A stretch of DNA of 64,000 nt from Undaria pinnatifida (lineage: Eukaryota > Sar > Phaeophyceae > Laminariales > Alariaceae), in NCBI GenBank assembly GCA_012845835.1, contig JABAKD010000019.1, forward strand, positions 5,999,494-6,063,493, in the 5' to 3' direction. Below are positions 1-64,000 of the stretch, piece after piece. Within the stretch, counting starts at the first letter, position 1. Each line of letters begins with the position of its first letter. A program made the position numbers and the translations under genes. The notes under the pieces were generated by a model, which saw only the letters and a program-made list of their open reading frames with translations, did no database searches and had not been told where the DNA came from.

Positions 1-735
1 TACCCGTGGGTGCTTCTTAACCGTCTCCGACGTTGCGGAAAATTATCGGTAGGGAGATACCAAAAGCTGGTTTGCGACTATTACAGGTAGGTAACTGGTC
101 GACCCGAGGGAAATATCCAAGGGTATGTTAGGTAAGGTACACATATACCCGGGTAACTTTTTGAGATCTTACCTAACGTACCTAAAACTTGGGTAAGGTA
201 TTGACAGCCGCACGTAACGCACCTAACACTTATGTAACGTATCAGGATCTGTACCTAACGTACCTAAAACTTAGGTAAGGTATTGGGGTCGGTATTGAGG
301 TCGCCCTAAGGCTCGTACCTTAACCCGGGTATTTCATCGACGGCAATACCTATACCCGGGTAAGCATTGGAGCGGCGTACCTATCGTACCTAAAACTTAG
401 GTAAGGTATTCAGGTTCGTGCCTAGTGTATCTAACACTTAAGTAAGGTATCGGGGTCCCCGTACCTAACATACCTAAAACTTAAGTACCTGGTAAGGTAT
501 TGAGGTCGCCCCAAGTCTCGGATCTATACCCGGGTATTTCGTTAACGGGCGTACCTGTACCCGGGGAAGTATTGGAGCGGCGTACCTATCGTACCTAAAC
601 TTAGGTAAGGTATCGTAGTCCGTGCTTGAGTGTGAGTACGGGTACGTACCCGGGGAAGTACTCGGGTACATACCCGTACAAAAACGTCAAATTGGTGAAG
701 TACCCGGGTATATACCCGTACAAAAAACGGCAAAT
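1..735. repeat. Palindromic GTACCTAA / TACCCGGGTA repeat block, part 1
   Basis: The block alternates two self-complementary words: ACCTAA-AAC-TTAGGT (a short hairpin followed by 'aaggtat') and TACCCGGGTA. They recur in a fixed order, for example near 240-300, 365-410, 470-500 and 580-620, and the 'cgggtatttc...' segment at about 330 recurs at about 533, giving a local unit near 200 bp. Copies differ by point changes and small indels, so this is an old tandem or dispersed array. No coding potential is seen; the short open frames through it are by-products of the repeat. Its left edge lies outside the window. Confidence 0.75.
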
Positions 736-1440
736 TGGTGGGGCTCGGCACTAGAACAGCATGTACACTGGCAGTAGTAATCTACTGGCAGCAGCAAGCT
801 ACCGCAAGCAGTTATCATCGACTGGCCCTGCCAGTAGACGCTGCTAGTATGTTTGATCTGACGTCCATCCAAGAAATGCGACAGTTGTTTTTTTCGACGA
901 AACACCATGGTCGGTATGTATTAAGCTGGGTGACAGCCTAATACAAAACCACCGCGACGGAGTAAGATTAATTGCCAGAGTACACGACGACGCCTCACGA
1001 GCCCCTTCTCGTCGACAACGCTTCGGCACGGCAAAGTCATAGAATTTTGTGGTTTCCATCGGCATATCGTTTCCCGTCCACCGGAGGATACAGAAAAAAA
1101 AAACGTACACGTCCTGCGCGTCCCTGTTTATCCTGTAAACAAGCTTGGGAGTGATCACGGCGACTGTTGTTGCCAGAGGGGCGACCTCGATCACCTCTCG
1201 CTCGAGAGCTGGTTCGGGACTATCCTGCGCGCTAGTTCCTTCGCTCGGTGCAGCTTGGCCCTCGTGGTCTCCACCAACAGTAGCTTTGATCATTGCCCAC
1301 GCCGCTACTCTACCCCCTGATTTGGGCACGTCCGGGCGACAGGTGCCCTGGGTGCGTAGCGGGGGGAGACCGCATGCCTAATTTGCATTGTGAATTTACT
1401 TGTTATTTTGGCCTCGCAGCTGACGTCACGAGTACTTCGC
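736..1440. other. Intergenic gap between two repeat blocks
   Basis: Unique-looking sequence between the two palindromic repeat blocks. Open frames occur on both strands (for example the minus-strand frame 844-1329), but none shows a recognisable domain, and overlapping frames are open with no clear codon preference. No RNA gene was recognised. Confidence 0.4.
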
Positions 1441-1860
1441 ATGACGTGCACATTCTGGGTGAGGTATTTGAGCTCGTTCCTATACCGGGGTATTTCGTAG
1501 CGATGTGTACACCTATACCCGGGAAAGTATTGGGGCAACGTACCTAATGTACCTAAAACTTAGGTAAGTATATCGAGGTACGCACCTAACGTGCCTAACA
1601 CTTGAGGTCGTCCCCGGGTTCGTACCAAACCCGGGTATTTCGTCGACCGGGATACCTATACCCGGGTAAGTATTTGAGCGGCTTACCCATCGTACCCAAA
1701 ACTTAGGTAAGGTATCGCGGTCCGTACCTGACGTACCTAATACTTAGGTAAGGTATCGCGGCCCGTACCTAACGTACCTAAGCGTCGCGTACGTGTACGT
1801 ACTCGGGTATTTCACCCGGTATACCTAAGTACTTACCTTGCCTAACATACCCTGTCGAAC
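1441..1860. repeat. Palindromic GTACCTAA / TACCCGGGTA repeat block, part 2
   Basis: Same family as the block at 1-735: 'cgggtatttcgt' segments at about 1487 and 1633, TACCCGGG words, and repeated 'cctaaaacttaggtaag' cores near 1548, 1690, 1735 and 1768. The two blocks share orientation and word order, so they are probably parts of one array separated by about 700 bp of other sequence. Confidence 0.7.
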
Positions 1861-2129
1861 TGCTGTACGTCAGCAAGGTTATATATTTAGGCGACGATAG
1901 CCTTGGGTTATCGATAACGGATAGCGAACGCAGAATCTAAGCCCAAGTAATATTGCCGAGCTGTGTTGTACGGGTACTACCACAGATTTCTCGCAGCAGG
2001 TCAGGCTACCGCTGTCTTTTCGTGATACTGACGAGTGAACATGCGCAAATAATAAATGGATAAATCATGTACCAGGTACACAAAAATCGTACACCTGGTG
2101 TACCTTACTCCATTAATATCGGCAGTCTT

Positions 2130-2395
2130 CGCGGGTGGGACCGCCTCTCATGGGTGGGGCCGGTCCGTGAGATTTCCATCACGGGCCGAAGCTCAGTCCG
2201 GCCCGGCCCGAGAGGTTCCAAACTCACGGACCGCCGGCCATACTCACCCGTGGGATCCGGCCCGGCCCGTGAGTTTTCAGATTGGCGAACCCGGTCCGGC
2301 CCGGCCTGGACTGTGAGGTCCTGAGAAGCCGGCTAGAAAGCGCTTTCTCACGGGCCGGGTTTGCCCGGCCCGCGAAATACCCGCGGTTCAACAGC
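2130..2395. repeat. GGCCC-rich low-complexity block
   Basis: Degenerate reiteration of 'cggcccggcccgtgag'-type words at much higher GC than the flanks. Related blocks lie at 3350-3640, 50500-50590 and 51395-51530. The frames open through it (2056-2324) encode only Arg/Pro/Gly-rich repeat peptides and are not called as genes. Confidence 0.6.
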
Positions 2396-3045
2396 AAGGT
2401 ATTCGCGGGTCAAGCGCTGTGAACGACTGGGTTGGAGGTACAAAATGTGTTCCTATATACTTTTTTTTTGGCAATATCTCGTAATTTTGTCAAAAAGTAA
2501 GTCGAACTCAAAGAGCCCAAGCGAACTCGACCTGGCATGTCCAGGAAAGCCCAGATGGGGCAAGAACATCTCAAAGTTGGGGAGGTGCCGGCGACTGCTT
2601 CATAGACGAGACCAAGCGAGAAACAATGAACCTCGAAGGAAGGCGACCGCAGCAGCTGCAGCACAAACGCCAAAGGCGCCTATCGTAGTCGGCCGGTGTC
2701 GCCTACAAAAACATCAAGGTCGTCCCACACCCAGTTTTTAATTTCGGTGCACCTCCAATTCCATACGAGCTTCGACGAGTTGACCAAAATAACAAAACAA
2801 GGAGTTCGTCCAAAAATTCGACAACCCCATCACCGGTTGTTGTTCCGTGCGTGTATTCGAGGACTACTCCCGCCCACCCGAGCGACCTCGAGGGTGACAT
2901 CTTCCTCGTCTGTGCAGCCAAAACAACCAGGCGCTGGGTGCGGCACGCCTGCGACGAGGCTTGCCGTCGTCTGCCTCGGTGTTCATGCCGGGCGTTTGCA
3001 GACCTTCTGATACGTTTGAATGTACCGTGGAGGCCCCTCCATAGT
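2396..3045. other. Intergenic, no gene recognised
   Basis: Short frames on both strands (for example 2361-2741 on + and 2410-2673 on -) show no recognisable domain and overlap each other. No RNA gene or mobile element ends were seen. Confidence 0.35.
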
Positions 3046-3047
3046 GC

Positions 3048-3178
3048 AGGTTACCCGCTATAGTGCCCGTGAAAACGCTTGGCACACAGGACACTATCAG
3101 TAGTGGCAGTGTGCGGAGTAGTGCCGGTTGCCGCTATAGTGCCGGTATTTACGGCTGCCACATACCATTACAGCACTA
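3048..3178 (+). repeat. Dispersed 'tagtgccgg' hairpin repeat, copy 1
   Basis: Built from 'gccgctatagtgccgg' and 'tagtgccggttgcc' words that can pair with each other. A second, clearly homologous copy lies at 31815-31970 in the same orientation, and a partial inverted copy at 29520-29592. Copies 1 and 2 share the order 'ctatagtgcccg', 'ggcacacag'-like, 'agtagtgg', 'gccgctatagtgccgg', 'ggctgccacatacc'. It may be a small non-autonomous element; no TSD was established. Confidence 0.6.
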
Positions 3179-3349
3179 TAAAGGAACCAGTACTGTATTA
3201 TATCGCATATATGTACATGTACGTTCATTTTCTGCGATGTAGTCCAAATACCAGGTACCAGATATATTATTGTGATGCAAACGCTTCGAATATTCAAGAT
3301 CCAATCCGCGCAAGCAAGGTGAGAAGAGCAATCCACGAGTTTTGGCCGG

Positions 3350-3645
3350 TTTCTCGCGGGTCGGCCCGCGGATCGATAGCGACAAAACGCGCGGGTCTAG
3401 TCGCTGGCCATGTCATCCCGGCCCGTGAGAAATCCGTGTTTCACAGATCTCGCCCCGGCCCGGCCCGTCAAAATGAAGTATCGCGGGCTTTGGCCCAGCC
3501 CGGCCCGGCCAGCGAGATTATCAAAATTTCACACCAGGCCTGGCCCGGCCCGTCAAATTTTCCAACCCGACCCGGCCCGGTCCCTAAGATTTTTTCAACA
3601 CTCGGTCCAACCCGCGGGCCACGGGCCGGCCCGCGAAGGAGGCTG
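3350..3645. repeat. GGCCC-rich low-complexity block, second copy
   Basis: Reiterated 'ggcccggcccgtcaa' and 'cccggcccg' words like those at 2130-2395. It grades at its right end into the 'gtgcggtaccgcact' word of the next repeat. No coding potential. Confidence 0.55.
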
Positions 3646-3745
3646 CTTAATAGTGCGGTACCGCACTAAACCGGGATAGTTTGGGATCCCACTTTAGTGC
3701 GGTGATTTTCATATGGCACGGCACGGCACTAAGGTGGGACCCCCA
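3646..3745. repeat. CACTTTAGTGCGGT repeat
   Basis: Contains 'cccactttagtgcggt' and its complement-like 'ggcactaaggtgggacccc'. The same words recur at 31483-31535, 33105-33275 and, as a tandem array, at 56195-56390. The inverted arrangement suggests a small foldback-type dispersed element. Confidence 0.5.
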
Positions 3746-3759
3746 CTGCTGTATCATAC

Positions 3760-5548
3760 TACTCCTGCTATAGAGAGCAGAGCATACGGATGCACCATCA
3801 ACACACGGCGCACGGACGATATGACGATACATAACCGCCGTGCAAAAACGTTAAACAGCAGTTCGCATTTCGTCTATTCTAAACGCGCCGCCTTTTGGAT
3901 GGAGTTGAATAATAACAAGGCTATATTGTCGTATTACAACTGCCTGTATGGTACTTAAGTTTCAGAAAGAATACGTACTCCTGCTGTGCGTACTACTGTT
4001 GCTCGGCGATGGCTCGTGCGCATTGCTACCCTAACCGCCGTTTGAGCATGCTGCATGCACTGCTGTTACTATAAAGCTACTACAGTAGTTACGGCAGTCA
4101 AGTTACACTGTGTACAGCAGCAAAGAGCTTACGAATAGCAGTACCGTATTGGAATTATAACATTATAACGTACTGCTGATAAATGGTGCAGGCAGGCAGC
4201 AGGTGCAGGTGCCATGCAATATACCCGCGTGTGTTCTTCGTACATATATTTTCAATGGTTCCCCCGCCGCTTCACATCAGAATGAGGCCGTAATCAGCGC
4301 TATAAAAGTACAGTAGTACTTTGTGCTGGTATCGAATAAAGTCAGGTGCATGCAGCACAGGGGAGGGGGGTGATGGGATTGGAGGGGGTCATTGTACGGC
4401 ATGGTTCACTTCGTTGTATGGGAATCATGCTATGTACTGCTCAGCTCCGCGTATGTGTGAAAAGCGCCCTTCCTTTTGAGCGCATGCTTTCTTCACAGAC
4501 CACTACAAAGCCGGGGCGATTTACGAGTAGCTGACGGAGTGTCGTAAACTCAGGTGCCAGGTGAGGTTCTATTTTCATACGATAGAAAAACAATACCGGC
4601 CAGAGGGAATTGCACTCGTACGTCGTCGTCGGAGCATATTCTACATTGTAGTCAAGTAAATACCTGGTATAGCTAATAGCACCGCAAAAGCGGTGGATAG
4701 TGGCACTGGATGAATGACATCATAGCTAGGCATGGGGCATATAGAGCCACCCGGTAGTCCGACGAGCTTACCACCGATCACCACTGCTGTCGCTGGAACC
4801 TTATCCAACCTGAACAACTAGCAACCTCTCGTCTACTTCACAGGAAGAGCTTGGCTGTTGGGCATGGTCTGGCTGCCGGGCACCCTCGTAGCTGGCCGTC
4901 ACGATCGACGGTGTGATGCGTGGTGCGATGATCTCCAGCATATGCCAGGAGCCCCGCTTTATACAAAAAAAACGGATTGCCCTTCTCAAACAAAGCATAT
5001 CGACTTTTTGCTTTTCTCTCTCTGTGTGGTCGGTCACAGGTCCACGGAATGCAATACTAGACCCCGAGATGGCCGAGAAAAGCACTTCCCAATCTACTTG
5101 CTCACCTCCGCCACCTTCGTTGGCGAAGCCTGCTGCTGGGTGTGCTGAGCCGCATTTCCATCTCTCTCGTCGACGGCCATATATGTGCTGGCTTTGCTCC
5201 CACCGAAAACGTCACGGACTGGACTGTTGGGATACGGCACCTTGAGATAGGCACAGCAATCACTATTTGCCACCGGTATATGCTCTGGGGCGCACAGGCA
5301 CAGTGGAGCAGAGTCTCTGCAAGTAGCCGGACCAGGAACGCAGGTAGCACAGGCGGAAGATGGATCTACGATGGCTCAGGCTGTTAACGTGGGCACCACC
5401 CAACCCCACATGTCCCCTATCCCAGTACGCCTCTTCATAAACTCGAAAACCCAAGAATTCGAGTTTCGAGTTTCAAAACTAGCAAGCTTTCGGCTCGAAG
5501 TGGTCCACAAGAGGGACGCCCGAAACTCGCCAGGCTGACATTGAAGCC
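3760..5548. other. Intergenic and presumed promoter/5' UTR of the WW gene
   Basis: No recognisable gene. The predicted WW-gene start at 5549 is the first ATG after an in-frame TAG at 5480-5482, so any 5' UTR lies 5' of 5549. A TATA-like or Inr element could not be assigned with confidence. Several short overlapping frames (4801-5450) show no domain. Confidence 0.35.
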
Positions 5549-8500
5549 ATGGGACGTCGCCCGGTGGGCTCAAGGAAAAAGGGGGGGGGGGCTTTGTCTG
5601 GAGGTGAGGATGAGGTACAAAGCGGGGTGAAAGCTGAGCCGGTGACAGCCCCGGCAGGCCATGACCATGCTGACAGCGCAGCCGCAGCTTCGAACGGAAA
5701 ACACGAGGAAGTCGGTAGCAACAGCGGCATCACCACCAGCAGTGCTACTGCTGGCGATAGTCGTGTGGAAGCCGAGGAGAAGAACCCACTGATGGGTCTC
5801 CTCCACTACGAAGATTCAGATTCGGACGACCAGGATGACGACGAGAGTGCCTCGTCGCCTCTTGTAATCGAAAAGCCGGCGGTGGAGGCTGGAGCCGGAG
5901 CAACAGCGGAAGGAGACGAAGCACCAGCGGCAGTATCAGGAGCAACAACCACAACAACCACAGCGGCTGGAGAAGCAGCAGCTACAGCTACAGCAAAACC
6001 TGCAGCAGCGAGCATGGAGGCGGGCACTTCGTTCTCCAAAGATGACGCCCACAAAGACCTTGTCCGCTCAAGCGCTGGAGGATGGCCACGGACCTCGGTA
6101 ACCCCAACCGCCGACGATAGCACGGCCTCAGCCGCCGACGAAAGCACGGCCTCAGCCGCCGCCGTCGCCGCCTCCGCCGATCCTGCCGAGGCCTCTCTGC
6201 CCGCCGGCTGGCAGCAGTGCATGGACAAGGAAGCGGGCGTGGTCTACTTCTGGAATACGGCGACCGGCGAAGTTACATGGGATCGGCCGGGCTCTGTCTC
6301 TTCGAGCAGGCAACCCCGAGCTTCTGCGAAAGCGGCGACAGCGGTGGTACCAGCGGAAGCGGCGGCTGGCGAGGTTGCAGTCGATTCTGCTTCCGCTGGT
6401 GCTACTGCTGGTGCTGCTGATACTGGTGCTACAGCTGCTGCTGACGCTGATGCTGATACAGGTAATGTATCGGCGCCGGTCGAGGAAGAAATCGCAACCG
6501 GCGTAGCAGCAGTAGCGACCGCTGCTGAAGAGCGGCAGGCAGCGAGCGATGCCACGAGCGACACCGCCAGCGAGCCCGATGATCACGACGACGACGACGA
6601 CGATGCCGACGTCAAACAGCATGAGGAGGGGGAGTTGATGGAGGACAGGGCGATGGCGGCGGCCTCGGATAGCTCTATCGCGGCAGTTTCAACTCGGAGT
6701 GCGATGAACGTCGATGCCGACGCTGACGCGGACGCAGGCACCTGCGGCCTTACCGCCGAATACAGCGGCGAGGACGACGAGGCGCAGGACGTAGCAGCCG
6801 GCATGGAGGGTTCCGTGGAGACTAAACCTCACGACCTCCAAAATACCGACGATAGCCTTTCCCGAAAAAGTGCGAAAGCTTCAAAGAATTTGGAGAACCC
6901 GGAAAATTCGGAGCACCCAGAGAAATCGGGGAAGCCAGAAGGGTCGGGGATGACGCAAGAGGAAGACGGGAGGCGGGGGGAAGAACGCGCCGGAAGCGTC
7001 ACCGCTTCCCCCCTCCCGGGCCCTGAGGCGGAAGGCATAGATGATCTGCTAGCGGGCATCGAAGCGGAGCTGCTGTCTTTGGCCGGTGCCGGTGATGGTA
7101 GCGGCGGCGTAGATGGCGGCGCAGCCGAGGCGGACACAACAGTGGCGGAGGCAACGCCGGCGGCGACGGAGTCGGCCTCGGTGGCGGCCACTGCTAAGGC
7201 GTTCCCGAAAGAAGACTTTCTCCTCCTGCGGCTGGCGGCTTCGGGACTCGATGTTCGCGCACAGAAGGCGCACGCGGAGCTCGTCGATCGGCTTTCGGCG
7301 GCGATGGTGATGGCTGAGGTGAAAGGGCGAGGAGGATCAGGAGGAGGGGAAGGCGGGGAGGGAGAGGAGCTTGGTCGGCACGGTGGTGTAGCTACGATGA
7401 AGTGTGCCTGGGAGCTAGGGGCGGTCTTACGCTCCCGGTTGTCGGATTGGAAAGAGGGTGAGGATGCGATAATCGCGGGGGAAGCGGGGGAAGGAGGTTG
7501 ACTAGCTCTTTCCGTGTATTTTGCTTTTCTGTTGTTGTCGGCTGTATTGTCAGTAGTAACGATTGCACTTGTTTTCACCAGAGTGTGAACGTTGCGTCTC
7601 GTCGACAGTTGATACCAATGACAAGGATTGTACCTGTTTTTACCTGAGTTTGTGAACGTTACGTGTGGTCAACTTTTGGTATCTTGTGTATGTGTTTCCA
7701 AGATGATAGTGATGTACATACTGCAATTTGTGCGCCAATATTCTCGCCCAAATGCTGCTGCAATGGCCCCTCTGCTGTCGCATTCCTCAGCGGTACGACG
7801 CGCTTACTACCAACCCGTCGCCTCCCGTGATCAAGCTTGACTTGGTCGCCACCTTCCCCTCATTTCCGCTTTGCTCATCAAAGCACTCGCCAGCTTCCAA
7901 ACCCATTTACTAGTGTAGTTCACAGGGCGCAAAACAAATTACAAACCCCTTGCGAGCTGGCTGAAGCCGACTCTACGACTGAGTCTGCCCGCCGACCGAG
8001 ATTCATAATGCGATTTTCCAAACCTCCAAAGCAACAAACGCGCACAATTGACGAAAATTACACATGTCCTGCTGCGCGACTTCCCAGCGACATCTATCAT
8101 ATGTTTTTTTCTCGTGCTAATCGCCCACGTACTAAAGTCGTCTTTGTTGGTGGCCCGTCGTGTACACCATGTAGGCGGCCTCGACGGCGCTTTCCTAGTG
8201 CTCAAGCTGGAGCAAATGGTGGCGCAAGCCCGGTCTTCCCTGCCCCCGCCGCAAACCGGGGTGGTCACCACCCTTTCGTCTACCCAAGCGACAGACTGTG
8301 AACTATCGCAAGCTTTGTCCGCCGCAGCCGACGCTCCCGCTGCGGACGACGGCGAGGAGAACGCCGCCGCTTCGATGAACGGTGACTTGTCTGTGGTAGC
8401 GGCGGCCACGAGGGCCAAGTCCGCCTCTGGTGGGTCTAAAACTAAGCATAGTCCTCGAGGAGGTGTTATTAAAAGTGGCAGTGCATCCACCGCTTCGGAA

Positions 8501-11500
8501 ACGCCGAAAACAGGAGCTCAACACCCAGATAACGTTAGCGGCGGTGTTAGCAATGGCAGCGAAAGAGACGAGGAGGTTGGCGTTACCGCAGAAGACGGTA
8601 TCGGCGAGGCTGCTCCTCCGGCGGGTGCGGCGAGCGCTGAAGCGCTGCGGGCGGAGCAAACAGCTCAGAAGCTGAAGTGGGCGGACGAGGTCTCTGCCGC
8701 GGCGTCTGCCGCCGTGGCGGCCGCCGCCGCGCTCTCAAAATCGAGGAAGGACCAGACCAAGGATCGGACTAAGGGCCAGTTCAAAGATCAGTCGGAGGCG
8801 GAGGCCGGGGCGAAGGCGAAGTCTAAGAGTGCCAGAGTGTCCGAGTCGCGCCGATTAAGTGGCAAGGGTTGTCGGCGGCAAAAAGTAACACTATCACATG
8901 CGGTGGCGGCGGTAGATGGAGAGGACGAAGAGGAACAGGAGAAGGAGGAGGAAGAGATGGAGGAGGGAGAGATGGAGGAGGGAGAGATGGGGGAGGAGAA
9001 GTTGAAGGAGGAGGCGGAGCAGGAGGAGGAAGATGAGGAAGAAGGGATACTTCTTGGAACAGGAAGGGTCGGCGATGTCCCTTCGAAATCCGCGGCCAGT
9101 GGCTCAACTGGGGGGGCCGCGGGAGGCGTGATCGACTTAGGGGGCGTCGGAGACGAGGATAGCGGCGATGAAAAAGAAAATGCTGATAATGTTTCGGACA
9201 TGCCGGCTCCGGAGGGGAAGGCCGCGATGGCGGAAGGGTCGGACGGCAGCGAACAGGGCATAGTGATTGCGCAGGAGGAACCTGTGCCCACGTCTGGCAT
9301 CGTGATCGCGCAGGACGATACTCTACCCAGGTTAGTTTTTTTATTTTAGTAAGTATATCATCTGCCGCCGATTTATTGTGAATTGAACGAATGTTTATTT
9401 CCGGATCGCCCGCAAAAAAGCACGACCAGATCTTGGCTTTTGTTTCGGGACGGTGGTGTGCCAATTTTTTTGGGAGGGCGGAGAAAATCGAGTAAACCTT
9501 GATCATGTAACCAGGAGTGAAGTTACACGGGGCCTTGTCTATATGGGGCTCTCGCTCCCTTGGCGCGTATAGGAAGGGTAGAGCAATAGTAGTGAACGCG
9601 CTCGCTAGGTCCCTTTCCCTCTCAGAACGGCGTTGCCTCGGTGGTGCTACAGCAGTAGAAGCATTCAGTGTTCAGGGTAACCAATTGGTACTTGCGGCAA
9701 TACCTTCAAACGCGCGGGTGTTTGACGTCGAACTGCGCCTTGAAGCATTTTTTTCTCCGACTCATTTTTTTCCCCCGTAATGACCCCCCCCCCCCCCCCC
9801 CCAACTTGCACGTACACTTGCGACCGCGGATTAGATTACGGCGATGAGTTGCTGTGAGAACAACGCCAATACACATACACTCACACCTTCCGCAAACCTT
9901 TGCTTCTCTTTCACCCCGCCTCTTCTTAGCGGCTGGGAGGCGGTATGGGACAAAACCCACAGCGCTTTTTACTACGTTAACCTCAACACGAACGAGACTA
10001 CGTGGGTCCTTCCGGACCCCCCACCGACCCCCGCCGACACCAAACCAACGAGGCCGTCAGTTTCGGATAGCGCCGACCCCACCGCGGGAACCGTTCCGGG
10101 AACCGGTCCGAAGGCGGCCGATCAAGACGCCGCTATCGCTGGTGGAGACGGAGAAAAATCGCGCAAACGGTCGCGTCGGCGGGACCCGTCGGGGGAACGC
10201 GACGCCAAATCGGAAAGGGCGTCATCCTCCACCGATGGAAACTGGGCTAGAGATAAGAAGGCGACGCCGGAGGCGGGAGGGGACACAGAAGGAGACGCTC
10301 CTGCTGCTGCGACTTCCGAAAAGAGAACGGCGGCGAGGGAAGATGCAGGGGCGGCAGCTGCTACGCCCCGGAGAACATCGACAAGGGAGAAGAAGCCCCT
10401 CCCGAGGTAGGAGCGATTCGTTGTTTTTTTCGGGCACGAAACTCGAGGGTCGCTGGCCGGGCTGCTGGGCGTTGCCGCCTCGCGCGTTCCACGCATTGCT
10501 TGCGGGTGTTGGGCTTCCAGTTGCTATTGCGGTCTTTACGCATGCTTTTGCTACGCTTGCTTGGCTCGTTTTGTATACTTGGCTCGTTTTGTACATCTAC
10601 CGGTCGGCACTTTCAGAACACGTGTCTTCCGCGCATAATGCTGTTGCTCGATCGCTTGGTGATATACCTTTTGTCTAGTTACCGTTGTATATTTTGGTAT
10701 GTTTTGGTGGCTCGATCGCTAGGAGGTACTTCAGTATACCCTTTTCCCTCTTTATGTTGCTCGAGCTCTTGGCGGTATACCTTTTGTTGTTTTTTGTTCG
10801 TTTGCTGTCGATGTTTCGCATGGTACACCCCCTCCCTTGATATCGTGACCGTTCTTCAAGTGGGTTGGTGCCAGGACCAGGGTGCCAGGAGCAGAAAAAA
10901 AAACAGCGCAGACAGAAATGCGTGCAGGCAGGCATGTATGCACGCAGGCAATGGACCGGACCTTTTATGGAGATGGAAAAGGCTGTCAAGATGTATAAAA
11001 GACGCAAGATAAGAAGCGCGGGGAGCCGCCGGTTGAAATATCGTCGACCATATCAGTGCCGCCGCGCCGAGCTTGCCACACCGGGCGTGCCGCCAAGCGC
11101 ACCCTGCCAAACGACCTCTCGCCAACGGATTTCCGCTCAGATGCAACCCACCAGCTCAAGCTCAAACCGTTGCCTCGGTACTGTGGGTATGGACATATCC
11201 CCGCTTTTAGCCATTCGGACAGATTCCCTGCCGCCTCTTGCTTTGTTTTGGAACGGCGGGTCTGGCTGGCGTTGCGTGAGCTATACACGGCAGCGGAGTG
11301 TGTCACGACAGTTTTAATGAAAGATCAACTCGATTTGATATTTTGGTTTTGTACTGTATTGTATTTTTGCCATTGGAACGGCCGGAGGGCATGGACGTGG
11401 ATGGGGACCTCCCTGTCCTTGTGCGGCGTTTTTTCGACCGGCCGACGTTTTCCTCGTCTAATGGAAGGCGGAGGGAGCCGGAGCGGACCGTCCCCCGTGA

Positions 11501-13143
11501 AATTTCCTGACCCGTACCCTCCTGTCACCCCACTCAGCCCCCACTTCCAGAAGAGAGTGCGCTTGCGCAGGAGCACCTTCACCGTTCCCTGGACCGAGCG
11601 TAGGTGAGTGGACGCTAATAATTTACCTCCTTAAGTCGGCCGTGAGCGCCTAGCGCCACGGCCGGGATGGACAAACACCAAGCGCCGCGATCGCTGACTT
11701 TGCTCTGCCCCCCCCCCCCCCCCCCCCCCCCGCCCTGCACCGCCCCGCCCGCCCCTCCTCTCTCTGTCTGTTTTGCTCGGCCTCTTGCCTCGCCCAACGT
11801 CGTCGTGTTTCCCCGTGGTCGGTCCGGGAACTGCCGGTGCACCACTGTCCTCGGCTTTTCCGGCCCCTCTCAGCCCGTGGGTTGCCATTTTCGATGACAA
11901 TATGCAGGCCAACTACTACCACAATACAGAGACCAACGCTACTACTTGGGAGCGCCCGCCAACTCCTGCCGTCGCGGCTGATACCGTCGCCGTGCCCGCG
12001 GCTATCTCCGACACGCCGCGGAAGCGCCAGCCAAAAATTTCCGCGTCTAAGAAAGACAAAAGAGTCTCCCCGACGCGGGCGGATCTCGCCGACGGCGTCC
12101 CGATTATTTCGGCGGAGGGTAGTGTTGCCCCTTCCCCTGCCGCCTCTAACAAGAACGTCTCCACCCCTAAAGGGAAAGCCCCCACCTCTAAACGGCGAAG
12201 CGCTTCTCCGCCGGCAGGTTCGGTGGGGGTAGGTGCCGCCGCCGCCGCCGCCACAACCGCCGCCCCCGCCAAGGGGGATGCGGAGGCCCCGGCCCCTGTT
12301 CCCGAAGCATCTGGTTCGGCGGAAGACTTGCGCCCATCGACGCTGGTGTGGTGGTCAGACGCAGGCGACGTTTGGAACGGGGCGGCATTGTCGGGTCTTC
12401 TGGCGGGGTATGGGCCTCGCCGGTATCGAAACCTCGGCGGCGGCTACTACATGATGACGATGGAGCTGGGCCCGGAGTGGGTGGCGACCGCGGCGGCCGC
12501 GCTGGGACAGGGAGTCGCTGACCCCGTAGCGGCAGCGCGGGTGGATTGGGTGTGCTGCACCGCGTCCGCGCCCGGGTACGGCCTGTTTCTGAGATTTGCC
12601 GGCGAAGACGACGAGCAGAAGCTGTTTGATGTGCCGGGTGAATTATTCGATGATCCCCCGCCGGACCCGGCTATCACGGCGGCGGCGAAAGCTGCCGCCG
12701 CCGCTGAGGCGGCCGCTGCTGCCGCTCGGGACGCGGCCATAGCGGAAGCGGAGGCAGCGGTGGAGAACGCGGAAGCAGAAGCGGAGGCAGCAGCGGCGGT
12801 GGCGGCCACGGAAGAAGCTGAGGCTGCGGGCAGCGAGGCCGCGGCGGCAGCAGCGGCAGCGGCGGCAGCGGCGGAAACTAAAGCCTCCGCCCCAGCGTCC
12901 GCGCCGAAGAAGCGGAAGGGAAGCAAGCGGTCGGGATCCGGATCGTCTGCAGGGTCGATAGGAAAAAAGCGCAAGGGCGCGGCGAGCTTGATCGACAAGT
13001 GGAAAGCTGTGGCGTCCACGGCTGGGGAGGAGACGGAGAAGGAGAAGGAGAAACAGGAGAAGATGGACCGGTGGAAAGCGCGCGCGGCTGTCCTGGACCC
13101 GGACAACCCTAACTTTACCCCCCTTGGCCGCAAGAGAAGATGA
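5549..13143 (+). CDS. Triple-WW-domain protein, FNBP4-like (4 exons)
   Basis: Exons 5549-7457, 8175-9330, 9930-10406 and 11874-13143 (introns 717, 599 and 1467 bp) join in frame with GT-AG ends to give 1603 residues. Three WW domains are seen: residues about 217-247 (LPAGW...VTWDRP), 1020-1051 (LPSGW...TTWVLP) and 1179-1210 (SPWV...TTWERP). Each keeps the two Trp positions and the aromatic YF/YY/YY pair. The linkers are Ala/Glu/Ser-rich and acidic, probably disordered. The segment after intron 1 (GLDGAFLVLKLEQ) continues the DWKEG of exon 1, as in plant and animal FNBP4-type proteins. The C-terminus carries SLIDKWKA (about residue 1552) and NFTPLGRKRR, matching the conserved end of that family, which binds proline-rich, splicing-associated or formin partners. 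KKRK stretches suggest nuclear localisation. The start is the first ATG after an in-frame TAG at 5480. The WW calls are seen directly; partner and function are inferred. Confidence 0.85.
7557..7682 (+). repeat. 66-bp tandem duplication in WW-gene intron 1
   Basis: Two diverged copies, about 7557-7616 and 7622-7682, share 'gattgcacttgttttcacc'/'gattgtacctgtttttacc' followed by 'gtgaacgtt'. They lie about 100 bp downstream of the exon 1 donor. Confidence 0.5.
9784..9802 (+). repeat. Poly-C run in WW-gene intron 2
   Basis: An uninterrupted run of 19 C, 127 bp upstream of the exon 3 acceptor. Comparable runs precede several other acceptors in this window. Confidence 0.8.
10625..10800 (+). repeat. 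Degenerate tandem repeat in WW-gene intron 3
   Basis: Three diverged units begin near 10646, 10710 and 10759, each running 'gctcgatcgcttggtgatatacc'-like to 'ccttttg' over about 50-65 bp. The repeat lies inside intron 3 and does not touch the splice sites. Confidence 0.5.
11708..11731 (+). repeat. Poly-C run in WW-gene intron 3
   Basis: About 24 consecutive C, followed by a C-rich tract, 142 bp upstream of the exon 4 acceptor at 11872-11873. Confidence 0.8.
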
Positions 13144-13272
13144 CGATCTCCAATCCTTTGGCGCACATGTGTCACAACAGTAGCGAACTGGAGGGACGTT
13201 AGGAGGCGTATTTTTAGGCCCTCGGCCTGAAGAGAAGATGACTATCTTCAAACCATTTTGGCGCACGCGTGT
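13123..13272 (+). repeat. Tandem duplication of the WW-gene stop-codon region
   Basis: The gene end (13123-13173, including 'aagagaagatga' with the TGA stop, then 'tttggcgcacatgtgtca') is repeated about 95 bp downstream (13217-13272: 'ctgaagagaagatgac' ... 'ttttggcgcacgcgtgtca'). The second copy lies in the presumed 3' UTR and keeps the RKR/stop codons. Confidence 0.7.
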
Positions 13273-13279
13273 CAAGTCC

Positions 13280-14724
13280 GCCCCACATTCCCGTGGGCCC
13301 GCGGTCCCCTCCGTCCCCCCCGCCCCGCTCTGCGTCGTCTGCTGGTGCTAGTGCTGCTACATGTAGCGAACCGGAAGGGTGTTCAACAGGAGATGCATTC
13401 GTTATGCAACAGCCGTCATTTGGTAGCTCTATGGCGTAGACTCACCGGGTTGTCGGTGACCTGTGTCCCCTTAGCCTTCTTTTCTGTCTTGGTTTTGGCC
13501 TAGCCCTGTGTCCCCCAGCGTAGTTTTTTGTCTTGGTTTTGATGGTGCCGCGTGTCCCCTAGCTGTTTCCTGTCGTAGTTTCGAGTTGGTCCGCATCCGC
13601 GGGTGTCGGCGGCCATACGTGGGTCAGCGGTCGGGAAAAGGGGAGGCAGTCATTGTATTGGTTGAAGGCCGAGGATACCCTGGTTTATGGCTCTGGCGGA
13701 AATGAGATGAACCGACGTTTCGAAGGACAACGCGCGGGCATAAGGGAGGGGGAGCGGGGCGGACGGTGCGGACCAGCGTCTTGTCATCACTACCTGCGAC
13801 GTCTTTTTTTGGGTTGGCGGTGGTGGTGGTGAGGGGATGTCATCGGTGTGCGTTGATTTTATCGTGACTATTGTTCTTACAGTACTTGTGCAGAGTATTA
13901 ATAGCAACTCTAATAGACTAGGCTATTCATGTGCTTGTTCTGGACCTGCACCGCGTATCAAACGATCGAGCCCAAGCTCGGCGAAGCTGGCCAACCATAT
14001 AACCTCGGGATGTGCCAAGGATTGCGGTCGGGGCTAGGGGTAGAGCAAGCCTTAAGGGCTAGGACATAATTGTTGGCTGTTTTTCGATGAACCTTCTTTC
14101 TCGTATTATTGCTGGAACCAGATGTAGAATGTGCGGGCCACCACATGTTTTGGGATTATACATTATGTTATACATATAATAATATATTTCTTCATTTGTT
14201 TACCAGGTACACAGTTTAAGCGGGAGCTCGAAGCGTGAGTTTTTGTTGGTTTTCCAAGGGGCAAAACTCTTAAACTGCCTCGATAAGGTGGCTCATATCC
14301 TGGGGAGGGAAGGAGGCATCCCAAGAAAACTCGCTCGGGCCTTGCCTCGTCATATTTTTAGCAGGCCGGAGAGCAGATAGCCGGGCGTTTATTACAGGCC
14401 AGGGGCTGGCGGAAGGGTAACGGCCAACCCCCATGCCCCTGCTCGTGTTGTATGAAGCCTGACCAAAATAATGTGTTTAATGCTGTTCGTTGCTTTGTTG
14501 TGGTTGTTTAATTTTGTAACTCTCGTACTGTTACTGGTATTCCTTGGAGAATCTCTTCGCGGTGGTATTGTACTCCCGTTTATTCCATGGTACGAGTCCT
14601 ACCGGTAGGAATTTAAATGATGAAAAAAGATTACACCATCATGCATGCATAGTTTATGCACACACCGCAGTCATCCCACGGTAGAGGTTGCACCTTCTGC
14701 GCCAAAAAGTTCCTGCGGGCGATT
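13280..14724. other. Intergenic, 3' flank of WW gene
   Basis: No gene recognised. Open frames such as 13258-13503 and 13650-13907 show no domain. A poly(A) signal for the WW gene could not be assigned with confidence. A TACCAGGTAC word occurs at about 14202. Confidence 0.35.
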
Positions 14725-14882
14725 GAGTTCCTCATGTGAGGAACTGCCAGTCAATGAAGTAATTTCACGAGTACATTATATTTTTGGACTAAGGAATAGA
14801 AGCTTGGTCGAGTTGTGCGAACGAATGCCTTCGAAGTCATTTTTCGGGTGAGATATTTTGTTCCTCATGTGTGAGGAACTCA
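14725..14882. repeat. Pair of GTTCCTCATGTGAGGAAC palindromes
   Basis: A near-perfect palindrome 'gttcctcatgtgaggaac' at about 14729-14746 recurs with one inserted dinucleotide at about 14861-14879. They could form identical hairpins or be a repeated protein-binding site. No gene is evident between them. Confidence 0.55.
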
Positions 14883-15099
14883 GGGACTTTCTGCTGCAAC
14901 CCTATCGTGGGATGGCTCCACGCACAACGGCGATTGCGCGGAAATACGGCTTGGGCTGCATATATTATAAAAATAAAAATACAGTAGGAAAACTATTACC
15001 GTAACTGACACAAGATAACACACCCCGGTGATAACAATTTGAGATTTCAAAATATCATCACCGGGTGTGGTATCTTGTGGGGGGGGTGATATCTTGTGT

Positions 15100-15430
15100 A
15101 CCCCGGGTGATGAAGTGCAGCTCGCAGGGGGGCGAAGGGGGATGTGATAAACTAGGGGTGTGATAGGACGTCCGAACACCCACAAAAGGTGTGTTTAGGG
15201 GTGTGATAAAATGAGGGGGGGTGGTAAAAAGGGGGTGTGAAGCACGTCCGAACACCCACAGGGTGTCTTTCGGGGTGCGATAAAAGCGGGTGTGATAACA
15301 GTTGAACCGCTGCTGCCGCACACTTGAAGGGGTGTGGTATGCCTGCACGAACACTTGGAGCTGCCCCGGACTCCTGCTGTAGGTACCTACCTGTGATACC
15401 GGGTTGTGGTAAAACGAAGGGGCCCAACCT
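15100..15430. repeat. Subterminal 'cgtccgaacacccac' / 'ggtgtgataaa' repeats
   Basis: G-rich stretch with recurring 'ggtgtgataaa' and two copies of 'cgtccgaacacccaca' (15169 and 15246, period 77 bp), each followed by 'gg.gtgt.tt.ggggtg.gataaaa'. The position just inside the 14997 inverted end is typical of subterminal repeats of a TIR element. Minus-strand frames through it are repeat by-products. Confidence 0.55.
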
Positions 15431-15673
15431 AGGTGACGAAACTCCTTAATAGCACATGACCTCGACGATGACTCAACCCCCTCAACACGCCGAAGAAAGT
15501 TTCAAACAAAATACGGGCTTGGATTGGAGCATAGACTGGTATGTATATACCTAAATCGAAGGTACCTCGCCCGATATGATACGAGGCGGTGGCTGCGCCA
15601 TCCGTCCTGCCCTCACACAAAAGTGGGCTGCTGCTACCTACCTCGCTATCGGTACGACCAAAAAAGAGTTACT

Positions 15674-15941
15674 GTCAAGATACGGCCTCGAAAGGCCTGA
15701 AGGTATCCGAACTTGAGATCATTTGGATGGGTTTCGTATGATAAGGTTGGCGTTTTATATTCGGGAGAGTTATGAAGTAGATTGGAGGCACGTGCCTCCG
15801 ATCTCAGAAGCTATCCCGGGCTCTGGTGGAAACGAATAAAGCTACATCTCTACGAAGGAACGAAAGTGAGTACTCTCCGAGGACCTGCTCAATTGGCAGA
15901 CCTGCAGGGGGCACTCTGTGTCCCCCACCATTAATTTAACA
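15674..15941 (+). repeat. TRIM LTR 1 (268 bp)
   Basis: Starts TGTCAAGATACGGCC and ends AATTTAACA. It includes 'cgaataaagctac' (AATAAA) near 15834. Apart from the insertion it differs from LTR2 at only a few positions, suggesting a recent insertion. Confidence 0.8.
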
Positions 15942-16122
15942 TGTGGCGTCGACGACAGGACAGAAAAAAAAATGGACGTGTCCCTGGCTCCATAGCCAGA
16001 CCGTTAGAGGTGTGGGAGTGGGTTTTGAGGAGCGCATCTTCGACTCATGGTCTAGTTCGTAGAACCGGAGTTTCCCCGAATCTCCCATATTTCTGCATAT
16101 GCGACTCATCAGGGTGGGCTAG

Positions 16123-16645
16123 TGTTAAGATACGGCCTCGAAAGGCCTGTAGGTATCCGAATTTGAGATCATTTGGATGGGTTTCGTATGATAAGGTTGG
16201 CGTTTTATATTCGGGAGAGTTAGGAAGTAGATCGGAGGCACGTGCCTTCGATCTCAGAAGCTATCCGGGGCTCTGGTGGAAACGAATAAAGCTACAGTTG
16301 ATGAGGATTAAGGTAGACTCTCAGCTATGACATACCAGGTACATATAGGGAAAGAAAATAGTAGATAAAAGGAGAAGATGTGGGGAAAGGAAATGGGCGA
16401 ATGGTTGGCGGAAGATATCACTGCATTATGGTGCGATCATTCGACTTCATATTAGGTGCTACTGCTGCTTTAAGGAAGGATATTCGATTTATATCGGAAA
16501 GGCATCTACGCTACATTGTCGGAGGGCAAAAATAATAATAATAAAGCTACATCTCTACGAAGGAACGAAAGTGAGTACTCTCCGAGGACCTGCTCAATTG
16601 GCAGACCTGCAGGGGCACTCTGTGTCCCCCACCTTTAATTTAACA
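16123..16645 (+). repeat. TRIM LTR 2, interrupted by a 255-bp insertion
   Basis: LTR sequence runs 16123-16295 and resumes at 16551-16645. Removing 16296-16550 restores exactly 268 bp, the length of LTR1. Confidence 0.8.
16296..16550 (+). mobile_element. SINE-like A-tailed insertion in TRIM LTR2
   Basis: Inserted at AATAAAGCTAC, which is duplicated on both sides (16285-16295 and 16540-16550, an 11-bp target duplication). The insert ends in 'caaaaataataat', an A-rich tail. Length and TSD fit target-primed retrotransposition of a short non-autonomous element. No tRNA-like A/B boxes were recognised at its head, so the family is unknown. Confidence 0.65.
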
Positions 16646-16747
16646 TTACGCAGAGACACCACGACCAAAAATCGAAGCCACAAACCACAAATAAATCTAC
16701 ACTATATACGATATCACCGGGTTGTGTTATATTATATTGTTAAGATA

Positions 16748-17018
16748 CGGCCTCGACTCCGATCTAATTCCTAACTTCCCCGAATATAAACCGCCAACCT
16801 TATCATACGAAACCCATCCAAATGTTCTCAAATTCGGATACCTACAGGCCTTTCGAGGCCGTATCTTAACACTAGCCCACCCTGATGAGTCGCATATGCA
16901 GAAATATGGGAGATTCGGGGAAACTCCGGTTCTACGAACTAGACCATGAGTCGAAGATGCGGCTCCTCAAAACCCACTCCCACACCTCTAACCGTCTGGC
17001 TACGGAGCCAGGAACACG
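16748..17018 (-). mobile_element. Inverted partial TRIM copy (foldback)
   Basis: Positions 16748-16765 repeat the LTR start on the + strand. At 16766 the sequence switches to the reverse complement of the LTR (16766-16871) and then of the TRIM internal region (16872-17018). It thus forms an inverted repeat with 15976-16229, with arms of about 250 bp. Identity is high, with only scattered changes. Confidence 0.7.
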
Positions 17019-17996
17019 CGAAGAAAAGCAGTAGAAAGAAAAGCAGACCCTACAGCAAGGCAATAGTCACCCATCAAAAACCTGCCGCATGCCGCCGGCG
17101 TGGCGGGGGGGCAGAAAAGGCTCTAGAACATGCCGCATGCCGCCGGTGTGGCGGGGGGGGGCAGGAAAGGCTCTACGGTAAACCAACCACAAAAAAGGTA
17201 CTATGGCGAGGCGAGCCCTCGTCGATATAGAGGGGGACACAGGCGCTAACACAAGGGAGAAGTCATGCGAAAAACCTCCCGCGGGCCATCGGCAAGGCGG
17301 GGGGGTTAGACGGGGAAGCGACGAATACCCGGGATGGAAGGTGTCAACACCTACAGCCCCGCTAGGGGAGGAAGTGTTTAGACGAAAAAAAAACAAAGCA
17401 GAACAAATACAACACACAAAACATAAAAGAAGACACACAGACCCGTACACTGGTCGCCCCCCGGCTCTGGGCTGAGGAGGGCGTCGGCAGGGCGAATTTG
17501 AACTATGACAAAAAGACGGCAACCCTGCGCCTCAGATAGCGGCGTTTTACCCGAACCCTGACCCGGCACTGAGCAGGGGGTTCGGCAGGACAGAAAAAAA
17601 AAAAATGGAAAGAACCGCCCCAAAACTCGATGAAGACCCTCAGGACACTACGAACGACCCAAAGACAAAAGACGCAAAACTCATACCTCAAAAAAATGAA
17701 GAACTATCGAGAAGCGGTGGTGGCTTGGAAGTCAACTGGCCACGGCCGCGCCTCGAGATTCGTCTACGTTACGTTGGATTCCCCGAGGAAACGCACTGGC
17801 GATGTGAACTTGCAAGCACCAAGAGCCTCGTACGGCTCCCGTTGAAGTCGTGTAGCGCGCCGGGGGAAGAGGGAGTTTAATCGGTCCCGGGTCGTCCAGA
17901 AAGCGGACCAGGTATACCTTGTCCTCGGTAGTGCTCGCGCTGATTTTTCCTAGCCACCATAAACCATCGTCTCCCTTGTACCAAAAGTGGGCTCCC
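17019..17996. other. 3' flank of the chromovirus, no gene recognised
   Basis: Contains two copies of 'tgccgcatgccgccgg.gtggcggggg' (17083 and 17130) and an A-rich 'caggacagaaaaaaaaaaaatgg' tract near 17588 that resembles the start of the TRIM internal region (15957). It may include the 3' untranslated part or LTR of the chromovirus, but no LTR pair for that element was found. Confidence 0.35.
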
Positions 17997-19422
17997 TTAG
18001 GAAGTACGGTGTCGTGGTAGCGACGGAGCCAATCGGTGCGGGAAACACAGGCGGTAGCCCGGCGCTAGGAAACGTTCCCCGTTGTTGCGGGAGAGCTCAC
18101 GCTGTGCCGCCCCGATCCGCATTCGGCGGTAAAGGCGGTTGGTTTGGCGGTGCTGGTCCGGGGTTCCGGCCCAATAACGCAAGATGTGGGAGCGGGAGAG
18201 GTGAAGGTCCATTTCCCGCTCCCAGGACGGTTCGGAGAGTCCCGCCCAATGCGTCTTGTATAGCACCGCGATGACGCCACCTCGCCCCCGTACCGACTGA
18301 TGACCAGTGATCTGCTCCACCTCCAGCCGTTGGAGGGGAGTCGAAACGTCGTCTTGAGTGACGTGGTACGGCGGGGACTTCTTGGAAAATTTGTTGAGCA
18401 CATACTGTGTCAGCCCCGCCGGTAGGTATTTGGGCATGTCCCCGCTGTCGTGGGGGTTGGCACAGGGTTTGCAGCGCTCGATAGCCACACGCCGACGAGC
18501 GTCCGAACCAGGCAGGTCGGAAGGGAGATCCAAATAAAGGAGGTTGCTCCCGAGCGGCGAGCCGTCCGGGGTCTCGGCGGCGGAGCAGGGACCGACGGCC
18601 AGGACCTTGTATGGGCCCGTCCAGTTAAGCGCGAGTTTGGCCTTGAGTACCTTGGCATCGGTATTCGCTTTCACACCCTGGCGGATGGTAGAGGCAGAAT
18701 TGTATACCCATGCCCAACCACCCACAGTGAAGTTAGGTGCTGGACGCAGCGCGTCGGCGAGGGCGGAGTTTCTGCGGTTAACACGGGAAACGGTGAGGGC
18801 GTGGTGTGCGCGGACAATGTCGTTCGCGCGCTTTTGCCGGTCGGTGGCCAAATCGCAATAGGCCAGGTGGTCACGGGCCAGACTCTGGTGTCCCACGACA
18901 CCTTTGTGGTCGAAAATCGTCAGGGGGAGCCGTGGGAGTCTGCCCATGTGGACCTCATTGGGCGCCAAACCCGTCGCCGCGCTGACAGAGTTGTTGTAAG
19001 CGAATTCGACGTGGGGCAGATGCAAGTCCCAGTCGTCTTGTCGCTCGTTGACGACCATAGCCAGCATTTGTGCCATAGTGTGATTTACCCGCTCAACGCC
19101 CCCGTTACAGTTGGGATGGTAGGAGCTTGTAGCAAGCTTGTGTACACCTAACAGCTTATATACAGCTTGTGAAAGCTTGGAGCAGAACTGCAGTCCGTTG
19201 TCCGAGAGTATGGTGCGCGGGGACCCCCACAAGGGGATGTATTGGTTCACCAGGATATTGGCTGTACCTTCCGCGGTGAACTCAGCGGCAGTGACGGGGA
19301 ACATGTCGGCCCGACGACTGAAGCGATCGGTGAACAGCAGGATGTAGGTGTTGCCTCGCGGTGTGACCGGAAGGGGGCCGAAGTAGTCAACACTGACGGG
19401 CCCCCGCCTCGGCCGGGCGAGC
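17997..19422 (-). pseudogene. Chromovirus integrase core and chromodomain
   Basis: The integrase core shows all three catalytic residues: D in VDYFGPLP, D in ILSDNGLQF, and E in NGGVERVNHT with the 35-residue DD(35)E spacing. The GPY-like region (LNWTGPYKVLAVGP) is followed by a chromodomain (LEVEQITGH, VLYKTHWAGLSEPSWERE, SRSHILRYW). The HHCC zinc-binding domain that normally precedes the core is missing where the frame breaks near 19420-19480. Chromodomains in this group are thought to guide insertion toward methylated-histone chromatin. Confidence 0.8.
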
Positions 19423-19479
19423 TATCGACGGTGGCGGTGGATGCAGAAACACGAGCGACGAATCTCCTGCAAGGAGTAG

Positions 19480-20346
19480 GAAGGTCGTCAAGCCTCATAC
19501 GTGGACCGTGTGTGCGAAAATCGCAAAAGTCGGCAAGAGTGAGAGGAAGCCCACCCAAGGCATTACTTTCGGTGCGGGGCATTAGCCCACCCAAGCCGAC
19601 ACCCGGTATCGGAGAAGAAGGAGTGTACAGCCCGCAAGCCCGTATGAGGTATATACCACCATCCTCAACAGGGGTAAGGCTCGTCGAACCATTGCGGTCG
19701 TGTTCCGTGGCAGGCTCCGGCAAGCGAGACAGGAAGTCAGCGTTGCCGTTTGCGCTTCCTTTTCGGTATTCGAGGGTGTAATCGAATGCGGTGAGGAACT
19801 CGAGCCATCTCTGGACTCGGCCGTTGTGATTCCCCACTTTGCCTATGTTTTCCAGAGCCTTGTGGTCTGAGAATATTCGGAACTTGGTGCCCCAAAGGTA
19901 GCCGCGGAGGCGCTTGAGAGCCCAGACGATGCTGCCAGCCTCCAAATCGAGAGGAGTCCAATGCCTTTCCGAGTCGAGCGTAGCTCGACTGATGTATGCG
20001 ATGGGTTTATGGAGCCGTCCGTCTGCTCCTGTTCGAGAGCGGCTCCGAACCCGTCGATGCAGGCATCGCAGTACACATGGAACGGGCGAGTGCCGTCGGC
20101 AACGGCGTCCCAATCAGGGAAAACGAGGACCGGCGGGGTCGTGAGCTCCGCCAAGATTTCTCTCACCAACTTCTCTATATCAGGCGTGAAGGCAAACTTT
20201 ACCCCCTTCCGAAGGAGTGCGTTAATAGGACGAAGTCTCTTCGATAAGTCGGGCAAAAATTTGCGGTAATAGTTGATACCACCCATGAGTGCGCGCACCT
20301 GCTTAACGTCAGTGGGCATCGGCATATTGGTCAATGCCGACACTTT
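19480..20346 (-). pseudogene. Chromovirus RT connection and RNase H (frameshifted)
   Basis: After the TAA at 20347 the same frame resumes with KVSALTNMPMPTDVKQVRAL and INYYRKFLPDLSKR, the usual RT thumb/connection. Near 20020 the reading shifts: the RNase H core (YCDACIDGFGAAL) is in the first frame and the continuation (KPIAYISRATLDSERHW, FRIFSDHKALENI, NADFLSRLP) in the next. The D-E-D-type residues are visible in YCDA, DLEAG and FSDHKAL. After the NADFLSRLP motif comes a weakly conserved spacer leading toward integrase. Confidence 0.8.
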
Positions 20347-22680
20347 TTACGAATTTGGGCGTAGGCCTGCTGGAGAAATGGAGTGGCCTAGAAAGTTCGC
20401 ATCGGTAGCGCCCAAACGCGCCTTCGAGGGGGAAAGCTTGAGATTGTGCTTTCGAAGGCGTTCGAAGAGAGAGCGAATCGTCCGAACATGCGTTACCGGG
20501 TCGGAGTCGAACACGATGACATCGTCGAGGTAAGCTGCCACCTGTGTCAAACCCTTGATCACCTCATTGATAACCTTGACGAACCACCCAGGCGAGGCGC
20601 TGCTGCCCTGGGGCATAACGAGCCACTTATAAAGGCCCGTGGGTGTGCAGAACGCTGTAAGGGGAACTGTGTCCTTGTGTGCCGTTATCTGGTGGAACGA
20701 GGAAACCAAGTCGAACAGGGAAAACACCCGACCTGAGCCCAAGGAGTCCAGGACCTGGTCCACGCGCGGAATCGGCAGTTTACTGAGCTTGCTAATTTGG
20801 TTGAGCTTCTTGTAGTTCACCGTGATCCTCACACCGCCAGATTTCTTCGGGATGACCACCAGCGGGCTCGAGTACGGTGAGGTCGAGTGCTGAATCAGCC
20901 CAGCCGCGAGGTACTGGTTAAGGGTCGCGTCCACTTCTCTGGCCAGTATAGGGTTTATGCGATGGGGCCGTGAAGTGACCGGAGCGCTGCCCTCCGGAAC
21001 CGAGATTTCAAAGGGTATTAGGGAGCATGACCCAAAATCCGTCTTCGAGGTGGAGAACACGTCAGAAAAGTCGCAGAGCACATCCCCCAGTTGCTCAATG
21101 GTCGGGGGGTCCCAACCAGGGTCGTGTAAGTCGAACGCAATCTCCCGCAGGTGCGGTGGGAGTCGGGCCCAGACGCGTAGAAATGCAGAACGTTGGACCG
21201 GGTTCAAACGTTCCATAAGCGTCGGCGAGGGCGACGGTACGGCGGGAACTATCTCCTCCGCGCCGGTCGGGCTCGCGACCGCAGAGACCTGGCTGTCCGA
21301 AGTCTGGCCAGGGTGGGGACCCGCAGCCTCGATAGGGTGTTGCAAGGCACCCAGCGGGATGCGCAAAAGTGGGGCGTCGGCGACCCCGATAAGGTCGCCT
21401 GGCTCGAGGTCCGCGACACCTATGACGGGAAGCACCTGTCGTCCTGAAGCAACAAAGTGTTTCTGTCCCGAAAGAACATCCGGCTGCGGCAGTATGTCGA
21501 CCAGATAGTGTCCTGTGAGCGCAGGAGAGCCGTTACTGCGCACCAAGTTGACCTCGAGCAGTTGGGGCTCGTCCGACAAAGTGACGCCTGTAGAGCCATC
21601 ATAGCGAAGGTGGAAAGCACCGTTCGATGCTGCGGGGTCGACGGCATAAGCCGCTACGCCTGCTGTGGCGTGGTGGGACAACGTCAGCTCGCCCAAAAAC
21701 CGATTATCGAGAGGACGAGGGGGCAGGGCGCGGTACGAACGGGTGTTGAAGCGCATCCAACTGTCGCGGCCCAGCAAGACAGCGTGCTGCATGACCGAAG
21801 GAGGGACCACGCATGCCCACACCGCGAGAGAGCATGTTGGTTCTTTTTTGAGGAAGAATTGAACGCTCAGACGGATGTGGGTCGCGGTCCGTAAAGGGGC
21901 GGATTCGCCAAAGCCACCCCAGGAGCGAGGGCTGCTAGGCCGCTCGCACGTCGATGAGGCGGCGCCTACCGATAGCATACGATCCAACACGTCACGACGG
22001 ATAAAGGTTTGGGGGGAGCCAGTGTCAAGCAGCGCTGTACATATGTAGGGCGCAATAGCGTCCCCTCCGCTATGTATTGCAATATCGGTAGTGAAAGAAT
22101 CGTCGTCCAGCGTCACGGTACCCCCAACGAGGCAGGGGCCATGTTCTGGCAGTGCGCGGTCTGAGGCGCCGCGAGAAGCTACCGCCAAAACCTCCGGGCT
22201 TTGATCGGCGGGTGTACCCGAAAAATAGGCCGAAGGAGGGCCTTGGGCAGCGCCGACCGCGGTCCCCAAGCGCGACTGCTGAGCGGACGAAATTTCATGG
22301 ATTCCAGCATTCCCGGTGGGCCTGCGGAATCGACGAGGGGAGGCCGGGTGTGGCGATCCGTCCTCGCAGTCGCGAATTGCTTCGCGAACGGCAGAGAGTG
22401 CCTCACCGAGCAAAATTTTTCCTCTCCACTTGTGTGGATCCTTGGCGTGGGGGTCGTCCGCCCGGAGACCAATACCCCACACAGTGTCTAGAGGACTGGC
22501 CTCTGCCAGAAATTTGTTGCCAGTGCTCAAAAGGTGATTTTTCATGGCTGGGTTCTGCGTAAATTTGGCATAGTTGCCAGATAACACGGCATTTTGCTTC
22601 TCCCTGTCCCAAACGGCGGCGTCAAAATTGCGCACACCTCGACCGACGCGTTTGTGTGTGCTGGGGTCAGACGATGAGTG
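20347..22680 (-). pseudogene. NADAR (partial) - aspartic protease - reverse transcriptase ORF
   Basis: The frame is open from 22680, after a TGA at 22681-22683, to a TAA at 20347-20349. Positions 22668-22369 encode the C-terminal half of a NADAR domain: KRVGRG, FDAAVWD, NYAKFTQNP, LLSTGN, AEASPLDTVWGIG, LLGEALSAVRE. The family's conserved Glu, Asp and Trp of the 'EASPxDxxWGIG' motif are present. The N-terminal half (the SNF/EHY-type segment) is absent. A retropepsin-like LLDTGSPQTFI follows, then an RT with the catalytic YLDDVIVF motif and a connection start (LGHSIS). NADAR proteins act on N-glycosidic ADP-ribose or riboflavin-intermediate bonds; whether this half-domain is active is unknown and unlikely without its N-terminus. 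The annotated ATG is absent (the first candidate codon is GTG at 22635), consistent with a truncated frame. Confidence 0.82.
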
Positions 22681-23249
22681 TCAGCGTGTTGGGTGACTTT
22701 TCACTGTGCTCCCCCCCCTACACTACACCTAGGGTAAATGCTGCCCGTTTTGGTGCGACGAGTGTCAGCGTATTGGGTGACCTTTCACTGTGCCCCCCCC
22801 CCTACACTACACCTAGGGTAAATGCTGCCCGTTTTGGTGCGATGAGTGTCAGCGTGTTGGGCGATCTTACACTGTGCTTCCACCCCTACACTACACCTAG
22901 GTTAAATGCTGCCTGTTTTGGTGCGACGAGTGTCAGCGTGTTGGGTGATCTTTCACTGTGCTCCCCCCCCTACACTACACCTAGGTTAAATGCTGCCCGT
23001 TTTGGTGCGATGAGTGTCAGCGTGTTGGGCGATTTTACACTGTGCTTCCACCCCTACACTACACCTAGGTTAAATGCTGCCTGTTTTGGTGCGACGAGTG
23101 TCAGCGTGTTGGGTGACCTTTCACTGTGCTCCCCCCCCTACACTACACCTAGGTTAAATGCTGCCCGTTTTGGTGCGATGAGTGTCAGCGTGTTGGGCGA
23201 TCTTACACTGTGCTTCCACCCCTACACTACACCTAGGTTAAATGCTACG
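22673..23249 (+). repeat. 84-bp minisatellite, 7 copies, dimeric higher-order pattern
   Basis: Units start at 22673, 22757, 22841, 22925, 23009, 23093 and 23177, exactly 84 bp apart, each beginning GA(T/C)GAGTGTCAGCGT. From the second copy onward two variants alternate: a 'gacgag...cccccccc' type and a 'gatgag...cttccaccc' type, a 168-bp higher-order unit. Because 84 is divisible by 3, a long frame (22656-23399) stays open with a repeated 28-residue peptide. It is an artefact of the array and is not called as a gene. The array abuts the truncated NADAR frame on the left and a TRIM LTR fragment on the right. Confidence 0.9.
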
Positions 23250-23395
23250 CGCCTCCGATCTCAGAAGCTATCCCGGGCTCTGGTGGAAACGAATAAAGCT
23301 ACATCTCTACGAAGGAACGAAAGTGAGTACTCTCCGAAGACCTGCTCAATTGGCAGACCTGCAGGGGGCACTCTGTGTCCCCCACCTTTAATTTC
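23250..23395 (+). repeat. TRIM LTR 3' fragment
   Basis: Matches the last about 140 bp of the TRIM LTR (gcctccgatctcagaag ... cccccacctttaattt) with few differences. Its 5' part is replaced by the last minisatellite unit. Confidence 0.75.
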
Positions 23396-23519
23396 ATAAT
23401 ATACCCCGGGTGATAAATCGATGGTTTGTCAGAAACGCCCAAAATTATCACCGGGGTGTCGTATCCTGTGGGGGGTGTAATTTTGTATGTGCGGGTGATA
23501 TCTTGTGTCAGTTACGGTA

Positions 23520-24455
23520 TATTATTGATTGATTGGAAAACTTCGTTGGGCTGCTGCAGGTTTGTTTGCCTTTTTTTTGTCATCCAAAATCACACTCAGA
23601 CAGTCACAAGCGTTTGACCGTATAGCTAACCTGTAAAATAACTATGTTGCCCTCGAACGTCGACTCTACACAACAATAAGCCTCCTTATGTACGACTTAT
23701 TATTATTATAATAGGGGTCTCTATATCTTCTCTCTCTATATATAGATAAATATATACATACGATGGTGACACCGCAGTGACACTGTTTGTGTGGCTCTGT
23801 GTGGTAGAGGGCGCACCTTAGTAAGTAGGCGGTGGTGTGCCAGCAGAAAAAAAGAAAGAAAAAGAGCAATAATATTATATATAGTAATAATATGACCGAC
23901 CGCCTTTATTGGGGGAAGCCGCCTTGTTTACTATTAAATAATTCCAGGTTATTATTATGTGAACGTGCAATTCTCCAATCGCACCAAACGATTTTGACCG
24001 CCCTGTATCGGGATATACCGCCTTAAACTTGAATCGCCTTTTTTATTACGTATTATTACTATTACTTACCATGCCATCATGGGGACTTTTTTTGTGGTTT
24101 TTTGGTGACCGTTTTTTTGTTGTTGTTGCGGACGGTTTTGTTGTGCCCTACGCGCCCACTCGACATTATTTTTCTCTTTTTGGTGTGTTTGCGTGAGCTC
24201 TATCCAGTAACGAATGTTGTTTGTTGTTTCGCACACTTCTACTTCCTAGTTTCTGGACAAACAAGCCGTGGTCATAGGTGTCGTCCGCGCCCTTCCTCCC
24301 GGTTATTGTGCCTTCAAATTTTATCGCGCATAGGGTTCAACAATCCCACTGCTCGTTCGTCGATTTTTCATCGAGTGTTGCTCACTCACGCTCTCGCGCT
24401 TTCCGCAAGTCAATTTGTGCGCAAGAAAAAGCCCCCACCAATTTATACGAGACTC
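23520..24455. other. Intergenic, AT-rich, no gene recognised
   Basis: AT-rich sequence with (TA)n and TATTATTA stretches near 23700-23760 and 23870-23890. The 'ctgg(a)caaa.a.gccgtggtca(c/t)aggtgtcgtc' segment at about 24252-24290 recurs at 59330-59360, so a dispersed repeat runs through 24110-24420 and 59280-59470. No gene seen. Confidence 0.4.
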
Positions 24456-24605
24456 TGAGTATGCACTCGGGGGGATTCGAACTCACGAAACTGACCTCTA
24501 TACGAGTATGCATTCGGGGGGATTCGAACTCACGAAACTGACCTATTATTTTACCAGGCTCGAGGATAGCCTAATACGCCACCGAGGCAACCGTCGCGAT
24601 GTGGC
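24456..24605 (-). repeat. tRNA-like SINE head with a 43-bp tandem duplication
   Basis: On the minus strand 24590-24500 reads 'tggcgtattagg' (close to the pol III A box) followed by 'gagttcgaatcccc' (B box), as in tRNA-derived SINE heads. The B-box end is duplicated in tandem, with two copies of 'gagtatgca.tcggggggattcga' at about 24457 and 24501. A cloverleaf could not be folded convincingly, so a working tRNA gene is not called. Confidence 0.5.
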
Positions 24606-24650
24606 GGCTGTACCCGCATAATAACACGCAAGCAAGAGAAACAGAGCAAG

Positions 24651-24868
24651 ATGCATTTGACAATGGGGAGGAGAGTGCGAAAGCCGAGCGAAAAATCTCA
24701 TCAAGATCTCAAATCAACGAGATCTTCCAAGATCCCCCATTTTCGTTGTGTGTCCACGGCGCGAGTTAAATCGACACACGACGCGTATGAAAATACGCGG
24801 AAGTGTGGTGAGCTAAAGCTTTATTTTTCCCCATCCGCCGGAGGATGAAAAAAAAAAAAAAAAAAAAT
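24651..24868 (+). mobile_element. A-tailed short retroelement, copy 1
   Basis: The 3' end 'gtggtgagctaaagcttta' ... 'ccatccgccggaggatg' is followed by about 20 A. The same 3' end with an A tail recurs at 51960-52062 and 61290-61350, marking a family that moves by target-primed reverse transcription. The 5' limit is not established; the shared part begins at 'agttaaatcgacacacgac' (24764). Confidence 0.6.
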
Positions 24869-25010
24869 GTCCACGGCGCGCCCCCTTGGTTTCGGATAAA
24901 ATCAATCTCGACGAGCGCGGATCTTCTGAAAATCATCGCAGGGGGTGTGTTATCTTGCGTCTTATACAGTATTGACAGTAGTAGTAGTTGACAGCTCTGC
25001 GACTGGCTAT

Positions 25011-25152
25011 ACGATGCATTATCTCTGTGTCGTGGCTTGTGACCACAGAGCTGATCTTTCTAGGGTGAAGAATCAGTACGGACACTGGGTGTGCTGGATG
25101 TCGACGAGTAGAAGAACGGTTTAATGTGAAGAACACACACACACACATATAT
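25011..25152. repeat. Dispersed 140-bp repeat ending in (CA)n, copy 1
   Basis: Begins 'acgatgcattatctctgtg' and ends 'ttaatgtgaagaacacacac'. Near-identical copies lie at 47838-47976 and 48457-48597, and truncated tandem copies follow to 48820. The following 'ata.tggtcttccccccc' resembles the SINE tail that flanks the other copies. Confidence 0.75.
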
Positions 25153-25159
25153 AATGGTC

Positions 25160-27830
25160 TTCCCCCCCGCGCCTGTCTCTGAGTAAACTGCTGCTCTTCT
25201 TCCTTATTGTGAGCCGCAACGAAGTGACAGCATGACGAAACGACAAAAATCAATTAATTCCGGATTTGCGTCGCGTAATGACCATCCCTATCCCTTACAA
25301 AAACACGTTTCAATATATCGAAACCCCGTGAGAGTGTTTTGAGAACCATCTAAGATAAACCGTCCCGCTGACACACCTCCTAGTGTAGACCCACACAACC
25401 ACTCACTGAGAGGCACACGCGGAGAATAGCGGAGTAGTACCCCCGCTGCAACTCTGTCCTCCTGGTGGCGTGAGCGTGTCGGATAGCCGCCCATTTTCGC
25501 GGAAGGGGCGTGTGGGTCTCTCGGGGTTAGAGCTCGCTCAACAGACACAAAGCAGCACCATGGCTCGTCGACTTCAAAAGGTGTGTGCTAGGTGGTGTGG
25601 TGAGGCGTGGTGTAGCGTGACGTGGTATCGACGGCGCTGCTGCGAGCAAGCCCGGCGCATCTGGGAATGGAGGGCACGCCGTGCGTCTTTCTTCTCGGCG
25701 ATCGCGTTGCGTCCGATGCTCGGTGCGAGTGGACGATGCATCCGCAATATTTTTTCATTTTTCCTTTTTTTTATCCCACTTTTTTCTTCGGGTTTTTATT
25801 TCGGGCCAAAATGTTACTGTTGGTGCTGCTTGCTGGTGCTGGCAGGCGCGGCTGTACTACTATTGACTACAAGGAACATGGTATTAAATAGTAGTAGTAC
25901 CGGGTGTACCTGGTACCAGGTATGACAACACCAGTATAGACGAAAGTATAAGGACCGTTTGGATACTGGTATCAAATATGAAAATATCTTTACATTTCCA
26001 AATTGCTATTGATGGTTCGTTTCTACTATTTTTTCCATTGACAGCAGCCGCTGCTGCAGCAGCTTGAACATGCTTGCACTACGTACTGCTGTTGCTGTAC
26101 ATATTATAGGGGGTCGAACAGTTTCACCCCCCTCGTGTATACGTGTCGCAACCAAGTGCTGGTTCAGCGTCAACAGCCTAAACGAAATGGGGCACGCTCT
26201 CTACGTATACCTTGTTACCTGGTACGCGAAGAGTGCGGTACGCGGCGGCCATCGTGGACGGAAGCATAAGGACCTTTTGGATATGGTGATTTATATCGTA
26301 CTGGTCATTAAATTTCCGCCCAAAACTGATGCACCGCAGTACCGTTCCCATTTTACCTAATTTTAAGGACGTCAGCCGTCAGTTCGACGAATTTTGGGTC
26401 AACTCTCCTCTTTGCAAGCTGCGTTGTTGTTACTTGTAATTTACTATGTGGGTGAGTTTTCATGCTGACGGCAGAGTGGGAGGGCTACCCTATTGTGTTT
26501 AAAAACAAAACAAAATGTATTTATTTTACGAGTATTTTGTCCTTCTCCATCTAATAAATGGTTGGTGTTGGTATTTTTACTTTCTGTACAAGGGCGTTCG
26601 TGCGGACGTCGCATTTTCCCGAGCAGATTCTCTGTTCTTTCTCGGTACGTTCTGTTTTTTTTTCTTAATTTTTGTTTGTTTTTTCATTTTTTTTTCTCGG
26701 TCGTTTCTTTGGTGCGCATGGGAACCTAAAAAAAGGGGACACAAGGTGTCCGGAAATTATTGATGCCAGCAGCATAGCAGCATGGCAGGGTTGTTTGGTG
26801 TTGATATGTACCTGGTACTCTGTAATGTTTTGATGGATCCGTACTGCTGTTCGTACGTATGCTATGATGTGAAAAGTAAACACAATATGGAACATGCTAC
26901 AAGCAGGAACGCGTTATTTTTTCTCGGAATTTCCGGCCTCATTATCATAGACCCAAGTACTCGTAAAACTCGAACAAGCTTGATTTTATCTAGTAGTGTA
27001 GGCCAAAGGAGTCGGTCGTCATGCTAAATATATATCCCGAATGCACTACTACTATTACTGCTGCCAGGTGGATCAGTAGAGTTGAGGATTGGGGTTTCTC
27101 AGTCGACATTTGGGGAGATATGATATACCAGGTACATACGAATCTGGTACTGCTGTTGTACGAGCTTGGTCTACAATCGTAGTACACCAGTGTTCTGTTT
27201 CTTCGATTTTGGGTTGTGCGAGTGCGTGTTTCGGTTAAATTGATTTTTAAGATCACAAAGCAGACTCTTTTTTTGTAAACAGAAACATACAATTGGAAAC
27301 TTATGTACAGCTGCTATTAGTTTTGTTGGTGAGTTCACGTTTTTCGGTTAGCTTCGTCTTCGAAAGTCGGAAGTTTACGCAACTCCGTCCTCCTGCTTGT
27401 ACTTCTGCTTGGCTATGGACGTACTTCTGCTTGGCTATGGACGTACCTGGCTATTCTGTACCTTCATACCCTGGCCTTCATACCCTGGTACCTGGTAGAT
27501 ATCATGCCATCATACTATTAATGTTGACTTTTAATAGTGGTGGACTCCGCTGTGTCTTCCCCTTTCACTATTAATACTGCAAGTTTTATCCCACACTAAC
27601 TTCAAGTATTCACCAATCCCAAAACCTGTAGATGTTAGCAAGGCCTAAGGGGTTAAGAAACCCTTATTTTCATTTCTTAGGCCGCAGCCTCATTTTCTTA
27701 TTTATTCATTTATTTAATTATGTTTTAATCATGTTTTTTTACAGCTCAACTTTTACCCTCGGCGACCTTCTGGACATGCCGTGGTCACAGGTGTCTTCCC
27801 TTCTCCTCCCCGGTACTACGGTAGTTACTA
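25160..27830. other. Intergenic, no gene recognised
   Basis: No domain was recognised in frames such as 25470-25925 or 26064-26360. Palindromic TACCTGGTA/TACCAGGTA words are frequent here (about 25906, 26216, 26808, 27127, 27488). Confidence 0.35.
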
Positions 27831-27834
27831 TTAA

Positions 27835-28195
27835 AAAATAAAATACGTACACTCCAGCTGTGAGATCGAAGATTTCGTCGAAACTCATCTGTGTGCAAAC
27901 TGTGTGTGATAGACACTCTATTCGCGCGTATTACTGGGCGTGTGTGCTCATCAATGATTGTTGTTGTTGTTCTCACATTAACTCGCATAATCAAGTCCGT
28001 GGTCACAGGACAGGCTCCAGTCACTCTGGAGCTGAGGAATACCCCAGGAAAAAACACACACAACCCGAGGTGGTACACGCATATATCACATCTGACGCAA
28101 TTCATATGCCTCCACCAGAAACATATAAAAGTGAAATCGGGAGTCAGTCTACGATTGGTTGGCGACTCCCCTTAGAACTAGGTTGTACGTTCTTA
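27835..28195 (+). repeat. Diverged copy of the 415-bp segment found at 43.6 and 45.9 kb
   Basis: Shares 'cactccagctgtgagatcga', 'tcgtcgaaactcatctgtg', 'cgcgcgtatta' and 'ggcgactcccctt' in the same order as 43619-44035 and 45899-46313. The middle is replaced by unrelated sequence. Confidence 0.6.
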
Positions 28196-28199
28196 TGAA

Positions 28200-29519
28200 A
28201 CTATTAATGTGAAGCGTATGTCATTATCGAATTTCAATATTTAACAGTTTCGGAAAACGTTTTTATTGTCCCAGAATGAAAATATTGTCAGAATCAGAGG
28301 AACAAAATTGCGTTTCGTTTTGGGTTTCGCCGCCAAATCCAGAACCGGAGGATTTTTTGGGGCTCTCGTTCTGGAAACCCAAGTTCCGGTTCAAAACCAG
28401 AATGAACCGGGCCCAATATGCGGTGTATCAGTGTTTTAGTGTGGAGAGCGCTCTGATGTGAATTACCCACACCATGTACTTACAGCAGTACCTGTACCTG
28501 GACACACATCAGACATGAGTATAGCGCTTCAACCAGCAAACAAAGCACACCCCGTACCTCCAGTAGCTAGCCACAGCAACAGCAGCAGCAGCAGCGAGAC
28601 ACGCATGCAGTAGCGAACGGCCGCAAGGATGTGGGCCCCCTTACCGAAGGTTCGAATCGGTGCTGGCACGCTACAATGGGCAAAGGAGAGGAGAGCTGGG
28701 AGAGGGGGTGCTGGGTGCTGGGTGCTGGGGAGAGAGGCTTGCCAAGAGGGCCAGCTACAGCGACCTAGAGGCACAAAAGGGCTTTCGAACCTGAGGGTAT
28801 CGTCTTACTCGTCGTGCACTCCCGCTGCGTGCCTTGTTGCTTTGGCAGCCTCGGCACAAGCCTGTGTTTGGCAGGGTCGTCGATTTCACGGCGTAGCGTA
28901 CCTGCTGAAAACAACACCAGGTCCTGGCACCTGGCACGCGAATTCGCGCACGCCCACACACAGCAGTTACGTATGTGGGAGTTGATTTTGATTGCTGACA
29001 ACCGCTGCCACAGAGCCACTGCTGTCTTATTTTATGTTTAAGCCGACCACGGGTACGCAGTTTCTGGCCGCGCGCTGCTGCTACTGCTGCGTGTTTCGTC
29101 GCACCGCACACGCAGTCTGCTTAGCTGATTAGCTAGCTCCCTGCTGCTGACGTTCGTTCATTCCTCCGCCAAATGCAAAAAACAAATACATACAAAAATA
29201 AAACATTTTGAAACCTCTGAACGCGGCCGATTTTGACAACAATCAGCACGAAACTTCATTTTGCATTTCCTTCTGGAAAATGTAGGAAAAACTGGTTCTG
29301 GAAATATTCATTTTGATTCTGGAAAACGAAAAACGATTTCCTAAACTGTTTATTTACAAAACGCAGTCCGAAATTTAGTGCAAACGCCGGGCAATGTTTT
29401 CTTGACTCCCAAATTATCGACCCCTCTTTGAAGTGCACCCACGTTTTCGGCGACGAAGGACTTGGTTTTCGTGTCGGATAACTTTTTCAGTGGTGTGTTT
29501 CGCTGTAGTGGTCCGTCTA
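28200..29519. other. Intergenic, no gene recognised
   Basis: Contains 'ttctggaaa' reiterations (28255-28420 and 29255-29335) suggesting a degenerate dispersed repeat, and a CAG run near 28583. No gene or RNA was recognised. Confidence 0.35.
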
Positions 29520-29592
29520 AAATGCCGGTACGTGCCAGCCGGAAATACTGGCGCTATAGCGGCAACCGGCACTACTCCGCATTGGGCCACTA
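29520..29592 (-). repeat. Dispersed 'tagtgccgg' hairpin repeat, inverted partial copy
   Basis: Reads as the complement of part of the repeat at 3048-3178 and 31815-31970 ('ggcgctatagcggcaaccgg'). Confidence 0.55.
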
Positions 29593-31480
29593 CTCGTTGT
29601 TTGCCTCACCCAGATAGCGACCCAAAGTACTAGAAGGGCGGTATCCATCAACTTCTAATTTAGGAAGAACGCGGTACAATCCAAGTATCGCCATGCTCTC
29701 ATGTCTTGCGGCTCCATATAATCCACTTTGAACACATCGCCTACCCCGGCAACCCGGGCTGCTCGGTATGGCCGATGCTATCATCATGCAACGCCCATTT
29801 GCAACTGAAAACCGCTTTCTTGGGGACAAAATACTTGGAATACGTGTGGACTGTTTTTTGGCGCTAGTGAAGACATTTTTTCACCCTCTCTCGTAGGCCC
29901 AAAGGGGATATATATATATGTTTTTATTTACTTTTTTCACCGAGGGAGAGCGACCCGCCAAACGAAAACGGTGACGTTATCAACCGGACAAGAGCAAAGC
30001 GTGCAGCAGCAGCAGCAGTGCCAGCATCTTCATGCTGCCCTGCGCTGGTGTTGTACACTTGCTACTAAATGTATTAATTGCTGCCTACGCTGCACTTCGG
30101 ACTCACCACCCTGCGTAGCAGCCCGGATTGGTGCTTGCGGCCGATGCCGCACTCGTTACTGGTGTATTTGACGCTTTTCCCCCCTGGAGAGCGAAACTTA
30201 GGGCTGTGAATCGGAGCGAGCTTCAATTGAGTGAGAACCGGTTTCCGAGAAGCCGATTACTCAATCGAAGTTATTTGATACATGGCCCGTATCGTAGCAT
30301 TGCTGTCGAACGTGCTGCTGGTTGCAGGAAGCCATTCCGGCAGCACGTCAGACGACTGTTTAGGTTTCCTTGCTTGCGCTATTGGGTAGATGCTGGCGGC
30401 ATTTCAGAGAGCTCACCTGCTCGAGTAGGAGCCTGCGCCAGGCAACGGTAACGTCGGGTGCTGGCGGCTTCTCCAGACAGCAACGCTGAACTGGCGACCA
30501 GTAGCAGTGCAGACGCGGAGCTAGTTTTCGGCTATAGCCTGTGTAGCCATCATTCCTGCCTGTATATAACAGTATGCGGGGTACTTGGTACGCTACCAGT
30601 ATACTGAGGCATACCAACATAACCTTATGCTCCCAGTACTCGTAGCCACGACGTTCGTCTTACTGAGTATGCCCCAGGTGCTCAAATTGTGAAGAGTGTG
30701 TCAAACCTCGAAAGTACGACGTATAGCCCAGTACTCGCAGTAGTGACTGTGAAAAATACTGGTCGACGCTTCTTCGGGTGTTTACCGATCAATGGGCGAT
30801 ATCTTTTCAGAGTGCGATGACAACAGGAAAGAGGTGTACATCCATGCTACTGCGAGGGTACTCTGGAATGAAACAACAAGTTTTACAGCGTATTGAAGTA
30901 CTTTTTTGGGTACTGTACTACGAGTAGGTATGGGGTCATGGCACACCGTGTGGGGCATTCTTGGAAGCGTGCCATGGTGTCGTCGTGCGATCGTGTGAGA
31001 ACTATAACTTTTTTGTAAACCTGGAGAAACATCAGCTGTGAGGCGGTAGATAATTTGGTCGACACTCCTACTGTATTTGCAAGCTGCGTGTAATACTTCT
31101 GTAGCGCGTGCTACGAAGTTTATAGTGTAAACCGGCGTTTTATGGCCTCGTGCAGGATGCAGGTCGGTGACTCCTTTCGGTGATACACCAGAGGGACGAA
31201 CTCGACCGGTGTTGTATTTGCGGTCGCTGCTATACCACGCTCGGGCTGGAGGCCCGGTTACGTTTCAGAGCAGGGCGCTTAATCGACCTGCTGATATTCA
31301 GAGCGTTCGTAATCTTCTTGGTTGGTGTCCGCTGATTGATTTAGAGGTCTCGGGCCAGCAGTCAACAACGGGACGATTTTACTGAGAATGACGGTAGCCT
31401 AGACGTTTATTCTGCGCACAGACGGAGGCTGCTCCGCTCTCCGCTTTCATTTCTCTGTGTTTAGTGTCCTCGACAGTGCC
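29593..31480. other. Intergenic, no gene recognised
   Basis: The segment 'ttgcaactgaaaaccgcttt' with 'ttggggacaaa' at about 29800-29830 recurs in modified form at 62765-62805 and in the last carrier intron. CAG/CTG-rich words occur near 30000. No gene seen. Confidence 0.35.
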
Positions 31481-31482
31481 GG

Positions 31483-31535
31483 CGTCCCACTTTAGTGCGG
31501 TTATTGCCATCTGGCAAGGCACCGCACTACTGGGA
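31483..31535. repeat. CACTTTAGTGCGGT repeat, second site
   Basis: 'cccactttagtgcggttatt' and 'ggcaccgcacta' match the words at 3690-3735 and 33225-33270. Confidence 0.55.
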
Positions 31536-31814
31536 GGCCACGACTGACAGGTAATAGCGTAGACTAGTACATTACCAGCAGTGTTCCCTTGTTTTGCGCA
31601 GGTATGTGCCAGGTTGGTGTGTTTAACTGTCTTACGTTAACCGTTTTTGACTTGATAATAGTATAACCTGTTCGGTCTTCATCAGCCGGTCAGAGTCAAT
31701 GCGCAGCAGCGAGAGAACCCGAGTAGTGCGCATTTTGCTGCGCGCTTGACGTTCAACTTACTGCAGCTTTGGTCGGGTTTTGGTTCGGATGCTACAGTAG
31801 TGGTCGGTCCCTCT

Positions 31815-31970
31815 ATAGTGCCGGTTGAGTAGTGCCGGTTGCCCGCTATAGTGCCCGCGAAATCGCTCGGCACAGATGGTGAAAAACCAGTAGTGGCTGT
31901 ATGCGTAGTAGTGCCGGTTGCCGCTATAGTGCCGGTAGTTCCGGCTGCCACATACCGGCACTTGCGCGAG
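31815..31970 (+). repeat. Dispersed 'tagtgccgg' hairpin repeat, copy 2
   Basis: Homologous to 3048-3178 over about 130 bp with preserved word order, including 'ccgctatagtgccggta' and 'ggctgccacatacc'. It starts with an additional 'tagtgccggttg' unit. Confidence 0.65.
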
Positions 31971-33104
31971 CAGTACTGAGCTGTAGACGAGACCCAGCAG
32001 CCCGGGCTGTGTCGTGTGGTCATTACCTGTGGTCGCCATTTTATTTCGTCACCTTTTCTCTCTGGAGTCACAGCTCACAGCCCATTTTTTGTGCGAATTT
32101 TAATTCCAAGCAATTTGTTCTCGGAAACGTGAGTACACTTTTGAGGGGATTATTTGAGCACTTACCCGGCTCATTCTTGAAGGGTAATTTAGACCACTCT
32201 TTCTATGAACACATTTAGAAGGGTGAGTGAAATTCTCTTTCTAGAGAGGTTGTTTTAACCGCCCTTGCTCGTAGAGAGGTTGCTTCAGCCGTTCTACGCT
32301 ATGACTTGTGGCTCCACAGATAGTTTATCGATTAATTAAATCCTGGTATATTAAAAAATTGAAAATACACTCAACGTACCAAGTGCTTTAGCGTTTATTA
32401 AATACCAGTACCTGGTAGTACTTCTTTTGTATTTTCTTCTGCACGCTCGGTCATCCGCCACTACTACATGAGTATACCCTGCTTGTAGCAGTTACGATAG
32501 GTAGTTGGTATTACCTGGTACGGGTTTTGTTTTCTTATGCAGTATGCACGATGAAGATACCACACCCCATGGCATGATCTCCAAACCAAAGGAAGTATTA
32601 CAAATATGTCAACGATGGTAGTGGTCGTGGAAATATCTGGTAGACGTCTTGAAATACACCGGAGACAAAATGTATCGTCGTGATATTTCCGAGATAAACC
32701 CACAGGCGCATCGCTCCGCTTTTGCGCTCTCCCCGTTGAAGGGAAAACCAGCATGGGAGTTCGTCGGAAGAGGTGTGGTATCTTGCGTGTTACCATATGT
32801 CATGCGGTACAATGTAAGCAGCAATACACTGTATAGTAGCACGTCGTGCAGATTATGTATCCCCACTTGATTATCTAGATCTTTCAGGAAAGATCTGTAT
32901 GATCTGTAGGATCTAGCTCATGTTACCGGGTGGGAGCCGTACTATTGGTGCATGATCTGGCAAATGATTGCAGGGTTGGATATGTACTCTTTGTATGCAG
33001 ATCCTGCACCACATATCGTAACGGCAGGAACAGGATCTACAGCAGTTGTAGACGTAAATGATCTAGATCGTGACCTGTCCGAGGTGTGAACATATCACAG
33101 TCGT
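31971..33104. other. Intergenic with GATC-rich repeat
   Basis: 32870-33090 is enriched in 'gatctagatcgtg'-type words that also occur at 38010-38165, 40690-40920 and 53385-53590. A TIR-end-like 'ggtgtggtatcttgcgtg' is at 32773. An ATG followed in frame by a good donor at 32204-32221 (M-N-T-F-R-R|gtgagt, phase 0) is one of two weak candidates for the missing first exon of the E2 gene. Confidence 0.35.
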
Positions 33105-33275
33105 GTTTTCGCGTTAGTGCCGTAACTTTGCTGCGAGGGGGGCAGTTTAGTGCGGTGATGAACGCTTGTCACGACCTCGTCTTACAAAGTGAGTACTTCA
33201 CCGTCCCGGGATAGTTCGGGGGACCCACTATTGAGCGATTATTGTCATTTGCCAAGGCACCGCACTAATGGAGGG
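33105..33275. repeat. CACTTTAGTGCGGT-type repeat, third site
   Basis: 'cagtttagtgcggtga', 'gggacccactattgagcg' and 'ggcaccgcactaatgg' match the words at 3646-3745 and 31483-31535. Confidence 0.45.
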
Positions 33276-34991
33276 GCCACGATATCAATGGAAATGACTT
33301 CGTAAATACTACTTGTGGTTCAGTTTGTCTTCGCACCAACGCCGGCGTACCCTGTCGTCCTGCTCGCGTACCCTCGTCACAGTAAAAATTTCCACGTGAT
33401 CAGACTTGCATCCAACCTTTCTCATAGAGCTGGAACCACACCTTGGCCGTACAAACATTGGTTGTTTTTTTCTTTCGTTAATCCTCAGGCACATGGGTAA
33501 AAATAATGCTTTAGACCAGTGACAATGGATGGCCAAAAGTTTGATATTCCCGAATATCCCAGCCAAACTTTGCCTGGACGGTCGCCTATGGACCTAACTT
33601 TGTAGTTTTTTTTTTTTTATAACTTTCCAGAATTTCGGATTAAATCGTTTTTCGCGGCGGTCTTGGCCAACATCTGCTTGAGAAATTCTCAAGCAGATGT
33701 TCGATTAGACGCGGCGTAATTTCGTGTTCTCCACACACTTGGTTCGATGAAATCAACGACAAGCGTCGTGAACTCTGCACGTGGCGAGCTCGTTAGGGGC
33801 TCCGACCCCCCCTTTTGGTGTACAGCGCTCACTCTACGGCCGGTGAATTGGGGCGGGCGCCGATCAGGCTTCTGTTGAAAACACATTTGGCGGCTGGTGT
33901 GTAGAAAACTGAGACAAAGATTCTATCGTCTCCCAACGGGCGAAAAACAGAATTTTGAGAGGATGTGACGGAAAACCACAGGACAACACAAGCAACCTCT
34001 CACGCCCTAGGCCATGAGTCGAGATGAACTCTTCAGCGCTGTCACCTGCACTCATGTGACCTTGTCCGGAACGAAGAGCAGTGACCATGGGTTGTCTCTT
34101 ATCTCGAGATCGAAGGTCAATCGTGTTTGTTGTCTAATGTTGATCAAGGCTTGATGAAAAATGGGCAAATTGACCTGTAGGACCGCATGACCTAAAAAAG
34201 AGCCAGAAAAAACATTTTAATCATTTTTCCCCCATAGCGACGTTACCCGGAATCTTTCAGCAGATACCCCCAAAAAAGTTTGGAAATTTCTTGGCCAAAC
34301 TATTGGCTTTCCATTGTTAATAGCTTTCTGTAATGTCCACACTGCAACCCTACAAGTTTTTGTTTTCTTTTTTTTGTTCATGCTCTGGCAAGTGGGTGAA
34401 AACAAAGCTTTGGCGTTCTGCGATGTCCATGCTGCAACCCTAAAAAAAAGTTCACCTTTGTAGTTGTTAGCTGGTTACACATCACAATTGGTTCCGTGCG
34501 GTATTTTTTGGAGCTGTGCGTCTTTGCACTTGAATGGCGCGTTGTTAGCTTTAGACTAAGCTACAAACTCGTTTGTGTTGGTCGATGATGGTACTTGCAG
34601 GGTTACTTGCGCGGTGGTTAGTTTTTTTTTCTTGGGTTTTCACAAGAGTTTTGTCCCCCTTTCCTACTTCAGACACCCCCCGGTATTTCAATTCAACCCA
34701 ACCACATCCCGAAGGGGAAGCTTGTATACAAGTATACGCGTTCCAGCCAGTCTGCGTAATTTTGGAGAGCGGCTTCTCTCGTGTCTGCACTCCCCTCCCC
34801 CCGCCCCACCTCTTCCCTGGATCGTCACGTGTCCGAGCAAACGATGCCATGGAACTGCTTTATCGTCATGTAAGCATGCACCGCCGTATCACGTATCGTG
34901 TTGAAGTAAATGTAATGTTTATGTTCACCCCGACAACTGATGTTTACATTTATACGTCTGTGACTTCTTACTTGCATACCCCTGCACCCAG
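33276..34991. other. Intergenic / 5' part of E2 gene
   Basis: Mostly featureless. ATG at 34850 is followed in frame by seven codons and a GTAAGC donor (phase 0), another weak candidate for the first E2 exon. The repeated phrase 'tgtccatgctgcaaccctaa' occurs at about 34334 and 34424. Confidence 0.3.
33669..33701. repeat. 33-bp near-perfect palindrome
   Basis: Two 16-bp arms (AACATCTGCTTGAGAA and its complement) around a single A. It could extrude as a cruciform or form a hairpin RNA. No loop or flanking gene suggests a terminator role. Confidence 0.8.
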
Positions 34992-37900
34992 GAGCTGGCG
35001 GAGCTCCGGAAGAACAAGCTCGAGTGGTGCGACATCCAGCCCATGGATGACGACATCATGCGCTGGACAGCCATGCTCGTGGGGCCGGTGAGAAAAAATA
35101 AGGAACCCAACTAATAAAACCGATTTTTTCCAAAATATACAACAACGTCTGGTACGTCAGGGTACGTACACCGAGAAACAACAAAGGATATACTATCGTA
35201 TAGAAAATTAAGAACAAACAAAAGAATGAGAAAACTGGGACGGTACATGATAAGAAACAAAACAGAAACACAAAACCGCGAAAGAAAAAAAAGATAACAT
35301 GGAATGAGGAAAAACACAACCGAAGACAAAAATAAAGAAACAACGAAGACAAGACGAGCGGACGTTCCTACCGTGGGAAACGACCTCTCCAATTTTTCAT
35401 AGAGGGTACTTGTACAGATCTTGGATACGCTGTTTGCATATCCCCCCGTGGCGCGAGGTGCATGTGGCAATTTGGCGCAAGTGGCGGTTTGGCGTACAAT
35501 TCCATTTTTTGTATTTGTTGGCGGCACAAGAAAGGCCATGCGGATTGGGGTGCGGTGGGATGGAGTGGGGGTGAGGTGGGACGAGGCGGGATGAGTTGGG
35601 GTGGGGCGGGACGAGGTGGGGTGGGTTTCGCCGGGATTGCCGTGCGTTGGAGCTACTAGCTCGCTTTGAGTCTATACGGCGGCGGTAGCAGCAGCAGTAG
35701 CAGCAACAGCGGCAGCAGCAACATAGCAGTAGCAACAACAGCAGCAGTAGCAGTGAAATATCTGTTGTGACATCAGATGGATCGAAACGCTTTCTAGTTA
35801 GCCGTCGCTTCGACAGCACCCGCCCGCCACGTTTACTCTTTTCTTCGGCACCATAAAACTCGCACAAATAACACACCTCCCCTCGGGACGAGTTTCTGGG
35901 CTCTTTCTCGACGGCAGGAAAGAGGGTGGAAACATCGAGCGACGCGTTTGTCTGTCAATGGAGCGATGTCGATGATATCGTTCTAAAGCGAACGTTTTCG
36001 CTGTGCGTGCCCCAGCTGTCGATAAGTGTGGATAGTGAGTCTTCCTTGAGGAAGGTGCTTGCGTACCCTGGTTGGCTACGAGGGGGTATTCTATAGCGGC
36101 CGAATCAGCTTAGCGTCTTTCCAAGCCACAGCATCCCAACCCAGCCGAAGCAACGTAGAGTATTTCCAAGTGCAGCATCCTGTCATGCGACTGTAGAGCC
36201 TTCACAAGCCACGGCAACCAAGCTTACGTCACCCTATGGAGGTCGGGTTGAGGTCAGGGTTAGGGTTAGGGGTCTTGCCGGGTGGTCGACTTTAGACGCC
36301 ACCGCCAAAATACGTCTAAATGTTGACTGTCAAGGTGTACCCAGGCCTCGTTTGCTCCCCTCGTTTTGGAGGAACTACGTAGGCTCGGAAAACCATACCG
36401 GAAGGTGTTTTTTTTTTCGTCGTGCGCATTGTACAGACGGTATGATGCTCCCTGTTTTATATAGTATATAGTTGGTCGTCGTAAGTAACAGGGGGTTGTG
36501 TGACTTGCCGCGCACCGCGTTGTACGGTGTGTACGGCTGTGCGTACCTGCGTTCGGTTGACCGTTTCGGAAACCAGTGCAGGCCGTGTTCTTTTGCTTTG
36601 TGTTGAACTTGAAGAAGGTAAACAATAGTGGCCAGGCTGTTTGAGTTAGTGTTGAGTATATTGTCGATTTTTTTTATAGAGTTTCGATATAATGACACAT
36701 CAAACTTTACTTCCGATACATTACGTTGAACGCGTTGTGTCGTCCACCTCCTGCCCCCTGGTACTCCTATTAATGGTGGACTAGTGATACTCCCGAAATA
36801 TGCCGGAGCCGGCCGTTATAGCACGAAAATACCCACCCTTGTACCACATGACGTACCCACCCACCGACTAAGCCATCCAACCACCAACCAACCCAACCAC
36901 CATGTGCTGGCACGGTCGTGGTGACGCGGGCGGTCCGATGCCGCACGATAGAGCCGACGCCAAGGGGGGCATTCTGAAACCAGCACATAGTCGTGAAGGT
37001 CCCTTTTGAAACCAACATCATCACTACGCTACTCGTACTGTATTATGTAATGAGGAAAACCCCCTATAGTTCACTTTCGCTCATTGATAGTAAACGACAG
37101 ATTTGATTTATCTTATCGTATCAAGGTCGATTATCTCAAAAGCCATCATTCCCACAAGTCCTCCTCCTTTTCCTTGTTGTCGTCAACTTTTTTTTTTTGT
37201 TGTGCGTTCCGTTGCTGAAACTGGAGAACGTATTGCGTAATACCTGGTATCGTATTTCGCCGTGAACAAATTAATCATGTTCGGCGTGTTTGACACGCCC
37301 TTATGGTCGCTCTTGCATTTCTTTGTGGTCTCTTGCGCGCGCACGCTCGCAGGATGACACTCCTTACGGGGGCGGGTGCTTCAACCTAGAGATCGAATTC
37401 CCGGCGGAGTATCCCTTTAAGGCACCCAAGGTGAGGGAAACCCTATAATATGGTCATTGACCCCATAGTATGCGCATTGTATGTCCTCTTTTTTCTGGTA
37501 ACGTTTGCCAGTGTGGTGGTGGTGGTAGTTGTGATATTGGGGCTAGTGGTGGTGGTTGAGTTTTTGTGGTGGGGCTGGCTGTAGTACTCGGATTGGTGGT
37601 AGTGTTGGTATTGGTGTGATGGTTGTGATGGTAGTCGTTGTGATGTGTTGGTGCTAGTGGTGGTGTGTTAGTGTTGGTGATGTTGTCTTTTGACGGTGGT
37701 GGGGGTGACGGGTGTTTTTCGTCGAACAACTGCTTTGGTTTCATGGACGCTTCGCACGTCGCACGGAAATCATGAGACACAGCTACGAATCGCGAATTGC
37801 TCGGGTGTATCTCTGCCTATCATGGCTTTCCTAGCCGAAAAGGCTGCATTTTGTCTCCTGGGCGGGGGACCAGGACGTACGGAGCTCCTCGATCCATGGC

Positions 37901-40347
37901 GTATCCTTTTCCTCGCCGAAGCACCTTGAATCCCTAACGTAACTAGTTGATGGTACTCCCTATAGTATCGGTTTTGTTAGGCAGGAACCTTCCACTCATA
38001 AAACGAAAGGACGGTCTGTAGTTCATCTAGATCGTGCAAATGCCGTAAAAATATGTCGTGAAAAGGCCATGTAATGCAGATCCACACCGGTAAAACATGT
38101 GCGTAAAAGCCGTGTCATACAAGTCCCATTCGGCGAACATGATCTAGATCGTGCAGGTCGTACAGCTCCCACGAAGTTGCACGTACGTGCAAGGTTTTTA
38201 GATTTGCACGTAAATTCAATAGCGATTTATGTATAGCGGCTCCCTATGTGCAGGTCCGCACAAAAGGACGGTTGCACTGACCAGACCAACCCGACGCCAG
38301 ACCTGACCCTAACCCTAACCCCAACCCACCCTTCGAGAAGCTCGAGGTCTGCTCTCGAGGTCGGCAGGGGCAGTATTGAGTTTACGTGCAAATTTGTAGA
38401 CCTTGCACGTACGTCAATTAAATGCTTGCTCCAGATCATATCGATCAGGAATTTAGCTGCCCCCAACTATCCAGATCGTTTAATGGAGATCTAATTGATT
38501 TGTCCCATGTTTGAAACTTTGGCGTCGTTCGTTTGGGCGATAGGTGGAAGTCGTGACGCGGATCTACTACTCCAATGTCAAACATGACATAACATACCGT
38601 TCACATCATATGCACAAGGAAGTTTTCTGCCCTTCCCGGCAAACATTTACTGAGTCATGCAGATGATACGCGTCAGGAACCTATCTTCTCAGAAATATCT
38701 GGATAATGAATTGGCGATCTGATGTGTCTGATTTGTGGAAGTTTTGCATGGTTCGATTGGCCGCAATATGTAAGTTTTTGACGCACATCTGCCACCCCAA
38801 CGTTCAAACGCGATGTATGTAGACCGTGCTGATCTTATGCGTCAGGAATCTGTCTGATTTGAGCTGTCTTGATTTATGGAAATTTTTCATCGTTCGTGTG
38901 GGCAACAGGTGAAGGTTGTTGCGTAGGACTACCACCCCAATATCAAACACATTCGATGTAGATTACCCATATTATGTACGGAGTGCGTCAGGAATCTATC
39001 TGATCTGATCTGTCTGGTTTGTGGAACTTTTGCATCGTTTGTTCTGGCAACTATAGGTGAAGTTTGTGACGCGGATCTACCACCCCAATGTCAAGACGGA
39101 TTCGGGCGAGATCTGTTCGGACATCCTCAACGAGAACTGGGGGCCGACTCTCAACGTTACGTACGTCCTCAACACCATCCGCCAGGTAAGTCTCCTCGCC
39201 CGCTCACGTACACAAAGCACTGCCGTGTTTTGCACAGTTGGGTGGGATTGGGTTGGTTTGGGATGACTTGGCTTGGCGTGGCTTGGTTTGGCAATGGCTT
39301 GGCTTGGTTTGGCTTAGCTTGGCTTGGCTTGGCTTGGCGTGGCGTGGCGTGGCGTGGGTTGGCGTGGCGTGGCTTGGCTTGGCTTGGCCTGGCTTGTCTC
39401 GGCATGGCTTGACCTGGCTTGACTTAACTTGACTTGACTGGGCTTAGCCTGGCTTGGCCTGGCTTGGCCTGGCTTGTCTCGGCATGGCGTGGCTTGGATT
39501 ATGTTGGGTCAAGTTGGGTTGGGTTGGGGTACTCTGCGCTTCGCTGTTTTGTTCATCTCCCATGGTATTTCGTTTTTTTTTTGTTTTGCTGTTCACCCGC
39601 AAGACAAGAAGGGAATCTATTGTATTTTCGCCGAAAACGTGGCGCAGTGACTACTTTACCCACCGGGATATATCCCAGGATCGGCAGAAAACATGGGAGA
39701 TTTCTGAGTGCCTGCGGTTTATTTTGTCTGTTGGTTGCCTCTTGTCGCGGGGAAGTACATTTATCATCGCAAAACTTCTATTATGTTCGTGAACCATGCC
39801 AGGTGAACACCAACGAACAGTCGGTCAAGTTGAACGGAAGAGTGTTGAGCCGCTCGCCCGCCAGAAAAGCGCCACGGCATGTACACGGAATGACGAATAC
39901 CGAACAACAAATTTTGAATATGCGAAGCAGCATCTTTGCCCGAATTGGCGCCCACACCCCTTTCGGTCTACCGACGAACGATTTTCGTGCTTCAAAACAC
40001 GGGCAGTGTCGTTCTTGCGCGGATGTTGCTGGGAGCGCATAATTTCCGACCAGATACCTTATATCAAAAACAGAGTATGCGACGTATGTTATTGACCGAA
40101 TTGACCCCCCAAGGTTCTATGGTCATTCGACTACGGCTATGCATGAATATTGAGTACACTCCCCCTCCCCCCCCCCTTGTCTATCGACGCACGATTGTCT
40201 AACACGAATGCCGTTGTTGCGCAGATGTTGCAGGAGCCTCACGCGGACAACCCTCTTGAGGCAGACATCGCGAGGCAGCTTGCGGAAGATAAGGAGGCCT
40301 TCAACCAAACGGCAACAAAGTGGACGCTGGACTTCGCCAGTCCGTGA
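34992..40347 (+). CDS. Ubiquitin-conjugating enzyme E2 (4 exons, 5' end not located)
   Basis: Exons 34992-35087, 37353-37430, 39057-39185 and 40225-40347 join in phase 0 with GT-AG ends (donors gtgaga, gtgagg, gtaagt) to give 141 residues ending at TGA. The UBC fold is complete except for the first helix turns: ELAELRKNK (helix 1), [11 protein letters not shown], the HPN motif at visible residues 67-69, the catalytic Cys at 78 (GEICSDIL), then [10 protein letters not shown] and the two C-terminal helices. The enzyme takes ubiquitin from E1 as a thioester and passes it with E3 ligases to substrates in cytosol or nucleus. It resembles the UBE2D/UBE2L class but has Ser rather than Leu after the Cys and one extra residue between HPN and Cys. 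About 5-10 N-terminal residues must lie upstream; candidates at 34850 and 32204 are not convincing. Introns 3 and 4 carry decoy copies of the next exon's start. Confidence 0.88.
35088..37352 (+). other. E2 intron 1 (2265 bp)
   Basis: Contains a CAG/CTG-type block at 35685-35755, G-rich 'gtggggtgggacgagg' reiteration at 35549-35625, and two to three TTAGGG-like words at 36252-36272. No additional exon was recognised. Confidence 0.6.
37431..38500 (+). other. E2 intron 2, 5' part
   Basis: GTGGTG-type low complexity at 37508-37710, GATC-rich repeat at 38010-38165, and telomere-like CCCTAACCCTAACC at 38306-38322 followed by 'ccccaaccc'. No exon seen. Confidence 0.5.
38510..39100 (+). repeat. Tandem degenerate copies of the E2 exon 3 (39057) start inside intron 2
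   Basis: The real acceptor and exon start (ag|gtgaagtttgtgacgcgg, then ctaccaccccaatgtcaa, from 39057) has three upstream relatives: at 38544 (gtggaagtcgtgacgcgg), 38770 (gtaagtttttgacgcaca) and 38909 (gtgaaggttgttgcgtag). Each is followed by a version of 'ctaccaccccaatgtcaa', and each is preceded by shared intronic sequence ('gcgtcaggaatct', 'tttgtggaa.ttttgcat.gttcg'). Spacings are 226, 139 and 148 bp. The copies at 38544 and 38909 keep the AG in front. The copy at 38909 still reads Y-H-P-N in frame after an in-frame stop. Confidence 0.85.
39235..39525 (+). repeat. Low-complexity GGCTTG/GGCGTG array in the last E2 intron
   Basis: Imperfect pentanucleotide array (ggctt, ggcgt, ggttt) of about 290 bp, 50 bp downstream of the donor at 39186. 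The frames open through it (Trp/Leu/Gly-rich) are artefacts. Confidence 0.9.
39965..40260 (+). repeat. Degenerate duplicate of the last E2 exon start inside the preceding intron
   Basis: Sequence around the true acceptor (40185-40245: 'gtctatcgacgcacgatt' ... 'gttgttgcgcag|atgttgcaggagc') has an upstream relative at 39966-40040 ('gtctaccgacgaacgattt' ... 'gttcttgcgcgg|atgttgctgggagc'), 202 bp away. In the upstream copy the acceptor AG is GG, so only the downstream copy should be spliced. Confidence 0.8.
40158..40177 (+). repeat. C-rich tract before the last E2 acceptor
   Basis: 'ctcccccTcccccccccc' ends about 47 bp upstream of the AG at 40223-40224. The preceding 'ggtcattcgactacggctatgcatga' belongs to the dispersed repeat seen at 57858-58290 and 60850-61020. 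Confidence 0.75.
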
Positions 40348-43080
40348 CGCTGGGCAAGGAAGGGACTTTGAGGAGAGAAAGAGGGGGGGTGGGGGGGTCG
40401 CATTGTTTTTCGTCGCTTGTATTTCGTTTTGTTTGACCTTTCTTTTTGAACAGCGTGGCCGATTGTACCCAATCCCGTTTGTGTCACGATGTAATCTACC
40501 TCTCAGGGGAGGGGAGGAGGCGAGCGGGGGGGGGGGGGGAGGGGGGGGAGGGTAACGAGAAAGCGGAAACTGCTGTGGATGGTTTGGCTGCTGCTCTCTT
40601 TCAGCCCGTAGTTACCAGTCCTACTTACCCATGGGTTGTTTGGTGCTCAATTTTTACACATTGGACAAATCAAACCCCCATGCATGCCATAATCTAGATA
40701 TTTCGGGGCAGACATGTGAACCCTGACTTCTGTGGTCTGCAACATTTAGATCGTGTTCGCCGGGTGGCATCTGCATGGTACGGTTCTTGCGCAACATCTG
40801 TCGTTGCGGCAAGAACATCTAGATGATCTAAAATGAGGTGGTCTATCATAGATCGTGAGATTGAGATGATCTATCATAGGTTGCGAGGTCGAGATGGTTT
40901 AGGTCGTGATCTGTCCTATATTTTTTTTCGAGCGAGACGTCGGTTTTTATGGATGAGAGGCAGAGAGTAGGCCGAGCCGTCACGCTCTCGATCTTGCCGG
41001 CCAGACGGGGTTGCAGAGTGTTGTTAGACGGCGTCCATACTTTGGAGGAGGCGGCAGAGGCCTGGGTGGAAGGGGGGTCGTGATCGGAGAAAAAGAGGCA
41101 ATTGCGCCGCGTTTTTTTTGCTGGATGTGTAATGTTGTACCGTAGGTAGGTCGGACCGGTTTGTTGTGTACTCGCTTGATTCATGTTTTTTTTTTGTCGC
41201 CTGCTCTCTGTCGTCTATATCGGTATCGGTGGCAGCTCACCGCTCGCGCTCCTTCCAGCCGGGCGGAGGCCGGAGCAAAAATGGGAGAACGCGGGGTTTG
41301 TATATGTTAAGGAGGCGAAATCGACTTTTTCCACTCGGAAATAACGTGGAGTTTTGTGGCATTTTTTGCTTATTTTATTTCTCACCGTGCCTCTGGATTT
41401 TGTAGGCAATTGATAGGCTTTGAGGCCGTGGGGGGGGGGGAGCTGGTAGTGGTTGATACCCCCCCCCCTCTCCTCCCCGTGCGGTCTGGTTGCCGCGAGT
41501 ATTTTTACGCCTTGAAAATAAAACAATTTTTACTATTATTGGTTGTGGTTATTATTGATGATGATGACGAGGATGCTGATGGTAATCGCCACTATGATGT
41601 TATCGGCGACGAGGATGATGTCGATGGTGGTGGTGGTAATGATAGTGATGACGATGGTGGTGATGGCACGTGCGATGGTATTGGTGCTACCATGATGATC
41701 ATGATCAAGATAAAACAACCACTATGATGACATGATCAAAATCAACAACCACAACAACAACGACCTTCTTTGTTACCTACCCGTAGTAGTGGTAGCACTT
41801 GAAAGCTATTTTCTCTTTTTGAGAGCTGAAAATCGGACGTTTTCATCCTAAAATAACTGTTCGAGCTTTTGTTTAGAGGTTTCCGGTGAACGTGACCATT
41901 TTTTTTGTTCTTGGGCCTCATCACCATGATTATTTATTTCGAAAGCATATGACATCAAAATCTGCCAAAAAACTCCGTGTGCCGTATTTATTCTCGGAAT
42001 ATCTTGGGTCCAACATGATCTAAATTTTTTCGAGCTTTTGGACAGATCATCAGATAGATGCGTAAATAATAATAATGCTCATGAATGTTTTGTAGGCTAC
42101 TCTCGCCCCGTCCGACAATCGAGTTTTGGCTCCTTCCTGTGCCCCCCTAGTCAGTCTTTTTTTACTGCTGGTGCAGGCTTTACAGAAGGAGGCAAGTACA
42201 GAGTGCGAGACATAATAAGACGTACTTGGTCGTAGTAGGCACGCTCATCGCTGCGCGAGGCAAAAAAAGCGCTGATGACTAATAAAAAATAATCCCCTTT
42301 CTTCGCGCCATGAAAATACAAGAAGAAAACGTGTACCGCGTTGGGGGCGGGGGGGGGGGGGGTCGGCGAGCGCGGGTTATAGAGAGCGGGGAGGGGGGGG
42401 GGTGAGGGGCGGTGCTCTGCCTTTCTTTTTATAGTGACAGGCCCCGGCGGACTCATAATAACAATAATAGATGGATCATGAAAAAATGTATTATAGGTGC
42501 GCTGAAAATCTCCGGTAAAGAGCTCGGACAGCTCCCCAGGCTTTTTTTCCACAGAAAATTACCACCGGTTTTGGGCTTTTTTTGTTATGGTAAGGTTTAG
42601 CTCGATCGCGGGTAAACAATAAATTGGTCAACCTTTTGCAAGTATTAATTAGTTGTCAAACGGACTAATACCCCAATATTATTATAATTCCTTGACAAAT
42701 AAATAAATAATGGCGTCGTCGGCAGGACCATGGAACACAGGGTGTTATAATAAAAGTTTAGTTCGTAGGATGTTTTTTTTCTATAGGATATGGAATTTCT
42801 TTTTTTTTTTGGCCGAGAAATCGTCAAAAACATTTCCGATCGTGGGCTCCCAACCGAACATGTTTTGCTCATTACTTCTTATAATCATTGAATAAATGTT
42901 GTAGAAGAGTCGATGCTGCTGTGTCTGCATCAAGCCAACATCGTTTAAATAAATAAATGATGATATTATACTAATGAGGGATTGGGGCAACGTTGCTTCC
43001 GCATTGGTGGTGCGGGTAGCCCCCCTGCTTTCCTCCTCGTCAGAGGGAGCGGGTTCGTAGTCGACCTCGTCAACATGAGA
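40348..43080. other. Intergenic, 3' flank of the E2 gene
   Basis: G-runs at 40382-40395, 40525-40552, 41432-41441 and 42348-42403. GATC-rich repeat at 40690-40920. GAT/TGA trinucleotide-rich stretch at 41530-41715. A partial copy of the tRNA-related SINE head lies at 42618-42680. No gene recognised. Confidence 0.4.
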
Positions 43081-43134
43081 GTCTATAGGGGTTTCGGGTG
43101 CTGCTTTTGCAGCAGCTTTCTTTTTCTTCGCCAT
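42965..43134 (-). CDS. Possible short Lys-rich exon or ORF (weak)
   Basis: Minus-strand ATG at 43134 opens with M-A-K-K-K-K-A-A-A-K-A-A, followed by an acidic stretch (YEPAPSDEEES). The codon use is GC-rich and looks coding for about 55 residues before turning AT-rich. A related 'ccccaatccctcat' segment is repeated 230 bp upstream (43204-43222). It may be a first exon of an unrecognised gene or a remnant; no domain was identified and no downstream exon could be joined. Confidence 0.25.
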
Positions 43135-43615
43135 TCGCGTTTACAAGCACGAAAAAAAAACAAAAAACGAAGTTGGCACAAGCTAGCGAGCCTTATCGAC
43201 GCCAGATGAGGGATTGGGGTAACCCAGGTTCGACTCGCAACTTGCAACCACTCCTCTTCTTGTTCTTCGTAGCGTGGAGGACACGCCAGGTTGGAGCAAG
43301 GTTTGACGGCAAACCAAGCGACGGTAACGATAGAAGTGCCTTGAGGCAACGAAAGGTGCTTCGCAGGCAAAACAGAGAGTCGACAGATATTACTTGTCTG
43401 CGAGAAACGTGATTACCCGCCTCTCTGTCATCAGAGTCTATGAAGACTCCACGACCACTTTTAGTACAACAAGACACGATATCCAATACCTCTGGAACGG
43501 CTACCGTTCATACAAATCTTCACGAAAAGATCTGTCTACGTAACGGTAGACAGTGTACCTGTGACCCATGCTAATAATATTATTATAAGGCAGTGCGCAG
43601 CAGTCACATTCTATA
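43135..43615. other. Intergenic, no gene recognised
   Basis: Minus-strand frames (43083-43370, 43193-43486) show an acidic stretch but no domain. Nothing else was recognised. Confidence 0.3.
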
Positions 43616-43618
43616 CTA

Positions 43619-44035
43619 ATATTATAAAAATTAAAATACACTCCAGCTGTGAGATCGAATATTTTGTCGAAACTCATCTTTGCAAGCTGTGTGTGATACT
43701 CCGATCGCGCGTATTACGGGTTGTGTGTCCTCATTAAGGATATAGGTCGGCGACTCCCCTTGCAACTACCGTGTAGCTACCAGGGTCAACAGGGTGATGT
43801 TAGGCAGTCTGTGCGCGGAAACTATAAAACCCGCTTCTGAGGGGGACAGAATCTGACAGCTGTGGAAGGAAATGTATCAGTTTATCAAGTGAATCCTGTA
43901 AGTCGAATATCCGGTGAGGGGAGGGCGGAGTTTTTAAGGACGTGGGGGCCTGATTTTGATCAAAAGGGGGGCGGGAGGGAGGGAGGGGGGGGAGGGCACG
44001 GGTGGGGCAGGTCAATTTGTGCGTGGAAACTATAA
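43619..44035 (+). repeat. 415-bp duplicated segment, copy A
   Basis: Nearly identical to 45899-46313, from 'attataaaaattaaaatac' through 'gggcctgattttgatcaaaa' to 'gtgcgtggaaactataaat', apart from short length differences in G runs. A third, diverged copy is at 27835-28195. No coding sequence. Confidence 0.85.
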
Positions 44036-44089
44036 ATATTTCTTGGGGGGGAGCGGGGGGGAATGTGGCGGGGGGGACCGGGGGCGGGG

Positions 44090-44970
44090 GGGGAGGGCTT
44101 TAGGTCGCATAGATGTAGGGGTTTGCTATACGCGTGGTGCTAGTTCTAGGCGATGGTGCGGGTGGTGGGGAAGGAGGGGGCGTTGGGGGCGGGGGTGGGT
44201 GGGAATTGCAGCAGCGGCATGGACGGCTCTGAAACGATACTGAGGCGATATCCAGGGCGTGGAAGTGTTTATTACTCTGGCGGATTTCGATAGTAGGTGG
44301 GGCGTTTCAGCAAGAGAAAGCGAGCAAAAAAAAAAAAAAAAAAAAAGGCGGGGGGGGGGGGGGTGGGGGGAAGGGTTTTCAAGAGGTTTAGGTAACATAT
44401 AATTCAAAAATCACGGATTTGGTCGACACTGATGTTCGCAACATTGTGTGTGATCCTCCGATCGCGCGTACTAATCATATATGTAGGGGCTTGCTATACG
44501 CGCGGTGCTGGGTCTAGACGATCGTGCGGGGTGTGGGGAAGGAGGGGGCGTTGGAGGGGGGGAGAGGGGATTAATGAAAGCTACGTTATGGATGGCGAGA
44601 AAGATAATGACGTGATATCAATTGATTAGAAGTGTCTATTACTCTGGCCGATTTCGACTGTAAGTGGGGCGTTTGAACGAACTGGGCGAGGAACAAAGGG
44701 GGGGGGGGGGGGGAGATGAGTTGGAGCTACGGCATGGATGGCTAGATGGATAATGAGATGATATCAGCTGGCTGGTAGTGTTTACCACTCTGGCAGATTT
44801 TGATTTCAGGTGGTGCGTTTAAACAAGAGGGATCGGGGGGGGGGGGGGGCGGGGGGGCGAGCATTTCAATATGTGCGCGGAAACTATAACCCTTGAAGGG
44901 GACGAATCTGACGGTTGCAGCAAGAAGACACCCATTTATATCACCCGCCTGGTAATGTTTATTTCTCTAG
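44090..44970 (+). repeat. Local tandem array with G-runs
   Basis: Two copies of 'gatgtaggggtttgctatac' ... 'gtgtggggaaggagggggcgtt' (about 44110 and 44480) and three to four copies of 'agtgtttattactctggcgga' ... 'gtggggcgttt' (about 44267, 44630, 44778 and a weak one at 44955). G-runs follow most units (44347-44373, 44698-44713, 44836-44856). Confidence 0.7.
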
Positions 44971-45167
44971 AAGGTTTGATGTTACATGTAGTATGCAACC
45001 CAGTTCTTAGGTGTAGTAAACGACGTGTTAAAAGCTTCATAATTTGTTATTGTACATGGATCGAAAGATAGAATATTTCAATCGATAGGTACAATCATGT
45101 AGATGCCATTATTTTCTGACATTGCTAATTATAAGAAAGAGATGCATATTACCAAATACAACAGGCG

Positions 45168-45760
45168 AGGTGATGTGGTCATGCAATGTCACCGCCATTG
45201 AGAACGACAGGGAGAAATGCGAATCGTTATTGTTTTGAAAGGAACGCTTAGAGTACACGCGCTCAGTTACGTTACTTCGTTAGTCATACTTCGCTTGGCA
45301 TAGGTTGGGAGGCGATCATGCAGACGGTATGTACGGAATACCTTACGTAATAAGTTGGTAGTGCGGTTTACCGCAATTTTAGCATAATATCTGTCTGTAT
45401 CTCCTTTTCACATTATTATTGTCTCACATATGCGATTTTACGCCAATGATTTTTGCCGTGCCGATGTGGGGCTCTGAGGTCGCCAAATCCAAGACAGAGA
45501 TACATCTCACAAACACACCAAGCGAGGTGACGTGGGCATGCGATGTCACCACTATTGAACGCGAGGGTGACTTTACTTTGTTAGGCATATGCTACTTCGT
45601 TTCGTAGAGGTTGTCAGGCGATCATGCAAACGGCCGGAGGCACGAAATACCCTGCGTATTAGGTTGGTAGTGTGGTCTACCGCACGCAGTGTTGACATAA
45701 TTGTCTGTACTTCTTTTTCACATTGTTATTATCTAGTGTACGATTATACGCCCTGTTTTC
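45168..45760 (+). repeat. 351-bp diverged tandem duplication
   Basis: 45168-45450 and 45519-45760 share 'gaggtga.gtgg.catgc.atgtcacc', 'ggcgatcatgca.acgg', 'ggttggtagtg.ggt.taccgca' and 'cttttcacatt.ttatt' in order, about 351 bp apart. Confidence 0.7.
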
Positions 45761-45898
45761 TCCCCACTGTCGTCGATGTTGTGATCCTGTAGATGTCGCG
45801 TCCGTGTCTGGTGCTCTTGTTAGTGGTGCTCATGAAAACATGCCCTCGCGTGTAGTAGATGATCGCTGAGTGGTTTCCTTTACATCAAGCCAGGTAGT

Positions 45899-46313
45899 AT
45901 TATAAAAATTAAAATACACTCTAGCTGTGAGATCGGATATTTGTCGAAACTCATCTTTGCAAGCTGTGTGTGATACTCCGATCGCGCGTATTACGGGTTG
46001 TGTGTCCTCATTAAGGATATAGGTCGGCGACTCCCCTTGCAACTACAGTGTAGCTACCAGGGTCATCAGGGTGATGTTAGGCAGTCTGTGCGCGGAAACT
46101 ATAAAACCTGTTTCTGAGGGGGACAAAATCTGACAGCTGTGGAAGGAAATGCATCAGTTTATCATCAAGTGAATCCTGTAAGTCGAATATCCGGTGAGGC
46201 GAGGGCGGAGTTTTTAAGGACGTGGGGGCCTGATTTTGATCAAAAGGGGGGCGGGAGGGGGGGGAAGGGGGGAAGGGCTCGGGTGGGGCAGGTCTATTTG
46301 TGCGTGGAAACTA
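45899..46313 (+). repeat. 415-bp duplicated segment, copy B
   Basis: See copy A at 43619-44035, in the same orientation. The pair brackets the 44.1-45.8 kb repeats, so the whole interval may be part of a larger satellite-like or duplicated domain. Confidence 0.85.
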
Positions 46314-46329
46314 TAAATAAGTATATATA

Positions 46330-47689
46330 TGCCAACGCAACCGCTTGCTTGAAAACGACAAATAAAATTCCGCACACACCTGGTGCAGAGGAGACGCGGC
46401 CCGAAGATTGTTCAGTATACCGACGGTCAATATTATATGACGCCACCAACCAGCTAAATGTATGGCCGATGGACGAAAATTGACATGGCTGTATGAATGT
46501 AGTATATTATTTAAATGCATTATTATTAACAACAGCGGGGTAGGTATTATTAGTCCGTTTGACCACTTACTTACTTGCAAAAGGTTGACCAATTAATTAC
46601 TACCCAAACTAATAATCCTTACGTATTACTGTATAAAGGTGGCACGAGGATGAGGCAAAGCTGAGTAGACAGCGCCGCGCATCCGCCGTGGGTGGTGTCG
46701 AAGGGAACGGGGGGAGGGGGGGCAGCAGGAGGGGTAGAAGGAACACCGCACAAGGGTATGGGGGCAGGGGAGGGGACAGGAGGAGTAGAAGGGAAACCGC
46801 GGTAGATGAAAGTAGGAAGGAGACCGCAGACAGGGTAGCAAGGTACCAGGCCGACTAGTAGGTGGAACCTTTCTATCTATGCCACTCGTACCGCCAACTG
46901 CTGCGGCTGCTCGGAATGTGATGTCTTGGTACTTTGATTTTTCCGTGATTTTTTTTTTTTTTTTTCTTTCTTTTTTTTCTTTCCCCTTCTTATCCTTACG
47001 AAGGGAGTCTTGCATGGTGGGTAGGTGACGAGCCTGTTTTATTTGGCCCTCCCAGTCTTCCTTCTTTTACTTGTTTCTTTTTTCCGGGGTATTTTTTACC
47101 TTTCTTTCCCCCTTGCATGTATGTCCATTTTGGCTCATGCTCGGGGTATGTTTCTATCTCCCGAGCTTTGGCTCCCCTTTTTATTTATTTAGTTATTTAT
47201 TTATTTATTTATTTATTTATTTTGTCTTGATTTCTTTCGTTGTTTCTCTCTTTTACAAGGTATTTTGGTTTAATGAGAAGAACACAAAGGGGGGAGGGGG
47301 GGAAACAGGAGGAGTAGAAGGAAAGCCGTCCAAGGGAATGGGGGCAGGGGGAGCAACAGGAGGAATAGAAGGGAGACCGCGGTGGACGAAGGCAGGAAGG
47401 AGATGGCAGACAGGGTAGCAAGGTACCAGGCCGACTAGTAGGTACATAGCACTTTTCGTCTTTTTCTGGGGTATTTTTTTCCCCTTTGTTCCCTCCTTGC
47501 GTGTCCAGGTTTTTGGCTCGCGTTCGGATTATCTTATTTTGGTTTTACTTTACTTTATTTTATTTTATTTTATTATGTTTCTTTTCCGAGCTTTGGCTCT
47601 CCTTTCCGGTTGGGTTGTTTCTTCGATTTCCCCTTCATTTTGTTTGTTTCATTTTTTGTTTTATTTTATTTTATCTTTGTTTTTATTTG
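46330..47689. other. Intergenic with two G-rich 'ggaggagtagaagg' segments
   Basis: 46700-46860 and 47290-47445 are diverged copies sharing 'gggaatgggggcagggggag', 'aggaggaatagaag', and 'cagacagggtagcaaggtac' followed by 'gccgactagtaggt'. A (TTTA)n tract lies at 47180-47220. An inverted partial SINE head lies at 46545-46605. No gene recognised. Confidence 0.5.
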
Positions 47690-47976
47690 TTTTCTTATTA
47701 TTATTTTGTTTTTGTTTTTGTTTTTGTTTTTGTTTATTTCGTATTTCTCTCTTCCAATGTATTTCTGTTGGTGACGTATGTATGTTGTGCCTGTCGTACC
47801 CAGTACTAGGGCATGACATTGCGTTGTCGAATGCATTACGATGCATTATCTCTGTGTCGTAGCTTGTGACCACAGAGCTGATATTTTTAGGGTGAAGAAT
47901 CAGTACGGACACTGGGTGTGCTGGATGTCGACGAGTAGAAGAACGGTTTAATGTGAAGAACACACACACACACATA
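47690..47976 (+). repeat. 285-bp repeat with (TTTTTG)n and (CA)n, copy 1
   Basis: Runs from a (tttttg)n tract through 'tatttcgtatttctctcttcc' and 'gtacccagtactagggcatg' to 'gaagaacacacacacacac'. A near-identical copy is at 48313-48597, 619 bp away. Confidence 0.8.
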
Positions 47977-47984
47977 ACACTCTT

Positions 47985-48265
47985 CCCCCCTGAAACGGCG
48001 GGATAGCAGCAGCAGGTCGGCCGGATATACGGGCGGACCTGTCAATTATCCAAGCCGTTTCATTTCCTGGGTATATCGGGAGGAGAGTATTTTTCAAGTT
48101 CGACATGGTGGGGAAAGTCTGAAAAAGTTTATTCTAGGTGTATGTGGGATTCGAACCCACGACCCAAAAAGTCCATGGTCTGTCGACGACGCCACGCCAT
48201 TATTTGTTAAGGTATTAGTGGGGTGTTAGTCCGTTTGACCACACTTACTTGCGAAAGGTTAACCA
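47985..48265 (-). mobile_element. tRNA-derived SINE, near full length
   Basis: On the minus strand: 'ttggttaacctttcgcaag', 'caaacggactaacacc', 'atggcgtggcgtcgtcgaca', a B box 'gtgggttcgaatcccac' with a perfect 5-bp T-stem, then 'gatatacccaggaaatgaaac' and a tail ending in (TG)n. A full-length relative is at 58565-58840 (+). Partial heads lie at 42618-42680, 46545-46605 and 58845-58920; tails at 48838-48940 and 58478-58560. The head has pol III box spacing but does not fold as a functional tRNA. Confidence 0.65.
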
Positions 48266-48312
48266 ATAGCTTGTACCCTTTTTTATTTTTATCTTTGTTT
48301 TTATTTGTTTTC

Positions 48313-48820
48313 TTATTTTGTTTTTGTTTTTTGTTTTTGTTTTTGTTTTTGTTTATTTCGTATTTCTCTCTTCCAATGTATTTCTGTTGCTGACGTATGT
48401 ATGTTGTGCCTGTCGTACCCAGTACTAGGGCATGACATTGCGTTGTCGAATGCATTACGATGCATTATCTCTGTGTCGTGGCTTGTGACCACAGAGCTGA
48501 TCTTTCTAGGGTGAAGAATCAGTACGGACACTGGGTGTGCTGGATGTCGACGAGTAGAAGAACGGTTTAATGTGAAGAACACACACACACACCCAAAAGA
48601 CAACACAGAGCTGATCTTTCTAGGGTGAAGAATCAGTACGGACACTGGGTGTGCTGGATGTCGACGAGTAGAAGAACGGTTTAATGTGAAGAACACACAC
48701 ACACCCAAAAGACAACACAGAGCTGATCTTTCTAGGGTGAAGAATCAGTACGGACACTGGGTGTGCCGGATGTCGACGAGTAGAAGAACGGTTTAATGTG
48801 AAGAACACACACACACCCAA
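48313..48820 (+). repeat. 285-bp repeat copy 2 with two extra 112-bp tandem units
   Basis: Copy of 47690-47976, followed by two further tandem units whose 'agctgatctttctaggg' starts are at 48609 and 48721 (first at 48495, periods 114 and 112 bp). The minus-strand frames through it (48313-48708, 48620-48820) repeat the same peptide and are array artefacts. Confidence 0.85.
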
Positions 48821-48837
48821 ACTAAGCCTTATGACAC

Positions 48838-48945
48838 TTTTCCCCCCTGAAACGGCGGCATAGCAGGTCGGCCGGATATACGGGCGGACCTGTCAATATC
48901 CAAGCGGTTTCATTTCCAGGGCATACCCGGGAGTCTCAGAGTATT
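48838..48945 (-). repeat. SINE tail fragment
   Basis: 'ccccctgaaacggcggcata' ... 'ccggatatacgggcgg' matches the 3' part of the SINE at 47985-48265. Confidence 0.6.
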
Positions 48946-49345
48946 TTTCACGTATGTGATGTGCAGCAGAAAATGCAGTAGTAGCAGCAGCAGCATCTAT
49001 CTACAAGCGGCCGCCGGTGTGCTGGTCCGTAGCCGTCTGCGGAGGAGGAGAGAAACCGGGAGAGGGAAATGATTTTGCCAAGCGCGTCGCAAACGAAGTA
49101 CCAGGAATTAATTGTTTCTAATCTGTAAGGCTGAACTAGAACGCCAACCAGCGGCGAAACTTTTCTAGCTTTGGGTTCTTGGAAAAACGGACGAAAAAAT
49201 AACCGTGGACCCGGAGAAATGGAGCCGACCGCTACATAAACGCCTCTGAATATAATCGAACTCCTGCGTAAATTGAATCGAACTCATCGAACTTGAACTC
49301 CATCACTGTTCGTTGTTGTTGTGCGCTGTGCCCGTGCTGAGAGAA

Positions 49346-52300
49346 ATGGACGCGTACGCGGAAACCATTGGGTACTTCTCGACGACATCAGCTATGCTTG
49401 GGAGGCGAGAACCTCGGAACAGGCAGTGCAACACCGACGACAGCAGCAGCAGCAGCAACTGCTGCGCCGGCAGAAGGAATTGCAGGAGAAGCAGTGGCAG
49501 CAGCATTTGCATCCTTCTCCTCGTTGCACTCGTCCACCTCGTTCGAGGGTCTACCGACGTCGGCTCGGCGCCGATCCCTCGCAGAGCTCCACCCAATCCG
49601 ACCCTCTGCGATGCCTCGATATTGCCACCTTGGAGGGTTCTGCCGGCACACGAGGCAGATACTTTGACCGGCGGACGCGGGCTCTCTCCATTACCCAGCA
49701 ACCACACTTCTACAACTGCTGCTGATGCGAGCACAGCGTTTGCCCTTCCTGATGATCTGCACAAGCGATTCCCGAAGATTCCACGCATCGGACGACCAGC
49801 TTTCTTGGTGAGCACTCGCTCACAGCCGGGAGAAGGAGGGGGTGGGGGGGGCTGATACGAGAGAAAAGGTCGTTTCTTGGGGGCGCGACGTCGCTGGAGA
49901 TGGGGTTGGGAGAAACTGCTGGGAGCTTTTTGTTTTTTCGTTTTTTTCGTTTTTCTACGTTCTGCTTTCCGGTGGAGGAGCGTTTCATGTTCATGCGGTT
50001 CGTCGCATAGCCCATAGCGTAGTTAGTAGGCGGCGAGATGACGGCTGGTCACAACTTGCAGCACTTTGCAGAAACCACCCTGCACCCTACGCTGCTGCTG
50101 TGCCTACACATCAAGCGTAAACCCAGCGGTAGAAATAGCAGCAGCAATACTATCACACATATTCTCTCACACCGCTGTAATACTCGTATTAATAGTAGAT
50201 AACACAACAGAGTAAGTCGTTTCTAGCGACCAAAAGAAATTTCCCAAGATTGTTTTGGCAAGAAAAAAATGGCAAGACTTTCCAAAAAGACGAAACCAAA
50301 ACTTTTTGTCGCGAAACACTGCGCATTTGGCAAGTTTTTTTATATTTGGCAAGTTCCGGGGTCATCATTACGCCCTCAAATTTTATTCAAACCCCTCACA
50401 GCCGCAGCAGCAGGGAGCCAACGGCACGCCGGCCCTCTCAGGAGTAAATGCTGGCGCAGAAAGGACTCCAGGCTAGAGTTGTGCCGTTGTGCCCCGGCCT
50501 CAGAATTCTGGACCGGGTACCCGGCCCGGTTTTGAGGGATTCAGACTGGCCCGGCCCGGGTACGCGGCGGGTCGGAGGACCCGGGTACCCGGCGTATCAT
50601 ACCGTATTTACGTATTTACCCCCCCCGCGCTTGCTTTTAGCGGCCTGGAAGCGGAAAGGTACTCAAACGACGTGGTAAGGAGGTAGGTGGGAGAAGAAGA
50701 CTCGATTTTGTCTCTTACTGTACGACGAATCTTGACAAATAACAGCAGAAGGCAAGGGGGGTGGATATCTCTACTTTGTGGCAGAGTGAAAATAACGTAG
50801 GTTAGACCGAGTTTTGTTTTCGTTGATACATGATACATGATACTGACCTGTGATACTGCTGTCATACCCTTGTTGCCTATTGCGCTCGTCATCAGCAGAA
50901 TCCTACTCCGAGTATGATTGCTCGAATTTCATGCGACACATCCCGTCACCGACAGACAGCAGAGGAGAATATAATGTATATTGATGCTGGGGAAACATTG
51001 GCCCACCCGCCCACACCATACCTATCGAAACAGATGAACAGACCTCGCTCCTCCCTCTCTCCTATCCAATATCAACTATCAAGCCCGCACGGGGAAACCA
51101 TTGTGTTCGATCTATTTCCGCCACCCCTCCGTTTCTCCGATATCAGCAAGATCGAGGGAGACTTCTGAAATATGTTCTGGGTTCTGCATTGGCAACCAAG
51201 AAGCCAAGGAATGAAAACATGCGAATTATGCCAGCTACTCTGCTAGACATTGAGCAAGTGTTTCGTGTTGGAACAATTCAAACACCGAACCTCGGTCAAC
51301 AACTCAGGTACGAGTATCGTGTGTGTTGTGTGTTGGGTATCTTGGTGTGCTGTGTGCAGCAAGTTTTCAAGGGCTCCGTATATCGTAGAACCGGGTACCT
51401 GGGTACCCGGGTACCCGGGTACCCGGGGCACAGATACCCGCGGGTCGCAGACTTGGACCGGTCCGGTTCCGGTCCCGGCCGGGCCGGGTACCCGGCACCG
51501 GGTACCCGGTTCTCGCCTAACCGGGGCACAATTCTACTCCAGGTACAGCCCATGTACCTCAGAGGCTGGCAGTCCTTCCAGCCCGGTCAAATTTGCCTGG
51601 GAAAAGCTGGGGCCGTTGCATTTTTTGATGATGCCTACCGAGGACCAACGCCCGAATGGGTAGGGTGGACCGTAACTGGACCAAGTCCGGCGGAAGGCCA
51701 TCTCCCATGGCCAGGGGTTTTGTTAGTGGGTGAGCTTGCGCAAGTCCCACACTACCCGGAAAGATGACATTCCGGGTGGCTATCTCCACCGAAACTGACC
51801 CTCAGGGGACAGGCCGGGTCGACATACACACGCACCCGTATACAACGGCAGCTTGCGCTGCCGGGGTTGTAACGAAGACCACTCATAGGGACAGCTTACG
51901 CTATACCTACAATGGGACCCGAAGGGTGCGCCAGCAAGCGTTGGGCTGCGAAAGCAACTGAGTTAAATCGACACACGACGCGTATGAAAATACGTGAAAG
52001 TGTGGTGAGCTAAAGCTTTATTTTTCCCCATCCGCCGGAGGATAAAAAAAAAAAAAAAAAGATGCCTCAGCACCCGCTCCAAACGACCCCATGTGGCATC
52101 CACGCGGGCCTCACGGCCAGTGTCGCCAGCCCTGTCATAGCTGCTGCCAATGACATTGTGTATCCTCCGTACCTCCCGCTATTACAGAAGTTAGAGCAAG
52201 TCTAGCGTCGGGCGTCGCGGGGTGGTCTGGTTTGTACGACCTTGCGTTGGCGCAACTGGCCTAAAATGGCAAATGAAATGGCAAGTATCACTTTCCAAAA

Positions 52301-55300
52301 ACTTGTCAACGAAGCGGAACGGAATACCCCAAAAAACTTGAGCAAGTTTTGCTATTTTGGCAAGTCCAAATTTACAAAAACTTGCCAAATGGCAAGAAAC
52401 TTGCCAACAAAAGTGTCGTTTCCCTAAACAGCAATATTACCAATATTACGTACAGCATATTACGTACAGCAGTAGGAACAACAGAAGAGTAACCTTGGAG
52501 TAGGTAAAAGTATGCGGGACAATCGTGTCAAAAGTCAACACATATGCACAGATAAGCAAAGGCTACGTACGATAATACGGTAGATTATTTCTTGACTTGA
52601 GACTTGAGACTGAGAGTGCACAACATTATACGAAGTATCGTAAAGTCGAAGGAACACAGGAGACAAGAGCGGCGGCAGTCGCAGCTTACACACTCTTCGT
52701 ACGCATTATTTCAGATTTTAGAGCGCCAGTTTTCTTGTTTAGGTGTCTATTGTGTTATATACTATTGCTATAACTAGTGTGCAAACGAGTATTGGTAGTG
52801 GTGGTTATTGGGTTCGTTGTTTTGCGCTTCTAGTATTTGTGGTCTGGACTTTGGGTTTTGTCGTAATGTTTTTGACTGTTGACACTTGACGCTGCACATT
52901 GTCGGATGGCAAATGAAGTGACAAAACCGATTGACCACCCAACCAAATCAATCAACGAACCAACAAATCGACCAAGCTATCGAACTATCTATCAATCAAT
53001 CAACCAACGAACCAACGAACCAATCAATCAACCACCCTTGTAGTCAATCATCCAATCAATGGACTAACCAATCAACCAACCTCCGCTTCCTCCGTCGCCC
53101 CTGTTGCCCGCCTTCTCCTCCCCTCTCACAGGACAACGATGGTGGCGTGGGGAGTATTGTGAGGGACTTCAAGATGGCACTAGCTGGAGCGCTGGCGGGC
53201 GCGGTGGCGACAGGTGGGAGGGAATAGGCAACGCTACGCCCCCCCCCCCCTTCCCCCTCCAACCTCCCCCATCCAACCTCCCCCCTCTTAGTTTCTCCAC
53301 GGTTCAATCGGAATCATTACAAGACGAGAGTGCTAGCGAGAGAACCTAGCAACAGGAAAAATATGCAGTGGCACAATCCACACGTCGGGCAGATCGCGAT
53401 ATAGATCGTACAGATCATATAGATTATCTACTGTAACTTCTATATCTGTCGTTGTGACATGTTGTGCAGGATCTGTGTAGAACATACCAAAAAAAAATTG
53501 GATACATGTCCTCTTAATAGATCATTCAGATCATCCGAATCTCACTCGGCAACATGATCTATCGGCCAGGCAGATCATATATAGTACATCAGAGATATGT
53601 CTGCCCTGAAACACATACCAGGTATCGATGTTGAACAGGAAAATTATCTGTCCGATGCATGGGAACGTCGCCAGAGGGAAAATCGCTCTAGAGGATGAAT
53701 CGGTAGAGGGCTAATCCGAGCAACGTCGTCTTTCTCGGGGGGGGGGTTATATATTGCACCCTTGCGCTCCGCCCGCCCCCCATCGGGGGTTTCGAATTTT
53801 GATGTTTTTTTTGTTGTGTGTGTTTTCTGGTGCAGCTGCGTTGTTTCCTATCGACACAGCCAAGACTCTTCGCCAGGCGGACCCGCGAGCTTTCCGAGGC
53901 ACCCGCGAGGCGCTGGCGCACATCTGCAGGTGAGGGGGGGAAGAGCGCCGATCGGGCCGAGAAAAGGGCTCAACAAAGGAACACCCACGAATGTATCACA
54001 CAGAGCTTAACAACGTAAAGAGTGAAAACCATGCAGCAATAACGAGCACCCACTATTGTAGTGTACCACACAAAGCTCCAAAAGTGAAATAGTAAAAGCA
54101 GCAGTTCACCACAAAAAGATACCTGGTACATGTTAACATGTTTTTTTGTACTTGCGCACCTTCGCGCGTGCAGTGAGTCGCGGCTCGGCTCTTTCACCCA
54201 ACAAGAAGGGGACCAGGTGTCACCCCCACTCCTGCTCCCTCATTCCCACCCCGCCCCAACTCCCACCTCCCCCCCTTCCACCTCCGACCCCCTTCCACCC
54301 TCCCCCCCTCCCACCGCCACTCCCACCTGTCCCCTCCAACCCCTACCCCACCCCCCACGCTCACACCCCAATCCCCACCTCACCCCTCCCCTCCCGCTAC
54401 CACCTACTCCCACTCCCTACCCCTAGACCTCAGTTCCATTACACTGTACCCCCCCCCCCCCCCCCGCCCCCCCCCCCGCCCCCCCCCCCGCCCCCCCCCG
54501 CCCCCCACCCCCTTGCACCCCTTAGAACACGTGGCCCGCTATCGGTCTACACGGGCATCCCGACCGCAGTGCTCGGAGCCATGCCATCCAGCGCTCTTTA
54601 TTTCGGAACTTACGAGGCGGTTAAGACACGGCTAATGCGGGTCGCCGCAGAGAAATTTCCCGTCTCAAACGCTTCCGCAAGGGGCATTTTTGGGAAGGGA
54701 AGAGGGGAAGGAGGTCAATGGGAATGGGAAGAAGAGGTGGGGGAGGGAGGGGGAGGGGGCGGGGTGGCTGGGGGCAGAAGGGGGGGAGGGGGGGGGAGGA
54801 GGAGGAGGAGGGGGGGGGGTGGGGGCGTGCATCCGGTTGCGAGAGCAGGGGCTCACGCGGTGGCGGCGGCGTGCGGGAATGCGGCGAGCAGCCTTGTTTT
54901 TGTGCCGAAGGAATACGTCAAACAGACCTTGCAGGTACGTACTGGGTATACGTGACTGGACTGGACTGGACTGGACTGGTCTGGGCGGGGTTAGGCAGCA
55001 GCGGTATTTGTAGGACTTGGCAACAGCAGTATTGCGGAACTGGGCAGTACAGTAGTACTGCAAAACTGGACAGCAGCTGTATCCGCAGGGCTGGGCACCA
55101 GCAGTGTTGCATGTCTGTGTTGCTGCTAGGGTAGAGGCGCATTTGTGTTGGTCTGGCGCGTTTGTGGCTCAGCGTGAGTCGTTTGTTACTGGAGACTACT
55201 GTCAACAATGTCAATGTCAATAATGGATAATTACGCGTGCTACGATAGACGTACGTAGCACGCTTTGGCCGTTTTTTTTCCTGAATCAAGGGGCTCCTTA

Positions 55301-57018
55301 ACCCAAAATCGTCGAAAATTGGCAATTTTTGTTTTTTGCAATATCGTTTTTTGGTGTACCTAGGCCATGGGTTTTGTTAATCGAATTGCACCTGGATGTT
55401 TGCTCAAGATCAGTTTTTGGGTCAAGAAAGGTTGAGAAAGGCATAGGGCTCCTCAAGTCAGGATCCCCCCCAAAAAAATTTGGTGCACCTCTGCCGAAGC
55501 GCGTGTCTAGTTGACTTTGACCGCACCACCCAACAAATATCTAGTCACCCTCTTGGGACCCATTCATATCGGTGTCCTATGTTATTGTGTTTTTTCGACC
55601 ATGCCTAACTAACCGTAAACCTAATTCTAACCCTAACCCATGCAAAGGACCGGTCGAAGTGCCCCCATAATGGCATCACTGTGGTAAAATGGTTGGACAT
55701 GTCAAATAATGTGTAGCACTGATTCGTATGGACCAAAACACACTGATAGAGTGTGATATTTTCAATCAGCCGCGTAGGAAGAACATCCAGCAGGTACGAG
55801 CAGCACCGCCATGCTCCACGCGTGTCGCGTCGCACGGCTAGCTCCTTACCGTGCAGTTCGGACACGACACATCCCCTATAGATGCGTACCCCAGTGACCC
55901 GGGCTGCTTCGTGTGATCGATGCATATAATTGCAATCTTTCGTCGTCAATTTTTCCCTCGGAAGTCTCCAGGGGGGTAATATCTGTGAAGTCCAGCCTAC
56001 TCACAGTCCCTACGTTTTTTTGGTGCGTGTGGCCACGCCTCTCAACTGTGTCGGTGGCTAGCTGTATGGGCCGGGTTTGCTTCCTACGGTAGATGGATGG
56101 CTTGGTGAGTGTCGTGTGGTGTTGGTGTGGTGGGGTTTTGCGCTAAAGCCAGTCGTGACCCCTCATTGGTGCGGTGCCATGCCAGACGACGATACAAACA
56201 CTAAAGTGGGACCCCGCACTAATACTATTTTGAGAACCCGCAATAAAGTGGAAAACCGCACTAAAGTGGGACCCCGCACTTCTAGTATATTGGGAACCCG
56301 CACAAAAGTGGAAAACCACACTATAGTGGGAGCCCGCACTAAAGTGGGACCCCGCCCTAAAGTGGGACCCCGTACTATCCCGACATGGTGCAGTACGGTA
56401 GTAATCTACAGGACGAGGTTGTGACAAGCTATTTTCTCGGCACGGAATGGTACCGCACTCACGCGGGACCATGACTGCTGTGCGCTGAACTGGGGTTTCT
56501 GTTCTGGAGGCGAGAAGGGGGGGGGGGGGGGGTTACGGCGCTGTTTTGAGTCTTCGTTTCTTTGCGAGGAGTGGTGGTGGTGGTGGTTGGAGTGGTGTTG
56601 ATGTTGGTAGTGTTGTTGGTGTTGGGGGTGCTGTTGCTGTAGTTGCTGCTGTTGATGTCGGTGTTGATGTTGGTGCTGGGGTTGTATGTTGTTGCTGTTG
56701 TTGCTGTTATTTTTGGCGCCGATACTGTTTTGCAACGGGGGTGGTAGCTGTACCCCCCCCTCCTGCCTTTGTATATTGGCGCCGGGTGTGGGGGCTGAAC
56801 ACAAATCAAGACCGGTTTCATAGCACATTTCCCCCTCGCACCCTAGACTAACTGCCGCCTTACACGTTTTCTTTGTTTTTAGTCAAAAGCGATTTTGCCG
56901 CGCCCATTAGTAGTACGAGTACTACTGGAAAATTCCTCTTAATTTCAAGTACTTGTCCCTAAAAACGTGAGAATAAGTCTCAAGGGTGAAAAGTGCTCTC
57001 TCCGGTATCCCCAGGAAA

Positions 57019-57101
<83 letters not shown>

Positions 57102-60100
57102 TTGTTGTTGTTTTTGTTGTTCTTGATGTTCTTATCGTTCTTGTTCTTGTTCTTGGTCTTGGTCTTGGTCTTGTTGTTCTTGTTCTTGTTCTTGTTCTTG
57201 TTCTTGTACTCGTTCTTGTTCTTGTTCTTGTTCTTGTTCTTGGTGCTCTTGGTGTTGGTGTTGGGGTTTGTTGCCGTTGGTGCTGTTGCTGTTGCTGTTG
57301 CTGTTGCTTGTGTTAGTGCTGATGCTGGTGTTGTTGCTGTTATTGTTGGCGCTGACACTGTTTTGCAATGGGGGTGTTCGCAACCCCCCCCCCCCCCCCC
57401 TGCCAAAATATCTGTATAGTAGTAGTTGGCCTCGGTTGGCGTTGATGCTGTTAAACATTATACTTCGAAGTATTTATGTTGGGGTTGGCGTTGGTTGGCA
57501 ACAACGCTGTAAAACATGTCAATCACTGCGTGAGCTATACAATCAGGGTACCTTTTTTTTTTTTTTTTGGCGCTCACCAGGACGGTTATCGAGTAAGGTC
57601 ATATTGTGCGGGGTGGAGAACCGTAACTCCGCACAATGGGAATGATCGCATCACGTAGTGTGAATATGGTAAGGCACCCACGAGCTAGTGAATGATCGCA
57701 TCACGTAGTGTGAATATGGTAAGGCACCCACGAGGCAGTTACATGGTAATTCCCATTGCTGTCTCTGGAGTGGCCAAACCAGGAAACAAAGTAACTCATT
57801 GGCGCTGTAATCCATGAGCAAGAAGTAGACACAAGGCCCCGAAGTCCGTCTTACGAGCGGTTCTTGAAATAATGCAGTTCACCCTTCATGCGACTCGCCG
57901 AGCACTTCACGGCGCTTCGCGCTTGGTGCAAGCAATGTCTGCCTGGTTGGTAAAAACTCGACGTGGTCCGTCCCAGCATGGTAGGGACGCGAGGGTCTAT
58001 GGTCTATCGACTACGGCCATGCACAAACTGAGTACACCCCCGCCCAGCCCCTGCCTTTTCGGCAATTTGCGCCGGGCGCGGGCCCTGAACTTGCAAGACC
58101 GGTCTCATAGCACTTATTCCCCTCCCACCCTATTGAATCGCCGAGCACCTCACGGCGCTTCGCGCTTGATGCAAGCAATGAGTGCCTGGTTGGTGAAAAT
58201 CCGACGTGGTCCGTCCCGGCATAGTAGGGACGTTAGATTCTATGGTCATACGACTACGGCAATGCATAAACTGAGTACACCCCCACCCCATTAATAGACT
58301 AACTGCCGCCCTACGCTAAAAATTTTGTTTTTGGTCAAAACTGGCCTTGACGCGACCAAAAGTAATAAAGAATACGTTTTGATTGTTTCCCCGAATCTAT
58401 GCCCAAGTACTTGTCCCCTAGAAACGCGGGGAATAATTATGAACGGTAAAAAATACTCTTCCCAGTATCCCCAGGAAACGGAACCGCGAGGATATTGGTA
58501 CGTCGGCTCGTATATCCGTCCGACCTGCTATCCCGACGGTCTAGTGGGGGGAGTGTTATGTGTCTTGGTTTGGGTAGGCAACTGGTTAACCCTTTGCCGG
58601 TGGTGAAACGGATTCATACCCTCTGATACCTTGAAAAATGGCGTCGTCGACAGACTATGGGTTCTGGGTCTTGGGTTCGAAGCTCACCATCCACCAAAAT
58701 ACCTTTTACGACGTTCCCCGTGACGAACTTGAAAGTACTCTCCCCGGTATCCCCAGGAAATGGAACCGCGTGGGTATTGATACGCCCGCCCGTGTATCCG
58801 GCTCACCTACCATCCCGCCGATCCAGGGGTGGCTGGTGTTGTAAGGCTTTGTTTGAGTAGGTAATTGGTTAACCATTTACGAGTGGCCAGACGGACTAGT
58901 ACGCTCTAATACCTTAACGAATGGGTTAGGTCCAGACGCGTGCTACGATAGAGATTTTAAGGTATACCGCTTTTTGGCCAACACGTTTTGTAAATGGCGA
59001 GGCTGCCTTAGCCCAAAATCATCGGAATGTCGCATTCTCGTTTTGCAAAATGATGGTTTTGTTTACCTGGGCCACGGGTTTTTGACGATCAGATTTAGCA
59101 CTTTGAGTTTGCCCCAACATGTTTTTTCTAGTGGGGTTTCAGGTATGAAGCTCCCTCCGCAAGTGAGGGGTAGTATTGGAAAAATAAATGGCCGTGTCAC
59201 CTCTACTGTGTAGCATGTATTGCGTCGCCAAAAGGGGCCAACAAACGCCCTAGAACGCTGGTGTCTAATTAATTTATTTATTTTTACTCTTTTTTCTTAT
59301 CTTTTCACAAACATCTACCTTCTTCCAGCTTCTGGACAAAAGCCGTGGTCACAGATGTCGTCCCTTCCCCCCCCCCGGTTCTTGCCTTCAATTTTCGTCG
59401 CGCATAGGGTTCGGCAATCCTTCTGCTCGTCGATTTTTCATCGAGTGTTATTACTACAAACTGGTTCACGTAAAAAACACCCAAACTCTCTCCCCGGCGA
59501 ATGAATGCCGCTCGCAATATCCAGTCAAACGGTGAATATTTGGTGTCATACTGACCCCCATGACCAATGGAGGAGGGTGACAGGGTGACATGGCCAGTTC
59601 TTTTTGACGGCCTCGGGCTGTCTCTACAGTAGGAGCAAAAAAAAAAAACTCATACAGGTACGATCGACCAATGACATTCAGGCTTTTTCCAAGCGCAGGC
59701 GAGAAAAAAAAATTGCGCCGCATTTTGCACGAATCGGTTGGAGGTACTCCAAGGCATGTCTCTAGAATTTTTCGCGCAAAAATTCGAAGATCTGACCTAC
59801 CTGTGTTAACATTAAGCAGAATCTAGCGAAAAAACTTGATCCTAGACTAAAACCACGTAATTTTAAGGGAAAATTGTATCTTGACCATTTTTCCGCACAA
59901 AAGTCCAATGTGCACGCCGTTTTTGAGAGATGGACCCTGAAATTTTGCACACTTGTTCTACATGCCCATCCCGAGGTCTGACCTCCGGGAGTTTTTCTTT
60001 TTTTTTTTCGCCGAAAATTTTTGGTCCAAGGTGGGCCACATTTTCAGAAAAATCTTAACTGACGAAAAATCAGACAAAACAAACAAGACGACAGGTGTGG

Positions 60101-63100
60101 TCTTCGCAATGGCTCATAGAAGACGCGTGCAAAATTTCACGGTCTGAATCGAAAAAACGCCGAGCAATAAATTTGTTTTTTTCAATGCGAACCAGCCTGT
60201 AGCGTCGTTACCCACCCCTCTTGATTCGCGCCTGGTGCAAGCAATGCCTTCCTGGTCGGTGAGAACCCGCAGACCGAGCTCTGGAGTGGTAGTTTTTATA
60301 CTATCTTTGGATTTTTTTCCTTTGTTTGTGCTATTCGCCAGAATTAGAACTGTAGCCACAATCCACTCCGTGTTTTTATGAGTTTTGTTTCTCTGTGGCC
60401 ACAGCAGCAATGGTCGGTACCACAGGCCGTATCAGTATACCACCGGCGATGGACCTTCCCGTCCATCTCTCAAGAGGTACTAGAAACGGCGTGCTCCGTT
60501 CCGGTATGGTAGGGATGTGAGGGTCTATGATCGTGCGCACTACGGCCGTGCATGATACGATGACTTTTCCCTTGATGATTAAAACGGGAAGGGGATAAGA
60601 TGAGCGAAACGTTTTTAGGTAACATATGGAAAAAAACGTATGGAGCGCCTCCATGGTGGAGGTGTCTCCGTCAGGAGTAAAAACAGTGCTCCGTCTCGAA
60701 AGGGATGCGTGGTCAATGGTCAGATGACTTTAAGGGAATAAAAAACGAGTACCCCACCCCCAAGTTTGTTCGAAGCTGCCATCCGATATGCAAGAAGATA
60801 CGCGCAAGGTGCGAATGTCCGCCTGCCTCTCAAACATATTCTTAGTAGGATGCAGGTCACCCTTGATGCGACTCGCGGAACACCTCACGGCGCTTCGCGC
60901 TTGGTGCAAGCAATGCCTGCCTCCTGGTTGGTGAAAACCCGACGTGCCCCGTCCCGACATTGTAGCGATGCGAGGGTATATACCCTATGGTCATACCACT
61001 ACGGCTATGCATGAAATGAGTACCCCCCCCCCCCCCCTCCCCCCCCCCCGCCTCTGCCCCCCCCTCGACGATCCGATGGCGCAGGCTTCGGGTATGGGAG
61101 CAGCGGGCGCGGCTAGAGAAACAGCGAGGGAGATAGTGGCCCGTACCGTAAGAGAGAAGGGGGTGAGGGGGCTATACTGCGGGTACTGGGCGACGCTGTC
61201 GAGGAATGTTCCGAGCGCCATTATCCGGTTCTCCTTGTACGAGGAGATCAAGCTGTGAGTGACAAGATTGATAGATTGATAGTTGAAGTGGTGAGCTAAA
61301 GCTTTATTTTTCCCCATCCGCCGGAGGATTAAAAAGAAGAAAAAAAAAAGATAGGTTGATAAATAGGCAGATATATACCCGTTCTGCTGCTGCATTTGTT
61401 TGTAGATTGATTGCGATTGTTTCGTTGTGATGTCGTTGTGATGCAGCTGAGAACGATGTCGTTGTGATGCAGCTGAGAACGATGTCGTTGTGATGATGGT
61501 GTAACCATCGCCCGGTTCTCTCTGCGAGATTTGGCCGAGGGTGTAGAATGTATGATGTATTGATAGATGGATAGCCGTTCTCGTATTCCCCTGTTGCTGC
61601 TGCATTTTAATTTTAGTGCGAATGGTAGCGTTGCGATAGAGTGATTGATATATGCGGTTCGCCTTTTGCGTTGATTGTAGTTGCGATGATGTATTTGCGA
61701 TGAATGCAGTTGTGATGTGGTGGTGCATGTGCGAATCATTGTCGGTGTGATGTTGTTACCATCATCCGGCTCTCCTTGTACTGGGAGAGTAACTGTGATT
61801 GTGGAATGTGCAGTAGATTGATTGACACGAGCTGTTCTGCTGCTCTGCGTTTACATTTTCATTGCGTGGCTGTCGTTAGGATAGAGTGATCGATAGATGC
61901 CGTTCGGCTTCCGCGTTTTACAGGTCCGTTTCGATGTTGTCGTTGCGAAGAATGTCGTTGTGAAGCGAGTGTAGTCGCCCACCTTGTGCATACGAGGAGA
62001 TCAAACAGTGCATATGTGTGATTGGTACAACGCCCGCTCTTCTGCTGTAGTTTGTACTTTTTCATTGTGATAAATGCCCTGGTAATCTCGTTGGCGTAAT
62101 GCCGTCGTAATTTTGTTTGTGATGATGCAGTTGTAATTTTAATATGACGATGGCGTCGTAATGTCATGGCGACGACGCTGTTGTAATTTCTTTGTGACGA
62201 TCCCGCTGTGATGATGCGGTTGTAGATCCGTTGAAGTCCGAATCTGATTATAGTGCCGTTGTGATTCCGTTGTGGTGTCCTTGTGATGCCACTGCAGTTG
62301 CGTCGTGAATATGTTGCCATTCCGTTGTTGTGTTACCGTTGTAATTTTATGTCGTTATAACCCACCTAGGATTTCACGGTGATAACGTCCTTGAAAACAC
62401 ATTTTTGGTTTACCCTTGTTACAAACGCCAGGTACCAAAGGCGGTTCGGTTCTAGTTCGGGTGTACTTCCGCTTTGAGTTCCGCTCTAGTTGCGTTCTGA
62501 TGCCGTTCTATTTCCATGTTGATTCGGTTGTTTATCCAGAATAGTAATCCCGTTGTAACTCCATTGCAATAACGTTGTATTTCCGCAGGATTTCAAACGA
62601 TAGTGATCACGACGACAACGATAATCGTGACCATGACGTTGACGATCATGCCGGTGACGATGATCATGATCATGACAATGATGATGAATGACGTCATTTA
62701 CCCATCCGTGTATCGTCTACAGTACGGTGCCCAGCTTAAGAGCGTCCGCAATCACAGACAACGCCTTCACAACTGGAAACCCGTTTTGGGGGACAAAATT
62801 ACTTGAAGATAGTATTGGGAGAGTTTTTGGTGGCCATACGCGCGATCAAATTGGCTTGTCGCGTCTTGTGAAACCTATGCCAATACCTGCATGAGGCCCC
62901 ACTTGAGATCAGAGCGGTGCGGAGGTAAGAGCTGTGCTACTTGCCTGTCCTTGGCAAAGATCGGTTGCCGGTCTAATTTTGTCCCGTCAAGGCCTCGTTA
63001 GACGTAATATGCCGGTTAGTATGAAGCGGTCCTTGACGCTTGTCCGCCAATAGTCAAGGGTGCCGTCAACCGGTATCTTCGGTTCCTGGGGGCGCTTAAT

Positions 63101-64000
63101 CCCTTTAAAGCCCCCAAATTTATCCCTATACTAAATCCAAGTAAGTTTGTCCCCAAAAAAAGGTTTCCAGTTGCAAAGGCGTTAAGCCGGGTACCCCACT
63201 GTACTTTTCTTCTCAGGTTTATGGGTCCGTTGCGGCTCGCGTCCGCCCCCCCAGCCTACCTCCTTGCGGGAGCATTGGCAGGCGCCTGCGCCAGCGGCCT
63301 GACCACGCCCTTCGACGTGCTAAAGACAAGGGTAAGTCGTGCTTTAAGACAAGGGTAAGACGTGTTTAAGATCAGGGTAAGACGTGTTTAAAATCAGGGT
63401 AAGACGTGTTTAAGATCAGGGTAAGACGTGTTTAAGATCAGGGTAAGACGTGTTTAAGACCGGGTAAGACGTGTTTAAGACCAGGGTAAGGCGTGGTCAT
63501 GACAAGGGTAAAACCTGTTTTACCCTTTCACTACAAGAAAAGAATCCCCTACCAATTCCAGGTATATGGTCCCCAAAAATGTGGACGCAGGTTGAAAGGG
63601 GATAAGACAAGGGTAAGGCGTGCTTAAGACAGGGGTTAATCGTGCTTAGGACTTCGGGTAAAACTGTGTTTAGGGCACGAGTAAGACGTGCTTACGACAA
63701 GGGCAAGGGGTGCTTGAAACAACGGTGAATGTGAGACAAGGGCAATTCGTGCGTAAGACAACCTGTAAGACTGTGTTAAGGACAAGGGTAACCCGTGTTT
63801 GATGTATTAAACCGTGCTTAACCTTTTTAGAGCCATAAACCCCTCCCTATACCAATCCCAGACCCCCCCCCCAAAAAACACGGGTTTCCGGTTGTGAATG
63901 GAGTAAGGCAAGGGTAAGTCGTGCATAAAGACAAGGGTAAGGGTGGCCTGCTTTACAGACCGCGAGCGAGGAAGTCGACGGGGAGTCAGGGCGGGGTTTA
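49346..64000 (+). CDS. Mitochondrial carrier, S-adenosylmethionine-carrier type (partial at 3' end)
   Basis: Exons 49346-49807 (tentative), 53132-53213, 53836-53929, 54526-54934, 61085-61254, 63217-63331 and 63959 to beyond 64000 join in frame with GT-AG ends (458 residues so far). Three carrier repeats are visible: repeat 1 with FPIDTAKT and VYTGIPTAVLGAMPSSALYF; repeat 2 with the variant signature VPKEYVKQ and GLYCGYWATLSRNVPSAIIRF; repeat 3 with LAGALAGACASGLTTPFDVLKTR. These pattern best with SLC25A26/PET8-type carriers, which exchange S-adenosylmethionine for S-adenosylhomocysteine across the mitochondrial inner membrane or plastid envelope. The 154-residue N-terminal exon is Arg/Ser-rich with a hydrophobic ICILLLVALVHLV segment and could be an organelle presequence; it is assigned only from its open frame and its phase-0 donor. 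Exon 4 contains a Gly/Arg-rich insert. The end of repeat 3 lies outside the window. Confidence 0.82.
49808..53131 (+). other. Long first carrier intron (if the first exon is right), otherwise upstream intergenic
   Basis: Holds GGTACCC/GGCCC reiterations (50500-50590, 51390-51530), CAAG/GGCAAG words near 50255-50345 and 52225-52420, an A-tailed element, and 'caatcaatcaacc' low complexity (52930-53090). No further carrier exon was recognised. Confidence 0.4.
51960..52062 (+). mobile_element. A-tailed short retroelement, copy 2
   Basis: Same sequence as 24764-24868 (agttaaatcgacacacgacg ... ccgccggaggat) followed by about 17 A. The upstream 51770-51960 part may belong to it, but no TSD was established. 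Confidence 0.6.
53214..53835 (+). other. Carrier intron 2 (622 bp)
   Basis: Contains a poly-C run at 53240-53250 with repeated 'cctcccccatccaa' units, and a GATC-rich repeat at 53385-53590 related to those at 32870, 38010 and 40690. Confidence 0.6.
53930..54525 (+). other. Carrier intron 3 (596 bp) with extreme C-rich 3' end
   Basis: From about 54220 to the acceptor the + strand is almost pure C with A and T interruptions, including nearly continuous C from 54449 to 54515. The AG at 54524-54525 follows directly. The frame 54130-54955 through this tract is Pro-rich by composition only; coding starts at 54526. Confidence 0.7.
54690..54835 (+). repeat. G-rich low-complexity insert within carrier exon 4
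   Basis: Purine tract (gggagg, gaggag, ggggg) encoding a Gly/Glu/Arg-rich segment between SNASARGIFG and HPVARAGAHAVAAACGN, where carriers normally have a short loop. It stays in frame without stops but could also be a retained or unrecognised intron: 'gag|gtgggg' donors and an 'agagcag|ggg' acceptor exist. Confidence 0.65.
54955..55115 (+). repeat. (GGACT)n and 25-bp tandem repeat in carrier intron 4
   Basis: Five 'actgg' units right after the exon 4 donor are followed by five diverged copies of a unit of about 25 bp ('ggcaacagcagtattgcggaact'-like) from 54990 to 55112. Confidence 0.7.
55116..56190 (+). other. Carrier intron 4, unremarkable part
   Basis: A telomere-like 'ctaaccctaaccca' occurs at 55627-55640. 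The 55270-55500 segment ('tttttggtgtacctaggccatggg') is repeated in diverged form at 58970-59170. No exon recognised. Confidence 0.4.
56195..56390 (+). repeat. 60-bp tandem array of CACTAAAGTGGGACCCCG
   Basis: 'ctaaagtggg' starts at 56201, 56261 and (as ctatagtggg) 56321, exactly 60 bp apart, then shorter units to 56385. The same words are dispersed at 3646, 31483 and 33105. Confidence 0.8.
56540..56860. repeat. GTT/GGT-rich microsatellite with flanking dispersed repeat
   Basis: 'gttgttg' and 'gtggtgg' low complexity at 56572-56715, followed by 'ttggcgccgggtgtgggggctgaac' ... 'gaccggtttcatagcac', which matches 58065-58115. The whole unit (microsatellite plus tail) resembles 57018-57400. Confidence 0.6.
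57018..57400 (+). repeat. (TTG)n / (TTCTTG)n microsatellite
   Basis: About 90 bp of nearly pure (gtt)n from 57018, grading to 'ttcttgttcttg' and 'gctgttgctgttg'. The poly-Leu, poly-Val and poly-Asn frames through it are artefacts. Confidence 0.95.
57640..57735 (+). repeat. 48-bp tandem duplication
   Basis: Two identical copies of 'gaatgatcgcatcacgtagt' ... 'aaggcacccacgag' beginning at 57641 and 57689. Confidence 0.9.
57858..58300 (+). repeat. Dispersed 'cacggcgcttcgcgcttg' repeat, two tandem copies
   Basis: Copies begin near 57885 and 58133 ('tcgccgagcac.tcacggcgc'), each running to 'gagtacacccccgccc'. A third copy at 60849-61020 lies directly in front of carrier exon 5. Partial copies lie at 40120-40175, 56750-56850, 60225-60290 and 60500-60560. 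Confidence 0.8.
58478..58920 (+). mobile_element. tRNA-derived SINE copies in tandem (tail, full, partial head)
   Basis: A tail fragment at 58478-58560 (ending 'gggggagtgttatgtg'), a near full copy at about 58565-58840 with 'atggcgtcgtcgacaga' and B-box-like 'gggttcgaagctc', and a partial head at 58845-58920. It is the same family as 47985-48265, in opposite orientation. Confidence 0.6.
58921..60848 (+). other. Carrier intron 4, 3' part
   Basis: 58970-59170 repeats 55270-55500 in diverged form, and 59280-59470 repeats 24110-24430. No exon or RNA gene recognised. Confidence 0.4.
60849..61068 (+). repeat. Dispersed repeat copy forming the 3' end of carrier intron 4
   Basis: Third copy of the 57858-58300 family. 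It ends in 'gcatgaaatgagta' and a C-run (61023-61067) that supplies the polypyrimidine tract for the acceptor at 61083-61084. Confidence 0.75.
61226..62030 (+). repeat. Tandem degenerate copies of the carrier exon 5 end and donor inside intron 5
   Basis: The true boundary (about 61226-61265: 'ccattatccggttctccttg', 'tacgaggagatcaagct|gtgagt') has relatives at about 61504 ('ccatcgcccggttctctct'), 61758 ('ccatcatccggctctccttg' then 'gagagtaactgtgatt') and 61980 ('cgcccaccttgtgcatacga' then 'ggagatcaaacagtgcat'). Each is followed by 'gattgatag'-like, '.cgttctgctgctgc.ttt' and 'gttgtgatg' words. The unit is about 216-270 bp. The first unit was later interrupted by an A-tailed element. Confidence 0.85.
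61290..61352 (+). mobile_element. A-tailed short retroelement, copy 3 (truncated)
   Basis: 'gtggtgagctaaagcttta' ... 'ccgccggaggat' with an A/G-rich tail, 5'-truncated relative to copies at 24764 and 51960. Flanks share 'gatag(g)ttga', a possible target duplication. Confidence 0.6.
62031..63216 (+). other. Carrier intron 5, 3' part
   Basis: Further degenerate 'gttgtgatg/gttgtaat' words to about 62580, GAT-rich low complexity at 62590-62690, and a segment at 62765-62900 related to 29795-29830. 63121-63190 ('ccctatacta.atccaagta' ... 'ccccaaaaa.aggtttccagtt') recurs in the next intron at 63543 and 63838. Confidence 0.5.
63320..63958 (+). repeat. Intron 6 made of tandem copies of the exon 6 end plus its splice donor
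   Basis: The exon end and donor 'taaagacaagg|gtaagtcg' (63321-63338) is reiterated as 'aagacaagggtaagacgtg' / 'aagatcagggtaagacgtg' units of about 22 bp at roughly 63346, 63368, 63390, 63412, 63434, 63456 and 63477. More degenerate units run from 63605 to 63800, and two more lie at 63905 and 63927 just before the acceptor at 63957-63958. At least ten keep GGTAAG. A 65-bp segment shared with intron 5 separates the blocks at about 63543 and 63838. Confidence 0.9.

Follow-up and report, generated by a model that had tools for sequence, protein, structure and literature searches.

Tandem repeats that extend over exon-intron boundaries have been described in amphioxus under the name of "mirages", in the genes for Adh3, the globins BflGb6 and BflGb9, troponin C and PGBD5; a range of 10-72 bp is given for the Adh3 mirage unit, and mirages are reported to leave splicing undisturbed (PMC3087553; PMC3902484). 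In humans, the minisatellite of the 6-16/IFI6 gene is reported to supply the gene with several splice donors (Turri et al., 1995, as cited in PMC4526556), and internal tandem repeats are reported to change the exon-intron structure within segmental duplications, where minisatellite expansion is linked to the lengthening of introns and to cryptic splice sites (PMC2812944). Intronic minisatellites with a possible effect on splicing or on polymorphism are also reported for CeRep25B of C. elegans and for the growth-hormone genes of fish (PMC4039745; PMC3045353).

The array analyzed here is located in intron 6 of a mitochondrial carrier gene of the kelp Undaria pinnatifida, near the end of a contiguous stretch of 64,000 nucleotides (hereinafter the window). 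In all likelihood, it is a minisatellite of the mirage type, one instance of the tendency of this genome to short direct duplications, and probably neutral. As in the mirages, the unit spans the native boundary, and many of the copies, albeit not all, carry splice signals; the unit length of 22 bp falls within the range given for Adh3. The kelp array differs from the amphioxus mirages in its brown-algal host, in its approximately 20 units, many of them with donors, and in the insertions that interrupt it, and is known here from one assembly. With IFI6, it shares the presence of splice donors in minisatellite units, the difference being that the downstream donors of IFI6 are reported to be used whereas those of the kelp are candidates only. 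The human internal tandem repeats are described for paralogs and new introns rather than for the donor of a host exon (PMC2812944), and the descriptions considered for CeRep25B and the fish growth-hormone minisatellites mention no origin from the host exon end such as that of the kelp array (PMC4039745; PMC3045353). The preliminary description of this DNA, which knew of no standard account of minisatellites derived from a donor, was mistaken in this respect, given that both the amphioxus mirages (PMC3087553; PMC3902484) and 6-16/IFI6 (PMC4526556) had already been described. Among the matches listed in the open-licence literature, no brown-algal mirage was found, which is weak evidence of absence.

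The host gene and the extent of intron 6

The host gene encodes a mitochondrial carrier (SLC25, SAM-carrier-like). The Pfam search with the joined exons returned PF00153 in three stretches (E 9.2e-45), where the query, like that for the protein matches, carried at its end 14 residues of a false exon 7; exons 6-8 alone gave PF00153 with E 1.8e-18. SAM-transporter names occur among the best 120 of 182 protein matches, and the top four of these all come from brown algae (Scytosiphon, Ectocarpus, Hapterophycus and Choristocarpus). Laminaria digitata and Pylaiella rank lower, the Laminaria protein with 90% identity across 35% of the query.

Homolog-guided reading of the downstream DNA puts the start of exon 7 at 64224, beyond the end of the window (L009:318); in the alignment, the protein from this position reads VATGSLDGGRGFATNM... 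/ VATGSLDGGRGFATNMAAIVAEDGWKGLY, matching the continuation of the homologs. An acceptor at 63958 (tgctttacag/ACC; TASEEVDGESGRGL), which had been proposed previously and would make the intron 627 bp long and almost entirely filled by the repeat, is thus false because homolog-like carrier sequence resumes only at 64224. The array itself is real, and what has to be revised is its share of the intron: intron 6 is 892 nt long, and the array plus insertions (63332-63940, 609 nt) make up the first two thirds of it (Table 1).

Table 1. Positions of the array, its parts and the adjoining elements of the carrier gene (numbering of the window)
Feature	Position	Strand	Basis or remark
End of exon 5 + donor	61218..61261	+	44 nt, 82%, E 3.4e-6 to 61759-61801
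Decayed copy of exon 5 end + donor, boundary-spanning, inside intron 5	61759..61801	+	Match to 61218-61261
Exon 6 of the mitochondrial-carrier gene; ends ...TTPFDVLKTR, phase 0	63217..63331	+	Pfam PF00153; alignment with nine homologs
Unit 0: 18 exon nt (GACGTGCTAAAGACAAGG, DVLKTR) + GTAA of the native donor	63314..63335	+	Start of TRF array; 21/22 to unit consensus
Intron 6	63332..64000 in the window, runs on to 64223; 892 nt	+	Donor GTAAGT at 63332, exon 7 at 64224
5' block, 8 units of 21-23 bp	63336..63511	+	Hand delimitation
Insertion 1, splits a unit; MITE-like, not unit sequence	~63523..63602	+	Boundaries and TTA/TAA flanks by eye
3' block, diverged units, some near chance level	63603..63821	+	TRF; mean pairwise identity 0.652 in 8 units
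Insertion 2, splits a unit; dispersed repeat family, not unit sequence	~63822..63903	+	Genome matches; boundaries approximate
Last one and a half units	63904..63940	+	Hand delimitation
False acceptor tgctttacag	63941..63958	+	Carrier protein resumes only at 64224

The end of exon 5 of the same gene, together with its donor, has a decayed copy of its own within intron 5. Elsewhere in the window, an open frame on the minus strand (20350-22635) combines a NADAR domain (PF08719, E 1.1e-26, residues 2-88) with a reverse transcriptase (PF00078, residues 595-753), that is, a retroelement-like polyprotein, and is adjoined by an 84-bp tandem array of 6.8 copies detected by TRF (22672-23246). Three neighboring open frames on the plus strand (5549-7501, 9844-10410 and 11773-13143) have one WW domain match each.

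Structure and exon origin of the array

The 22-bp unit is repeated approximately 20 times between 63314 and 63940, and two insertions split the array. TRF detects a 5' array at 63314-63520 (22 bp, 9.4 copies, 87% matches) and a second, weaker one at 63603-63791 (8.6 copies, 64% matches), and all 12 occurrences of a 21-nt unit pattern in the window, at three or fewer mismatches, lie within 63321-63923, against none in 100 dinucleotide shuffles. The exon-derived 22-mer (63314-63335) aligns with the consensus of the units with one mismatch (21 of 22 positions), and, outside the array, no 22-mer of the window agrees with that consensus at more than 17. TRF, the pattern count and this alignment, the latter being the self-alignment check that had been suggested at the outset, agree with the original account of some 20 tandem units of about 22 bp taken from the end of exon 6 and its donor; the exon end is indeed included, with 18 coding nucleotides rather than the 10 initially claimed. 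By hand, the array was delimited into 22 rows that correspond to 21 units, about 20 of them intronic plus the exon unit, with one insertion-split unit filling two rows.

Seven of the eight units in the 5' block end in a GTAAG donor and the eighth in GTAAAA. Six of them (63359-63489) are near-identical, with a mean pairwise identity of 0.945, and three of these six are fully identical. Tandem arrays are error-prone in assemblies, so it is conceivable that the array is an artefact of collapse or expansion. However, numerous substitutions distinguish the units from one another beyond the 5' block, and the array is broken by two insertions; we accordingly give this explanation almost no credence, the exact number of the six near-identical units being the least certain because three of them are the same. 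The homogeneity is unevenly distributed: the interior at 63359-63489 is uniform and the edges at 63336 and 63918 are more exon-like, yet the equally interior 3' block is diverged. Four 3' rows (63792, 0.45; 63729, 0.50; 63640, 0.58; 63663, 0.59 identity to the exon unit) sit at or near chance identity, the mean for random 22-mers against a typical unit being 0.47 by a slightly different measure. On sequence grounds, the units of the 3' block appear to be older than those of the 5' block. Among 10 units from 63490 on (two insertion-split units and row 63792 were omitted from this comparison), 8 resemble the exon unit more than they do the 5' block unit, the exceptions being the two at 63640 and 63663. 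The clearest exon-like case is unit 63918, with 0.91 identity to the exon unit versus 0.75 to the 5' block unit; at 21/23, this unit (63918-63940) is the most similar to the exon unit of all intronic units. Such distal units would fit an exon-like ancestral unit, followed by re-amplification of a variant near the exon.

Several observations bear on the direction of copying. The unit spans the native boundary, with 18 exon nucleotides followed by GTAA, and the 22 nt upstream of unit 0 are unlike the four units with which they were compared (0.40-0.44; random 22-mers average 0.47). Among six donors of the carrier gene, that of exon 6 alone is copied within the 620 nt that follow it, with 14 copies at the lower cutoff against a shuffle maximum of 1 (n=40), and the other five tested donors have 0 copies over the same distance. 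The exon part encodes PFDVLKTR, which is present in all six brown-algal homologs aligned, the three non-brown-algal homologs in the alignment carrying PFDVVKTQ, PLDVVKTQ and PMDVMKTK; so the exon sequence is under constraint and predates the array. This conservation supports the direction of copying from exon to intron, and a derivation of the array from a real exon end and donor is supported by the sequence comparisons as a whole. Under the scenario that we favor, a 22-bp segment that joins the final 18 coding bases of exon 6 to the start of its donor would have been tandemly duplicated into the intron; the array would have undergone renewed amplification close to the exon and decay deeper in the intron, and the two small insertions would have split it. 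Tandem duplication as such is evident, in accord with the preliminary description; the slippage or unequal exchange to which it attributed the multiplication of the donor may well have been the mechanism, as we also infer.

The two insertions could be taken to suggest a different provenance, namely that the array is an incoming repeat or mobile element that merely resembles the exon end, inasmuch as one insertion of a dispersed family lies inside the array along with a second one that looks similar by eye. Insertion 1 is weakly related to a single one of the loci compared, L053 (E 0.007), and both its likeness to insertion 2 and the TTAA-like target sites were judged by eye. Insertion 2 has 5 further matches in the genome; these all fall within positions 15-110 of the 126-nt query and so cover little of the unit sequence on either side, which speaks against the array traveling with the element. 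Furthermore, a search of 511 Mb in 68 contigs, which skips common words, matched the array DNA only in intron 6 of the carrier gene (2 matches, both there), and the identity of 21/22 to a coding exon end is in register with the donor. An outside origin is therefore extremely unlikely, and we retain local duplication of the exon end.

A more radical version of that duplication would have intron 6 itself born from tandem duplication of an exon segment bearing AG/GT, a model of intron gain that has been discussed for mirages (PMC3087553) and for human internal tandem repeats (PMC2812944). The unit does contain AAGG/GTAA, a proto-splice-like site. This model is hard to reconcile with the acceptor side, where no unit similarity above background is found at 63945-64220 (scores of 3-6, where the background reaches 11 over 9029 positions), even if a fully decayed unit might lie there, or with the Choristocarpus model P0004, which ends in KTRVRYF and would fit read-through into an intron at the same place, suggesting an older intron. 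We consider the birth of the intron in this manner very unlikely and favor the duplication of an exon end into an existing intron.

Candidate donors and their predicted consequences for splicing

Between the native donor and 63958, GGTAAG occurs 10 times, which bears out the earlier statement that at least ten units keep it. There are 18 candidate donors (GTAAG, GTAAA or GTAAC), and 11 of these, including the native one at -9.5, have a U1 duplex energy between -8.9 and -10.3 kcal/mol; many units have thus preserved donors that pair with U1 about as well as the native one does, and this measure gives the first donor no advantage over those downstream. The native donor at 63332 comes first and has the only GTAAGT within the 5' block, and is most likely the one in use, with the remaining array removed as intron. 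Use of donor 2 (63355) would retain 23 nt and shift the frame, with no stop for 384 nt, and, ending close to the normal end, would give an open but altered C-terminus, whereas the 16 later donors of the 18 share one TAA located 8 codons past KTR. The initial notion that each unit shifts the frame and brings a stop accordingly fails for donor 2.

Competition between donors is possible, as predicted from the sequence. So could the array be a regulatory decoy, in which the extra donors bind U1 and divert transcripts to frame-shifted or stop-containing mRNAs, such that the copy number tunes expression? The energies of -8.9 or lower in 11 of 18 candidates, the open altered C-terminus after donor 2, the shared stop after the other 16, and the statement that downstream repeat units of IFI6 serve as donors (PMC4526556) are all compatible with this function, and the number of donors still intact may be a sign of selection. 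Recent amplification, however, accounts for the 5' block; the 3' block is strongly decayed; the predicted RNA fold of the 5' block is unremarkable (z 0.04); exons acquire local copies at about the background rate (see below); and amphioxus mirages reportedly do not disturb splicing (PMC3087553; PMC3902484). A decoy function is unlikely on this evidence, and the array is probably neutral.

Local duplication in the genome

In a self-comparison of carrier-exon loci, 7 of 47 have exon copies in their own flanks, one of these (L073, 22 nt) being weak; copies on the opposite strand (0/47) or in the flanks of other loci (0/376) were not found. The 47 loci comprise 46 of 119 Mito_carr hits plus carrier exon 6, after L078 and L080 were dropped as duplicates of L099 and L100; 16 of the 46 were picked for a match ending near the KTR motif and the others come mostly from the top of the list. 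Exon 6 is counted in the 47 and not in the 7, as the exon portion of its repeat is shorter than the cutoff requires; some Mito_carr matches (4/49) contain stops, and the exon ends of the loci were inferred from DNA rather than from homologs. Under looser settings (exon + 40 nt, E of at most 1e-3), the count was 13/49, low-complexity hits and one doubled row included. When donor copies were counted for 17 exons, exon 6 had 17, L084, L088, L090 and L095 had 2-6 that are partly simple repeats, and the remaining 12 had 0 or no candidate.

Several of the flank copies cross the likely exon boundary. At L088, CAG/GTGCCG is kept in a copy 109 nt on; the copies at L084 and L090 are without the GT, and at L100 the splice dinucleotides are lost from the copied donor as well as from the acceptor copies upstream. 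Direct copies adjoin the exon at L084, L088, L090, L100, L112 and L117.

Of 300 random windows (90-250 nt) of the 64 kb, 52 have a local copy on the same strand and 4 an inverted one; this is a rough rate, since they overlap one another and ordinary tandem arrays are among them. In the carrier loci, 24 of 137 non-exon windows have same-strand copies and none has a copy on the opposite strand; the exon was unmasked in the flanks, so that part of the 24 may be the exon copies again, detected this time from the side of the flank. With 7/47 for exon windows against 52/300 and 24/137 for the controls, exons are copied at about the background rate, and a role of exon ends as duplication hotspots is not supported. 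One could propose that brown-algal introns grow visibly by repeated copying of neighboring exon ends, and that copies with live donors could shift splicing between alleles, because two successive introns of the carrier gene and the flanks of 6 of 46 other loci carry such copies; we find this generalization doubtful and adhere to the array as one product of ordinary local duplication.

The unit pattern has 222 hits in the genome versus 166 for the reversed control, an excess that comes in part from the array itself, and the viral contigs gave no relative. The threefold AGGTAAG motif is in excess (789+677 hits versus 65+105 for the reversed control), and its reading as donor arrays across the genome was rejected since, among the matches listed, these are mostly AGGTA pentanucleotide repeats; threefold AGGTRMGT shows no excess genome-wide, 27+32 (59) versus 43+22 (65) reversed. 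Neither motif can match the carrier array, the unit of which reads AGGGTAAG, and both scans are silent on arrays of its kind. At nine places elsewhere (six from the AGGTRMGT scan and three single hits of the unit pattern), no upstream exon was recognizable, and Pfam gave no hit for the upstream translations of the 3 of these 9 that were run. At G000:C21:1676630-1676880 (L054:1497-1747), a minisatellite with a 25-bp unit is present in 10.1 copies, its consensus donor being CAACAG/GTAAGT; no upstream exon was recognized there.

These results suggest that the copying of exon ends into introns proceeds, in this genome, at roughly the same rate as the local duplication of any sequence. Such copying offers a simple way in which long introns, decoy splice sites and false exon calls can arise. 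The kelp array adds a brown alga to a class that has been reported for lancelets and that has one parallel in humans, and its unusually large set of near-equal donors beside the real one amounts to a natural test of how the spliceosome settles on the first among many.
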